The notes beneath the pieces were generated by a model. The model ran no database searches. It was not told the origin of the DNA and saw only the letters and a program-made list of their open reading frames with translations. The translations under genes and the position numbers were made by a program. Positions 1-42,546 of a stretch of 42,546 nt of DNA are shown piece by piece. How positions within the stretch are numbered: the stretch's first letter is position 1; the number at the start of each line of letters is the position of its first letter. Source of the DNA: a virus; the IMG/VR virus record IMGVR_UViG_3300013126_002960, positions 1 through 42,546 of that record; one strand, 5' to 3'.

Positions 1-669
1 AAGTTCGATTTCAAAACCATAATTTTCGGACATCTGTTCAAGAATATACCGAGTGACCCAAAGATCATCACCCGCTCTTTTCTTTCCCTGACTAAAGACC
101 TGATATTCCCATTGCCCCAACATCACCTCAGCGTTTGTTCCAGTGATTTCAATCCCTGCCAAGATACACATCTCCATGTGTTCATCAACAAAAGTTCGTC
201 CATTGACCTGACCATTTCCTACACCACAGTAGTATTTACCTTGTGGTTCAGGATATCCGTTGTTCGGAAATCCAAGTGGTCGTCCGTCTTTTACAAGGGT
301 ATATTCTTGTTCGAATCCAAACCAAATATCTTCTTGCTCCTCGCCAATCAACGATCGGGTGTTTGTAGGGTGTGGGGTTCCATCGGGGAGATAAACCTCA
401 CACAAGACGAAATAAGAGGGGATCACACCTCTATTCAAAGGGTTTAGATAAAGACGAACAGGTTTCAATACACAATCAGAGAAACTACCCTCCGCTTGAT
501 GTGTTGAAGATCCATCGAATGACCACTCAGGACAATCTTCCAAAGTGACAAACTCTACTTTTTTTCCTGCAGTTTGGTGAGACGGAGAGTCAATTACCTT
601 AACTTTACTTCTGAGGTTGGGTTCAGGTTCATAACCATCCAACCAAATGTATTCCAATTTTACTTTCAT
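1..669 (-). CDS. glnA: Glutamine synthetase, eukaryotic-type (GSII), C-terminus cut by window edge
   Basis: An open frame runs from an ATG at 669 to the window edge, so 223 N-terminal residues are visible; a whole GSII has about 340-370. It would condense glutamate, ammonia and ATP to glutamine in the cytoplasm. Seen: the beta-grasp motif WSFDGSSTHQAEG near residue 54, then WFGFEQEYTLVKDG with the metal-binding glutamates, GKYYCGVGNG, ITGTNAEVMLGQWEYQ and GDDLWVTRYILE. These match the GSII family rather than the long bacterial GSI. No frameshift is seen. A terminator separates it from the lytic transglycosylase upstream, and it has its own candidate promoter. On a phage it would be an auxiliary metabolic gene. 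Whether the missing part is intact cannot be judged. Confidence 0.93.
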   Translation of the reverse strand, partial: MKVKLEYIWLDGYEPEPNLRSKVKVIDSPSHQTAGKKVEFVTLEDCPEWSFDGSSTHQAEGSFSDCVLKPVRLYLNPLNRGVIPSYFVLCEVYLPDGTPHPTNTRSLIGEEQEDIWFGFEQEYTLVKDGRPLGFPNNGYPEPQGKYYCGVGNGQVNGRTFVDEHMEMCILAGIEITGTNAEVMLGQWEYQVFSQGKKRAGDDLWVTRYILEQMSENYGFEIEL

Positions 670-687
670 GTTGTTTAAAGATGACTA

Positions 688-716
688 ATTATATATTTTA
701 ATTTTATTTATGTCAA
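688..716 (-). promoter_or_regulatory. Candidate sigma70-type promoter for glutamine synthetase
   Basis: On the minus strand TTGACA (716-711) is followed by exactly 17 nt and then TATAAT (693-688), 18 nt before the glnA ATG. This is the textbook E. coli consensus, unlike the TTTG/TAnnTTTG promoters elsewhere in the window. In AT-rich DNA a chance match is possible. Confidence 0.4.
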
Positions 717-726
717 ATTTTATTTA

Positions 727-755
727 AGAAAAAACCCCTCGTTAAGTGAGGGGTT
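727..755 (-). terminator. Rho-independent terminator
   Basis: Minus strand: an 8-bp stem AACCCCTC/GAGGGGTT (755-748 with 740-733), 7-nt loop, then TTTTTTCTT. It ends the transcript that carries the lytic transglycosylase. Confidence 0.85.
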
Positions 756-761
756 AATTAT

Positions 762-1283
762 TTACCAGTTTGGTTCGAACCGATAAACATCGTGGGCATA
801 TTCATTCACCATCGGTCGTCCTGTATTGTAAGCTCCAAAAGCAACTTCCCAACTCCCGTATTTTTCTTTTAGAACTTTGAGGAGTTTCATGGAAGTTTCG
901 ACATTGTATTCAATATCGGTTTTTAGTTTTTCATTTGAAACTCTCTTCCCATTGATGTGAGTTGCGGTGGTTGGCATGATTTGCATTGGTCCGAGCGCAC
1001 CTGCAGAACTTGTGAGTCTGTGATTGTAATGCCAATGAAAAGGCCCCCTGTATCCAGTTTCTTTGTAAGCAATCCCATATGCATATTTTCTTGGTATATC
1101 GTATTTTTGAGAATATTTTTCTATATAATAATACATCTGAATACAGGGGGGTTCGGTATTTGGTAAAATTGATGCCGTTTCAACATTCATTTGAGTGTTG
1201 TCAGATTTGATCTTTTGATGGTCAAATATAGTTGCCGCAACTAAAAAAATAATTGAGACGGTTATGAATTTTACTTTTTCCAT
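762..1283 (-). CDS. Lytic transglycosylase (SLT domain) with N-terminal membrane/signal segment
   Basis: 173 aa. Residues 5-18 form a hydrophobic segment that is a signal or membrane anchor, so the enzyme probably acts on peptidoglycan in the periplasm. The SLT fold is visible from about residue 50: AYKETGY carries the likely catalytic glutamate, followed by SAGALGPMQIMP and AFGAYNTG, all typical of family 1 lytic transglycosylases (goose-lysozyme-like). These cleave the MurNAc-GlcNAc bond non-hydrolytically. In a phage it could serve lysis or DNA entry; the signal segment favours lysis or export over a virion role. It is the last gene before a terminator, 5 nt after a small membrane-protein gene. 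Confidence 0.85.
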   Translation of the reverse strand: MEKVKFITVSIIFLVAATIFDHQKIKSDNTQMNVETASILPNTEPPCIQMYYYIEKYSQKYDIPRKYAYGIAYKETGYRGPFHWHYNHRLTSSAGALGPMQIMPTTATHINGKRVSNEKLKTDIEYNVETSMKLLKVLKEKYGSWEVAFGAYNTGRPMVNEYAHDVYRFEPNW

Positions 1284-1288
1284 TTTTT

Positions 1289-1588
1289 TTACTTTGGTTG
1301 TGTGTTATAGATGCGTGAGGCATACATTTTGAAAATGGTTACCCCTACCGAGTCACTTAAGACCTGGTATTCACCTGAATCCTTATCTATAATAAATATA
1401 CGGTTATGATCGTCAATCGCTATTGACACATCTTTTGAAGAGGTGGGGTGGTCTTGTTCATCATCCGGAAAGTATTCTGAATACATTTTCCCAATGTAAA
1501 ACCCCGTCCCCAACACAATCAAAAGAAAGGCATAATTAATTACTTTTTTAGTTATTTCCCACAGCTTACTTAAGTTTTCCTTGTTCAT
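1289..1588 (-). CDS. Small single-span membrane protein
   Basis: 99 aa, function not recognised. A transmembrane helix spans about residues 18-35 (INYAFLLIVLGTGFYIG). It is followed by an acidic linker and a soluble C-terminal part that looks like a small beta domain (RIFIIDKDSGEYQVLSD). It lies 5 nt upstream of the transglycosylase in the same direction, so a lysis or envelope role is possible but is inference only. Confidence 0.7.
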   Translation of the reverse strand: MNKENLSKLWEITKKVINYAFLLIVLGTGFYIGKMYSEYFPDDEQDHPTSSKDVSIAIDDHNRIFIIDKDSGEYQVLSDSVGVTIFKMYASRIYNTQPK

Positions 1589-1593
1589 AATAG

Positions 1594-1803
1594 TTAGATT
1601 AAAGTTCCATCTTCAATTGAGTGCAATTTGTCTTTTGCATTTGAATACTCTTCAACAAGTTTATCCATCTCATCTAAGATTTGTGGATGTTCTCCGATTC
1701 CTGCAGGTCGATCAAGATATACTTGTAACGCCGCTGCCGCAAGTTCCATATCAGCTCTGTACTTCAGTCGTAAAGCTTCAATCAATCTTCGTTTTACTTC
1801 CAT
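1594..1803 (-). CDS. Conserved small phage protein (hypothetical)
   Basis: 69 aa, helical, charged. It has a central YLDRPAGIGEHPQILDEMDKL segment; I recall a similar IGEHP-type motif in small hypothetical proteins of T4-like phages. No enzymatic motif is seen. It is co-directional with its neighbours, with short gaps (5 nt and 25 nt). Confidence 0.7.
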   Translation of the reverse strand: MEVKRRLIEALRLKYRADMELAAAALQVYLDRPAGIGEHPQILDEMDKLVEEYSNAKDKLHSIEDGTLI

Positions 1804-1828
1804 TTTAGTTTTGTTTATGGTTTATTTT

Positions 1829-2260
1829 TTATTCAACATCAACGAGTTCAATTGAGAAATTGAGTTCTTTACCCGCAAGTGGATGATTAAAATCCAATAC
1901 ATAGGAATCATCTTGTTCTTCAATAATCAACGCTTGAATTGGTTGTCCAAGTTGATTTTGACCTTGAACCATCGATCCGATTTTACCGTCAAAGTCGGGT
2001 GGGAAATTGGTTTTAGGTACATTTTGGATTGCTTCTTCTCTGGATTCCCCATATGCTTCAGCGGCAGGAATTGTAATTTCTTTCACATCGCCCTTTTCCA
2101 TTCCGATGAGGGCTTTATCAAATCCTTGAATCATCTGACCACTTCCGACTTCAAAATCTAAAGTTTCATTTCTCCCATATGAACTATCAAACTCAAGTCC
2201 ATTTTCTGTCAAAGTTCCACGATAATGAACTTTTACCTTGTCTCCTGTTGTTACTGCCAT
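1829..2260 (-). CDS. FKBP-type peptidyl-prolyl isomerase (SlyD-like)
   Basis: 143 aa. The N-terminus has the FKBP strands (VKVHYRGTLTENG, FDSS) and GSGQMIQGFDKALIGMEKGD at about residues 39-58, the classic FKBP signature. Residues from about 70 to 125 resemble the insert-in-flap chaperone domain of SlyD. It should catalyse proline cis-trans isomerisation and assist folding. The His/Cys-rich metal-binding tail of E. coli SlyD is absent. With DnaJ, thioredoxin and glutaredoxin it is one of several folding or redox helpers in this window. Confidence 0.9.
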   Translation of the reverse strand: MAVTTGDKVKVHYRGTLTENGLEFDSSYGRNETLDFEVGSGQMIQGFDKALIGMEKGDVKEITIPAAEAYGESREEAIQNVPKTNFPPDFDGKIGSMVQGQNQLGQPIQALIIEEQDDSYVLDFNHPLAGKELNFSIELVDVE

Positions 2261-2271
2261 TTTTTTGTTTT

Positions 2272-2661
2272 TTAAAGGTTATTAATTATTTGTTTTAGAC
2301 CATTCGGCATAGGAGTTGGTAAATCGTCCGTTGGGAAATATCTACATTCTGTATGCTCAAATCCATCTCTTGCGTCTTGTAAAGATATGGGAATTCTTCC
2401 ATCAATATCAACTAAAAATACATCCATTTTATGTGAAGTTTCTTCATCAACTGAAGTTCCAACTAAAATCATTGGTTCATTGATGTATGCGTTTGTTTCT
2501 TCAAGAAACTCTCTGATGGCGGCACTTTGGCTTGATTCGTTCTTTTCTATTCCACCACCAGGTATAGACCAATGTCCTACGAGGGTTTTGCAGTCGTCAC
2601 TTCTTTTACAAAGTAGGACTTCATTTCCATTTCTTACGAGTATTCCGGCTGATCTTCTCAT
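2272..2661 (-). CDS. NUDIX hydrolase
   Basis: 129 aa. The Nudix box is clear at about residues 36-58: GGIEKNE, seven residues, then REFLEET, matching Gx5Ex7REUxEE. The usual glycine after EE-x is replaced by asparagine (EETNA). The family hydrolyses nucleoside diphosphates linked to another group. The substrate cannot be told; house-cleaning or (d)NTP control is likely. It starts 11 nt upstream of the FKBP gene and is probably co-transcribed with it. Confidence 0.88.
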   Translation of the reverse strand: MRRSAGILVRNGNEVLLCKRSDDCKTLVGHWSIPGGGIEKNESSQSAAIREFLEETNAYINEPMILVGTSVDEETSHKMDVFLVDIDGRIPISLQDARDGFEHTECRYFPTDDLPTPMPNGLKQIINNL

Positions 2662-2757
2662 TGTTTAGATGATTGATGTAGAGATAAGTTTAACATCAAA
2701 AACCGATTAAATCAAGACTTATACATTTTTGAACACAAAAGACATATATTTATCTAT

Positions 2758-3111
2758 ATGATTACAAAAGTAAAATTGAAGGATAATGTCTTATCGGCTA
2801 AGGTTTGTGCGACTCAACCACAAATAGAAGAAGGCATGATGAACAAAACTTTTGAAGATTTTGATTCAATGGTTTTTCTTATGAACAGTTTGTCACATTC
2901 ATTTTGGATGAAGGATTGTGTGATTCCTTTGGATATTATTTTCATCAATAAAAACAAGGTGAATAAAATACATTACGACTGTCCTCCTTGTTATTTAGAA
3001 GATTGTGAAAAATATGTTGGAATAGGAAATATTGTTTTAGAAGTACCTGGTGGATACTGCGAAGACCATCAAATCAAAGAAGGTGATCCCTTCGAAATAC
3101 TTCAGGATTGA
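2758..3111 (+). CDS. DUF192 family protein
   Basis: 117 aa on the plus strand. It matches the DUF192 pattern: GMMNKTFEDFDSMVFLM, then FWMKDCVIPLDIIFI, and a C-terminal VLEVPGGYCEDH...EGD. DUF192 proteins are small beta-rich proteins of unknown function, usually exported in bacteria; this one has no signal peptide, as in other phage copies. Cysteines in DCPPCYLEDC are a lineage feature. It is divergent from the NUDIX gene and converges on the DHH gene with a 10-nt overlap. A TATTTAT box ends directly at the start codon. Confidence 0.8.
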   Translation: MITKVKLKDNVLSAKVCATQPQIEEGMMNKTFEDFDSMVFLMNSLSHSFWMKDCVIPLDIIFINKNKVNKIHYDCPPCYLEDCEKYVGIGNIVLEVPGGYCEDHQIKEGDPFEILQD

Positions 3112-4517
3112 TCTTCTGAAGGTTGTTCCGAATTTTGAACTCTTTCCTTAAGTTTGTTAAAGAATTGCTCTTGGAAGAATTTAACTCCTTGAACAAATTT
3201 TGCTTCAGTGCCCGGCTCTCTGCTATAGGATTCCTGTGGTGGTCTTTTAGATCTTCTAAGATAATTCAAACCCGAAAGATTTGTAATACATCTGTGACCT
3301 CCGGAGTTTTCGACAACCAAGTCATAGAAAGGTATGGCGAATGAATCCAATATCATGAGTTCTTCCTCATTCAGTTCTTTAAATTTCTTATCCATAATTT
3401 CATCAAGACGAGAAATATATTCCTCATTTCCAGTTTGAACTTTATCCATATAGAACGCCTTCAAGTCCGAAGATGTAAAACCAACACTCGATGGTCCTGC
3501 TGAAGTTTCTGAAATCCATTTGAGTGTGGAAAGAGGAACCATCTCCTTTTTCATCCAATCCATATTCTCCGCCAAAATCTCGTCTTTTATTTCACCAAGG
3601 TCGATCCCTTTCAACGCTCGATCCTCTTTGAATGGGTTACAACTTGCTTGAACCAATCCCATCGGCCAAGCAATAATCAAAAAGTTCGCATCAGGATAAT
3701 TTTCAAAGGGTGTGTATCTATCATAAGAACCTGGTTTGAACAATGATCCACCTCCATATTGTTTGATGATTCCATCTTCAAATACAACATTTGGCGAGTC
3801 CTTTTGTTGTTGAATATATGTTTCTTGGTTTCTCATCATCTCTTCGGGAGTTGCATAATTTTTGTTTTTTGCAATCTTTTTGATATTTTGGTAAATATTC
3901 AAAAGTGATGGTGAAGATTTCATAACCAATTCTTCCATAAATCCATGTTTGTTTTTGTAAGCCAACATAAGTTTGTTGGTTAGAAGTCCTAAAGCCATTT
4001 TGTTTTTCTCAAGTGTTCCTTCTTTATCCAACTTTAAAATATAATTCATAACATCTTTTGGTTGAATTCCATAGGGTTTGAAGTTTGCCGAATCAACGGT
4101 GGAGATCAATTTTATATCTTCCGATGTAAAAATATCTTTTGGAGATACGACCTGAGATATTGTTTCAACATTTGATCGTGCAGATCTAAAGGACTTTGAT
4201 TTGGTGTCTTCGGCACCTGCTTGTCTGTCGTGGTGGTCAGTATGTATGGTGAACATGGGTTTCCCATGTGCAAAATCAACAAGGACTGGCATCGTATCAC
4301 CTTGAGCGTCCAATTTCTTAACAGCAAATTCTCTATCACCGTATTGAATAATTTCGGTATCAACAACCTCAATACCGTTCGATTTGAGATAATCTCTCAT
4401 GGCTATTGCTGTTGTGACACCATCTAAATCTTGGTGGAAATAGATTTTAGCCTTTGGATATCTTTTTGCCAACGCTCTAATATCTCTCAAACCCCCCTCG
4501 TTGATTAACTTTTTCAT
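3102..4517 (-). CDS. DHH-family phosphoesterase
   Basis: 471 aa. The motif HQDLDGVTTA near residue 27 (DxD metal motif) and HTDHHDRQ near residue 93 (the DHH motif) place it in the DHH superfamily with RecJ, nanoRNases and cyclic-dinucleotide phosphodiesterases. A C-terminal SGGHRCITN segment resembles the DHHA1-type GGH motif. The substrate is unknown. I chose the ATG at 4517 because it overlaps the lysozyme stop (ATGA); a GTG at 4523 is less likely. The N-terminus MKKLINE|G looks like a capsid-targeting peptide. It is the last gene of a late operon. Confidence 0.85.
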   Translation of the reverse strand: MKKLINEGGLRDIRALAKRYPKAKIYFHQDLDGVTTAIAMRDYLKSNGIEVVDTEIIQYGDREFAVKKLDAQGDTMPVLVDFAHGKPMFTIHTDHHDRQAGAEDTKSKSFRSARSNVETISQVVSPKDIFTSEDIKLISTVDSANFKPYGIQPKDVMNYILKLDKEGTLEKNKMALGLLTNKLMLAYKNKHGFMEELVMKSSPSLLNIYQNIKKIAKNKNYATPEEMMRNQETYIQQQKDSPNVVFEDGIIKQYGGGSLFKPGSYDRYTPFENYPDANFLIIAWPMGLVQASCNPFKEDRALKGIDLGEIKDEILAENMDWMKKEMVPLSTLKWISETSAGPSSVGFTSSDLKAFYMDKVQTGNEEYISRLDEIMDKKFKELNEEELMILDSFAIPFYDLVVENSGGHRCITNLSGLNYLRRSKRPPQESYSREPGTEAKFVQGVKFFQEQFFNKLKERVQNSEQPSEDQS

Positions 4518-5176
4518 TTGCACAATCCTGATTTACAGAAAAATTTATTTATATTGTCGTTTCTTCTATCATCACTCCCCCAATTTCCATTCTTTATTGC
4601 ATTTTTTGCACCTTTGTAATCTTCTTTTTCTAACAAGTTGGCAACTTCAGAATTTCTGAATCCACCACATCCTTTCACATAAATCATATCCATGAGAGAC
4701 AATACAATATTTTTATCTAAATCTTTAATATTATTGTCTTTTTTCCATCTCCCTACACACTCTTTACATTCTACATTCAAATGGTTTTTCAATAAATTAG
4801 TTGCCTCCCTTTCGGAAATGGTATTACCAATCTTGGCATATTTTGGATCAGTTGTACCATATCCAATCGTTAAGGTTCCTCTTTTTTTCTTATCTACCGA
4901 TGCGTTAACTGTTGGGAAAGTTCCGTCGTAATAAGTATATGGTACAAATGATTCGTGTTGCTTAATATGTTGAACCAAAGAATCGGGAAGTGGCGAGCTG
5001 TAGGATGATGATGAGGATGTGGATGGTGTAGTTGTTTTTTTTTGCACTTCCTCCGAATCATCCATTCCCAAAAAATCACCAATCTTATCGAAATAATAGG
5101 TTAGCCATCCTTGTTCTTGGATTCCATGAACCTTTTTGATTCTTTCCTTCTCCGATTCGGTTATATGAATTTTCAT
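4514..5176 (-). CDS. GH24 (T4-type) lysozyme with N-terminal extension
   Basis: 220 aa. The muramidase domain covers about residues 65-215. E75 (KQHESF), D84 (YYDG) and T103 (LTIGYGTT) match the T4 lysozyme triad; E to D spacing is the same as T4 (nine residues), with an insertion before the threonine. Residues 1-22 contain EKERIKKVHGIQE|QG, a possible head-targeting or virion-sorting peptide, followed by a Ser/Thr linker at about 47-61. There is no signal peptide, so access to the wall needs holin or virion delivery. It overlaps both neighbours by 4 nt (ATGA), in an operon with a peptidoglycan-binding protein. Confidence 0.9.
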   Translation of the reverse strand: MKIHITESEKERIKKVHGIQEQGWLTYYFDKIGDFLGMDDSEEVQKKTTTPSTSSSSSYSSPLPDSLVQHIKQHESFVPYTYYDGTFPTVNASVDKKKRGTLTIGYGTTDPKYAKIGNTISEREATNLLKNHLNVECKECVGRWKKDNNIKDLDKNIVLSLMDMIYVKGCGGFRNSEVANLLEKEDYKGAKNAIKNGNWGSDDRRNDNINKFFCKSGLCK

Positions 5177-5532
5177 CCGATTCCAATGAACTTCATTATT
5201 TTATCGATAATAGTTCCGTGTTCCCTCGCACATTCTTCCATGACCAATATATCAGATTTTGTCATTGCTTTTTTTGTATCAGGTCCCCAAACCCCGTCGG
5301 CAGGATATACTTTTCTCATAGATTGATATTTGGAAATTGCGTTTTCTGTTGCCTTTCCATGCATTCCATCGACCTCAAGACCAGCCTTAACAACTTTATT
5401 TAAAAAACATTGAATTGCTTTTTTTTCTTCAAAGTCGGGAGCTTGTTCTTTAAGGTAATGTCTTTTGGTTGCTTCCAAATGTAATTTCAAAATTCTTTCC
5501 TGTTCTTCAGGATCTGATGTGATTCTCGCCAT
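5173..5532 (-). CDS. Peptidoglycan-binding domain protein
   Basis: 119 aa from the ATG at 5532. Residues about 39-100 show the PG_binding_1 pattern: IQCFLNKVVKAGLEVDGMHG, ATENAISKYQ, then DGVWGPDTKKAM. The N-terminus (EEQERILKLH, then YLKE|QA) parallels that of the lysozyme next door. It probably binds peptidoglycan, perhaps as a virion-associated partner of the lysozyme, whose start codon overlaps its stop. A late-promoter-like motif lies 10 nt upstream of the start. Confidence 0.75.
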   Translation of the reverse strand: MARITSDPEEQERILKLHLEATKRHYLKEQAPDFEEKKAIQCFLNKVVKAGLEVDGMHGKATENAISKYQSMRKVYPADGVWGPDTKKAMTKSDILVMEECAREHGTIIDKIMKFIGIG

Positions 5533-5542
5533 AAGATTATAT

Positions 5543-5556
5543 TTTATTGATAAATA
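5543..5556 (-). promoter_or_regulatory. Late-promoter-like motif TATTTATCAATAAA
   Basis: A sense-strand motif 10 nt before the ATG of the peptidoglycan-binding gene. The same 14-mer pattern precedes at least eight other genes or operons here. Confidence 0.55.
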
Positions 5557-5565
5557 CAATCAAAA

Positions 5566-5592
5566 TGAAAAAACCCCTCGTTAAGAGGGGTT
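5566..5592 (-). terminator. Rho-independent terminator of the pckA operon
   Basis: Minus strand: an 8-bp stem AACCCCTC/GAGGGGTT around a 5-nt loop, followed by TTTTTTC. It overlaps the stop codon of pckA. It is nearly the same hairpin as the one at 733-755. Confidence 0.85.
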
Positions 5593-7072
5593 AATTTTGT
5601 TCTTCAAAAAGTTCGAATAGTTTATCCACTCGTTCTTGTTCCACATCAGGTCTTAGGGTATGAAGGTCAAGGTCTTCAATTCGGTTGGGAATTTTGAGTC
5701 CGTTAAAGTCAAATACTTGTTGTGAATACCTACCGTTGATAACTCCGTTGATGACCTTTCTTGTTATATCAATCGGATATCTTTTTAGGTTTTCGTCGAA
5801 TCCTGTATTGACCAACCACACATTACATCCCGACTCTTGAACCTTTTTCTTAAAGAGATCGACATAATCATCCACCTTTCGTGGAAGGAAGGGAGATCCA
5901 AAACAGGTGGAGAAAACAACGGTTGGTTCGGTAATTCCAACTTCCGTTCCCGCCACTTTTGAGGTATATCCCATCTTAAAAAACCGAGCCGCATCTTCAA
6001 GATCGAGTTTCGAGATGGGAGGTAAGACACCAAAAGCATCGAAAGATAAAAAGAATATGTTTTCAACCTTTTTTCCTTGACCGATTTTATCAACCATATA
6101 CTCTTCGGGTATTTGATCTAATGGATAAGACGCTCGGATGTTTTCTGTGATAGAAGCATCAGAGAAGTCAGGTGTTCCCTCTTCATCAACAACGATGTTT
6201 TCCATCAGGGTGGTATTGATATGTGTAAATCTTGATTCAGAATGAAGGGCTTCCCAAATGATGGGTTCGTTTTCTTGTTTGAGGTTGATTAATTTTGCAT
6301 AACATCCCCCTTCAAAATTAAATACCTCATCATCAAACCAACCATGTTCATCGTCTCCGATAAAGAATTTATCAGGGTCAGAAGAAAGGGTTGTCTTACC
6401 AGTTCCTGAAAGTCCAAAGAAAAGATTCACACCTTTTCCTTTTTTTGTGTTCGCATTTGCCGAACAATGCATCGGAAGAACACCTTCATCAATTAAGATT
6501 GTATTAAGGACTGTAAAGATACTTTTTTTGATTTCACCTGTATAACTGGTTCCTCCAATCAAAATGGTTTTATCTTCAAAATCGATAATTACAAAATTGG
6601 AGTTTTTGACTTCTTCATAGAAGGGTGCCACAAAGTCGGGAGCATGAAGGATTTTCCAACTTGTGAAATAATCTTTCTGTTGTCTAAAATATTGAACCGA
6701 GTTATTGGTCATGTTGTTGAAAAACAGATTTGCCCAAGCGTAGGTCGTGTTCAGTTCAAACAAAGAAAGGTATTTCTCGTTATGACAAAGAGCTCTTGAA
6801 GTTTTATAAGTGGTTGGTGCGTTCTTGAGATAATCTTCCATCATAGATTTCAAGTATTTAAAAGTTTTCCTCGAAATTACTTGGTTGATTTCCCTTGTGG
6901 TATCCACAACTCGATTTACATATTCACCTTCACAGAAATATCGATCTTTGGGAGATCGTCCTGTAAATTTGCCGGTTGGGAAATATAAGATCCCATCTTT
7001 GGTTTGTTTCACACCTTCGGAGAGAGCATATTGATAAAGGTCTTCCGAAAAACAATTATATCGTTTAATCAT
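5591..7072 (-). CDS. pckA: Phosphoenolpyruvate carboxykinase (ATP)
   Basis: 493 aa, close to full length (cellular enzymes have about 530). It converts oxaloacetate plus ATP to PEP, CO2 and ADP. Seen: TGKFTGRSPKDR near residue 32, the kinase-1a P-loop GLSGTGKTTLSSDP near residue 219, and the metal-binding GDDEHGW. The frame is unbroken and key residues are present, so the enzyme looks functional. Its ATG overlaps the stop of the DNA methyltransferase (ATGA), making a two-gene operon with a host-type promoter at 7968-7999 and a terminator at its end. PEPCK is unusual in phages and may redirect host carbon flow during infection. Confidence 0.95.
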   Translation of the reverse strand: MIKRYNCFSEDLYQYALSEGVKQTKDGILYFPTGKFTGRSPKDRYFCEGEYVNRVVDTTREINQVISRKTFKYLKSMMEDYLKNAPTTYKTSRALCHNEKYLSLFELNTTYAWANLFFNNMTNNSVQYFRQQKDYFTSWKILHAPDFVAPFYEEVKNSNFVIIDFEDKTILIGGTSYTGEIKKSIFTVLNTILIDEGVLPMHCSANANTKKGKGVNLFFGLSGTGKTTLSSDPDKFFIGDDEHGWFDDEVFNFEGGCYAKLINLKQENEPIIWEALHSESRFTHINTTLMENIVVDEEGTPDFSDASITENIRASYPLDQIPEEYMVDKIGQGKKVENIFFLSFDAFGVLPPISKLDLEDAARFFKMGYTSKVAGTEVGITEPTVVFSTCFGSPFLPRKVDDYVDLFKKKVQESGCNVWLVNTGFDENLKRYPIDITRKVINGVINGRYSQQVFDFNGLKIPNRIEDLDLHTLRPDVEQERVDKLFELFEEQN

Positions 7073-7962
7073 ATGTCTAAAAATCTTCCTGATTTAATTT
7101 CTTCACAAAAGAGATTCAGGCTTGAATCCCTTTCGATTTGGTATTCTTTGATTCTTTTTCTTGCAACTTCACAATAGTTTTCACTGATGTCACATCCAAT
7201 CCATTTTCTTCCAAGTTTTTCAGCAGCCAAACATGTAGTTCCCGACCCATTGAAGGGATCAAAGATGATGTCTTCCTTATAGGAAAGAATCTTGATCGCC
7301 TTCCAAGGAATGTCCAAAGAGAAAGTGGCCTTGGTTAGAGATCGGGTGTCAGCAAAATAGTTCCACTGACCATAGACAAGTTCGATGAAGTCCCTCTTGT
7401 CTTTTTCGTCATAGACCTTTTTCTCTCTTTGAGTTCCCGTCTTGGGATCTTCCACCATCTGATTTTGAAAGTCCCATTGTGGTGTTCCCTTGACAACCTT
7501 CTTGTGTTTGGATTTATATGCAAGAATAACACATTCTTTGGGGTTATAGATATAAGGTGAAGAAGGGCTCATCCACGATCCCCATGCGGTTGTCTTCGAA
7601 CGGTGGGGTGAAGATTCTTCCAAATCTACAACACCGAAGAAACCAAATCCGATTTCTTTCATGATTTGCCACATCTCAGAAACGAAGAAGATCCTTCCAC
7701 CTTTACTCTGTCGGTTGATTTCGTAAGGAATGTTAAGAGCAATTCTTCCGTCCTCTTTCAAAACACGAAAAGCTTCAACCAACCATTCCCTTGAAAAGTC
7801 TTTGTATTCTTCAAATTGTTTGTCGTCGTCCCAACTATCATAGTCAATCCCTACACCATATGGACAACTTGTAACGATTAAGTCAATTGAATTTTTATCC
7901 ATCTTATCTCTCATAAATTCAATCGAATCAGAGCAGATTATTTTATTAAGAAGTTCAGTCAT
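7069..7962 (-). CDS. DNA methyltransferase (beta class, N4-C or N6-A)
   Basis: 297 aa. Motif IV (VTSCPYGVGIDYDSW, near residue 30) precedes the SAM-binding motif I (DPFNGSGTTCLAAEKLGRKWIGCDIS, near residue 238), which is the beta-class order. SCPY in place of SPPY/DPPY leaves N4-cytosine or N6-adenine open. No restriction gene is adjacent, so it may be an orphan that protects phage DNA or marks it. It is first in an operon with pckA. Confidence 0.88.
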   Translation of the reverse strand: MTELLNKIICSDSIEFMRDKMDKNSIDLIVTSCPYGVGIDYDSWDDDKQFEEYKDFSREWLVEAFRVLKEDGRIALNIPYEINRQSKGGRIFFVSEMWQIMKEIGFGFFGVVDLEESSPHRSKTTAWGSWMSPSSPYIYNPKECVILAYKSKHKKVVKGTPQWDFQNQMVEDPKTGTQREKKVYDEKDKRDFIELVYGQWNYFADTRSLTKATFSLDIPWKAIKILSYKEDIIFDPFNGSGTTCLAAEKLGRKWIGCDISENYCEVARKRIKEYQIERDSSLNLFCEEIKSGRFLDI

Positions 7963-7967
7963 GTTTT

Positions 7968-7999
7968 AAAATATAGATGAGAATGTATGAAAACTCAAA
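7968..7999 (-). promoter_or_regulatory. Bacteroidetes-type promoter for the methyltransferase-pckA operon
   Basis: Sense strand: TTTG (7999-7996), a 20-nt spacer, TATATTTT (7975-7968), matching TTTG/TAnnTTTG with one mismatch. Only 5 nt separate the -7 box from the ATG, so the transcript may be leaderless. Confidence 0.55.
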
Positions 8000-8429
8000 C
8001 CTTTGATCTCATATCGTTAATAATCTTGGTTCTCCTTTCTCTTTTTTTATCAGAACCACCGATTCCCATAAGATAAACACCAGACTCCATTTCATTGAAA
8101 GAATAAAAAATATTCAAGAATTTGAAGATGGGTCGGTCATACAATGATGGATAGAAAAATAAAAAGAACAAGAAGAACAAAGCAAAGACACCAGTCCAAT
8201 GTCCGTCGGGAATGACTTCAGCGATACAATAAATTAAAAATGAATTTATTGAAATCCAAGAGAAAAGTTTGATAAGACGATAGGCAGCCCCAAATCCGAA
8301 ACCTCGTGTCACCTCATTTTTTGACCAAATACTTCTCCAAATATCCAAAGGAGCAAGCAAATAGTCAGAAATGAAAATAACGATCATTCCAAAGATAAAG
8401 AACAAGATTAATACAGATCCGATGCCCAT
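7995..8429 (-). CDS. Membrane protein, function unknown
   Basis: 144 aa with about three hydrophobic segments: residues 3-25, around 55-70 and 78-95 (FALFFLFFLFFYPSLYD). The C-terminus is basic (KKRERRTKIINDMRSK) and probably cytoplasmic. No family is recognised. It lies 1 nt from the next upstream gene in the same direction. The TTTG element of the next promoter lies within its last codons. Confidence 0.6.
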   Translation of the reverse strand: MGIGSVLILFFIFGMIVIFISDYLLAPLDIWRSIWSKNEVTRGFGFGAAYRLIKLFSWISINSFLIYCIAEVIPDGHWTGVFALFFLFFLFFYPSLYDRPIFKFLNIFYSFNEMESGVYLMGIGGSDKKRERRTKIINDMRSKV

Positions 8430-8430
8430 C

Positions 8431-8673
8431 TTATGTAGTTTTTAAACCGATTTTTAAAATATCGAGCAAGTTTTTAATATCTTGAATATCTTTATATTGG
8501 AAATCGAGATAGTCAAAAATTTCAACATACCAATTATTTTCACCCGCTTCATCATTTGTGTTTGTGATGAGAGTGAAATCTCCGAGTTCATAAATGTAAT
8601 AAAAGAAGGGAGAAGACTCATCTGGTGAGTCCTCTCTTTGAAACCCCAAACTGATCAGATCTTTTTCGGTCAT
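8431..8673 (-). CDS. Small conserved phage-type protein (hypothetical)
   Basis: 80 aa from the ATG at 8673, which follows the stop of the upstream gene by 1 nt; a longer frame starting at 8742 would overlap that gene heavily. It opens MTEKDLISLGFQRED and has an aromatic FFYYIYELGDFTLITNTND block. This LGF...YYY...G arrangement is familiar from small phage hypotheticals. No function is assigned. Confidence 0.65.
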   Translation of the reverse strand: MTEKDLISLGFQREDSPDESSPFFYYIYELGDFTLITNTNDEAGENNWYVEIFDYLDFQYKDIQDIKNLLDILKIGLKTT

Positions 8674-8674
8674 C

Positions 8675-9256
8675 TTATTGAATATTTTCTGTATATGTAA
8701 TTGGTTCCGCACCTCCTGAATCAATAGAAACATACCCCTCATCGATACATGAGTTTTGAAAATCTGCTACCTCATCATAGAAATCCATCTCATTGGCTTC
8801 AAATGATTCATCATCATCCATATCATCTGAGTTGGGGTATTCAAAATGTTCTTCGTCATTATATACAAAACCTTTGTGTACCAACATACCACCAACTGCT
8901 TCATATTCATCGTCTTCAAATCTGTTCTCTATCGCAAGGTTGGGATCCAAATCAACCAAAAGATTATAAAGATGTGTTGTAAAGTTTGTGGCGGGAAACG
9001 ATTCCGATGTTACTTTAATCTCAGTGTCGTCTAAAATGTATTCAAAGTACGCCCATCTTGTTCCCATATTCTCTTCATTCCATTGGTAAAGAATTTCACC
9101 ATCTTCACTGATTTCAGGGTTTTTATAGAATACTTTTGCAAATCCTACAATGTCTTTGTATTCCAATTCCTTCAACGATTCAACATACTCTTTGAATCTT
9201 TCTTGAACTTTTTCATTTCCGACAACACGGATGTTATTGGTTACTTCACTTGCCAT
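8675..9256 (-). CDS. Ferredoxin-like (YubB/Api92-type) hypothetical protein
   Basis: 193 aa, very acidic, especially about residues 140-175 (DDMDDDESFEANEMDFYD). The layout VTNNIRVVGNEKVQERF, then MGTRWAYFEYI and ESFPATNFTTHLYNLL, resembles the YubB/DUF1281 ferredoxin-like family found on phages and plasmids. Function is unknown; acidic proteins in phages often mimic DNA, but nothing here shows that. Confidence 0.55.
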   Translation of the reverse strand: MASEVTNNIRVVGNEKVQERFKEYVESLKELEYKDIVGFAKVFYKNPEISEDGEILYQWNEENMGTRWAYFEYILDDTEIKVTSESFPATNFTTHLYNLLVDLDPNLAIENRFEDDEYEAVGGMLVHKGFVYNDEEHFEYPNSDDMDDDESFEANEMDFYDEVADFQNSCIDEGYVSIDSGGAEPITYTENIQ

Positions 9257-9305
9257 TTTTTTTGTTTTTTATGAATTTAAATATAAAGGTTGGATTTTTC
9301 AAATA

Positions 9306-9644
9306 TCACTTGGGTTTATTTTTCAGGTTCTCCAAAAAATCATCGAGATCGTAGTCCGAAATATCAGAATTGAGACCTTCTTCAATTTTTTGTCTCAAAA
9401 TTTCATTTTTTTCTTCTTCATCATAATCCAAAATTTCTTTATCCAAACAATTTTCTATCATTTTCAAATACTCTTTAATATCTTCAATATTATCACCCGA
9501 AATAGTAACAGGGTTAATGGTATACCCATTAACATTTCCGTTAGAGTCATAATAAACTTCGTGAACACCGTAATATACTCCATATTTTGTGTTACGTCTC
9601 ATCACCCTGTGATTCCAAGTATAACACCCATACGAATTTTCCAT
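9306..9644 (-). CDS. Conserved hypothetical protein
   Basis: 112 aa. A beta-rich start (KYGVYYGVHEVYYDSNGNVNGYTINPVTISG) is followed by an acidic helical C-terminus with a predicted coiled coil (DIKEYLKMIENCLDKEILDYDEEEK). The YGVHEVYYDSNG pattern is seen in small proteins of bacteria and phages without known function. It has its own host-type promoter immediately upstream and so is probably expressed alone, early. Confidence 0.65.
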   Translation of the reverse strand: MENSYGCYTWNHRVMRRNTKYGVYYGVHEVYYDSNGNVNGYTINPVTISGDNIEDIKEYLKMIENCLDKEILDYDEEEKNEILRQKIEEGLNSDISDYDLDDFLENLKNKPK

Positions 9645-9648
9645 AATA

Positions 9649-9680
9649 CAAATATATAAGAAAATTATTTAATTTACAAA
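9649..9680 (-). promoter_or_regulatory. Bacteroidetes-type promoter
   Basis: Sense strand: TTTG (9680-9677), a 20-nt spacer, TATATTTG (9656-9649), a perfect match. Only 4 nt follow before the ATG at 9644, implying a leaderless or near-leaderless mRNA. Confidence 0.75.
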
Positions 9681-9696
9681 AAAATTTGAGGTATTA

Positions 9697-10140
9697 CTAT
9701 GTGAATGATGCACCTCTTTTGATGACATCCTCCACCTCAATCGTAACGTCATCGTAGAAATGATTTGTTGTTGATACACCTCTTTTGAGAACATCCTCCA
9801 CCTTCATCGTGAACGAGCCGAACGAATTGCAGGTTGTTGATACACCTCTTTTGAGAACATCCTCCACCCACATCTTTATAATTAACTCAAATTGAGATGA
9901 TTCAATCGGAAAAATCTCTAGAAATTGTTTTTTAACTTCATAAAAATACCATAGATGTCCTCCATTTTCCAATTCAAAACACCATTCATTTGTTTTTGGA
10001 TTTATTAACCAAATAGATCTCGGTGTATATTCGAATCGTTTTTCAGGTGTGTCGAAGTATAGGTGATACTCTTCATATTCAATGTACAACCATTTGAATG
10101 CAACCTCTAATAATTTCGATTGATGTTTTGAGTGGTTCAT
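9697..10140 (-). CDS. Hypothetical protein with three C-terminal 22-residue repeats
   Basis: 147 aa. The N-terminal 90 residues form an aromatic-rich domain (KWLYIEYEEYHLYF, SIWLINPKTNEWCFELENGGHLWYFY). Residues about 91-147 are three tandem units of 22 residues with the core VEDVLKRGVSTT; the last reads VEDVIKRGASFT. I cannot name the family. The ATG is 3 nt past the stop-side end of nothing else, and it sits directly downstream of the large methyltransferase gene (2-nt gap), so it is likely transcribed with the restriction-modification island. Confidence 0.7.
   Translation of the reverse strand: MNHSKHQSKLLEVAFKWLYIEYEEYHLYFDTPEKRFEYTPRSIWLINPKTNEWCFELENGGHLWYFYEVKKQFLEIFPIESSQFELIIKMWVEDVLKRGVSTTCNSFGSFTMKVEDVLKRGVSTTNHFYDDVTIEVEDVIKRGASFT
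9707..9868 (-). repeat. Three tandem 66-nt repeats (coding)
   Basis: Units start 66 nt apart. Units at 9767-9802 and 9833-9868 share 36 identical nucleotides; the third (9707-9736) differs at a few positions. They encode VEDVLKRGVSTT-type segments. Spacers between the conserved blocks diverge in sequence but keep length, so the reading frame is conserved. Confidence 0.9.
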
Positions 10141-10142
10141 TT

Positions 10143-12557
10143 TTATTTCATTAAAAATCCAAGTTCATAAACCAAAGGTCGCATCCGATCTTCCAAATTC
10201 TTGTACATCTGACGGAATTCCTTGAACTCCTCAGAGAAATATTCCTTCCATACAAGTTTAAGTTGCGCATAACCAGCATCCCACGAGTCCAAATGGTTTT
10301 CGTTGTCGGACATGAGTTGTCGAGCCTGAATGGACTTACGAACAAGTTCCGAAGCCTTGTCAAGAACAAGTTTGGCATCAGGAGATAGTTTGTCGTAGAT
10401 ACGTTCTTCACCAAACAACAGGTTATACACATGACGGTTGGGTGAAGTCCTTGCGTCGTTGTATAGACCATCATAACCATTGTCATCTGCAAGTTGCTTC
10501 ATCTCATCCACTGACATCCAAAAGAACTCGTTTTTGATATCCCAAAGTTTGTCTTTGTATGTTACTTGGCGGAGGGAGGATTGATTTGATTTGGACTCGA
10601 AAAGTGAGTAAACCAAGGAGTCATATTTGAATTGTTCATATTGTTCGTGTTCTTCATTTGGTGCTAGATATTCATCATACCAATTGATCCAATTTCCATA
10701 AATTATTCTTCTCGCCGTGAACAAAGCTGTTGATTTGAATACATTTCTACGAGTTACTGATCTACCGTTATCATTGTTTGAGGGTCGACTCAAAAAATAA
10801 ACCTGTTGATTATTAGCTTTACAATTATTATTGTGAGTTATTAGTTCCATAATCATATCCTGGATAACATGTTTTTCTTTATTACCTAATTGAAGAGCGG
10901 ATTTCATAGTAAAAATTTTAGTTTTGATGGTTGACTCATCTTTTACCCATTCATTTGAGCTAATTACGTTATCGGTATTATAAACTTTTTTGATATCTTT
11001 AAATTTTATTTCAGTATCGAATAGATTGAGATCGTTAATATGAAGAATATCATGTTCAAACTTATTTAGTTTACTGTTTTTATTTCCCCAAATAGAAAAG
11101 GTAATAGACCAATCATCAGAAACATCCGAAAAGTTAGATGCTTGAAATAAAAATCCTTTTTCGAATCCAAATTTTTTGAAAAATTCTATCCTGAATTTTT
11201 TATATCCAGATCCTGACATAAATAGAGGAGGTGAGAATACACATATTTTGAAATTATTAAAAATATTAATTTTGAATATTCGAAATAGGAATTGAGCATA
11301 CAAATTTTGTGAGGAGTTTCCCCAGCTTTTTTCTTTCATTTCTCGATTAATCATAGTATCTGATACTCCAGACTTATGTTCCGAATTATTACCCCTAACA
11401 CCAGCAGTTGCGTAAGGTGGATTCATCAACACAATAATCTCCCTTCCAGATTCAATTGCATCCCTCAATCTTTTAGGAAGTTTATCGTAGTCATCATTCA
11501 GAAAGTCATACTGAAACTTGACCGCCTCAGGATTATACTTCATTTGGTTCGCAGTATCGATGTCCGATTGGATTAAGGTTGAAACATACAATTCCTTGAA
11601 TTTGTAGTCACGAGTCAAATTACCTGTGCCCCAAGCCGGATCCCATACCACATACTTCTCTTTCCAATCTTCACCATATACAGATGCAATATATTCGTGA
11701 GCCTTGTCGACCCAAATTGCCGGTGTAAAGAACTCGCCTTGTTTTCTACGGGTTACATCTTCCACTAATCGATCAACGACTGCTGATAATTTGTGTTTTT
11801 GAGATGGAGAGTATGAAGAGGCAAAATGTGCAAAAAAAGATTCGAAACCCTCTCTTGATTTTACGAAAATCTCACCAAATGACTTTGTCACAATACTTTT
11901 GCGTTTCTTTGAGGGATGTAAATAATTTTCTTCAGAGTTAACCAAAATTTGCACAAAAAGATTAGCTCTTTGGTTCGTCGTCAGATCACACTTACCCAAC
12001 ACTTTATTTTCAAAGTAACGGAAAACCTCGGTGATGTTTTTATCAGTAACCAAAACTTTTCGTTGAACATTGTCGGTGAGGTCTTTTACCTTATCGACGC
12101 ATTGTTCGAAATGGTTTGAATCAAAGACAAATGGATTAATATTAGTATCATTAATCAATTTACCCATCAGTTCAATATTTTTGGAGGCAGCGGATGGTGC
12201 AGAAGACCAGTCCAAATCCATATCCAAATATTTGATCACGTCATTCACGTGGAGAGTAAGACATTCATTACGGTCTCCGATGAAGATGGTAGATGGTGGT
12301 ACAATCCCCTTATCGTAGAACTTCTTGATATAGAAAACGGACTGAGCCAAAACTTTGGCTTGTTCCATTTTCGAAGAAAGGTTCAAATCATCTTTGAACT
12401 CCATCAGAACACGGAGTTTGGATGATTTGGAAACACCGAACCCATCACAACCAAATGGAGAAGTGATCTCCATATCCTTAAACTTCTTCAGAAAAGTATG
12501 ACGATAGATGTTTTCAACGTCTTTTTCGTTGATTGATTTTTTCAGGGATTCTGTCAT
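10143..12557 (-). CDS. Large N6-adenine DNA methyltransferase, probable R-M component
   Basis: 804 aa. SAM-binding and catalytic motifs are clear: GEFFTP at 274-279, DPAWGTGNLT at 306-315 and NPPY at 379-382, the order of gamma-class N6-adenine methylases. The N-terminal 110 residues hold LRVLMEFKDD (residues 48-57), which could be the E-x-K of a PD-(D/E)XK-like fold as in type IIG enzymes; this is uncertain. The C-terminal 400 residues presumably contain target recognition. It sits downstream of a T5orf172 protein and a nuclease-like gene, and has its own host-type promoter. Confidence 0.87.
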   Translation of the reverse strand: MTESLKKSINEKDVENIYRHTFLKKFKDMEITSPFGCDGFGVSKSSKLRVLMEFKDDLNLSSKMEQAKVLAQSVFYIKKFYDKGIVPPSTIFIGDRNECLTLHVNDVIKYLDMDLDWSSAPSAASKNIELMGKLINDTNINPFVFDSNHFEQCVDKVKDLTDNVQRKVLVTDKNITEVFRYFENKVLGKCDLTTNQRANLFVQILVNSEENYLHPSKKRKSIVTKSFGEIFVKSREGFESFFAHFASSYSPSQKHKLSAVVDRLVEDVTRRKQGEFFTPAIWVDKAHEYIASVYGEDWKEKYVVWDPAWGTGNLTRDYKFKELYVSTLIQSDIDTANQMKYNPEAVKFQYDFLNDDYDKLPKRLRDAIESGREIIVLMNPPYATAGVRGNNSEHKSGVSDTMINREMKEKSWGNSSQNLYAQFLFRIFKINIFNNFKICVFSPPLFMSGSGYKKFRIEFFKKFGFEKGFLFQASNFSDVSDDWSITFSIWGNKNSKLNKFEHDILHINDLNLFDTEIKFKDIKKVYNTDNVISSNEWVKDESTIKTKIFTMKSALQLGNKEKHVIQDMIMELITHNNNCKANNQQVYFLSRPSNNDNGRSVTRRNVFKSTALFTARRIIYGNWINWYDEYLAPNEEHEQYEQFKYDSLVYSLFESKSNQSSLRQVTYKDKLWDIKNEFFWMSVDEMKQLADDNGYDGLYNDARTSPNRHVYNLLFGEERIYDKLSPDAKLVLDKASELVRKSIQARQLMSDNENHLDSWDAGYAQLKLVWKEYFSEEFKEFRQMYKNLEDRMRPLVYELGFLMK

Positions 12558-12564
12558 AGTCCTA

Positions 12565-12594
12565 CAAAGATAAGAAGATTATTCCATTTTCAAA
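12565..12594 (-). promoter_or_regulatory. Bacteroidetes-type promoter for the large methyltransferase
   Basis: Sense strand: TTTG (12594-12591), an 18-nt spacer, TATCTTTG (12572-12565). The ATG follows after 7 nt. The upstream element lies inside the 3' end of the T5orf172 gene. A separate promoter would let the methylase be made apart from the nuclease. Confidence 0.6.
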
Positions 12595-13508
12595 ACAAGT
12601 TCATCAGAAAGTTGCGGAATTAAATCCAAAGATTTTCTCATCATCTCAAATTTCTGTTTCTTGTTACCCCACGTACAAACATAGTATCCATCCACATTTT
12701 TAATCGCGGACTTATAGTTGTTCAAATAAACATCAGGAAAATCTTCCATGTTTTTACAAACCCAAATGTTATTCTGAACAACCTGATCAAGACCAACTTT
12801 TTCAACCATACGCATTACCAAATAAGTCACATATTCATAATCGTAATTGAATGTTTTGTGTTCACCATTATCAATCAGAGTGATGTTACCAAATTCATTT
12901 CCGCCACCCAACACTTTACCAGTGCTTTTGACTTTGAACTGTGACAATCCATTCGTGCCGCTGTTTCCACGAACCCCTTTAACCTTCTTTACAATACCGT
13001 TATTATAAAGTTTATTGGGTGTGTCAAATGTTTGTCCATCAAAAAGAAGAAGACCATTCTCTGTCAAAGTAACTTCATAATCTTCACCCATATAGGTTCG
13101 GATCAAAATGGTTTCACCCATTTCTTTAGCAAGATCAACCAACCGTTGATCAGTCACTTGAGTTGACTCTTCTTTAAATTCAGGAACATACAAAACACCT
13201 CCGTAAATTTGCATAAAATTGGTGAAGTCTTCGACCAAAGTGTCGTCTGAGTCCTCAAACCACTCTCCGTTAGTATTCCGACTATTTAAAATTGCATGGA
13301 GAAGACTTTCAACTCGAAACATATCATCAACAAAGTAAGATTTGATATGTCGATAGAGGTATGGTGATTTGGTTTTAGACCACGAGCTCTCCCTTGACGG
13401 TGGATCGATCGTCAATCCAATTTTTTTATCGTTCGGAATAATTGGTCTACCGATCGAATCGTAGTGCTCACCAATATAGACGTAACCTTCCGTTGACTTC
13501 TTTTCCAT
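12579..13508 (-). CDS. T5orf172/GIY-YIG-type domain protein
   Basis: 309 aa from the ATG at 13508. Residues 8-100 show GYVYIGEH, KIGLTIDPPSRE, then RVESLLHAIL and GEWFED, the layout of the T5orf172 (MUG113) branch of GIY-YIG nucleases, including the Arg and Glu expected in the active site. The remaining 200 residues are unrecognised and could bind DNA. It could be a free-standing endonuclease, the restriction partner of the neighbouring methylase, or a homing-type nuclease. It has its own promoter within the end of the upstream gene. Confidence 0.7.
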   Translation of the reverse strand: MEKKSTEGYVYIGEHYDSIGRPIIPNDKKIGLTIDPPSRESSWSKTKSPYLYRHIKSYFVDDMFRVESLLHAILNSRNTNGEWFEDSDDTLVEDFTNFMQIYGGVLYVPEFKEESTQVTDQRLVDLAKEMGETILIRTYMGEDYEVTLTENGLLLFDGQTFDTPNKLYNNGIVKKVKGVRGNSGTNGLSQFKVKSTGKVLGGGNEFGNITLIDNGEHKTFNYDYEYVTYLVMRMVEKVGLDQVVQNNIWVCKNMEDFPDVYLNNYKSAIKNVDGYYVCTWGNKKQKFEMMRKSLDLIPQLSDELVLKME

Positions 13509-13513
13509 GTGTG

Positions 13514-13545
13514 TAAATTTATGAAATTCAGAGTGAATATTCAAA
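13514..13545 (-). promoter_or_regulatory. Bacteroidetes-type promoter for the T5orf172 gene
   Basis: Sense strand: TTTG (13545-13542), a 20-nt spacer, TAAATTTA (13521-13514), one mismatch to TAnnTTTG. It overlaps the stop of the nuclease-like gene; the ATG follows after 5 nt. Confidence 0.5.
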
Positions 13546-14122
13546 TTTTATCGAACTTATTTTGACTAGCTAAAAATTCAAAAACATGAATAGGATCATT
13601 ACCCGCCAATCGATTTAGTCCCAACAGTTTTTCATAGGATTGACCTTTATTAAGAAAAGAAGTGCCAAGTGCCGACTTTGAGTTACTGAGATTACTTTCT
13701 TTGGTACCATTCATATATCCACATTTGAAGTTGTTGACCAAATCCTCACATGTAACAACAATGAATTGCGGATCACAGTTGTTCGGGTCAATGAAACAAA
13801 TGAGGTAGTAATCGAATTTCTGCCAAGGTCTGATATATCGAACGGTGTATTGGTTATTCACACCCAAGAAAGAGACTTTGAGTTCGAGTAGTAACTTAGT
13901 GTTGTTGGTGGTTCGGAACAAACTGTCACCTTTGTCCTCTGATTGTGAGATTTTGGTGAAACCAAAGTAAGTTTCGAACCTCTTTTGAATCCTTTTACCG
14001 TATTCATTTGGTCGGTATTCGGTGAAACAAAAACCCAAAAACTCTCTGAGATCTTCAGGTTCCTGTGTGGAACGAGATTTCATCTTTTGATACTTTTCAG
14101 AAGCCAGTTTGATGTAAGACAT
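13541..14122 (-). CDS. PD-(D/E)XK-like nuclease, candidate restriction endonuclease
   Basis: 193 aa. Around residues 63-82 an acidic residue (EDKGDSLF) is followed about 12 residues later by LLLELKVSF, the D-x(n)-E-x-K pattern of PD-(D/E)XK nucleases. Other features are YTVRYIRPWQKFDYYLICFID and VVTCEDLVNNF, consistent with a small restriction-endonuclease fold. It is the first gene of the island that includes the T5orf172 protein and the N6-adenine methylase, which supports a restriction role. The exact family is not recognised and the catalytic assignment is inferred. Confidence 0.6.
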   Translation of the reverse strand: MSYIKLASEKYQKMKSRSTQEPEDLREFLGFCFTEYRPNEYGKRIQKRFETYFGFTKISQSEDKGDSLFRTTNNTKLLLELKVSFLGVNNQYTVRYIRPWQKFDYYLICFIDPNNCDPQFIVVTCEDLVNNFKCGYMNGTKESNLSNSKSALGTSFLNKGQSYEKLLGLNRLAGNDPIHVFEFLASQNKFDKI

Positions 14123-14145
14123 GATACTAAGTTTGAAAATTTACC

Positions 14146-14176
14146 CGAAGATAGAAAAAATCACCTATAAAACAAA
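14146..14176 (-). promoter_or_regulatory. Bacteroidetes-type promoter for the nuclease-like gene
   Basis: Sense strand: TTTG (14176-14173), a 19-nt spacer, TATCTTCG (14153-14146), one mismatch. The ATG at 14122 follows after 23 nt. It overlaps the 3' end of the dCMP deaminase gene. Confidence 0.5.
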
Positions 14177-14604
14177 ACTTCAACCCCACTTTCTTCGAAC
14201 ATCACTCGTGACCGAGCTGCATGGGCATCCCAATGATCACGGTTACGAGTGGTATCTTCTTTTTTACAATAGATTCGTTTGATACCCGAATTAATAATTC
14301 CCCTACAACAATCAGAACACGGAACGCCACAGGTTAAATACATCGTGCAATCTTTTGTGGATACCCCAATCCGAGCGGCGTTCAATATTGCATTCATCTC
14401 AGCATGAACGACCCAATAATATTTTTCAGGTCGTTCTTGTCTTTCTTGAATATCATCATTGATTCCTCTCGGAAAAGAGTTGTATCCTGTTGAAACAATC
14501 TCATTATCAGTTCCAACAATTACCGCACCGATCTGAGTTCGTTGGTCTTTAGATTTTAGTTTTACGGTTTCAGCAATCTGAAGGAAGTATTCTGTCCAAT
14601 TCAT
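14161..14604 (-). CDS. Deoxycytidylate (dCMP) deaminase
   Basis: 147 aa from the ATG at 14604 (MNWTEYFLQIAETVKLKS), where homology to the family begins; a longer frame from 14643 overlaps the small upstream gene. Zinc-site motifs are intact: HAEMNAILNA and TCGVPCSDCCRGI (HAE...PCxxC). It deaminates dCMP to dUMP and feeds dTMP synthesis, a usual T4-like phage function. TAACATG couples it to the 39-aa ORF upstream; both probably use the promoter at 14746-14777. Confidence 0.92.
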   Translation of the reverse strand: MNWTEYFLQIAETVKLKSKDQRTQIGAVIVGTDNEIVSTGYNSFPRGINDDIQERQERPEKYYWVVHAEMNAILNAARIGVSTKDCTMYLTCGVPCSDCCRGIINSGIKRIYCKKEDTTRNRDHWDAHAARSRVMFEESGVEVLFYR

Positions 14605-14605
14605 G

Positions 14606-14725
14606 TTAGAAATATTTGTCCGCAACCCATTCGGCAAGATCATCTTGTTCCATGTCCAACAACATAGTGTAAACGAGGTCAGGGTCGGACATCTCGATCA
14701 TCATCTTTACATCTTTCTTAGTCAT
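14606..14725 (-). CDS. Tiny acidic ORF (39 aa), hypothetical
   Basis: It reads MTKKDVKMMIEMSDPDLVYT and ends in DDLAEWVADKYF: a helical, acidic peptide. It is supported by a perfect host-type promoter 20 nt upstream and by its stop lying 1 nt before the dCMP deaminase ATG. It may be a leader-coupled small protein; no family is recognised. Confidence 0.65.
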   Translation of the reverse strand: MTKKDVKMMIEMSDPDLVYTMLLDMEQDDLAEWVADKYF

Positions 14726-14745
14726 GAGTGAAAAGGTTTATACTA

Positions 14746-14777
14746 CAAATATACATCGAAGTTCAGATATTTCCAAA
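14746..14777 (-). promoter_or_regulatory. Bacteroidetes-type promoter for the 39-aa ORF and dCMP deaminase
   Basis: Sense strand: TTTG (14777-14774), a 20-nt spacer, TATATTTG (14753-14746), a perfect match. The TTTG lies at the U-tract of the RNA A terminator, so the two units are back to back. Confidence 0.75.
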
Positions 14778-14800
14778 AAAAAAAGGACCCGAAGGTCCTT
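14775..14800 (-). terminator. Terminator of RNA A (UUCG tetraloop)
   Basis: Minus strand: AAGGACC, loop TTCG, GGTCCTT, then ten T. The C(UUCG)G tetraloop makes a very stable hairpin. The same hairpin ends RNA B. Confidence 0.9.
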
Positions 14801-14939
14801 TCGTTAGACCCTTTTTCCACGGGGTGCTTCGTGATGAGATTCGAGGAGTACTCACAGTCCTATACCCACCATGTCTTTCTAAACTCGTCCCAGTACGAAC
14901 GGTGGCAAACTCCTGGTGACCAGTCGACAATCGTCAACA
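14775..14939 (-). ncRNA. Structured small RNA A (new family candidate)
   Basis: About 165 nt, no ORF of note. The 5' core (14938-14884) folds as: P1, a 6-bp hairpin GUUGAC/GUCGAC with loop GAUU; then UGGU pairing with GCCA; then hairpin UUCGU/ACGAG with loop ACUGGG, whose CUGG can pair back to an upstream CCAG, giving a pseudoknot. The 3' half is specific to this copy. A Rho-independent terminator closes it. The promoter at 14943-14972 puts the start at or just before P1. Strand is set by promoter, terminator and neighbours. Not tRNA-like (no acceptor stem, no CCA). Function unknown. Confidence 0.85.
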
Positions 14940-14942
14940 TTA

Positions 14943-14972
14943 TAAAAATAGATTAAATATATATTTTTTCAA
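14943..14972 (-). promoter_or_regulatory. Promoter of RNA A
   Basis: Sense strand: TTG (14972-14970), a 19-nt spacer, TATTTTTA (14950-14943), one mismatch to TAnnTTTG. It sits 4 nt upstream of the first hairpin. Confidence 0.6.
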
Positions 14973-14984
14973 GTTTATTCAAAA

Positions 14985-15007
14985 TAAAAAAGGACCCGAA
15001 GGTCCTT
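14985..15007 (-). terminator. Terminator of RNA B (UUCG tetraloop)
   Basis: Minus strand: AAGGACC, loop TTCG, GGTCCTT, then TTTTTATTTT. Stem and loop are identical to the terminator of RNA A. Confidence 0.9.
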
Positions 15008-15182
15008 CTAATGTGTTTCTCCGTTTACGGACTGAGGTACATTAACCCGAACTAGATTCACCAAGTTCTCGGCCCTGAGCTTGACGGATTATCTCAGTAT
15101 CCGCAACCATTTAACTTTTATTCATCTCGTCTCAGTACGAATAGTTGGTAAGCTTCTGAGAACCAGTCAATCTTCATTGACA
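14985..15182 (-). ncRNA. Structured small RNA B (paralogue of RNA A)
   Basis: About 198 nt. The core (15181-15126) parallels RNA A: P1 is GUCAAU/AUUGAC with loop GAAG; then UGGU with ACCA; then hairpin UUCGU/ACGAG with loop ACUGAG, whose CUGAG can pair with an upstream CUCAG. Compared with RNA A, several P1 pairs and one pseudoknot pair change on both sides, keeping pairing. The 3' half is longer and different: CGGAT/ATCCG hairpin, then UAAUGU/ACAUUA enclosing UCCGU/ACGGA. It ends in the same terminator hairpin as RNA A. Confidence 0.85.
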
Positions 15183-15185
15183 ATA

Positions 15186-15217
15186 CAAATATACATCATT
15201 TATTCTATTTCTCCAAA
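15186..15217 (-). promoter_or_regulatory. Promoter of RNA B
   Basis: Sense strand: TTTG (15217-15214), a 20-nt spacer, TATATTTG (15193-15186), a perfect match. It starts 4 nt before P1 and overlaps the 3' end of the 172-aa gene upstream. Confidence 0.75.
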
Positions 15218-15723
15218 CGGATTCTAATAAATTTCTTATTTTTTTCTTCCGTCAATTCTATTTCAGGTGTCTGCTGTCGGTTCCAAAAAAATCTTGATCT
15301 ATCTGTATCTGTCCCTGAAGTAATAACTGTTAAACCTTTGCGATATAAAGAATAACTTTCTAACGCACAAATAAATTCAATTTCTCCAAGTTGATCGTGA
15401 GGTGCTGAAAAAATTATTCTGTTGTCTTCATGGGTTGGATCGAAAAACTCATCTATTGTTTCGAATACTTCATTAAAATTCTTCGCTATTGAATCATAAA
15501 TCCACACATTGGGAATACCTGTTCTCCATTTTGTATTCAACATTCTGTTGATTGTTTTGATTGTTGTGAGGTCCTCAACATCCGCATCTCCGAATCTCTC
15601 AAGGGTTTGATGTCTAGAAAATAAAACTCTGATTTCTCTTCTTCCTCTTTTGATTGGAGGAAGTTCAAAATTTCTTGCATTATATTCTGATATGATTTTC
15701 TTTAACGTCGAAATTAATTTCAT
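15205..15723 (-). CDS. Hypothetical protein with capsid-targeting-like N-terminus
   Basis: 172 aa. The N-terminus MKLISTLKKIISE|Y resembles a T4 head-targeting peptide cleaved after [I/L]-x-E. The rest (LPPIKRGRREIRVLFSRHQT, then WIYDSIAKNFNEVFETIDEFF and a basic C-terminus) matches no family I know. A TATTTATCAATAAA motif lies 9 nt upstream. I infer a packaged virion protein. Confidence 0.65.
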   Translation of the reverse strand: MKLISTLKKIISEYNARNFELPPIKRGRREIRVLFSRHQTLERFGDADVEDLTTIKTINRMLNTKWRTGIPNVWIYDSIAKNFNEVFETIDEFFDPTHEDNRIIFSAPHDQLGEIEFICALESYSLYRKGLTVITSGTDTDRSRFFWNRQQTPEIELTEEKNKKFIRIRLEK

Positions 15724-15732
15724 TAAATTTCA

Positions 15733-15746
15733 TTTATTGATAAATA
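15733..15746 (-). promoter_or_regulatory. Late-promoter-like motif TATTTATCAATAAA
   Basis: Minus-strand motif 9 nt before the ATG at 15723. It is identical to the motif at 5543-5556. Confidence 0.5.
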
Positions 15747-15770
15747 TAAGAAAAGAGTTATTATATTCAT

Positions 15771-16082
15771 ATGAAAAAAACAATTACTCGGATTCTGAAT
15801 GAGAGATTTACCACCTACGTTGAAAAACAGGATGGAAAATTTTGTGTATTTTTCGAAGAACTTAATTCACCAAATTTATCATTGGTATGGTTCGAAAATG
15901 CAAAAAATAGTTTTTCAACCAAACCAATTGGTCTCAAAGAATATGCAATTGTAGATTCTGACACAATCTTGTTGATTAATTACATAAATGAAGTTATGAA
16001 ACTAAACGAAAATGACCTCCCCACTATTAGGAAGGTCATCATGGATTTCAGTCACGAGAAGATCAAACAACACTTTGGTTAA
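15771..16082 (+). CDS. Small hypothetical protein with capsid-targeting-like N-terminus
   Basis: 103 aa on the plus strand, divergent from the 172-aa gene. The start MKKTITRILNE|RF has the [L]-N-E pattern of head-targeting peptides. The remainder is a small alpha/beta protein (KFCVFFEELNSPNLSLVWFEN) with no recognised family. It converges with the next gene and overlaps its stop by 4 nt. Confidence 0.6.
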   Translation: MKKTITRILNERFTTYVEKQDGKFCVFFEELNSPNLSLVWFENAKNSFSTKPIGLKEYAIVDSDTILLINYINEVMKLNENDLPTIRKVIMDFSHEKIKQHFG

Positions 16083-16312
16083 TTGAGTACTGACCAAATG
16101 TCCATAAGGGTTTCGATAATGTCTTCATCATCAGTTTCGTCGAAGATGTACTGAAACTCTTCAGGTGTCTCATCGTCCAAAAGACGTTCGATCTCAGTCA
16201 TCGACACCCAACGCGTAGCACGATTGATGTAGAATTGTGAAGTTTGAATATCAGCTTCGATTGCTGACCACTTCATCGGGTTTTCGTAAGCGAGGTGTTC
16301 GATAAATGTCAT
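16079..16312 (-). CDS. Small acidic hypothetical protein
   Basis: 77 aa from the ATG at 16312 (MTFIEHLAYENPMKWSAIEA). A non-ATG extension to 16336 would overlap the promoter. The C-terminus is strongly acidic (DDETPEEFQYIFDETDDEDIIE). No family is recognised. It is expressed from a host-type promoter of its own. Confidence 0.6.
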   Translation of the reverse strand: MTFIEHLAYENPMKWSAIEADIQTSQFYINRATRWVSMTEIERLLDDETPEEFQYIFDETDDEDIIETLMDIWSVLN

Positions 16313-16333
16313 GGTGATGTGTTTCTGATAAGA

Positions 16334-16365
16334 CAAAGGTATGTAAAAAAAATGAGGAAACCAAA
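16334..16365 (-). promoter_or_regulatory. Bacteroidetes-type promoter
   Basis: Sense strand: TTTG (16365-16362), a 20-nt spacer, TACCTTTG (16341-16334), a perfect match, 21 nt before the ATG at 16312. The TTTG is part of the terminator loop of the preceding unit. Confidence 0.7.
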
Positions 16366-16375
16366 GGTCTCCTCA
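16344..16375 (-). terminator. Rho-independent terminator
   Basis: Minus strand: a 10-bp stem TGAGGAGACC/GGTTTCCTCA (one G-T pair), loop TTT, then eight T. It closes the unit that ends with the lipoprotein gene. Confidence 0.88.
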
Positions 16376-16401
16376 ATTATTTTCCGCAGATAAGTCTCGG
16401 A

Positions 16402-16605
16402 TTACTCTGGTTGTGCAGCTGGAAGAGTTTCCAAGGTGTCCAAGAGTTGTTCGGTGGTCTCAATACCGGTGGTATCGAGGGTTGTTTCAACTGCAACAGA
16501 GTCACCATGGCATTTTGCAGCACATTCGGGTGAACAGTCACAAGTTGTTTCAGTTCCACACGCAACAAGTCCAAGAACAGCAGCCATCAAAAGAAGGTTT
16601 TTCAT
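16402..16605 (-). CDS. Small Cys-rich lipoprotein
   Basis: 67 aa. A signal peptide MKNLLLMAAVLGLVAC has a lipobox-like LVAC, so the mature protein would be a lipid-anchored peptide beginning at Cys16. It continues GTETTCDCSPECAAKCHGDS, with further cysteines, then a Thr-rich acidic tail. It could be an envelope or superinfection-exclusion factor, but that is only inference from its lipoprotein nature. Confidence 0.7.
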   Translation of the reverse strand: MKNLLLMAAVLGLVACGTETTCDCSPECAAKCHGDSVAVETTLDTTGIETTEQLLDTLETLPAAQPE

Positions 16606-16655
16606 TTTTTTTACTTGTTTTTTTTGGTTTATTACAACTAATAATTATATGGGTT

Positions 16656-16886
16656 TTATTGATTGTTCAAAGTATTTTCTAAGGTTTTGATATGATGTTC
16701 CAAATACCACTTTGCCTTTTTTAGATCCTCTAATTCTTTGTCAGGATTTTTCTTGCCGGCTCGTGAGATATACTTCACAGTATTACCCAACGAAAATCCG
16801 AGTTGCCAAGCATCTATCACCTTAATTGCTTCATAAATGTTCGACTCCCCTCCATAATGATCGGGATGATTTACATGTTCTTTCAT
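16656..16886 (-). CDS. DUF3310 family protein
   Basis: 76 aa. It has the DUF3310 signature: VNHPDHYGGE, then AIKVIDAWQLGFSLGNTVKYISRAGKK split across residues 24-46, and DLKKAKWYLEHHI. The family is common in phages and sometimes called nucleotide kinase-like, but its biochemical role is not established. Its ATG overlaps the stop of the upstream gene (ATGA). Confidence 0.88.
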   Translation of the reverse strand: MKEHVNHPDHYGGESNIYEAIKVIDAWQLGFSLGNTVKYISRAGKKNPDKELEDLKKAKWYLEHHIKTLENTLNNQ

Positions 16887-17347
16887 TCTTTTTGTTTAAA
16901 ATAACTGAAGTATAGATATGATGGTTCTCCAACGTATAGATAAGTCCAAGGTCCATAGAGACGGAGTTCACCAGTGTTCCAATATTCCCAAACACCACTT
17001 TCTTCGTCATAATGAAGGATATCAACTTTGTTGGAATTATAGATTCCGAACTCATCCTCACCCTTTTGTACCTCATCCAAGAAATTACAAAAGAATTCAG
17101 GATTTCCTTCTTCATTTTCTAATACCGCTCCAAACATACCTGAATTTTTGGAAAAAGGAAAGAAATCCACGTTAAAATGAAATGTCCATTGTGTGTTTGA
17201 TCCGTTGGAATATACCCACACACTATCTGGTTTCTCCCAAGTTCGAAGTTGTGTATAAGTTTTACTAAATGAATTCTCGGTAAGATTGAATTGGCCAAAC
17301 ACATTGAGACCAATCATGGTTAAAAAAACCATAAAAAAATGTTTCAT
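16883..17347 (-). CDS. Secreted or periplasmic hypothetical protein
   Basis: 154 aa with an N-terminal signal peptide (MKHFFMVFLTMIGLNVFGQ; likely cleavage after VFG). The mature part is beta-rich and aromatic (RTWEKPDSVWVYSNGSNTQ, then NTGELRLYGPWTYLY). No family is recognised. With the lipoprotein two genes downstream it suggests an envelope-directed function. Confidence 0.65.
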   Translation of the reverse strand: MKHFFMVFLTMIGLNVFGQFNLTENSFSKTYTQLRTWEKPDSVWVYSNGSNTQWTFHFNVDFFPFSKNSGMFGAVLENEEGNPEFFCNFLDEVQKGEDEFGIYNSNKVDILHYDEESGVWEYWNTGELRLYGPWTYLYVGEPSYLYFSYFKQKE

Positions 17348-17357
17348 AATTTTGTTA

Positions 17358-17540
17358 TTATTTTGAAGTTAGAACATAATATCCTTTTCCGTATTTGGAT
17401 TCTTCTACTATACCTTGATTGATTAAGTCTTGAATGTCTTTCATTGCTGAGTCCATGTCTTTACTATAAAAAATTTCACTTATATATGTGATATGAACCG
17501 GTCGTTGTAAAGTTTTGATCAACTTTTTGTTGTAGTGCAT
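17358..17540 (-). CDS. Small hypothetical protein, winged-helix-like
   Basis: 60 aa from the ATG at 17540, which follows the stop of the upstream small ORF by one base (TGATATG); an ATG at 17567 would give 69 aa and overlap it. MDSAMKDIQDLINQGIVEES followed by KYGKGYYVL resembles the recognition helix and wing of small winged-helix proteins. A regulatory role is possible but unproven. Confidence 0.5.
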   Translation of the reverse strand: MHYNKKLIKTLQRPVHITYISEIFYSKDMDSAMKDIQDLINQGIVEESKYGKGYYVLTSK

Positions 17541-17541
17541 A

Positions 17542-17694
17542 TCAGTTTTTTTGTTTAAAATTTTCATACAAATTATAAGAATAGTTATCCATAAAAATCA
17601 AGGAGTCCGCTTTAAAAATTTTATCAAGTGAATATCCTTGTTCAATCATATTTTTGATATAAGATTCACTCAGGCTTCGTTTGTTGTAACCCAT
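17542..17694 (-). CDS. Small overlapping ORF (50 aa), hypothetical
   Basis: It reads MGYNKRSLSESYIKNMIEQG and ends NLYENFKQKN. It overlaps the end of the DUF2452 gene by 25 nt and abuts the next gene. Helix content and polar composition are like other tiny phage proteins here. The overlap lowers certainty. Confidence 0.45.
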   Translation of the reverse strand: MGYNKRSLSESYIKNMIEQGYSLDKIFKADSLIFMDNYSYNLYENFKQKN

Positions 17695-18071
17695 TTTTTA
17701 TCTGATGTTAGTTTGTAAGAGCCAAGATACGGCATTTTCCACAACTCCGGTTCGATTAATGATAAAAATTTTTCACCTTTATTATTTTCATATAAATGAT
17801 AGGTATGTCCAACAATCGGTTCAAAGTTCATGTTGGATGAGTATATCATATCGTTCAAAACAATCTCATCCATTAGTTTTTGAATCTTTTGATTAATCTC
17901 TTCTAAATCTTGCTGGAATACATTTTTTACCTTTTCAACTTCGGTTCTTTTCCATAGAGATACATCTTGAACCTCAAACTTTATTGATCCAATTTCCGAA
18001 GCGTATTTTAATAAATGTTTGTAAAATTTACCTGTCTCAGGATCATAAGGAACCTTATCTAATTCTCTCAT
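17670..18071 (-). CDS. DUF2452-like protein
   Basis: 133 aa. The C-terminal half, FEPIVGHTYHLYENN, FLSLIEPELWKM and YKLTSDKKWV, follows the pattern I associate with DUF2452, a family with no firm function. The N-terminal half has a coiled-coil stretch (VFQQDLEEINQKIQKLMDEI). Its start overlaps the stop of the upstream gene (ATGA). Confidence 0.7.
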   Translation of the reverse strand: MRELDKVPYDPETGKFYKHLLKYASEIGSIKFEVQDVSLWKRTEVEKVKNVFQQDLEEINQKIQKLMDEIVLNDMIYSSNMNFEPIVGHTYHLYENNKGEKFLSLIEPELWKMPYLGSYKLTSDKKWVTTNEA

Positions 18072-18748
18072 ACCACATTCCTAAATATATCAATCCTTAA
18101 GGTCTCTTCTATTATATGATTGATTCTCGATTTAATACAAGGTAAAACAGATTCATTCAATGGAAAAAAATCATCGGTTCTCAATTCCAAAATAGGAAGA
18201 TTTGGTTTTATATTATGGAAATCTTGGATCGGCTTAAGTTCAACATAATATTGTCTCGATTCTTTGGATCTTACTTTTCTTTCATATTGATAATACAAAT
18301 CCTCATTTCTGTATTTCAAATTAGCATAACCAACCCCCAACGCTAAATTGTCAAAATTTTCTTTGGTTAATATTTGTGTGCTCCAATTTAGTTTCTTCCA
18401 TAATGATTCGAAAAGTCCAAAATACTTCATATGATTCATCTTGGAATACTCCATGTATTCATTGAAGTCCGGCATTTTGTAAAACTCTTTTGGAACATCT
18501 CCTGCTTGTAATTCTTCTATCTGTATATGGTGATTCAGATTCTCTATTGGTTTAGAGAATGCTAAAAACTTACCATCTTTCATGATGGTCATACAATCGG
18601 CTAAATGAAAACTTATTTCCGTAAAACTTGGATAGATTTTAAGATCATCGAAATCGTTGTCATATTTTTGAAATAGAGAGAGTAGAACATATTTTTTATG
18701 TTCAAAATCAATTGGTGGTTTGAACATCCAATTAAATGATAGATACAT
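18068..18748 (-). CDS. Conserved phage hypothetical (possible virion protein)
   Basis: 226 aa from the ATG at 18748 (MYLSFNWMFKPPIDFEHKKY); an in-frame TTG at 18760 is less likely. It has YVLLSLFQKYDNDFDDLKIYPSF and LADCMTIMKDGKFL segments. It resembles proteins I recall from structural gene clusters of large phages but carries no known domain. It belongs to the late operon begun at 21276. Confidence 0.65.
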   Translation of the reverse strand: MYLSFNWMFKPPIDFEHKKYVLLSLFQKYDNDFDDLKIYPSFTEISFHLADCMTIMKDGKFLAFSKPIENLNHHIQIEELQAGDVPKEFYKMPDFNEYMEYSKMNHMKYFGLFESLWKKLNWSTQILTKENFDNLALGVGYANLKYRNEDLYYQYERKVRSKESRQYYVELKPIQDFHNIKPNLPILELRTDDFFPLNESVLPCIKSRINHIIEETLRIDIFRNVV

Positions 18749-18766
18749 TTCGTTCCTCAAAACTTG

Positions 18767-19744
18767 TTAAGAATATTTACTGATAAAATATACTAAAAAA
18801 TCGGTAAAAGATAAATAAACCAATTGTTTAAATGAAAGTCCCAATGAATCCGATCTCAAAAATTTCTTTATTGGAATTTCTTCAACTATTGGTTGGTCTA
18901 AAGAATAAAAGATAATTTTATCACCTTCAACATTCCCATAAAATTGTTCTCCATCAATGGTGAAATTTAATTTATCGTTTTCTCCCCACATTTCAACTAC
19001 TTTATCTCTCATCTTAAATTTAAAATAATTGTAGTTATATAATACACTTTTCAAATTTGACCAAGTTTCTTTCGTGTCTTGAGAATAATCATCCCGAATC
19101 CTATTCATTAAATTCGGACTCAATAAAGAAAGGTATTGTTCTGTTTGATTTTTATTGAGTGTTAAATCCGTGTTGTCATAAAAAACCTCACCACCATAAT
19201 AATCATCAACATAAACCGCGACTTTATCGAGATTTCTCATATCCAAAGGGTTCTTGGATATGATATAATATAACTTACCGGTCGATGAATACTGATCAAA
19301 TTTGTTTTTTCCCTCTTTTGTGGATGATGTACACCATTTTGTATTTGCTCCGTAGTAACATGAAGCATCTTGTGTTAATGGTCTGACTACTAAAAAGTTT
19401 TCATCATCAAATATAACTTTTTTTCCTGCTTTTTTTTCTTCCTTCGTTGATCCGTAAAATTTGAATATATCCAAGAGTTCATTGAGGTCTTTATATTGAT
19501 ATATGTCTTTTTTAATAAGGTTCTTACTTAATTTGTCAAATCTTTCAGCAAAGTTAGAAATTTCCTCAAATGAATAGTCAGGGTTTTTATTAAACTGATC
19601 AAAAACCCATCTCAAATACTTGTAATTTGTTTTCTTATGAAAAGGTGAATCTACCTCCTCTGAGTTTGGCATCCTAAATTGGTTTGGATCTTTACCCAAA
19701 ATTTCTTCTCTCCTTCCCTCATCAATGAATCTTAAAATTTTCAT
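18767..19744 (-). CDS. CYYG/WCTS-motif protein with capsid-targeting-like N-terminus
   Basis: 325 aa. The start MKILRFIDE|GRRE fits a T4-like head-targeting peptide. Residues about 118-165 carry a distinctive block: VVRPLTQDASCYYGAN, TKWCTSS, KFDQYSSTGKLYYIIS. The same block occurs in the LRR protein at 25364-26821. I cannot name the domain; its conserved Cys, Trp and Arg suggest an enzymatic or binding core. ATGA overlap with the upstream gene. Likely an internal virion protein delivered to the host. Confidence 0.7.
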   Translation of the reverse strand: MKILRFIDEGRREEILGKDPNQFRMPNSEEVDSPFHKKTNYKYLRWVFDQFNKNPDYSFEEISNFAERFDKLSKNLIKKDIYQYKDLNELLDIFKFYGSTKEEKKAGKKVIFDDENFLVVRPLTQDASCYYGANTKWCTSSTKEGKNKFDQYSSTGKLYYIISKNPLDMRNLDKVAVYVDDYYGGEVFYDNTDLTLNKNQTEQYLSLLSPNLMNRIRDDYSQDTKETWSNLKSVLYNYNYFKFKMRDKVVEMWGENDKLNFTIDGEQFYGNVEGDKIIFYSLDQPIVEEIPIKKFLRSDSLGLSFKQLVYLSFTDFLVYFISKYS

Positions 19745-21276
19745 TCTAACCTATAAACATAATAATTATAACTTCCTATCCTAAAAGTATCGACATAACC
19801 ATCATAAGATGAAACCACATCCCATCCTTCATTTCTTACTAAGAAGTCTAATAATTCGTCTCCGTCAATGTAGTCCCCAATATCTAAACCAAGGTCATCA
19901 ATTACCCGACGTGGATCAGTGTCGACCTCTCTTGTAACATTATAAATAAAATTATCTATTTGATCTTGAGTTGGAATTTTTTCAGCATCATCTTTTACTT
20001 TATCGATTTCTTCTTCTAATCCTATTATTTCATTTTCAATTTCGTCGATATTTTCTTCTGATTCCGCATCTTCCAAAAGAGATCTTAAAAGAGATATTCT
20101 ATCGTTGAGTTCATCGATTTTTTTAATTGTGTCGTCATCAAAAATAAACTCGGACTCGTCTAAAACAGATTCTGGTTCATCCTCAATAACACCAAGATAA
20201 TGAAATTCTGTTACCTCTTTCAATTTAAATGTGTCAATAAAATTCTCCAAAAATTCAGCATCAAAACTATCCAAACTATCCACAATGAAACTTTCCCAGT
20301 GATTTCTTACTTCTTTTTCCATTTCATCCTCTCTTAACACACGGAAGTTAGGACCTTCTCTTTCAGGTGTTAAATAATAATCACCCCAACTATCGGAATA
20401 TACATCATACATATCTTTTATATCGAATTGCTCTTTGAAGTCATTGTCTAAATATTCATATACCGCATAAGCCTTTGCTCCTTCTTCAGTTCCAAACCAA
20501 GCGTCCTGTTCCCTCAACTTTTGTCTATTTCTTTTTTCGATAATCTGATTACGGTTCAAATTCAACTCTATGAACTTCTCACGTAAGTAAGGGTCATCAA
20601 ATATTTTAATCTCTTTTGAATATTTTTTTTGTATAAACTCTTGAATCATTTTCAAAACATTATATTTCTCTTGTCCTAAATCATCAACTGTAAAGTCTAA
20701 GTGTTGATATTTTTTATTTGGGCTTCCTAACATTATGTTAGCTTCACCTCTTAAGGGAAATGATCCATATGTTTTATATCCAACATCGAAAGGTGTTTTG
20801 CTTTTATCAATTATTATGAATATTTTCTCACTAATATTTTTTCTAAGAAATTCATTCTCCACTAAATTTTCCAAACCTGTAGTGCTCGAAAAGAAGTTTT
20901 TCGCTTGATTCGTATTTGGTAAAATTACCATATATTTGTCGTTATTCAAAATAAGATCATATTGTCCCTGAATCAAATTACTTTCACTATCTAATTCTAT
21001 CTTCTCAACATCATCATTCAATTCTTGGATTGAGGAGTAATCTGATAAGTTTTTACCTCCCAATAATTGTTTTTTTTGGTTAAATGATCTCACCAAAGAA
21101 TTTAGTTGATTCAGATCATTTTCTGTAAAATTTTCGGGTAATACTTTTTCGTAAAATTTCTGTATCTCCTTGGGATCATTATAATTTTTTACCCAATAAA
21201 ATATTTTAGCTTTATCTCTCTCAGATCTTCTTTTTTCGTCACCTTGTTCAAGAATTACATAATCAGAAAACTTCAT
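19741..21276 (-). CDS. Large hypothetical protein with capsid-targeting-like N-terminus
   Basis: 511 aa. The start MKFSDYVILE|QGD has the [I]-L-E pattern. Residues about 110-160 (YMVILPNTNQAKNFF ... KIFIIIDKS) faintly parallel the WCTS block of the next gene without its Cys-Trp-Cys residues. The C-terminal 150 residues are very acidic with a coiled coil (IDELNDRISLLRSLLEDAES, then IENEIIGLEEEIDKVKDD). It is first in a late operon with its own TATTTAT motif 4 nt upstream. No known family. Confidence 0.65.
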   Translation of the reverse strand: MKFSDYVILEQGDEKRRSERDKAKIFYWVKNYNDPKEIQKFYEKVLPENFTENDLNQLNSLVRSFNQKKQLLGGKNLSDYSSIQELNDDVEKIELDSESNLIQGQYDLILNNDKYMVILPNTNQAKNFFSSTTGLENLVENEFLRKNISEKIFIIIDKSKTPFDVGYKTYGSFPLRGEANIMLGSPNKKYQHLDFTVDDLGQEKYNVLKMIQEFIQKKYSKEIKIFDDPYLREKFIELNLNRNQIIEKRNRQKLREQDAWFGTEEGAKAYAVYEYLDNDFKEQFDIKDMYDVYSDSWGDYYLTPEREGPNFRVLREDEMEKEVRNHWESFIVDSLDSFDAEFLENFIDTFKLKEVTEFHYLGVIEDEPESVLDESEFIFDDDTIKKIDELNDRISLLRSLLEDAESEENIDEIENEIIGLEEEIDKVKDDAEKIPTQDQIDNFIYNVTREVDTDPRRVIDDLGLDIGDYIDGDELLDFLVRNEGWDVVSSYDGYVDTFRIGSYNYYVYRLE

Positions 21277-21280
21277 TTTT

Positions 21281-21294
21281 TTTATTTATAAATA
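21281..21294 (-). promoter_or_regulatory. Late-promoter-like motif TATTTATAAATAAA
   Basis: Minus-strand motif 4 nt before the ATG at 21276; it heads the operon running to about 17.4 kb. Confidence 0.5.
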
Positions 21295-21327
21295 TGAAGA
21301 ATTTACAGTTTAAAATAAATTGAATAA

Positions 21328-21344
21328 TATTTATAGTATATAAA
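21328..21344 (+). promoter_or_regulatory. Late-promoter-like motif (TATTTATAGTATATAAA)
   Basis: Plus-strand motif 23 nt before the ATG of the 45-aa gene, divergent from the one at 21281-21294. Confidence 0.45.
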
Positions 21345-21367
21345 CATTAACAAAAAAATCTACTATC

Positions 21368-21505
21368 ATGGGTTGCGGATGTAAAAACAAACAAAACCAA
21401 GCTCAAACTGTTCAAACTCAAAATGTAACAACTGAGTCAACGAACCAAGATGTTATTAAGAAGACCGTTGAAAAGTATTACAACAAATCAAACGAGTCAA
21501 AATAA
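21368..21505 (+). CDS. MGCGCKNK small protein (45 aa)
   Basis: It starts MGCGCKNKQNQAQTVQTQ and ends VEKYYNKSNESK. Two cysteines lie at the extreme N-terminus, followed by a Gln-rich linker and a short helix. It is an independent gene, with its own upstream motif and a strong terminator 20 nt downstream. The single-gene unit suggests high expression. Function unknown; the N-terminal CxC could bind metal or be modified. Confidence 0.75.
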   Translation: MGCGCKNKQNQAQTVQTQNVTTESTNQDVIKKTVEKYYNKSNESK

Positions 21506-21524
21506 TTTATGAGGTAAAAATTAA

Positions 21525-21548
21525 AACGGGGGATCTTTCCCCCGTTTT
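21525..21548 (+). terminator. Rho-independent terminator of the 45-aa gene
   Basis: An 8-bp GC-rich stem AACGGGGG/CCCCCGTT with loop ATCTTT, then TTCT. It could also work on the opposite strand. Confidence 0.85.
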
Positions 21549-21549
21549 C

Positions 21550-21563
21550 TATTTATAGTTTAT
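21550..21563 (+). promoter_or_regulatory. Late-promoter-like motif (TATTTATAGTTTAT)
   Basis: Plus-strand motif directly after the terminator and 29 nt before the ATG of the 271-aa gene. Confidence 0.45.
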
Positions 21564-21592
21564 TTTATATCAAATAGATTTAATAAAAAAAC

Positions 21593-22408
21593 ATGAATTT
21601 AATTTATTCAAAATATTCTGACGTTCATTTATTAAATACTTTTTTGGATTTTATTGTAGATGAATTAGAGTCAGTGGAGCCAGAAGTTTTGGCAAACATC
21701 CAATGTCTTTCATTTTCAAAAATGATTTTGGTTTTAGGAAATACTGATTGTCAAACTATTTTAAATTTGGGGGATGTTTCTCAAAAGTTTTTCGATAGGT
21801 TTGGTTCTGAGTTTAATTTAAAACAACCTTTGAATGTCGTGGACCACATCAATTATGGGAAAGATTCAGTTGAAAACATATATTATTTTTATGTCTGTGT
21901 AAGTGATCGTGGCTATTGTGGTCAAAATAAAAATGATTCACTCGTTGAACACGAGTTGAATAATAATAGGATTAATAATTATTCCTTTTACACAATTGGT
22001 AATGCGACTTTTTATGATGCAGATTCTTATATTTTGAGTAGTAATCCCAAAATCAAACTGACCCCAAACTTTAAATCTTCAACAGGTTATCACGGTCTGT
22101 CTATCAATGCTGGTAGAATCTGCACATATTATTTAAATAAAATTTGTTTGGAATTGATTCGTTATAATATCAATGATATAATCGAACTTCAATATAACAC
22201 CACAACAAATAATCTCGTAATTTGTAACTCGAATGATTTAGTCTATGAAGGTAGTTATGTGATGAACATAATTGAGGATTATTTTGATTTCAATCTTTCG
22301 GAGTTTCAAAAAACATTTGACAAAGAAAAAGGTCATTCAGAATTGACATTCCAAATGACCCAAGATATGAACAATCAAAACTATATAAAAGATTTAATCT
22401 TGGTCTGA
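21593..22408 (+). CDS. Hypothetical protein, 271 aa
   Basis: A plus-strand gene, AT-rich. No family is recognised. Seen: a helical N-terminal 60 residues, then a central part with YYFYVCVSDRGYCGQN and a Gly/Ser stretch FKSSTGYHGLSINAGR. The C-terminus converges on the glutaredoxin gene with a 15-nt overlap. It lies behind a late-type motif, so a virion or late function is possible. Confidence 0.6.
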   Translation: MNLIYSKYSDVHLLNTFLDFIVDELESVEPEVLANIQCLSFSKMILVLGNTDCQTILNLGDVSQKFFDRFGSEFNLKQPLNVVDHINYGKDSVENIYYFYVCVSDRGYCGQNKNDSLVEHELNNNRINNYSFYTIGNATFYDADSYILSSNPKIKLTPNFKSSTGYHGLSINAGRICTYYLNKICLELIRYNINDIIELQYNTTTNNLVICNSNDLVYEGSYVMNIIEDYFDFNLSEFQKTFDKEKGHSELTFQMTQDMNNQNYIKDLILV

Positions 22409-22735
22409 ATCCAAGATAACATCATGTTCATGGTAATTTACAAACTCTATAATTTTTGTAAGAGCTTCATCCAAATCCTTAAAGTCTTTGTCAGGGCAAA
22501 GATACACCACCTTTTCAGCTTTACTGTTTTCTTTTAATACCTGAGGGAGTCTCATCATAACCATCGAAGGGACCAAGTCGTTCCCTGTTACTGATTTAAA
22601 CTTTTCATACTCATAAGGGAATTTTTGAATGTCTCGATCGATATAATCGATATTGGATTCTGTAAGTTTTTCTTTCAAGAGTTTACACCAAGGACATCCC
22701 TCCATAGAATAAACAAAAATTAAGTTTCCGTTCAT
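22394..22735 (-). CDS. Glutaredoxin-like protein
   Basis: 113 aa. The active site is CPWC in YSMEGCPWCKLLKEKL near residue 14, with the following DRDIQKFPYEYEKFKSVTG and a PSMV segment holding the expected cis-Pro. It would reduce disulphides, perhaps supplying ribonucleotide reductase. The acidic C-terminal extension (HEHDVILDSDQD) is extra to the usual 80-90 aa fold. The ATG overlaps the thioredoxin stop by one base. Confidence 0.85.
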   Translation of the reverse strand: MNGNLIFVYSMEGCPWCKLLKEKLTESNIDYIDRDIQKFPYEYEKFKSVTGNDLVPSMVMMRLPQVLKENSKAEKVVYLCPDKDFKDLDEALTKIIEFVNYHEHDVILDSDQD

Positions 22736-23049
22736 TAGTTTAACATACTTTCATATTCTTCTTTTATGAGTTGATTTGGAATCACCCCTACTTTCTGTTT
22801 GAAATCTTTTCCTTCTTTGAAGAATTTAATAAATGGAATACTTCTTACTCCGTGTTGAACCGCGAACTCTCGGTCAGCTTCGATATCAAACTTATAGATA
22901 GGAAAGTTGGTTTCTTCACTAACCAAAGCCATCAAATTTTGACCCAACATTTTGCAAGGACCACACCAATCAGCATAAAAATCCAAAACAAATGTCTCAC
23001 CGTTGTCCAACTTGGATTGGACTTCCTGTCTTGTTAATACTTGTATCAT
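22735..23049 (-). CDS. trxA: Thioredoxin
   Basis: 104 aa, full length. The canonical DFYADWCGPCKML holds the WCGPC active site, and the cis-Pro lies in VRSIPFIKFF. A general cytoplasmic disulphide reductase; in phages it can serve ribonucleotide reductase or, as in T7, act as a polymerase factor. It is overlapped by neighbours on both sides, with glutaredoxin directly downstream. Confidence 0.95.
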   Translation of the reverse strand: MIQVLTRQEVQSKLDNGETFVLDFYADWCGPCKMLGQNLMALVSEETNFPIYKFDIEADREFAVQHGVRSIPFIKFFKEGKDFKQKVGVIPNQLIKEEYESMLN

Positions 23050-23363
23050 TTTCTTTTTCTTAGTTTGTAATTTATATGAAATAGAGTTTCTTCAACTTTA
23101 GATTTTGGACTCAAATAATATATATTATACTTATCCTCCAAGTTTAATTTGTCTATGAATATATTATATGTATCTTTCACTGAAAGTAAAACTTGTTCCA
23201 CCTCTTTATTTAATCCATTGAAAGAGGATATTTCAAAAATCCTTTCGGATTTATCCATATACTCTTGGATGAATTCCTTCGGAACTTCACGAAAATAAAA
23301 AACAGAGGGAATTTCCTTCCACTCTGTTTTAAATTTTTCTATTACCTCTTTTATGTCAATCAT
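23046..23363 (-). CDS. Hypothetical protein, 105 aa
   Basis: Helical and charged (MIDIKEVIEKFKTEWKEIPS), ending in a basic tail (YKLRKRK). It is coupled by ATGA overlaps both to the 47-aa gene upstream and the thioredoxin downstream. No domain is recognised. Confidence 0.65.
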   Translation of the reverse strand: MIDIKEVIEKFKTEWKEIPSVFYFREVPKEFIQEYMDKSERIFEISSFNGLNKEVEQVLLSVKDTYNIFIDKLNLEDKYNIYYLSPKSKVEETLFHINYKLRKRK

Positions 23364-23503
23364 TTGCCTTGACCACGATAGGACTTACGGTAGTTTTTTG
23401 ACCGCTTATGGTTTGAAGTTTTGGTTTTAGCATGGACACCAGGTCGATTGACTTTGGGACGACTGACATACTGACCACCTTGAGATGAACCTGCTTTTTT
23501 CAT
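23360..23503 (-). CDS. Small very basic protein (47 aa)
   Basis: It reads MKKAGSSQGGQYVSRPKVNR, then GVHAKTKTSNHKRSKN and ends YRGQGK, with more than 10 Lys/Arg and no acidic residue. The pattern SRPKVNRPGVHAKTKTS is one I associate with small proteins in Bacteroidetes phages and hosts. It could bind nucleic acid or ribosomes. Its stop overlaps the next start (ATGA). Confidence 0.75.
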   Translation of the reverse strand: MKKAGSSQGGQYVSRPKVNRPGVHAKTKTSNHKRSKNYRKSYRGQGK

Positions 23504-23508
23504 GGTTT

Positions 23509-25074
23509 TTAAATGATTTGATAGTTAAAGATTTCTTCTCCAAAGTTATAAATATTTTCCCTTACTTCCAAATTTTTCCAAGATATTTTTTCTCTGCTGA
23601 TATACTTATGAAATTCATTGACGATCGTATTTTTTGTTATATCGAATTCGAAATCATCAACATGGTGAAAATAGTCAAAAACTCGGTTGTCCAATTCCTT
23701 GATCACATCTCCCCATTTTTCCATATCAACATTTGAATTTGCAAATCCAAAAGTTTGGGATCTCAAAGGTCTATTTTTGGAATTTTGATATTCAATTGTG
23801 ATTCTTGTTTTACCATCTCTAATTGATACAACGAAGTTATCCTTATGTTGTGTATATGTTTTAACACAATTTCTTTGAAACTCAGATTCCTCTACATACT
23901 CACCAGTTTCTTTAAGTAAATGTATTTTGTAATCCATAAAATCTTTCTCGATTGCATCGATAAAATATTTGTTATAAGTTCGAACTATGTTACCCGTATT
24001 CAATATCATAACGGTTTTTGCCATTTCATAATGATCTGCAGAATATTTGGATATAGTAGTAAAATTAAATCTTGGACTTCTACCGAGCTTTTCATGTAAT
24101 TCTGTTAGATACTTCCCATGGTCATTCAATGTATTAATCAAAAGAGGAGATTGTTTCAGACACGCTTTTATGAAATTATGGATATTGAGTTGGTCTCTTT
24201 CATTTACAAACCTTTTTTGATAGGTGTAGAAATCCAAACAGTTGTGTAGATTTAGTTGTTCCTGTGTCAAATCTTGTAAATCATAATCTTTGAATAGTCT
24301 GTCACCAACTAGACGCCGTAACATATCCAAGTTACTTCTCACATAATTCAACTGACGTGGTTTAAGATTCGTTGTATTTAAAAACTTCTTGTATTTTTTA
24401 GAGTACAAACTAATTTTTTCATTTCTGTATAGAAAAATATCGACCAAATTCGAATTGTTTTTTTTTGAGTCTTTTTTGGTGAAAGGGAAAATCGTAAATG
24501 ATTTCCAATTGTTTGGTATTTTAATATTACATGATTTCATCCTCAAGACATATGAGAATTGTGTCAAATCAATATTTTTGTCTTCAAACCCAACATAGTC
24601 CAAAACTTTGTTTTGGAATTCTGTAATTTCTTTCAGTGCAGATTCGTAGTAGTTATCGGTAACCAAACAGTTCTTAAAGTCAGAAATTTGAATCATTTGA
24701 TTCATACCTCTAAGAGTTAAGAAGAATTCTTGTTTGATATTGATTGGGAACGACCTGATTGTACCGATTACTTTTTTCTTTCGGGGGGGTTTGGTGTAAT
24801 TTCCGTAATAAAATATTCCGTTCTTTTTCTTGAAAATCAGAACAATCGATTTGAGTTCTTTTTTGAAAAATGTAGAGTCGATTCTTTTTGTCAAAAGAAA
24901 CGCGGTCATTTTTAGTTTGATTTGATCTTCATCCTCAATATGTTCTGAAACTAAAGATGTTTTGTTGAGTTCTACTTTTTCCTTGAGGAATGTTTTGAAT
25001 TCTTCTTTAGAAACTAAATGCAAATCCCGTCGCTCCTCAAAAGATTTGAAGTAATGTGATTTGATCTTTTTCAT
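23509..25074 (-). CDS. PcfJ-like domain protein
   Basis: 521 aa from the ATG at 25074; a TTG at 25080 is a weaker choice. The C-terminal region (about residues 415-480) reads NCVKTYTQHKDNFVVSIRDG, then TRITIEYQN and RSQTFGFANSN, like the PcfJ family (C-V-x-T-Y ... VSIR ... TIEY ... N). PcfJ proteins occur on plasmids and phages and have no settled function. The N-terminal 380 residues are unrecognised. Membership is a pattern-level guess. Confidence 0.55.
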   Translation of the reverse strand: MKKIKSHYFKSFEERRDLHLVSKEEFKTFLKEKVELNKTSLVSEHIEDEDQIKLKMTAFLLTKRIDSTFFKKELKSIVLIFKKKNGIFYYGNYTKPPRKKKVIGTIRSFPINIKQEFFLTLRGMNQMIQISDFKNCLVTDNYYESALKEITEFQNKVLDYVGFEDKNIDLTQFSYVLRMKSCNIKIPNNWKSFTIFPFTKKDSKKNNSNLVDIFLYRNEKISLYSKKYKKFLNTTNLKPRQLNYVRSNLDMLRRLVGDRLFKDYDLQDLTQEQLNLHNCLDFYTYQKRFVNERDQLNIHNFIKACLKQSPLLINTLNDHGKYLTELHEKLGRSPRFNFTTISKYSADHYEMAKTVMILNTGNIVRTYNKYFIDAIEKDFMDYKIHLLKETGEYVEESEFQRNCVKTYTQHKDNFVVSIRDGKTRITIEYQNSKNRPLRSQTFGFANSNVDMEKWGDVIKELDNRVFDYFHHVDDFEFDITKNTIVNEFHKYISREKISWKNLEVRENIYNFGEEIFNYQII

Positions 25075-25076
25075 TA

Positions 25077-25355
25077 TCAATTAAGAAATAAGGGACCAAA
25101 ATTGGTCATTTTGATGTACGGTTCAGGATCGTTTTTTTGAGAGTATTGATTATGAATTTCAACCAAGATCTTGATAAGTTCTTGTTGACTCAATATAAAC
25201 TCATCACCTTTTTCACATTTTCGATTTACTTCTTCACGAACCCGTTGATAAAAAATCTCTTTTTGGACTGAACCAATCAAATTTTGCAGATCTTTGGGGT
25301 TATTATTGAAAAAAGTAACGAAGTTTTTTAAATAGATTTCGCAATCGACGTTCAT
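25077..25355 (-). CDS. Small conserved phage hypothetical
   Basis: 92 aa: IYLKNFVTFFNNNPKDLQNL, then FYQRVREEVNRKCEKGDEF and LSQQELIKILVEI. All-helical. The FF..NP..L..LIG and Q-E-L-I elements are recurrent in small phage proteins I have seen. It sits directly upstream of the PcfJ-like gene (2-nt gap). Confidence 0.65.
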   Translation of the reverse strand: MNVDCEIYLKNFVTFFNNNPKDLQNLIGSVQKEIFYQRVREEVNRKCEKGDEFILSQQELIKILVEIHNQYSQKNDPEPYIKMTNFGPLFLN

Positions 25356-25363
25356 ATCATCCT

Positions 25364-26821
25364 TTATTCAGGAAGATAACCAAGAATTTCGTTGTTATCA
25401 ATAGCCTCCTTCAATTTTGGTGGAATTTTGAGGTTTGGATTTGATCCTGCGAAACTAACTAAAGTAAGTGTGTTTTTATCAACCAACTTATCAATTGATT
25501 CTGGAATTTCTGTGAGGTTCTTTGAATTCGTCACAGCCAAGAATTGCATTTTTGATAAGTCACCAATATTTTTTGGTAATTCAGAAACAACATTCTCCAA
25601 ATGAAGCGAAAAGATATCAGGGAATTTTTTTACAAAATCTTCATCTATCTTTATATCAATACTAGAATTACTTTTATTCATAATCTCAAATTTATTGATT
25701 GTGTTTGGTAATTGATTGATCAAACTATCCATACCATAAATCATAGCATATTTACTATTTTGGTCATCAGGATATACAAGTCTGAACACTCCCCCCTTAC
25801 CTTCAGTCTTAGATAAGAATTTCTTTGCGAAGTAAGGTTTGAAGAACTCTTTTAGTTCTTCCATCTCACCACCTGGCCCGAAAAACTTAATTAAGTCAAT
25901 TTGTCTATCATCAGGATCCATAAATTGACTGTCTTCGAAATGGAACTGATATCTTTTTGCTGGCAAACCTGAAACTTGTCCTTTGGTCACACCTTTGGAA
26001 AACTCCACCTCTTCACCTTTCGGAATGATGACAAAAAGAGGACCTTTTGATATATAATTTTTGAAATAACTCAAACCTGGTGCTGAGGTGCACCAATTGG
26101 TTTCACCTTTACCTGACTTCATTTGGTTTCCACCATAGAAACAAGCCGCTTCCTTACCAAGTTCGTCTGATCTTTCGATCTCGATAACATCCCAATTGGG
26201 ACTTTGATAAACCATTTTAGCACCTGGGTGAACTCTACTTTCTTTTCTCTCTGATTTGGTGGTGGTTGCGGTTTCTAGAGGTAAATCACTCACTACTCCA
26301 TCCAAGACATCAAAGCTACTATATTGACCGATATCCCTCATTTCTTTTGGGATTCTATCGGTGTTTTTGTTTGCGTGGAACCTGATAAGATTTTGTTTGG
26401 TTTTGAACAAGTCCTCAAAGAAAAGGTTTCTAGCAACACGATAAGTACGTTCAAATCCTTTCTTATCTTCCTTAAACGGTGAAATTTGATCAACGACGAC
26501 TGGTAATTTTCTAAGTTGCGAAATCATCCATTCAACATAATCACCAGGTTTTTCAACAGATTCAAGACCCAACTGAATATATTCCTCTGAATCTTTAATT
26601 GAAGGATTGTATAATTGATTAACAACTGTTTCGGGTCTCAAACCTTTAATCCTTGAGGTCGGATCATTTGAAATAATGACCATAAGTTCTTCAGGGGTCA
26701 TCAATGATTTCTTTACCTTTCCCTTATCTGATTTCTTTTCACCAAAAGCAAATGTGTCAATAAGGTTTTCTACGTTCTTAGCCTCAAGAACAAGTTGTTT
26801 TAAAATATTTACAAACTTCAT
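25364..26821 (-). CDS. WCTS-motif plus leucine-rich-repeat protein, capsid-targeting-like N-terminus
   Basis: 485 aa. The start MKFVNILKQLVLE|AK fits a head-targeting peptide. Residues about 210-268 carry WDVIEIERSDELG, ACFYGGN, TNWCTS, FKNYISKGPLFVIIPKG, the block shared with the protein at 18767-19744. Residues about 370-480 form leucine-rich repeats (INQLPNTINKFEI, VVSELPKNIGDLSKMQFL, LTEIPESIDKL). LRRs usually bind proteins, so this could be a packaged effector with a host target. It heads a late operon (motif at 26831-26843). Confidence 0.7.
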   Translation of the reverse strand: MKFVNILKQLVLEAKNVENLIDTFAFGEKKSDKGKVKKSLMTPEELMVIISNDPTSRIKGLRPETVVNQLYNPSIKDSEEYIQLGLESVEKPGDYVEWMISQLRKLPVVVDQISPFKEDKKGFERTYRVARNLFFEDLFKTKQNLIRFHANKNTDRIPKEMRDIGQYSSFDVLDGVVSDLPLETATTTKSERKESRVHPGAKMVYQSPNWDVIEIERSDELGKEAACFYGGNQMKSGKGETNWCTSAPGLSYFKNYISKGPLFVIIPKGEEVEFSKGVTKGQVSGLPAKRYQFHFEDSQFMDPDDRQIDLIKFFGPGGEMEELKEFFKPYFAKKFLSKTEGKGGVFRLVYPDDQNSKYAMIYGMDSLINQLPNTINKFEIMNKSNSSIDIKIDEDFVKKFPDIFSLHLENVVSELPKNIGDLSKMQFLAVTNSKNLTEIPESIDKLVDKNTLTLVSFAGSNPNLKIPPKLKEAIDNNEILGYLPE

Positions 26822-26830
26822 TTTATATTT

Positions 26831-26843
26831 TTTATTATAAATA
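26831..26843 (-). promoter_or_regulatory. Late-promoter-like motif TATTTATAATAAA
   Basis: Minus-strand motif 9 nt before the ATG at 26821. Confidence 0.5.
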
Positions 26844-26845
26844 TA

Positions 26846-27688
26846 TCAATAATTCATAATCAATAGTTCTGTTGCCCCATTTTGTTTCACACCCTTCTTT
26901 GCGGCGGCAGCCTTTGCAAATTCTTTTGACTCCCACCTGTATTCATTTTTCGGGAACCATTCTGAAAGAATAGGAAAATCATAGTATGAAAGGGAAAATT
27001 TTCCTTTGACATTTTTTAGAACATTTGCCAGTCTTTCGTGGTCGTTCCTATCAAAATCATGATTGGAATAATAGTTTTCTGTTTTCCAATAAGGTGGATC
27101 CAAATAAATGTATGTGGATTCTGAATCATATTTTTCAATGACCTTTTGAAAATCCATATTCTCAACGTCAGTAATTTTCAAAAAATGTTCTATCCAATTT
27201 GGTTTACTTAATTTATCGGTAAAGGTAAGGTATTTTGATTTATATTTTCCTTTCAAATCGATAAAACTTGATGTTTCAGGTTTTGACCCACTAAAAACTT
27301 GTGTTAGAATATATACATATTTTGCAGCTGTCTCATAGTCAGGATAGTTAATTACAAAATCTTTATCAAAAAGTTCCAACTGAAAGGTATTGAATTGTTC
27401 CTTATAGATGGTTGGTGTGTTTTCTTCACCAAATTTCTGACAGTCAATAGACTTTACCGCTTTCAATAACTCTTCAGGATTTTGAATACAACGAAAGAGG
27501 TTGTAGTTAAGTGGGTTGAAGTCGTTATACACCACTTTTTTGAGGTTTGGATATTCCTCAAGGTTCATATTAAAGAAACACCAAAACATCCCACCGAATG
27601 TTTCAAGATAAACCTCCATATTTTTATCATAATGTGGAACAATCCATTTACCTATTTTACTTTTACCTCCGATATAACTGACAGCCAT
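26846..27688 (-). CDS. D12-class (Dam-like) N6-adenine DNA methyltransferase
   Basis: 280 aa. Motif I variant YIGGKSKIGKWIVPHYD at residues 5-21 and YLETFGGMFWCFFN, then YIYLDPPYWKTENYY (the DPPY catalytic motif near residue 190) and FSLSYYD. This is the alpha-class order of Dam and T4 Dam. It methylates adenine at a short target not predictable here. No nuclease is adjacent, so an orphan protective methylase is likely. Confidence 0.88.
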   Translation of the reverse strand: MAVSYIGGKSKIGKWIVPHYDKNMEVYLETFGGMFWCFFNMNLEEYPNLKKVVYNDFNPLNYNLFRCIQNPEELLKAVKSIDCQKFGEENTPTIYKEQFNTFQLELFDKDFVINYPDYETAAKYVYILTQVFSGSKPETSSFIDLKGKYKSKYLTFTDKLSKPNWIEHFLKITDVENMDFQKVIEKYDSESTYIYLDPPYWKTENYYSNHDFDRNDHERLANVLKNVKGKFSLSYYDFPILSEWFPKNEYRWESKEFAKAAAAKKGVKQNGATELLIMNY

Positions 27689-27742
27689 TCTTTCTTATTA
27701 ATAATTTCAAGAAATATAGACAAAAAAAGTGTAAAAGGCAAA

Positions 27743-27913
27743 TTATTTATAACAATTTTTGTATGGACGGCAAGATGCCTTTTGTGTGAATCCCATCTCT
27801 GAACAAGGAGTGGATTTACAATAAGATTTACTGTACTTACGAGGTTTCTTATATTTTTCTTCGTTGGTTTCTTCTTTCCAAGTCTGAAGAACCCTTCTAA
27901 TAATATCTTCCAT
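27743..27913 (-). CDS. Small Cys-containing basic protein (56 aa)
   Basis: It starts MEDIIRRVLQTWKEETNEEK and continues with KSYCKSTPCSEMGF and ASCRPYKNCYK, giving four cysteines in the C-terminal half. Such spacing could bind zinc. It is divergent from the next gene with only 13 nt between the start codons, and a TATTTAT box runs into its start. No family is recognised. Confidence 0.65.
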   Translation of the reverse strand: MEDIIRRVLQTWKEETNEEKYKKPRKYSKSYCKSTPCSEMGFTQKASCRPYKNCYK

Positions 27914-27926
27914 AATAATAAATACT

Positions 27927-28100
27927 ATGACAAAATCAAATCAAAAAAAAGGGTGTGATAAATGCAAAAATAAAAATAAACAAACCATCGGTGAATTTAT
28001 AAAACAACCCTCACAAATTGTGGTTTTGGTTTTTGCATCATATCTTCTTTACTGTGGAGTTAAAGAAACATATGATATAATTTCTTGGTTAATCAACTAA
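27927..28100 (+). CDS. Small single-span membrane protein with CxxC
   Basis: 57 aa. N-terminal basic segment MTKSNQKKGCDKCKNKNKQT with a CDKC pair, then a transmembrane helix (SQIVVLVFASYLLYCGV). The C-terminus (YDIISWLIN) overlaps the end of dnaJ by 12 nt. The layout (soluble CxxC head, one helix) could suit a small membrane adaptor; function unknown. Confidence 0.65.
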   Translation: MTKSNQKKGCDKCKNKNKQTIGEFIKQPSQIVVLVFASYLLYCGVKETYDIISWLIN

Positions 28101-29027
28101 TTCATTGTAAAAAAATTCCATCTTTACCAATAGATCACTTTGGTTTGGTTGGTAACCTTTCCCCCTTATTCTTAAGGGGGTTTTTGTTGATCCATTTTTT
28201 GGAACTCTTATTTTCATCTCACCATCAGGGTGGGGTATGATAATGTGAGGATCACTTTTTAATTCAGATGGGTTGAGTTCTTTTGTATAAATTAAATTGG
28301 TTCCCTCAAGTTTAAAATTATCTTGAGGTGTTAAAGTTATAACTCCCAAGATTTCAGAATAAATTCTCAAATTCGGAACAAAATCACCGGCATTGTTCAT
28401 CCTGATTTGCTGACCTTCATTCACATGGTTTGGTAATTTAATTCTAAAGTTTGCAACTTCTCGTTTCACTGCTGATCCACCACAATCATGACAGGGGTTG
28501 ATTAACTGACTACCAGAACCATTGCAGACAGGACATGGTTGTTGTACCCTTTGTTTAAAGAACATACTACCAATCTCTCTAATAATAAATCCCGACGCTC
28601 CACAATGGTCACAAGGTTTTTTATCACCACCTCCACCATTGCAGGTTCCACACATCATATTTCTTGGGTAGTTGATTTCAATTTCATTTCCCAAATACGC
28701 ATCCAACACTCCAACATTGATTGTAATCCTTTGTTGTGGTTTTTGAGGTTGTTGGGGTCTTGCTTGTTGTCTAAAGAAATCCATAAATGGATCAAATCCT
28801 CCACCACCACCTTGACCAGCGAAAGGATTCTTTCTTCTGAAGTCATAATCTTTCCTTTTGTTTTCATCAGAAAGGGTCTCATACGCATTGGATATTTTTT
28901 TAAACATCTCTTCCCCTTCAGGATTTTTGTCGGGATGGTATATTTTAGATAGTTCTCGGTATTTTCTCTTTATAGTGGAAATATCTGCGTTCTCCTCAAC
29001 ACCGAGTATTTGATAAAAATCTTCCAT
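28089..29027 (-). CDS. dnaJ: DnaJ-type co-chaperone (J domain plus zinc fingers)
   Basis: 312 aa, shorter than E. coli DnaJ (376). J domain at residues 1-65 with HPD at 31-33; a Gly/Phe-rich linker (70-80); four CxxC pairs (C126/C129, C139/C142, C165/C168, C179/C182) forming the zinc domain; then the substrate-binding C-terminal domain, which is truncated. It should stimulate host DnaK ATPase and pass clients to it. No phage DnaK is seen, so it must recruit the host's. Its start is 3 nt from a divergent gene. Confidence 0.93.
   Translation of the reverse strand: MEDFYQILGVEENADISTIKRKYRELSKIYHPDKNPEGEEMFKKISNAYETLSDENKRKDYDFRRKNPFAGQGGGGGFDPFMDFFRQQARPQQPQKPQQRITINVGVLDAYLGNEIEINYPRNMMCGTCNGGGGDKKPCDHCGASGFIIREIGSMFFKQRVQQPCPVCNGSGSQLINPCHDCGGSAVKREVANFRIKLPNHVNEGQQIRMNNAGDFVPNLRIYSEILGVITLTPQDNFKLEGTNLIYTKELNPSELKSDPHIIIPHPDGEMKIRVPKNGSTKTPLRIRGKGYQPNQSDLLVKMEFFYNELVD
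28161..28185 (+). terminator. Terminator for the 57-aa gene, inside dnaJ
   Basis: Plus strand: an 8-bp stem CCCCCTTA/TAAGGGGG, loop TTCT, then TTTTTG. It lies within the last codons of the convergent dnaJ gene. Confidence 0.7.
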
Positions 29028-29030
29028 AAG

Positions 29031-29663
29031 ATGTATAAAATCGCTTTGTTTAGAAATAAGAAATTAAAAAAAATAATACGAACCTATCGGACTTATAAAG
29101 GTGCGTCTTCTAAATTTAAAAAACTAATTGATAATAACAACATTAAATTCCCAAAGGAGTTTGAAAATGGGGAAAAATACAAATATGAAATCGTATTGTT
29201 ATGTCCCAAAAATGAAAAGATAATTTTCGATGTTGATGACTACGGAAGAAATGTGGAAATTGGTTTAGAGGACGATTACCTATCGATATGTGAGAAAAGG
29301 ACATATTATGAAGAGGAGGTCATCCGAAGTTATGATAGGGGTGTTAATTTCACTTACAATCTTTTATTAAGATATGTTCAGAAGTTTTCCGGTGTTTTGA
29401 GTTTTGTGGGGATAAACAATAAAGTTTTGTTTCAAGCCGATGATCACATTGAGCTTTTTTTACTTAAAACAATCGAAGACGCAGACAGGTTAATCAAAGT
29501 CTTACAAGAAGACCTTATGAGTTCGAAAAAACATTCAATTTGTGTTCCTGACTATTCCAAAGTTCAAAGAAAAGAACTTTATAAGATGTTGGAAGAACAC
29601 GGGTATAGTAAAAATCTGTTATACCGACAGGTGATCAATTATCCAAGACGAAAATATAACTAG
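29031..29663 (+). CDS. Conserved phage hypothetical protein
   Basis: 210 aa from the ATG at 29031 (MYKIALFRNKKLKKIIRTYR); a TTG at 29010 would overlap dnaJ. It has YEIVLLCPKN and FDVDDYGRNVEI strands and a helical C-terminus. I recall this layout (YKIALF..., YEI.LL, D.YGRN) as a common family in Bacteroidetes phages without known function. It converges with the 75-aa gene (29-nt overlap). Confidence 0.7.
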   Translation: MYKIALFRNKKLKKIIRTYRTYKGASSKFKKLIDNNNIKFPKEFENGEKYKYEIVLLCPKNEKIIFDVDDYGRNVEIGLEDDYLSICEKRTYYEEEVIRSYDRGVNFTYNLLLRYVQKFSGVLSFVGINNKVLFQADDHIELFLLKTIEDADRLIKVLQEDLMSSKKHSICVPDYSKVQRKELYKMLEEHGYSKNLLYRQVINYPRRKYN

Positions 29664-29862
29664 TATCACCAAAGTCGAATTCATACTTATCACCGACTTG
29701 GTAGATCTGACCAAAATAAGATTTGATTTTTTTTAACTCCTCTTCAGGTAATCGAATAATAACCTCTATCTTCCCAACGGATTCAAATGATTCAATAATT
29801 TTTTCTGAAGCCTCAGCAAGATTTTCAATTAAATCCCCAGTACCTTTCTGATCCTCTCCCAT
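29635..29862 (-). CDS. Small acidic hypothetical protein
   Basis: 75 aa: MGEDQKGTGDLIENLAEASE, then VEVIIRLPEEELKKIKSYFG-like elements (VIIRLPEEELKKIKSYF) and YEFDFGDTSYIFVL. A helix followed by a small beta part. Its ATG lies inside the preceding 47-aa gene. No family is recognised. Confidence 0.6.
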   Translation of the reverse strand: MGEDQKGTGDLIENLAEASEKIIESFESVGKIEVIIRLPEEELKKIKSYFGQIYQVGDKYEFDFGDTSYIFVLDN

Positions 29863-29972
29863 AATGAATATCTCTTTTCTATTGTTGTATTCTTGATTTC
29901 GGACTTATCCATCGTCTTCAAAAGATTTATAAAGTCCTGTTTTTCTTTTTCAGGATCATTCAACGATTTCAT
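29829..29972 (-). CDS. Small phage-type protein (47 aa)
   Basis: It starts MKSLNDPEKEKQDFINLLKT and ends RYSLWERIRKVLGI. The terminal LWERI.K.LG motif recurs in small proteins of large Bacteroidetes phages as I recall. It overlaps both neighbours (34 nt and 17 nt), as usual in this operon. Confidence 0.65.
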   Translation of the reverse strand: MKSLNDPEKEKQDFINLLKTMDKSEIKNTTIEKRYSLWERIRKVLGI

Positions 29973-30342
29973 CTTGTTCCTTCATTGATTCAATGGTTTC
30001 GAACTTGATTTTCTTTAAACTATTAAGGTCACTTTCCAAAAACAAACTTCTGAGTTCTTTGACCTTTTCCTTGAAAAGTCGTTCCTTCTCCTCTAACTCT
30101 CTGTTGTATGAAATAATTTTACCTACGGTCTCTTCCATCAAAAATATGTCTGTATCCCTGAATTCAGTCCAAATGGAAAGATTGTGGAATTTTTCACCTT
30201 TTTTGAATTCATGTTTGTGTTGTGTTAAAAGACCACCGTCGATCTCCCATGAAGTTGGGAAATTAAACTCAAAAGAGAGATAATTCCCCAACTTGGAGAT
30301 CTTACTGAAATATTCTATATGTTCTAAATAAAAGTGATTCAT
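29956..30342 (-). CDS. Hypothetical protein with coiled coil
   Basis: 128 aa. A beta-rich N-terminal half (GNYLSFEFNFPTSWEIDGGL, then FHNLSIWTEFRDTDIF) and a long charged helix (SYNRELEEKERLFKEKVKEL) ending acidic. It begins 4 nt inside the stop of the small membrane-protein gene. Confidence 0.65.
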   Translation of the reverse strand: MNHFYLEHIEYFSKISKLGNYLSFEFNFPTSWEIDGGLLTQHKHEFKKGEKFHNLSIWTEFRDTDIFLMEETVGKIISYNRELEEKERLFKEKVKELRSLFLESDLNSLKKIKFETIESMKEQDEIVE

Positions 30343-30521
30343 ATTAAGTAAGAAAGGATTACACTGGCTGTTACACCGTAAAATATAAGACTTTGGTTTG
30401 ATAGTTTCAACCTTCTCGGAGGACTATCTAATAACGCAGTTACAAACTCAAATACGAGTTTGAGGATTGACAACAAACTAAAATAAAATACTATATCAAT
30501 TATGAATTGAAGATTAGTCAT
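30339..30521 (-). CDS. Small two-helix membrane protein
   Basis: 60 aa from the ATG at 30521 (MTNLQFIIDIVFYFSLLSIL). Two hydrophobic segments, residues about 5-30 and 45-59 (LIFYGVTASVILSYLI), separated by a short basic loop (DSPPRRLKLSN). The size and topology would suit a holin-like or other small membrane protein. Its start overlaps the end of the histone-like gene. Confidence 0.6.
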   Translation of the reverse strand: MTNLQFIIDIVFYFSLLSILKLVFEFVTALLDSPPRRLKLSNQSLIFYGVTASVILSYLI

Positions 30522-30696
30522 TGTCTTTTTTTCTTCCTTCAAGAATTTCACCGCGGAGGGTTTGAAGAAGTGCTTTCAACTCTTGTGAGGTCTTACGTGC
30601 CCTTGTTCCTGCACTTTTGTTTCCACTAGTAAAGAATTTACTTGCGTCGTTGTTCAAACTCTCAACCAAAGTTTTGATTTGTTCTAATGTTTCCAT
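30514..30696 (-). CDS. Histone H1/Hc1-like DNA-binding protein
   Basis: 60 aa. METLEQIKTLVESLNNDASK leads into FFTSGNKSAGTRARKTSQELKALLQ (split: GNKSAGTRARK and SQELKALLQ), which matches the Bacteroidetes histone H1-like (Hc1) proteins with GNKAAGTR.RK..QELK. It probably binds and compacts DNA. In a phage it could organise replicating or packaged DNA, or modify host chromatin. Confidence 0.75.
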   Translation of the reverse strand: METLEQIKTLVESLNNDASKFFTSGNKSAGTRARKTSQELKALLQTLRGEILEGRKKDND

Positions 30697-30737
30697 TTTT
30701 GTAAAATGTTTGTGTTTATTTTTTATTAAAGATGAAA

Positions 30738-31211
30738 TTAATTTGACTTAAGTAAAGATTTATAAAGGTTTTTATATATCTCTGTCAGCATCTGTAAGTT
30801 AATTTGTGATTCAATAGACTTTTCCATAAAAAGTTCTGTAAAGAAAACAGGAATACTTTCCTTGATTTCAATCATATCTTGGTAGTAATATGTTTCATAA
30901 AAAAATTCTTTGAAGTAGGTTTTGTGATCTCCATCTTCTTGAAATATTATGTTTTCCTTTCTGAAATTATCTATGTTCTTTTTCCAACACCAATCGAAAT
31001 GGTTTTTTATATCCTCTTTGTTTAGACTGATATTTGTAACACCTCCCTTTTCTGTGTCGGAACCCAAATAAGTTTCGTTGATGATGAAGTAGAGTCCGAG
31101 AATAAAATCCTCAAATAATTCACAATACTCATGGATAATATTATTGGCTTTGAACCATAACTCAATTTCCCTTTCATCCATGTTATTTACTATACTGCTC
31201 AGTTCTCTCAT
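30738..31211 (-). CDS. Hypothetical protein, 157 aa
   Basis: A helical acidic protein: ELWFKANNIIHEYCELFEDF, FDWCWKKNIDNFRKEN, YYQDMIEIKESIPVF. No domain is recognised. It starts 4 nt after a host-type promoter and just downstream of the terminator of the previous operon, so it begins a separate unit. Confidence 0.65.
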   Translation of the reverse strand: MRELSSIVNNMDEREIELWFKANNIIHEYCELFEDFILGLYFIINETYLGSDTEKGGVTNISLNKEDIKNHFDWCWKKNIDNFRKENIIFQEDGDHKTYFKEFFYETYYYQDMIEIKESIPVFFTELFMEKSIESQINLQMLTEIYKNLYKSLLKSN

Positions 31212-31215
31212 ATCG

Positions 31216-31247
31216 CAAAGGTAATATACAAAAAAAAATTATACATA
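31216..31247 (-). promoter_or_regulatory. Bacteroidetes-type promoter
   Basis: Sense strand: TATG (31247-31244; consensus TTTG), a 20-nt spacer, TACCTTTG (31223-31216), 4 nt before the ATG at 31211. A likely leaderless transcript. Confidence 0.5.
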
Positions 31248-31276
31248 AAAAATATTCCCGATTTCTCGGGAATATT
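31245..31276 (-). terminator. Rho-independent terminator of the virion operon
   Basis: Minus strand: an 11-bp stem AATATTCCCGA/TCGGGAATATT, 4-nt loop, then T-rich sequence. It lies 22 nt after the stop of the 350-aa gene. Confidence 0.85.
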
Positions 31277-31297
31277 CAAATAAATTACTATTTAAAA

Positions 31298-32350
31298 TTA
31301 TTGTGTTTTTTGATTGTAGTTGGTAATCTTTTGGATTTTGCTCAACTCTTCGTTCAGTTTTGTTTTCTTTTTTTCCTCAACCGATTCAAGTGTGTTTAAA
31401 ATCTTATCACTTTTTTTCTTTAATTTACCAGCGGTTTTACCTTCTCCAGCTTGATCAACAGGTTGTGTAACTCTTTTGTATGAACCTTCAGCTTGTTCGA
31501 TACCGTATAGGTTTTCATCGAAGTTCTTTTTGAATCTCTTTCCTACTTTATCAGGTGTTACATTCCCTAATGCCTTTCCGTCTTTATCAACTTGAGCATT
31601 TCCTGTTGTAGAATCGCCTTCCAAATATTTCTCAATCAACTCATCGTTTGGTTTGATTTCGTCAAATGTGAGGTTGGTTTGACCTGGATAAGCGAAAGCT
31701 TCGATGTATTCATCAACCGCCTCTGAGGGTGTGTAAGCCTTTTTGCTCATTTTTTTTAATTCACCATTACCTTTGGGAAAGGTTTGAGGATTTGTTTCAT
31801 ATGATCCACTTGAACCTTCCTTTGTATAATCCTTCATTTTCTTTGCAACCGCATTCAACGCCTCTTTATTTTCTTTACCATCTTCATTATGAACTTTATT
31901 ATAAACTTGCAAACCTTTTGCCTTTTCTTCAACCACAATTTTTTCAATAAGATCGATTAATTCGTTTTCAGATAAAGTAAGTTTTTTTGTTTTTGATTCT
32001 TTGACTGACTTACAATCACAGGCTTTTTTATCCTCTTCAGACCAACCTGTTACTTTCTTACCTTCAAATCCTTCGATTTCAGTTCCATTACCACCCTTAC
32101 AACCTGCTTTACATCTTGCACCCATAAAGGCATTACTTTCATTCATATCTTCCTCCCCTAACTCTTCTTTGATTACTTCCATAATTTGGTTGAGTAGTCT
32201 ATCTGCGTCATTTTCTTTCACATCGATATCTTCAGTCTCCTTTTCATCTTTTTCGGTGACCTCAAGTTTTGATTTAATTTCAGCTATTTTCTCGTCTAAA
32301 GCCTCATTTAAGAGTTTCTCAACAAGATTATTGAATTCTGTTTCTTTCAT
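31298..32350 (-). CDS. Probable virion protein with capsid-targeting-like N-terminus
   Basis: 350 aa, highly charged. The start MKETEFNNLVEKLLNE|AL has two [L]-x-E sites. A small Cys cluster (ARCKAGCKGG, KACDCKS) lies near residues 80-115. The middle (VYNKVHNEDGKENKEALNAV, then NPQTFPKGNGELKKMSKKAY) resembles structural proteins I recall from large Bacteroidetes phages. It lies behind a TATTTAT motif and before a terminator. It could be a core or internal head protein. Confidence 0.65.
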   Translation of the reverse strand: MKETEFNNLVEKLLNEALDEKIAEIKSKLEVTEKDEKETEDIDVKENDADRLLNQIMEVIKEELGEEDMNESNAFMGARCKAGCKGGNGTEIEGFEGKKVTGWSEEDKKACDCKSVKESKTKKLTLSENELIDLIEKIVVEEKAKGLQVYNKVHNEDGKENKEALNAVAKKMKDYTKEGSSGSYETNPQTFPKGNGELKKMSKKAYTPSEAVDEYIEAFAYPGQTNLTFDEIKPNDELIEKYLEGDSTTGNAQVDKDGKALGNVTPDKVGKRFKKNFDENLYGIEQAEGSYKRVTQPVDQAGEGKTAGKLKKKSDKILNTLESVEEKKKTKLNEELSKIQKITNYNQKTQ

Positions 32351-32359
32351 TTTGAGTTT

Positions 32360-32372
32360 TTTATTATAAATA
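32360..32372 (-). promoter_or_regulatory. Late-promoter-like motif TATTTATAATAAA
   Basis: Minus-strand motif 9 nt before the ATG at 32350. It is the same 13-mer as at 26831-26843. Confidence 0.5.
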
Positions 32373-32386
32373 TCTTATCATTTTAT

Positions 32387-33058
32387 TTAGTTACCTTTTA
32401 GTTCTTTCAGAATCATATTTAGAATCATCTCCTGACTCAAACCAGTTTGGTTACTAACATTCTTTACCGCCTCAGCCAACAATCTATTTTCAGTTAATTT
32501 CAAAGCATTAATATCACCTTGATTACAATAAGGAAAAGTTTTACACTTCCCTTTAACTTGTACGAATTTCCCTCCACTATATAATGGTTTGGCAGCCCCT
32601 CTCCAATTCTTTTTATTCGGAGCTAAAAAAGCAGGTCCCGAATACGCACCCGATGACGCTGAAGTTGTTGCTTCTTTCGCCTCAACTTTCTTTCCCTCTC
32701 CTTGTTCAAATTTAATGTCTTTTAAACTCATCCCTTTGGACAAACCATTTTTGGATTTGTTTTCTTCAACATTTGCATAGATATAAGAACCCGCATTACT
32801 TGAGGTTGTCATCTCGGAAACACTTTCTTTTTTCATGGTTCCAAATAACGGAGCTGAATAACCACCAGCACTTCCTGTTCCTGTTGCCTCTTCCACTTCT
32901 CCATCAACCTCATCTTCCATCTCGTCTTCATCTCCGTTTTTAATCATTTGTTTTGCTTTAGTTGCGGATTTGAAAGCATCGGATGGATCATATCCGTGAG
33001 ATACTTCTTTATTAAAGGCTTTACTCAATGCTGATTTAAATTTTTCGTTGAAATTCAT
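32387..33058 (-). CDS. Virion-type hypothetical protein with low-complexity middle
   Basis: 223 aa from the ATG at 33058, which overlaps the upstream stop (ATGA); a GTG at 33097 is unlikely. It has MNFNEKFKSALSKAFNKEVS, an acidic stretch (DEDEMEDEVDGEVEE), Ser/Gly/Ala-rich repeats with the recurring GSAGGYSAPLF, ASSGAYSGPAF and SNAGSYIYA, and a helical C-terminus. The three GxYxxP-like blocks look like short binding motifs. Probably structural. Confidence 0.6.
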   Translation of the reverse strand: MNFNEKFKSALSKAFNKEVSHGYDPSDAFKSATKAKQMIKNGDEDEMEDEVDGEVEEATGTGSAGGYSAPLFGTMKKESVSEMTTSSNAGSYIYANVEENKSKNGLSKGMSLKDIKFEQGEGKKVEAKEATTSASSGAYSGPAFLAPNKKNWRGAAKPLYSGGKFVQVKGKCKTFPYCNQGDINALKLTENRLLAEAVKNVSNQTGLSQEMILNMILKELKGN

Positions 33059-33297
33059 TTTCTTATATCTGGTTCCCAAAATGCTCTTCGTGTCCACATC
33101 AAACGGTAAAAATCAACCATCACATCTCCAACAACCGCTCTGACATCTTTTTGTAATTTACCGTTTTTGATTTCTTTCTTGAGCATATCAATAAGTTTAT
33201 TTTCAAATTGTTTTACGGTATTTGTGTCCATAAAATCTTTGATCTCCTTTCGGATCATCCTTTCGATTTGTTCTTTTTCTGCGGAGGTAAATGCCAT
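33055..33297 (-). CDS. Small conserved virion-operon protein
   Basis: 80 aa, helical: KEQIERMIRKEIKDFMDTNT and LYRLMW-like VDFYRLMWTRRAFWEPDIRK. This end motif (hydrophobic helix then W.RR.FW) is familiar in phage structural clusters. It heads a late operon with a motif 10 nt upstream. Confidence 0.7.
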   Translation of the reverse strand: MAFTSAEKEQIERMIRKEIKDFMDTNTVKQFENKLIDMLKKEIKNGKLQKDVRAVVGDVMVDFYRLMWTRRAFWEPDIRK

Positions 33298-33307
33298 TAC
33301 AATTTAA

Positions 33308-33321
33308 TTTATCTATAAATA
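33308..33321 (-). promoter_or_regulatory. Late-promoter-like motif TATTTATAGATAAA
   Basis: Minus-strand motif 10 nt before the ATG at 33297. Confidence 0.5.
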
Positions 33322-33329
33322 CTCAATTA

Positions 33330-33364
33330 AAGAAAAAACCCTCACTTTTTAGGGGAGGGTTTTT
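33330..33364 (-). terminator. Terminator at the end of the 45-aa gene
   Basis: Minus strand: a 10-bp stem AAAAACCCTC/GAGGGTTTTT, an 11-nt loop, then T. It overlaps the stop of the 45-aa gene at 33342. It could also work on the plus strand. Confidence 0.75.
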
Positions 33365-33479
33365 CATTTTTAGAGTTCATATTCAGTTCATCCAAATATT
33401 TCTTGAAGAAGTTGGGTTGTTTCATTTCTTCTTCCATTTTTTTCTTGTAATACTCGTAATTGATATATTCCTCTTTCAT
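33342..33479 (-). CDS. Small charged protein (45 aa)
   Basis: It starts MKEEYINYEYYKKKMEEEMK and ends KNEKPSPKK. A helix-forming, amphipathic peptide. Its ATG overlaps the stop of the membrane/coiled-coil gene (ATGA) and its end overlaps the terminator. Last gene of the late operon begun at 36418. Confidence 0.65.
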   Translation of the reverse strand: MKEEYINYEYYKKKMEEEMKQPNFFKKYLDELNMNSKNEKPSPKK

Positions 33480-34306
33480 CGTTTTAATTTTAGGTCGATT
33501 CTTTTCCCTAATGTGATGGAAGGTCCAATTATAAAACTTGCTCGTCCATTGAAGGGGTTAATTCCTGTCGATGCTGAAATACCAAAACTGAGTCCCCACT
33601 CCGGTTCGATGACCTGTTGTGGTTTTTCAATTTTCAATCCTTTGATTATAGGTATATCCAATAAACTCCGTGGTATTTCAACCAATTCTCCATCAACTCT
33701 TGACAGAGGTGTGACCATTACCTCCTCATATCCGTCTTCAGTTGTAATCAAAGAGATCCCAAGTCCGAAGTTTAATTTATCTTGAACCACAACTCCACTG
33801 TCCTCTTCTAAATAAAGTGAAAACCTATTGGTTAGTGAAAGTTCATTCCCAAATATTTCTTCAACGGTTGTTTTCTTAAGGAAAATTTTGGCATTTCCTT
33901 TTATACTTCTTACCAAATTTGTGTCAGCAAAAACAAGTTGGTATGTTGAATCATTGAGTTGTTCCAAATTTGAACTCACAACTGTGGTGTTGTTATATCT
34001 TGGTTCAACATAAATTACGGTTCCTGGTTTAGCTTTGAGATCCTTAATTTGTTTGAGGAGAATTTGGATTTCTTTATCTTTCTCGGCCATTTCCATGGCA
34101 AGTCTTTCATTATGTGCTTTGTAAATCGCTTTGGTATAATTTCCTTTGTAATATTCAACAGTATCTGTAAGAGCCTTGGTGTTTTGATCATTCAATCCTT
34201 TATAATACCCAACTTCATTGCAACCCTTCATAAGAAAAAATCCCAATACTATAATTGTAAGTATTAGGATTAAATCTGTAACTCTTATTGTTTTCCCCTC
34301 ATTCAT
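33476..34306 (-). CDS. Membrane-anchored coiled-coil protein (possible spanin-like)
   Basis: 276 aa from the ATG at 34306, which overlaps the previous stop. A transmembrane helix spans about residues 11-26 (LILILTIIVLGFFLM), followed by KGCNEV, a coiled coil (HNERLAMEMAEKDKEIQILL) and a beta-rich C-terminal domain. An N-terminal anchor with a coiled coil recalls i-spanins, though the C-terminal domain is larger. Its neighbourhood (amidase, small membrane protein) suggests a lysis or envelope role. Confidence 0.6.
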   Translation of the reverse strand: MNEGKTIRVTDLILILTIIVLGFFLMKGCNEVGYYKGLNDQNTKALTDTVEYYKGNYTKAIYKAHNERLAMEMAEKDKEIQILLKQIKDLKAKPGTVIYVEPRYNNTTVVSSNLEQLNDSTYQLVFADTNLVRSIKGNAKIFLKKTTVEEIFGNELSLTNRFSLYLEEDSGVVVQDKLNFGLGISLITTEDGYEEVMVTPLSRVDGELVEIPRSLLDIPIIKGLKIEKPQQVIEPEWGLSFGISASTGINPFNGRASFIIGPSITLGKRIDLKLKR

Positions 34307-34835
34307 TTCCTTCGGAATCGGTTTTCTTCCTAGATCCCAAAACTTTACCCCACTTAGTTTTAAATTTGACATAAAACTGCTTAAGTTTTTGAATAAGTTC
34401 AAGAAGTTCATCATCGAGTTTCATCATATCTCCGTTTATATAAACACCGTTTTCTTCACCAATTGTGAAATTAAATTCGATATTTGATTCAATAATTTTT
34501 CCTGACCATGTAACAGTGTTTGGATAAACGATCAATGTGTCAAAATCCACGAGTTCAGTAACTTCACTTACAAACTCTTCCATTGTCTCTTGGAAAGTTT
34601 CCTTTTCCAAAGTGGTAATTTCGGTTTGTTGTTTTGTGTCACCATACATACGAATCAGACCTCCTGAAACTCTGTAGTCTTGTTCATAGTTCATAGATTT
34701 TTCAGGTTTCGCTTGGTCACCTTCAATTCTATCTTCGATATCTGCTGCGATATTTATTCTATCATCCTCAACCTGTTCAACAAGCATACTCTTTGAGAGT
34801 TTGAGAAGTTTCTTTATTTCGTCATATTGATTCAT
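34299..34835 (-). CDS. Conserved virion-type protein with capsid-targeting-like N-terminus
   Basis: 178 aa from the ATG at 34835. The start MNQYDEIKKLLKLSKSMLVE has an [L]-V-E|Q site. The body shows YRVSGGLIRMYGD, then FQETMEEFVSEV, VTWSGKIIESNIEF and IGEENGVYINGDMM, in an order I recall from structural proteins of large phages. No enzyme motif. It is coupled by overlaps with both neighbours. Confidence 0.65.
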   Translation of the reverse strand: MNQYDEIKKLLKLSKSMLVEQVEDDRINIAADIEDRIEGDQAKPEKSMNYEQDYRVSGGLIRMYGDTKQQTEITTLEKETFQETMEEFVSEVTELVDFDTLIVYPNTVTWSGKIIESNIEFNFTIGEENGVYINGDMMKLDDELLELIQKLKQFYVKFKTKWGKVLGSRKKTDSEGNE

Positions 34836-35418
34836 TTTCAAATTGTTTTTTCATTTTGATAAAGTCAAATGAAGGATTGAGTTTGGTTGATTTCTTCTCG
34901 TAGTTACTCAAGGAAGTAACTCCTTTGAATTGTTCAACGCCCTCAATTTTTACATTGTGACCAACAAAATTTGGGTCTATTTTATGTTTATTTAATAAAT
35001 ATCTTATTACTTCAGTTAATGATTTCACTTGTTTTTCGGTGTAGATATCCCAAAAATGGTGATTCCTCCATTTCCTTTCTTTAACTTCAGAAACAGAATC
35101 TCCAATCCAATTCGAATATTCGTTGGATAATGGGTTTTTTCTCATCCACCCATAATTTTCCAAACTAATAACAATTACTTTAGAATTGATTTTGTTATCC
35201 GCAAAAAAAGCGGAGACCTCCTTATCCTCAAGAATCTGATGGATCATTCCACCTTTCTCGATTATATAATGAGGCAGTCTCAAGTAATTCCCATTGAATC
35301 TCGTATTCAATGAACTCAGATAATCTTGGAAATTTCTTGAAGTGTCAGTCAGAACGATCTGAATCTTTTCACTTTCTTGAAAGTTTCGTTTGATCTTATT
35401 TCTTTTGTTAATTTTCAT
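34822..35418 (-). CDS. N-acetylmuramoyl-L-alanine amidase-like (amidase_2/PGRP) protein
   Basis: 198 aa. YLRLPHYIIEKGGMIHQIL, VIVISLENYGWM, YSNWIGDS, YTEKQVKSLTEVI and FVGHNVKIEG are the layout of the amidase_2 fold. His in LPHY and VGHN are candidate zinc ligands. The third ligand (usually a D/C near DLNPAF) is doubtful because the tail reads KLNPSFDF. It would cut the lactyl-amide bond of peptidoglycan. A virion-associated wall enzyme or lysis enzyme is possible. Confidence 0.65.
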   Translation of the reverse strand: MKINKRNKIKRNFQESEKIQIVLTDTSRNFQDYLSSLNTRFNGNYLRLPHYIIEKGGMIHQILEDKEVSAFFADNKINSKVIVISLENYGWMRKNPLSNEYSNWIGDSVSEVKERKWRNHHFWDIYTEKQVKSLTEVIRYLLNKHKIDPNFVGHNVKIEGVEQFKGVTSLSNYEKKSTKLNPSFDFIKMKKQFENESI

Positions 35419-36134
35419 TCTTTTGAATACACTAATCTTTTTCCAACTTCAGGATCGTTTTGAGGTTCAACTTGTTCAATGATCACCTCCATTTCTTTTT
35501 CAACGGGGGGTTCGAATTTACTTAAAACTTCCTCGAGTTTTTTCAAATCATCTTCGGATGGTTTGTAAGCCAATTCGTTATCATTTTGTTCTTGTTTTCC
35601 TGCCGATCTTGAAAGTTCATCAACGTCAATTTCTTTAACAGCAATCGGACCATTATTTTTCTCTGACCTATTTTCATTGGTATATTTGACCAACATATGA
35701 ATAAATGTCAGAGATATGAGTGGTAAGAGTCCTCCTGAAATTATCGATAAGAATCTTTTGTGACCAATTATATCATCGTTTTCAATTCCCATCGGTTCGA
35801 TAATCGGACCGACAAGTCCAATCCAGTCCTGAAAAAACTGAGAAGTTTCGTCGATGAAACTATAAGAAAAGAATATATTACCTACCAACTGAATTAGAGT
35901 TACAATACCGAAAGGTACATACACAAAATTTCCGAGACGAACAGAAACCGCAGCGAGAGCACTTAACGCTGCGATTTCAATCGCCACAGATAAATAAATC
36001 GCCCATGTAAGTGGGTTGGATAACTCATAAAATGTGGTTACGTGAGAAATCGAAACAAACGCAACCAATAATATCGGAATAATAAAGGTTGTTGTGATTA
36101 TTGTTTTTAAATTATTCCTGATCCAAGATGTCAT
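35415..36134 (-). CDS. Membrane protein with acidic tail
   Basis: 239 aa. Four predicted transmembrane segments: about residues 13-30 (TTFIIPILLVAFVSI), 42-62, 72-92 (YVPFGIVTLIQLVGNIFFSY) and 131-148. The last 90 residues are polar and acidic (NDNELAYKPSEDDLKKLEEV). The N-terminal basic start (MTSWIRNNLKT) is typical of the inside-first topology. No family is recognised; coupled to the amidase-like gene by ATGA. Confidence 0.6.
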   Translation of the reverse strand: MTSWIRNNLKTIITTTFIIPILLVAFVSISHVTTFYELSNPLTWAIYLSVAIEIAALSALAAVSVRLGNFVYVPFGIVTLIQLVGNIFFSYSFIDETSQFFQDWIGLVGPIIEPMGIENDDIIGHKRFLSIISGGLLPLISLTFIHMLVKYTNENRSEKNNGPIAVKEIDVDELSRSAGKQEQNDNELAYKPSEDDLKKLEEVLSKFEPPVEKEMEVIIEQVEPQNDPEVGKRLVYSKE

Positions 36135-36142
36135 TCCTGATT

Positions 36143-36418
36143 TTATTTGTCCTTCGCTTGAAGAGCGTTTATGGAAATCTTTTCTTTATCAGAGATTTCC
36201 TCCACCCTCAAGGTCTGCCAAAAGGTGGTTGTTTCCAAAATAGAAGTTAGTTCTTCTTGGGTTACATTTTGATCTTTTACTTCTGAAAGGGTGGTTTTGA
36301 TTTGTTCGATTTCTTCAGAGTTGTCTTTTACCTTACTTGAAATACCGCAAGTACGGATGAATGTGACAAACACGAAGAAAAGAATTACATAATCAATGTA
36401 GTTTTTGAATTTGCTCAT
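36143..36418 (-). CDS. Small membrane protein of the late operon
   Basis: 91 aa. One transmembrane segment (YVILFFVFVTFIRTCGI) at about residues 10-26, then a helical region with a predicted coiled coil (DNSEEIEQIKTTLSEV). It is the first gene of a six-gene run with a late-type motif 8 nt upstream. Confidence 0.6.
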   Translation of the reverse strand: MSKFKNYIDYVILFFVFVTFIRTCGISSKVKDNSEEIEQIKTTLSEVKDQNVTQEELTSILETTTFWQTLRVEEISDKEKISINALQAKDK

Positions 36419-36426
36419 GACAATTA

Positions 36427-36440
36427 TTTTTATATAAATA
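36427..36440 (-). promoter_or_regulatory. Late-promoter-like motif TATTTATATAAAAA
   Basis: Minus-strand motif 8 nt before the ATG at 36418. Confidence 0.45.
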
Positions 36441-36447
36441 GATAATA

Positions 36448-37257
36448 TTACAAATAATCAAAAAGAACAGAAGACTCATTACGAAGTTTCCTCAAAGCTT
36501 TCTCTTTGATTTGACGAACACGCTCTTTGGTGAGGGAAAAATCATTTCCAATGTCTTCCAAAGTTCTTGGTGTTCCATAAAGACCAAAATAGTCTTCAAC
36601 GATTTGTTTTTCCCGTTCATCAAGAATAGACATCATCCCGAGCATCTTTGAACGGAGGGTTCCTTTCTCATCGAAAAACTCATCAGGACGAAGAGAATCA
36701 TGGTTTTCAATCAAGTCGATAAGACCGTCCCCTTCATCATTGATATGGTCACTTAAGGAGATGGTAGAAGGAAGGCTGGTGAATTTATCTTCAAGTTCTT
36801 TGATCCCATTCTCCGCTTCTTTTTTTGCCCGATGCAAGTCTTGGACAACATTCACAGGGAGACGGATGGTACGAGCATTTTCATTCAAAGATGCAAGGAT
36901 CGATTGACGAATCCACCATACCGCATAGGAGATAAACCGAAGGTTTTTACTCCAATCAAAATTTTTGATGGCTTTGATCAGTCCGATATTACCCTCGGCA
37001 ATCAAATCAGACATATCAAGACCTTGATTTTGATATTGTTTTGCAACGGTGATTACAAATCGAAGATTACCTTGGATAAGTTCTTCTTCAATTTGTTTGA
37101 CTTCTTTAGGGGAACAAGTCCCACTCAAGATTTTCTGAGCAAGTTCTTTTTCTCGTTGAGGGGTCATCACATCAATTTTGCGAAGATCCTTCAAGTAAGT
37201 TTGGATTTCCTCTTGGTTGATGGAAATGCCAGTTGTTTTAGTTTCAACTTTCTTCAT
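36448..37257 (-). CDS. rpoD: RpoD-type sigma factor (sigma-70 family)
   Basis: 269 aa. Region 1.2 (IQTYLKDLRKIDVMTPQREK), region 2 (GNLRFVITVAKQYQNQGLDM, LIAEGNIGLIKAIKNFD, RFISYAVWWIRQSI), region 3 and region 4 with a helix-turn-helix (TLEDIGNDFSLTKERVRQIK). The length matches the short primary sigma factors of Bacteroidetes (about 287 aa). It should bind core RNA polymerase and direct it to promoters. A phage-borne copy may recognise the late motif or boost host-type promoters. Its ATG overlaps the preceding gene's end by 14 nt. Confidence 0.93.
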   Translation of the reverse strand: MKKVETKTTGISINQEEIQTYLKDLRKIDVMTPQREKELAQKILSGTCSPKEVKQIEEELIQGNLRFVITVAKQYQNQGLDMSDLIAEGNIGLIKAIKNFDWSKNLRFISYAVWWIRQSILASLNENARTIRLPVNVVQDLHRAKKEAENGIKELEDKFTSLPSTISLSDHINDEGDGLIDLIENHDSLRPDEFFDEKGTLRSKMLGMMSILDEREKQIVEDYFGLYGTPRTLEDIGNDFSLTKERVRQIKEKALRKLRNESSVLFDYL

Positions 37258-37825
37258 TATTATCGGAAATGTTTTTTAGGAATTCTTTTTCTCGTTTGGT
37301 TAGGGATTCAATCCCTTTTTTGGTGATCTTCTCCAATATACTATCAACATCCAAAGGTAAGTCGATTTTCTTGGATCTTGGCTTTTTAAACAAAGTTTCT
37401 TGTAACTCAGCAAAGGGGTCAAACCCCATCATCATGATCTTAATGTCGTCTTGGTTGGGAGCAACCCCCACCTTTGAAAGGTCGTTGTCCCTCAAATCTA
37501 AATTAACCGACTCGGAATTTACATTCCAATCAAAAAGGTGTGTGAAGATGGGGGGTTGCATCTTTACGGAAAACTTCTCGTTGTAATTGAAAAACAAATA
37601 TAAGTCACATTCACTATGAATTGCAAGATCCAACAATCTTTTTAATTCATCAAATTCGAAGTCTGAAGTAAAATGAATGATGATATGTGATTCAGAATAA
37701 ACAAATCTCACATCTTTGGAGTTGGCGAGTGGGGAAATACCATATATGATATTGGACATCTTTTGTTCTTTTCGGTGAAAATCACCAAAAATAATTAACA
37801 TATATGATTGGGTCGCATTTTTCAT
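37244..37825 (-). CDS. Conserved phage hypothetical upstream of the sigma factor
   Basis: 193 aa from the ATG at 37825 (MKNATQSYMLIIFGDFHRKE). A longer frame from 37936 would add a hydrophobic N-terminus (FFWVFSLVWCLLLIFLDIFL), which could be a real membrane segment, so the start is uncertain. The C-terminus DSILEKITKKGIESLTKREK resembles the short LDxILDKI..G..SLT..E motif common in Bacteroidetes proteins. Function unknown. Confidence 0.6.
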   Translation of the reverse strand: MKNATQSYMLIIFGDFHRKEQKMSNIIYGISPLANSKDVRFVYSESHIIIHFTSDFEFDELKRLLDLAIHSECDLYLFFNYNEKFSVKMQPPIFTHLFDWNVNSESVNLDLRDNDLSKVGVAPNQDDIKIMMMGFDPFAELQETLFKKPRSKKIDLPLDVDSILEKITKKGIESLTKREKEFLKNISDNNEES

Positions 37826-37943
37826 ATCAACTACAAACCTACTAATATTTATCTTTAAAACCAAAAAAATATCCAAGAAAATTAACAACAAACACCAAAC
37901 AAGGGAAAAAACCCAAAAAAAGTTGTTAAAATCCATAAGATTA

Positions 37944-40340
37944 TCACCTCACATAACTACTCACAGATTGTGACCGCTTCACACGAGAGATGTTTTCAAT
38001 CTTTTCAACCTCGATAATATTGTCCGCCCACTGATTAATAAGTTCGTTGTGAGAGATAATAAAAATCTTGGGGAAATACTTCTTGATCTTGGTAAAGAAT
38101 TCCAAAACCATATCAAGGTTTTCGTTTGAGATCTTTCCAAACACCTCATCAAACACCATAACATCAGGTTTTGGTAAAGAACAAATTCTACTCAAGACAG
38201 ATCTCATTGCAAGACTTGCAATTGTTTTCTCATATCCCGACCCTGAAGCCATAAGTTTTTTTATCTGAGTCTCGTTATCTACCATTAAAAACTCCACCTC
38301 GTTTTTATCATTAACAATAATTTCGAGCCTGAAGTACGCAGAATCCATAAGAAGTCTGGTAAGTTCGGAATTGATCACGGGGATCATCTTTTTCATGATG
38401 GTTTTGGAGATTCCGTTCTTTCCAAAAAGTTCCAAATACTTTTTATAAACCCTTTCTTTTTCGAATTCTTCTTCAATGCGAACAATCAAACCTTGATTCT
38501 TTTCAATACCTTCTCGGTATTTTTGGTTTTCATTCTCAAGGGTTGTCTTCCTTGTGTTGTATCCAAGTTTTTCAGAATCAAGTTGTTCGATCCTCATATC
38601 CGCCTTGATCATCATTGAGTCAATCCTTTTATTTTCGTCAATTGAATTTTGTTGATTGATGAATTGTTCCAAAAGAGATTCGGATTTAATTTTGTTTAAC
38701 TTCTCGGATTCATAATCAATCTCAAATCGGTCACGAATCAATTTGTTTTTTTCATATTGAACAAAGTCGGATTTGAGTTGTTTTAAGTCAGATTCTTTTT
38801 TCTCAATTTCCGAAATACGAGAAGTCATGTTTTCCAATACGGTCTTCTTTGCATCAATATCAACATACAAATTTTTACTAATTTCAGTATCAATCAATTT
38901 CAAACCACAATGTTCGCATTCGAATCCACCAGCATAAGAATCCATTCTCTTCACCATAGATTCAATTTCAATCTCCAAAACAGATTTTTGAATCAACAAA
39001 TTGTTGTTTTCTGAAATTAATTGATCATGAACCGTTTCGTCATAAAAGTTCTTTGGTTCAACCACATTCACCTCATCCATTTGTTTTTTTATGGAAACAA
39101 GTTTGGTTTCAGATTTTGTAATGTTTTCTCGGATTTCACTTTCAGAAAGTTTTTGGAGATCTTCGTTGATGTTTGTGTTTCTCTTCTTTACAAGGTCATC
39201 ACGATATTCCCTCCCCTTTTTTAAACTGTCATCACAATCGGATATTTTTTTTACAAGTTCTATGATTGCAGTTTCGTTGTTTCCGATTTGATTCTCAAAA
39301 TTATCAATCTCGCCTTTTAGTTTTTGGATGTTATAGATATTACTTAACATTTGCTTACTGAAGGTAGAATACATGCCTTTTGCAACCTCTTCTTTTTCCT
39401 TCAGGACATCAAGTCCCAAGAACCTTGTCAAAACCTCACCCCGAGCGGTGGGTTTGGAATCAATTAGATCTTCCAAGTTCCCACCTGTAGTTACAATTGT
39501 CATCAAAAAATCATCAATACCCCCAATAGATTTCTTAATAAACTCCTCGGTTTCTCGGCGTTGCTCTCCCGTCATATTTACCATAGATCCATCTTTGAAC
39601 TTCTTAAAAAATTCAAGTTCTGTCTTGACATTGTATCCCCCCATCTTTTTCTTACTTCTTTGAATTGATCTTGAAATAAGATATTCTTCCCCATCGATTA
39701 CGATCTCACCCGTGACAGAAACTTTGTCACTGGTTGAGAATCGATTGAAGATGTCTTCAGCTTTGGAGGTTTTGGTTGTGGTATTGAAAAACAAAAAGAG
39801 CAACAAATCAACACTCAAGATTGTCTTACCTCCGAAGTTGGGTGGGTTGGATTCCACAACTGTAATACCTCCGAGATTCGAATAATCCAAAACCTGATTT
39901 TCTCCATAAGATAAAAAGTTCGAAAATGAGATCTTTTTCAAATACCACTTCTTAAATGGAATATATTCTCTATCTTGAGTGGAAATTTCATTATTGACAG
40001 ACTTGTCAAAATTAAGGATTTTTTCCACAAATTCTTTATCCTCTTCACCAAGAAATTCTGTGATTAACTTTCTCTGATAGTTTTCATCCGTAATATTGAA
40101 TGAAAATTCAACATCCTGAACAATATTTTCGGTTGTTTTGATCTTGGTGATTACATTGACATTCTTGGTGTTGTATTTTTGTTGAAAATAGGTCTTAATC
40201 CTCTTAACCCTTTCTTGTGAAAAATTATCACCTTCGTCCTCCCAAACCACTTGAACGGTTGGGTTGTCTAAATTTTTGTCTTTTAATTGCTCTATCATAT
40301 TCAATTCGAACGATCTTGGTTGATTAAATAGGTCGTACAT
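37944..40340 (-). CDS. SbcC/Rad50-like recombination ATPase (T4 gp46-like)
   Basis: 798 aa. After a 130-residue N-terminal extension comes WYLKKISFSNFLSYGENQV and a P-loop SNPPNFGGKT near residue 164 (note Asn where the first Gly is usual). A long coiled coil holds a CEHC zinc hook, then the SGSGYEKTIASL signature and the Walker B VMVFDEVFGK. It is the ATPase of the Mre11-Rad50 type complex, which processes DNA ends in recombination-dependent replication. The gp47/SbcD partner is not in the window. Confidence 0.92.
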   Translation of the reverse strand: MYDLFNQPRSFELNMIEQLKDKNLDNPTVQVVWEDEGDNFSQERVKRIKTYFQQKYNTKNVNVITKIKTTENIVQDVEFSFNITDENYQRKLITEFLGEEDKEFVEKILNFDKSVNNEISTQDREYIPFKKWYLKKISFSNFLSYGENQVLDYSNLGGITVVESNPPNFGGKTILSVDLLLFLFFNTTTKTSKAEDIFNRFSTSDKVSVTGEIVIDGEEYLISRSIQRSKKKMGGYNVKTELEFFKKFKDGSMVNMTGEQRRETEEFIKKSIGGIDDFLMTIVTTGGNLEDLIDSKPTARGEVLTRFLGLDVLKEKEEVAKGMYSTFSKQMLSNIYNIQKLKGEIDNFENQIGNNETAIIELVKKISDCDDSLKKGREYRDDLVKKRNTNINEDLQKLSESEIRENITKSETKLVSIKKQMDEVNVVEPKNFYDETVHDQLISENNNLLIQKSVLEIEIESMVKRMDSYAGGFECEHCGLKLIDTEISKNLYVDIDAKKTVLENMTSRISEIEKKESDLKQLKSDFVQYEKNKLIRDRFEIDYESEKLNKIKSESLLEQFINQQNSIDENKRIDSMMIKADMRIEQLDSEKLGYNTRKTTLENENQKYREGIEKNQGLIVRIEEEFEKERVYKKYLELFGKNGISKTIMKKMIPVINSELTRLLMDSAYFRLEIIVNDKNEVEFLMVDNETQIKKLMASGSGYEKTIASLAMRSVLSRICSLPKPDVMVFDEVFGKISNENLDMVLEFFTKIKKYFPKIFIISHNELINQWADNIIEVEKIENISRVKRSQSVSSYVR

Positions 40341-40358
40341 GACCAATTATAATCAATT

Positions 40359-41417
40359 TCAGAGTCCAAATCTACTTTTTTGAGCATTAAAATTTTGTGA
40401 AACTTGTGCGGCGGTGAGTGCTGAATTATATAGCCGCAAAACACCCAAATCCGCAAAAGTATATCTTGTACCACTTGGGAATCCGTTTACAAAAAATGCC
40501 GTCGAATCTGTTGATACTGTCGCCGTTGAGTAAGTTGCGGTGGTATTTGAGTCCTCAACTCCGTTCAAATAAAAATATAATTTATTTGTATTTGTTAAAT
40601 CTCTAACCATAACAATATGATACCAAGTATTATTGGTTAGAGCACTGGTGGATTGAAAAGTTTGAGCATTCGTACCATTACCATAAGAATAAACCAATTT
40701 GTTGGATGTGTCTGCAGATAAAGAACCTTCACCCGTGGGGGATTTATAATATAATGGAGATGGTGTTCCCCCTGTTAAATCTTTTATCTTTATAAAAAAT
40801 TCGTATGTAACATCACCAGTAAATCTCAAATCAGTTACAAACCCCAAATCAAAATAACGATAGTCATCAGTAACTCCATCTAGCTCCAGTATGTTTCCGT
40901 TCTGACTGTTAATTGATGCGGAATTGCCAAACATATTATTAGTTAGACCTGTCAAAGTTCGATATGATATATTTTTAATAAAACTAGGTGTCCCCGCTGA
41001 AAGATTTTGACAAATATAAATCGACGGATCGAAACTCAAATATAAATTTTCAGTTATAATATTTTCATAATTTTTGTTAATAATGATTGAATCATTTCGA
41101 CTACCATTACCATATAGTGCTGTGATCATGGAACTAAGACTTCCTTGTTGCCCCAAAGGAACAATATCACCATAGAATTGTTTCAAAATACTTAAAGCTT
41201 CTTCGTCGTTATTGGGGACATAAATTGATGGTCCTTGACTCGCCTTGTCAAAGTATATAACATATCCTCCGTTCGGAACCGAAATTCCATTCCAATAACC
41301 TGTTTTACTAGTAGGTCCATAATCTTGGTCTTGCACCCCTAAATAGAAGTTTTGATACCTCAAAGAGGAAATACTTGGCGTTGTTGCCGAAAACTGAATT
41401 TTATTTGGATTTGGCAT
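40359..41417 (-). CDS. LamG/concanavalin-fold protein, probable tail or adhesin component
   Basis: 352 aa, Thr/Ser/Asn-rich. The C-terminal 170 residues follow the LamG pattern: ILELDGVTDDYRYFDLGF, FTGDVTYEFFIKIKD, NNTWYHIVMVRD, KLYFYLNGVEDS and a final FADLGVLRLYNSALTAAQVS. Such domains bind sugars or proteins. The N-terminal half has PNGGYVIYFDKASQGPSIYV, a small beta module. A virion surface or receptor-binding role fits. No signal peptide. Confidence 0.8.
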   Translation of the reverse strand: MPNPNKIQFSATTPSISSLRYQNFYLGVQDQDYGPTSKTGYWNGISVPNGGYVIYFDKASQGPSIYVPNNDEEALSILKQFYGDIVPLGQQGSLSSMITALYGNGSRNDSIIINKNYENIITENLYLSFDPSIYICQNLSAGTPSFIKNISYRTLTGLTNNMFGNSASINSQNGNILELDGVTDDYRYFDLGFVTDLRFTGDVTYEFFIKIKDLTGGTPSPLYYKSPTGEGSLSADTSNKLVYSYGNGTNAQTFQSTSALTNNTWYHIVMVRDLTNTNKLYFYLNGVEDSNTTATYSTATVSTDSTAFFVNGFPSGTRYTFADLGVLRLYNSALTAAQVSQNFNAQKSRFGL

Positions 41418-41656
41418 TAACTGTTAGTCCAATTTTTATCTTCAATGATACTCCTCATTTGTGAATGAGAATAGGGTCCATCCAAAGTATTTATGGTATT
41501 CAAAAATGACTTTGGGGGACCCTCTATTTTAATTATACATTTTGTTCCATCAATACTTTTTCTTAAACTTTCAAATTGTTTGTGAATAATTTCCGAAAAA
41601 TTAATTTTATCTTTTTCAGATATATCAAGAATATAGTATGATATATTTTCAAACAT
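41417..41656 (-). CDS. Small hypothetical protein (79 aa)
   Basis: MFENISYYILDISEKDKINF, KCIIKIEGPPKSFLNTINTL, then GPYSHSQMRSIIEDKNW. No family is recognised. It overlaps the LamG gene start by one base, so it may be a small accessory or chaperone of the tail protein; that is context only. Confidence 0.6.
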   Translation of the reverse strand: MFENISYYILDISEKDKINFSEIIHKQFESLRKSIDGTKCIIKIEGPPKSFLNTINTLDGPYSHSQMRSIIEDKNWTNS

Positions 41657-41664
41657 TCAATCTA

Positions 41665-41678
41665 TTTTTCAATAAATA
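41665..41678 (-). promoter_or_regulatory. Late-promoter-like motif TATTTATTGAAAAA
   Basis: Minus-strand motif 8 nt before the ATG at 41656; it overlaps the stop of the 74-aa gene. Confidence 0.4.
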
Positions 41679-41893
41679 TCCTGTTCCTCTTTTTTGATAT
41701 TACCTAAACTGTATGTTTCTGTCTGTACTTCTTCTGTTTCAGTTTGATTTTGTTTCATCTCCTCCATTTGTTTCATCATATTTTCTCGGAGAAGTTGATT
41801 AAATCTTGTTTGTTCTGTTTGCAACTTAGTATTACGAAGTTTAACTCTTGCACGGTGAGCTTTATCCCCACCCCTTTTTCTTGATTTTGGCAT
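41669..41893 (-). CDS. Small basic/acidic bipartite protein (74 aa)
   Basis: A very basic N-terminus (MPKSRKRGGDKAHRARVKLR) is followed by a Gln/Glu-rich helix (NMMKQMEEMKQNQTETEEVQ). The MPKSRKR start recurs in small Bacteroidetes phage proteins as I recall. Could bind nucleic acid with its N-terminus. Confidence 0.65.
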   Translation of the reverse strand: MPKSRKRGGDKAHRARVKLRNTKLQTEQTRFNQLLRENMMKQMEEMKQNQTETEEVQTETYSLGNIKKEEQDIY

Positions 41894-41913
41894 AATATTT
41901 TTATTTATTAGTT

Positions 41914-42246
41914 TTATCTATTTTCTTCAAACCATTCTACTATCGAATTAATCGCCCATACCGCACCTGAGGCCAACATCCCATCAAAAAACCATGAATA
42001 TGATGGATTAACACCGACCAAGATCATAAACGGTGACATTACAAAAAGACCAAAGAAAAATCCTACCCAAGTAGAGGTGCACATCATGCAACTCAAAAGA
42101 TCTGATACAAATTTGAAGATGAATCCAACATACGGAAGAGCTCCCAAATCGGTTATAAAATTACGGGTACTTTCAAAGATTGATCCATAAACCAAGATAT
42201 TTGACATACCGTAAGCCGCGATAAAAAACAACAACAAAATTTCCAT
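41914..42246 (-). CDS. DUF1360-like membrane protein
   Basis: 110 aa with three hydrophobic segments. AAYGMSNILVYGSIFESTRN, LSCMMCTSTWVGFFFGLF and FFDGMLASGAVWAINSIVEW fit the DUF1360 layout (G.SN...R, C..C...WVG, dG..AS). The CMMC pair may be a metal or disulphide site. Function of the family is unknown. Its ATG overlaps the stop of the coiled-coil gene. Confidence 0.6.
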   Translation of the reverse strand: MEILLLFFIAAYGMSNILVYGSIFESTRNFITDLGALPYVGFIFKFVSDLLSCMMCTSTWVGFFFGLFVMSPFMILVGVNPSYSWFFDGMLASGAVWAINSIVEWFEENR

Positions 42247-42546
42247 TATAAATCGTTATTTAAATTTGATGATCTTAAAAACTTAACTTTTGTTCTTGCT
42301 AAATCTTCAAGGTCGTTTATTTTTTCGTTTAACCTTTCAAGTTCTCTGTCTTTTAATACAGATTCTCTTTTGAGGTTATTCACTTTATCTTGAAGATTTT
42401 GCATCTCTTGTGAATTCATCTTCACATTGTGTGTCAAATCTTCTTGATGGTTTTTGAGTTGTCCTTTCAACTCTTCATTTTCTTTTTCAAAACTTTCCAA
42501 TTTTGATTTTAATTCCCCAAGTTCGTTTTCATCGATTACCTTAACT
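42246..42546 (-). CDS. Coiled-coil protein, 5' end outside the window
   Basis: The frame is open through the window edge, so at least 99 residues are visible. Nearly all of it is charged heptads (ENEELKGQLKNHQEDLTHNV, ELERLNEKINDLEDLARTKV). No fold or function can be assigned beyond a long coiled coil. A TTG at 42500 could be an internal start, but the upstream frame is also open and similar in composition. Confidence 0.65.
   Translation of the reverse strand, partial: VKVIDENELGELKSKLESFEKENEELKGQLKNHQEDLTHNVKMNSQEMQNLQDKVNNLKRESVLKDRELERLNEKINDLEDLARTKVKFLRSSNLNNDL

Follow-up and report, generated by a model that had tools for sequence, protein, structure and literature searches.

Two tandem units on the minus strand of a 42.5-kb IMG/VR virus record very probably belong to a genuine family of structured RNA genes. 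The record, which was analysed over its full length and is called the window here, is described as a large, freshwater-type virus with Bacteroidetes-like hosts. On present evidence, the units appear to represent a new non-coding RNA (ncRNA) family, restricted, as far as searched, to one clade. The best explanation of the whole, somewhat short of probable in our judgement, is that these are two independent ncRNA genes acting in trans through a core docked by a protein, with the 3′ domain conferring specificity or tuning activity.

Organization of the two RNA units

The window carries genes for a dCMP deaminase, two DNA methyltransferases, an SbcC-like protein, DnaJ (28089-29027, minus strand; J, zinc-finger and C-terminal domains), a sigma factor, lysozyme/SLT/amidase enzymes, and an ATP-type phosphoenolpyruvate carboxykinase (PEPCK; 5591-7072, minus strand; Pfam E 1.7e-142), the last at 75-97% identity across relatives. 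An 804-aa protein (10143-12557, minus strand) has no family match, is conserved in 39 loci on contigs of up to 380 kb, and is a marker of this jumbo-phage lineage. Relatives' loci were retrieved using the PEPCK and 804-aa proteins as queries. The closest long relative is contig 3300044568_004391 (152 kb; G002 below), which has a T4-like cyanophage-type structural protein.

The RNA units are flanked by a 172-aa ORF (15205-15723) and a 39-aa ORF, the latter followed by the dCMP deaminase gene. Each unit consists of a core of 73 to 78 nt, a variable 3′ domain and a UUCG terminator of the same sequence.

15193-14984, minus strand: unit B
15186-15216, minus strand: unit B promoter, with TTG at 15216-15214, a 20-nt spacer and the -7 box TATATTTG at 15193-15186
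15008-15103, minus strand: unit B 3′ domain, including the stem UUAAUGU/ACAUUAG (15045-15039/15014-15008)
14984-15007, minus strand: unit B terminator, AAGGACC-UUCG-GGUCCUU plus T run
14950-14775, minus strand: unit A
14943-14972, minus strand: possible unit A promoter, with TTG at 14972-14970, a 19-nt spacer and the degenerate -7 box TATTTTTA at 14950-14943
14801-14865, minus strand: unit A 3′ domain, which has less length than its counterpart in B, bears little resemblance to it and lacks the AAUGU/ACAUU stem
14775-14800, minus strand: unit A terminator, AAGGACC-UUCG-GGUCCUU plus T10
14606-14725, minus strand: 39-aa ORF downstream of the RNA, with its own TATATTTG promoter, whose -7 box ends at 14746
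14161-14643, minus strand: dCMP deaminase gene, a conserved neighbour with 91-92% aa identity in RNA-bearing relatives

A preliminary description of this DNA had placed two tandem minus-strand units here, with identical UUCG terminator hairpins and no plausible ORF. All of this is present, and no ORF spans the RNA region on either strand. Its proposal that both units have their own Bacteroidetes-type promoter stands for B but not for A. The Bacteroidetes consensus is TAnnTTTG with a -33 TTTG (quoted in PMC2483708). As a sequence motif, the B promoter (TTG-N20-TATATTTG) is of the canonical type, whereas the -7 box of A deviates from TAnnTTTG and gives no match in a strict motif scan. Judged from sequence, the A promoter is weaker or absent. 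The window encodes a sigma-70 factor (36448-37257, minus strand; regions 1.2, 2 and 4), yet the phage promoters are of the host type.

A strict scan for a promoter and a terminator within 300 nt and no ORF of 40 codons was run on both strands of the window and G002 (194 kb). It returned three places only, unit B and both G002 units, and none in 20 shuffled versions. Unit A is missing from these matches, its -7 box being too degenerate for the strict motif. The terminator hairpin is found in T4-like phages too and is not special by itself; within G002 it is confined to the RNA units. With a promoter of its own (degenerate in A), an intrinsic terminator and no ORF, each unit has the predicted features of an independently transcribed phage ncRNA.

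A looser promoter/terminator scan gave two additional places in G002. At G002 132730 (minus strand; L233 about 12730), a weak promoter and a terminator without an ORF lie near tRNA genes and may mark a further ncRNA. Eleven tRNA genes occupy one strand of the last 12 kb of G002 (L234 1-11984).

Core fold and covariation

Homologues were found by blastn (word 7) in three other IMG/VR contigs: G002, with tandem copies C and D, and two contigs with a single copy each, L070 (copy E) and 3300042305_000983 (copy F). The shared core begins with a 6-bp hairpin (P1), followed by a pseudoknot strand, an outer helix of 7 bp (P2) and an inner helix of 4-5 bp (P3). The pseudoknot strand, lying between P1 and P2, is the pairing partner of the P3 loop (ACUGRG or ACCGAG). 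Copies A-E were used to build R1, a covariance model of this core.

15104-15181, minus strand: unit B core; R1 73.6 bits, B being among the model-building sequences
15181-15176/15171-15166, minus strand: unit B P1, from covariation
15159-15156/15135-15132, minus strand: unit B pseudoknot, UCAG with loop CUGA, from covariation
15147-15141/15110-15104, minus strand: unit B P2, from covariation
15140-15137/15130-15127, minus strand: unit B P3
14866-14938, minus strand: unit A core; R1 78.7 bits, A being among the model-building sequences
14938-14933/14928-14923, minus strand: unit A P1, from covariation
14916-14913/14893-14890, minus strand: unit A pseudoknot, CCAG with CUGG, from covariation
14905-14899/14872-14866, minus strand: unit A P2, from covariation
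14898-14895/14888-14885, minus strand: unit A P3

P1 reads GUUGAC/GUCGAC in A and GUCAAU/AUUGAC in B, the change that the preliminary description had reported. The loop pseudoknot it proposed is real as well: besides CUGG/CCAG in A and CUGA/UCAG in B, one relative has a third form, CCGA/UCGG. Two of its details did not survive. The conserved core is longer than the 55 nt or so envisaged, and a helix of UGGU with GCCA or ACCA is absent in the relatives. P2 is better supported than that helix, with the variants CCACCGU/AUGGUGG (A), CAACUAU/AUGGUUG (B), and AAUCAU/AUGAUU and UGAUUGU/AUGAUCA (relatives). Compensatory changes are seen at P1, P2 and the pseudoknot with the three homologous contigs, and no Rfam family matches; the expectation of a new phage ncRNA family is thus borne out on both counts.

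In the model-fitted alignment (20 pairs in five distinct rows), 94% of cells are paired, compared with 23-46% when the partners are slid. Double changes occur at six pairs (zero to two when slid), and the covariation score was reached in 0 of 500 shuffles. A manual structural alignment of four units, with P2 set to the best register per copy, keeps 82 of 84 pairs and has eight double-changed positions (0 of 20,000 shuffles). The shuffle fractions should not be read as strict probabilities, since the sequences are related to one another and the manual alignment was adjusted to the structure by eye. The sequences behind the covariation include only four clearly distinct ones, from one narrow clade.

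Among the pairs of the manual alignment, seven G.U cells stand against a single A.C, an excess suggesting that the RNA corresponds to the minus strand. This bears on whether the locus might instead be a DNA element (an origin or protein-binding repeats) or chance. Tandem repeats with inverted repeats are also found at replication origins. Here, however, G.U pairs preserve the helices on only one of the strands, the covariation is of the pseudoknot type, and a promoter and terminator frame the repeats; we regard this explanation as very improbable.

The fold is supported by sequence comparison, not by folding energy. Single-sequence folding energy shows no excess (z -0.37 and -1.35), on a scale where energy models without pseudoknots cannot fully score the core, and thermodynamic folding fails to pick the core in some copies. 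Copies of the D type have a competitor of the pseudoknot, a 12-bp pairing of the 5′ core with the 3′ domain (CUGGUCGCCAGG/CCUGGCGAUUAG). A 3′ domain of about 100 nt with a terminal stem is common to B and D-F, and the short copy C has the stem too. The B-type stem is kept in C and D (UUGAUGU/ACAUUAA, UGAUGU/ACAUCG).

Distribution and neighbourhood of the family

R1 scores 73-92 bits on the six copies, a match that is partly by construction. Elsewhere, it gave only hits at E of at least 0.04, both in 34 phage records and 78 dCMP-deaminase loci and in 395 Bacteroidia genomes. Eight weak model hits (E 0.045-5; L084, L082, L107, L103, L087, L106, L098 and L311) were examined and are coding DNA. 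A relaxed DNA pattern run on IMG/VR had more than 119 matches; among the 79 matches listed, R1 found none above chance. The pattern scan recovered homologues in the same three contigs only, and one match, L002, was rejected as lying inside a coding gene. No homologue was found in isolate phages or plasmids. Rfam 15, searched at the gathering score and at E<=10, gave chance matches only (best below-threshold E 0.08). An exact 16-mer had 61 matches in 85,000 genomes, about chance expectation or fewer. These searches agree with the earlier suggestion of a new family. As far as searched, the family appears restricted to a small clade; the contigs are fragments, in which absence is not proof.

Within this clade, the RNA of D, E and F is 98.4-99.5% identical, compared with 92.5-95.2% for the adjacent dCMP deaminase gene (84-89% at third codon positions). 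The 200 nt upstream are 54-61% identical. The single copy of L070 carries the upstream flank of the first copy in G002 (95%), which points to expansion or contraction of the array. Arrays may therefore gain and lose units, and so change copy number, through recombination between tandem copies.

Every homologue lies upstream of the 39-aa ORF, which adjoins the RNA in every relative, and of the dCMP deaminase gene; the upstream neighbour differs between relatives. This constant position directly before the two genes is what one would expect of a cis-acting, riboswitch-like attenuator leader with a conditional terminator. Short G-rich stretches ahead of the terminator, GGGUCU in A and AAGGUU in C, could also form pairs with the 5′ arm of the terminator. 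Against a leader, a canonical promoter stands between the last terminator and the 39-aa ORF, the UUCG stem that forms the terminator is very stable, and the candidate anti-terminator has only 5-7 pairs at a position that is not fixed. Moreover, contig 3300020165_000007 has a dCMP deaminase at 86% identity without the RNA, and a leader would not need two complete tandem units. We give the leader explanation little credence.

Proposed mode of action and known phage RNAs

Unpaired core segments contain the invariant letters ACUGGU, GUAC and GAC, which together with the covarying stems give the look of a protein- or ligand-binding RNA. We favour action in trans through a bound protein because of this conserved unpaired core and because two terminated units speak against a leader. 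Taken alone, protein docking is a tentative proposal.

The two genes would produce transcripts of about 160-195 nt belonging to one small structured ncRNA family. B would be transcribed from its host-type Bacteroidetes promoter and A from its degenerate promoter or by read-through, each transcript being ended by its predicted intrinsic terminator. In the fold that covariation supports, the P1 hairpin sits a few bases after the promoter, and P2 encloses and stacks on P3. The pseudoknot joins the P3 loop to the P1-P2 strand, and an A-rich single strand leads back to P2. A protein of the phage or of its host could dock in trans on the resulting rigid, conserved core and so be sequestered or recruited in the course of infection. 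The 3′ domain, differing in length and sequence between copies, may set specificity or tune activity.

Ranked second is antisense action, in which a pair of sRNAs would act in trans on phage or host mRNAs and the core would mainly be a stabilising scaffold. Bacterial sRNAs typically have this size, a promoter of their own and an intrinsic terminator ending in a U tail, and the variable 3′ domains could serve as seed regions. The pairing scans, which also bear on the preliminary description's guess at a regulatory or host-subverting role, showed nothing above chance. Duplex energies between A-D and the gene starts in the window and in the 152-kb relative fall within the shuffled-RNA null, in a scan of low power confined to phage targets. 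Nor does pairing with GOLLD or with any of 13 phage tRNAs rise above the null. Similarity and complementarity to 16S rRNA are at chance for three Bacteroidia targets (L219, a partial fragment, and two nearly complete; p 0.11-0.99). These targets were drawn from other genomes, an RF00177 search of four Bacteroidetes MAGs having given no 16S. Overall, antisense action seems unlikely. A 16S rRNA mimic (GUACUGAGAC, AGGAGUUUG) was rejected as being at chance level against shuffles.

More speculatively, protein docking could define a new kind of RNA effector in phages, in which the pseudoknot core docks one host protein and an exchangeable 3′ domain redirects it. That domain would be diversified by tandem duplication and recombination, in T4-superfamily jumbo phages that also carry GOLLD. 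We consider this extended proposal a long shot.

A role in defence or counter-defence, as a type III toxin-antitoxin RNA, an AbiF-type RNA or an RNA anti-CRISPR, would suit a small, pseudoknotted, tandem RNA borne by a phage, and such RNAs exist (PMC10651486; PMC12373285). However, no toxin or Abi-like partner adjoins the units, the upstream neighbour is not conserved, and the RNA model, as distinct from a CRISPR-repeat comparison, had no match in the 395 Bacteroidia genomes. A ToxI-like RNA is also small, pseudoknotted and placed between promoter and terminator, but here there is no array of ~35-nt repeats, and the neighbours are the 39-aa ORF and dCMP deaminase rather than a toxin gene. Racrs, which are solitary CRISPR repeats (PMC10651486), are small phage-encoded RNAs as well. 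No CRISPR-repeat shape was seen in the present RNA. A defence role is improbable.

T4 RNAs C and D likewise form a set of two small, stable RNAs in a phage, with a function that is not understood. They belong to a cluster of tRNA genes, and their maturation starts from tRNA-type precursors. Our phage shares T4-superfamily structural proteins with T4, and its terminator is of the T4-like type. Here, in contrast, each unit is self-terminated with no tRNA near; the sequences were compared by Rfam and BLAST only.

GOLLD (RF02032) is likewise phage-borne, structured and non-coding and is present in the closest relatives of this phage. It was found in five of them about 8 kb past PEPCK (260-326 bits). 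Of the 39 lineage records searched, 19 have it.

L230 (G002), 11346-11746: GOLLD RNA, RF02032 match
L064, 12572-12975: GOLLD RNA, RF02032 match
L066, 13462-13865: GOLLD RNA, RF02032 match
L068, 8866-9266: GOLLD RNA, RF02032 match
L075, 18489-18889: GOLLD RNA, RF02032 match

The GOLLD covariance model has no match in the window; by the spacing in a relative with 97% PEPCK identity, GOLLD probably lies just beyond the left end, by about 0.9 kb. To our knowledge, Bacteroidetes phages have so far yielded few small structured RNAs, and the RNA biology of GOLLD-bearing jumbo phages is unexplored. GOLLD is larger, at >400-800 nt, and forms nanocages (PMC12286853). It matches our RNA in neither sequence nor structure and sits elsewhere in the genome. 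The family described here adds a second, smaller RNA beside GOLLD; its fold is well supported, and its tandem copies carry different 3′ modules. Its size suits direct probing, pull-down and deletion, which makes the role of a phage structural RNA experimentally easy to address. Should the RNA prove to be a protein decoy, it would point to a host target of takeover.
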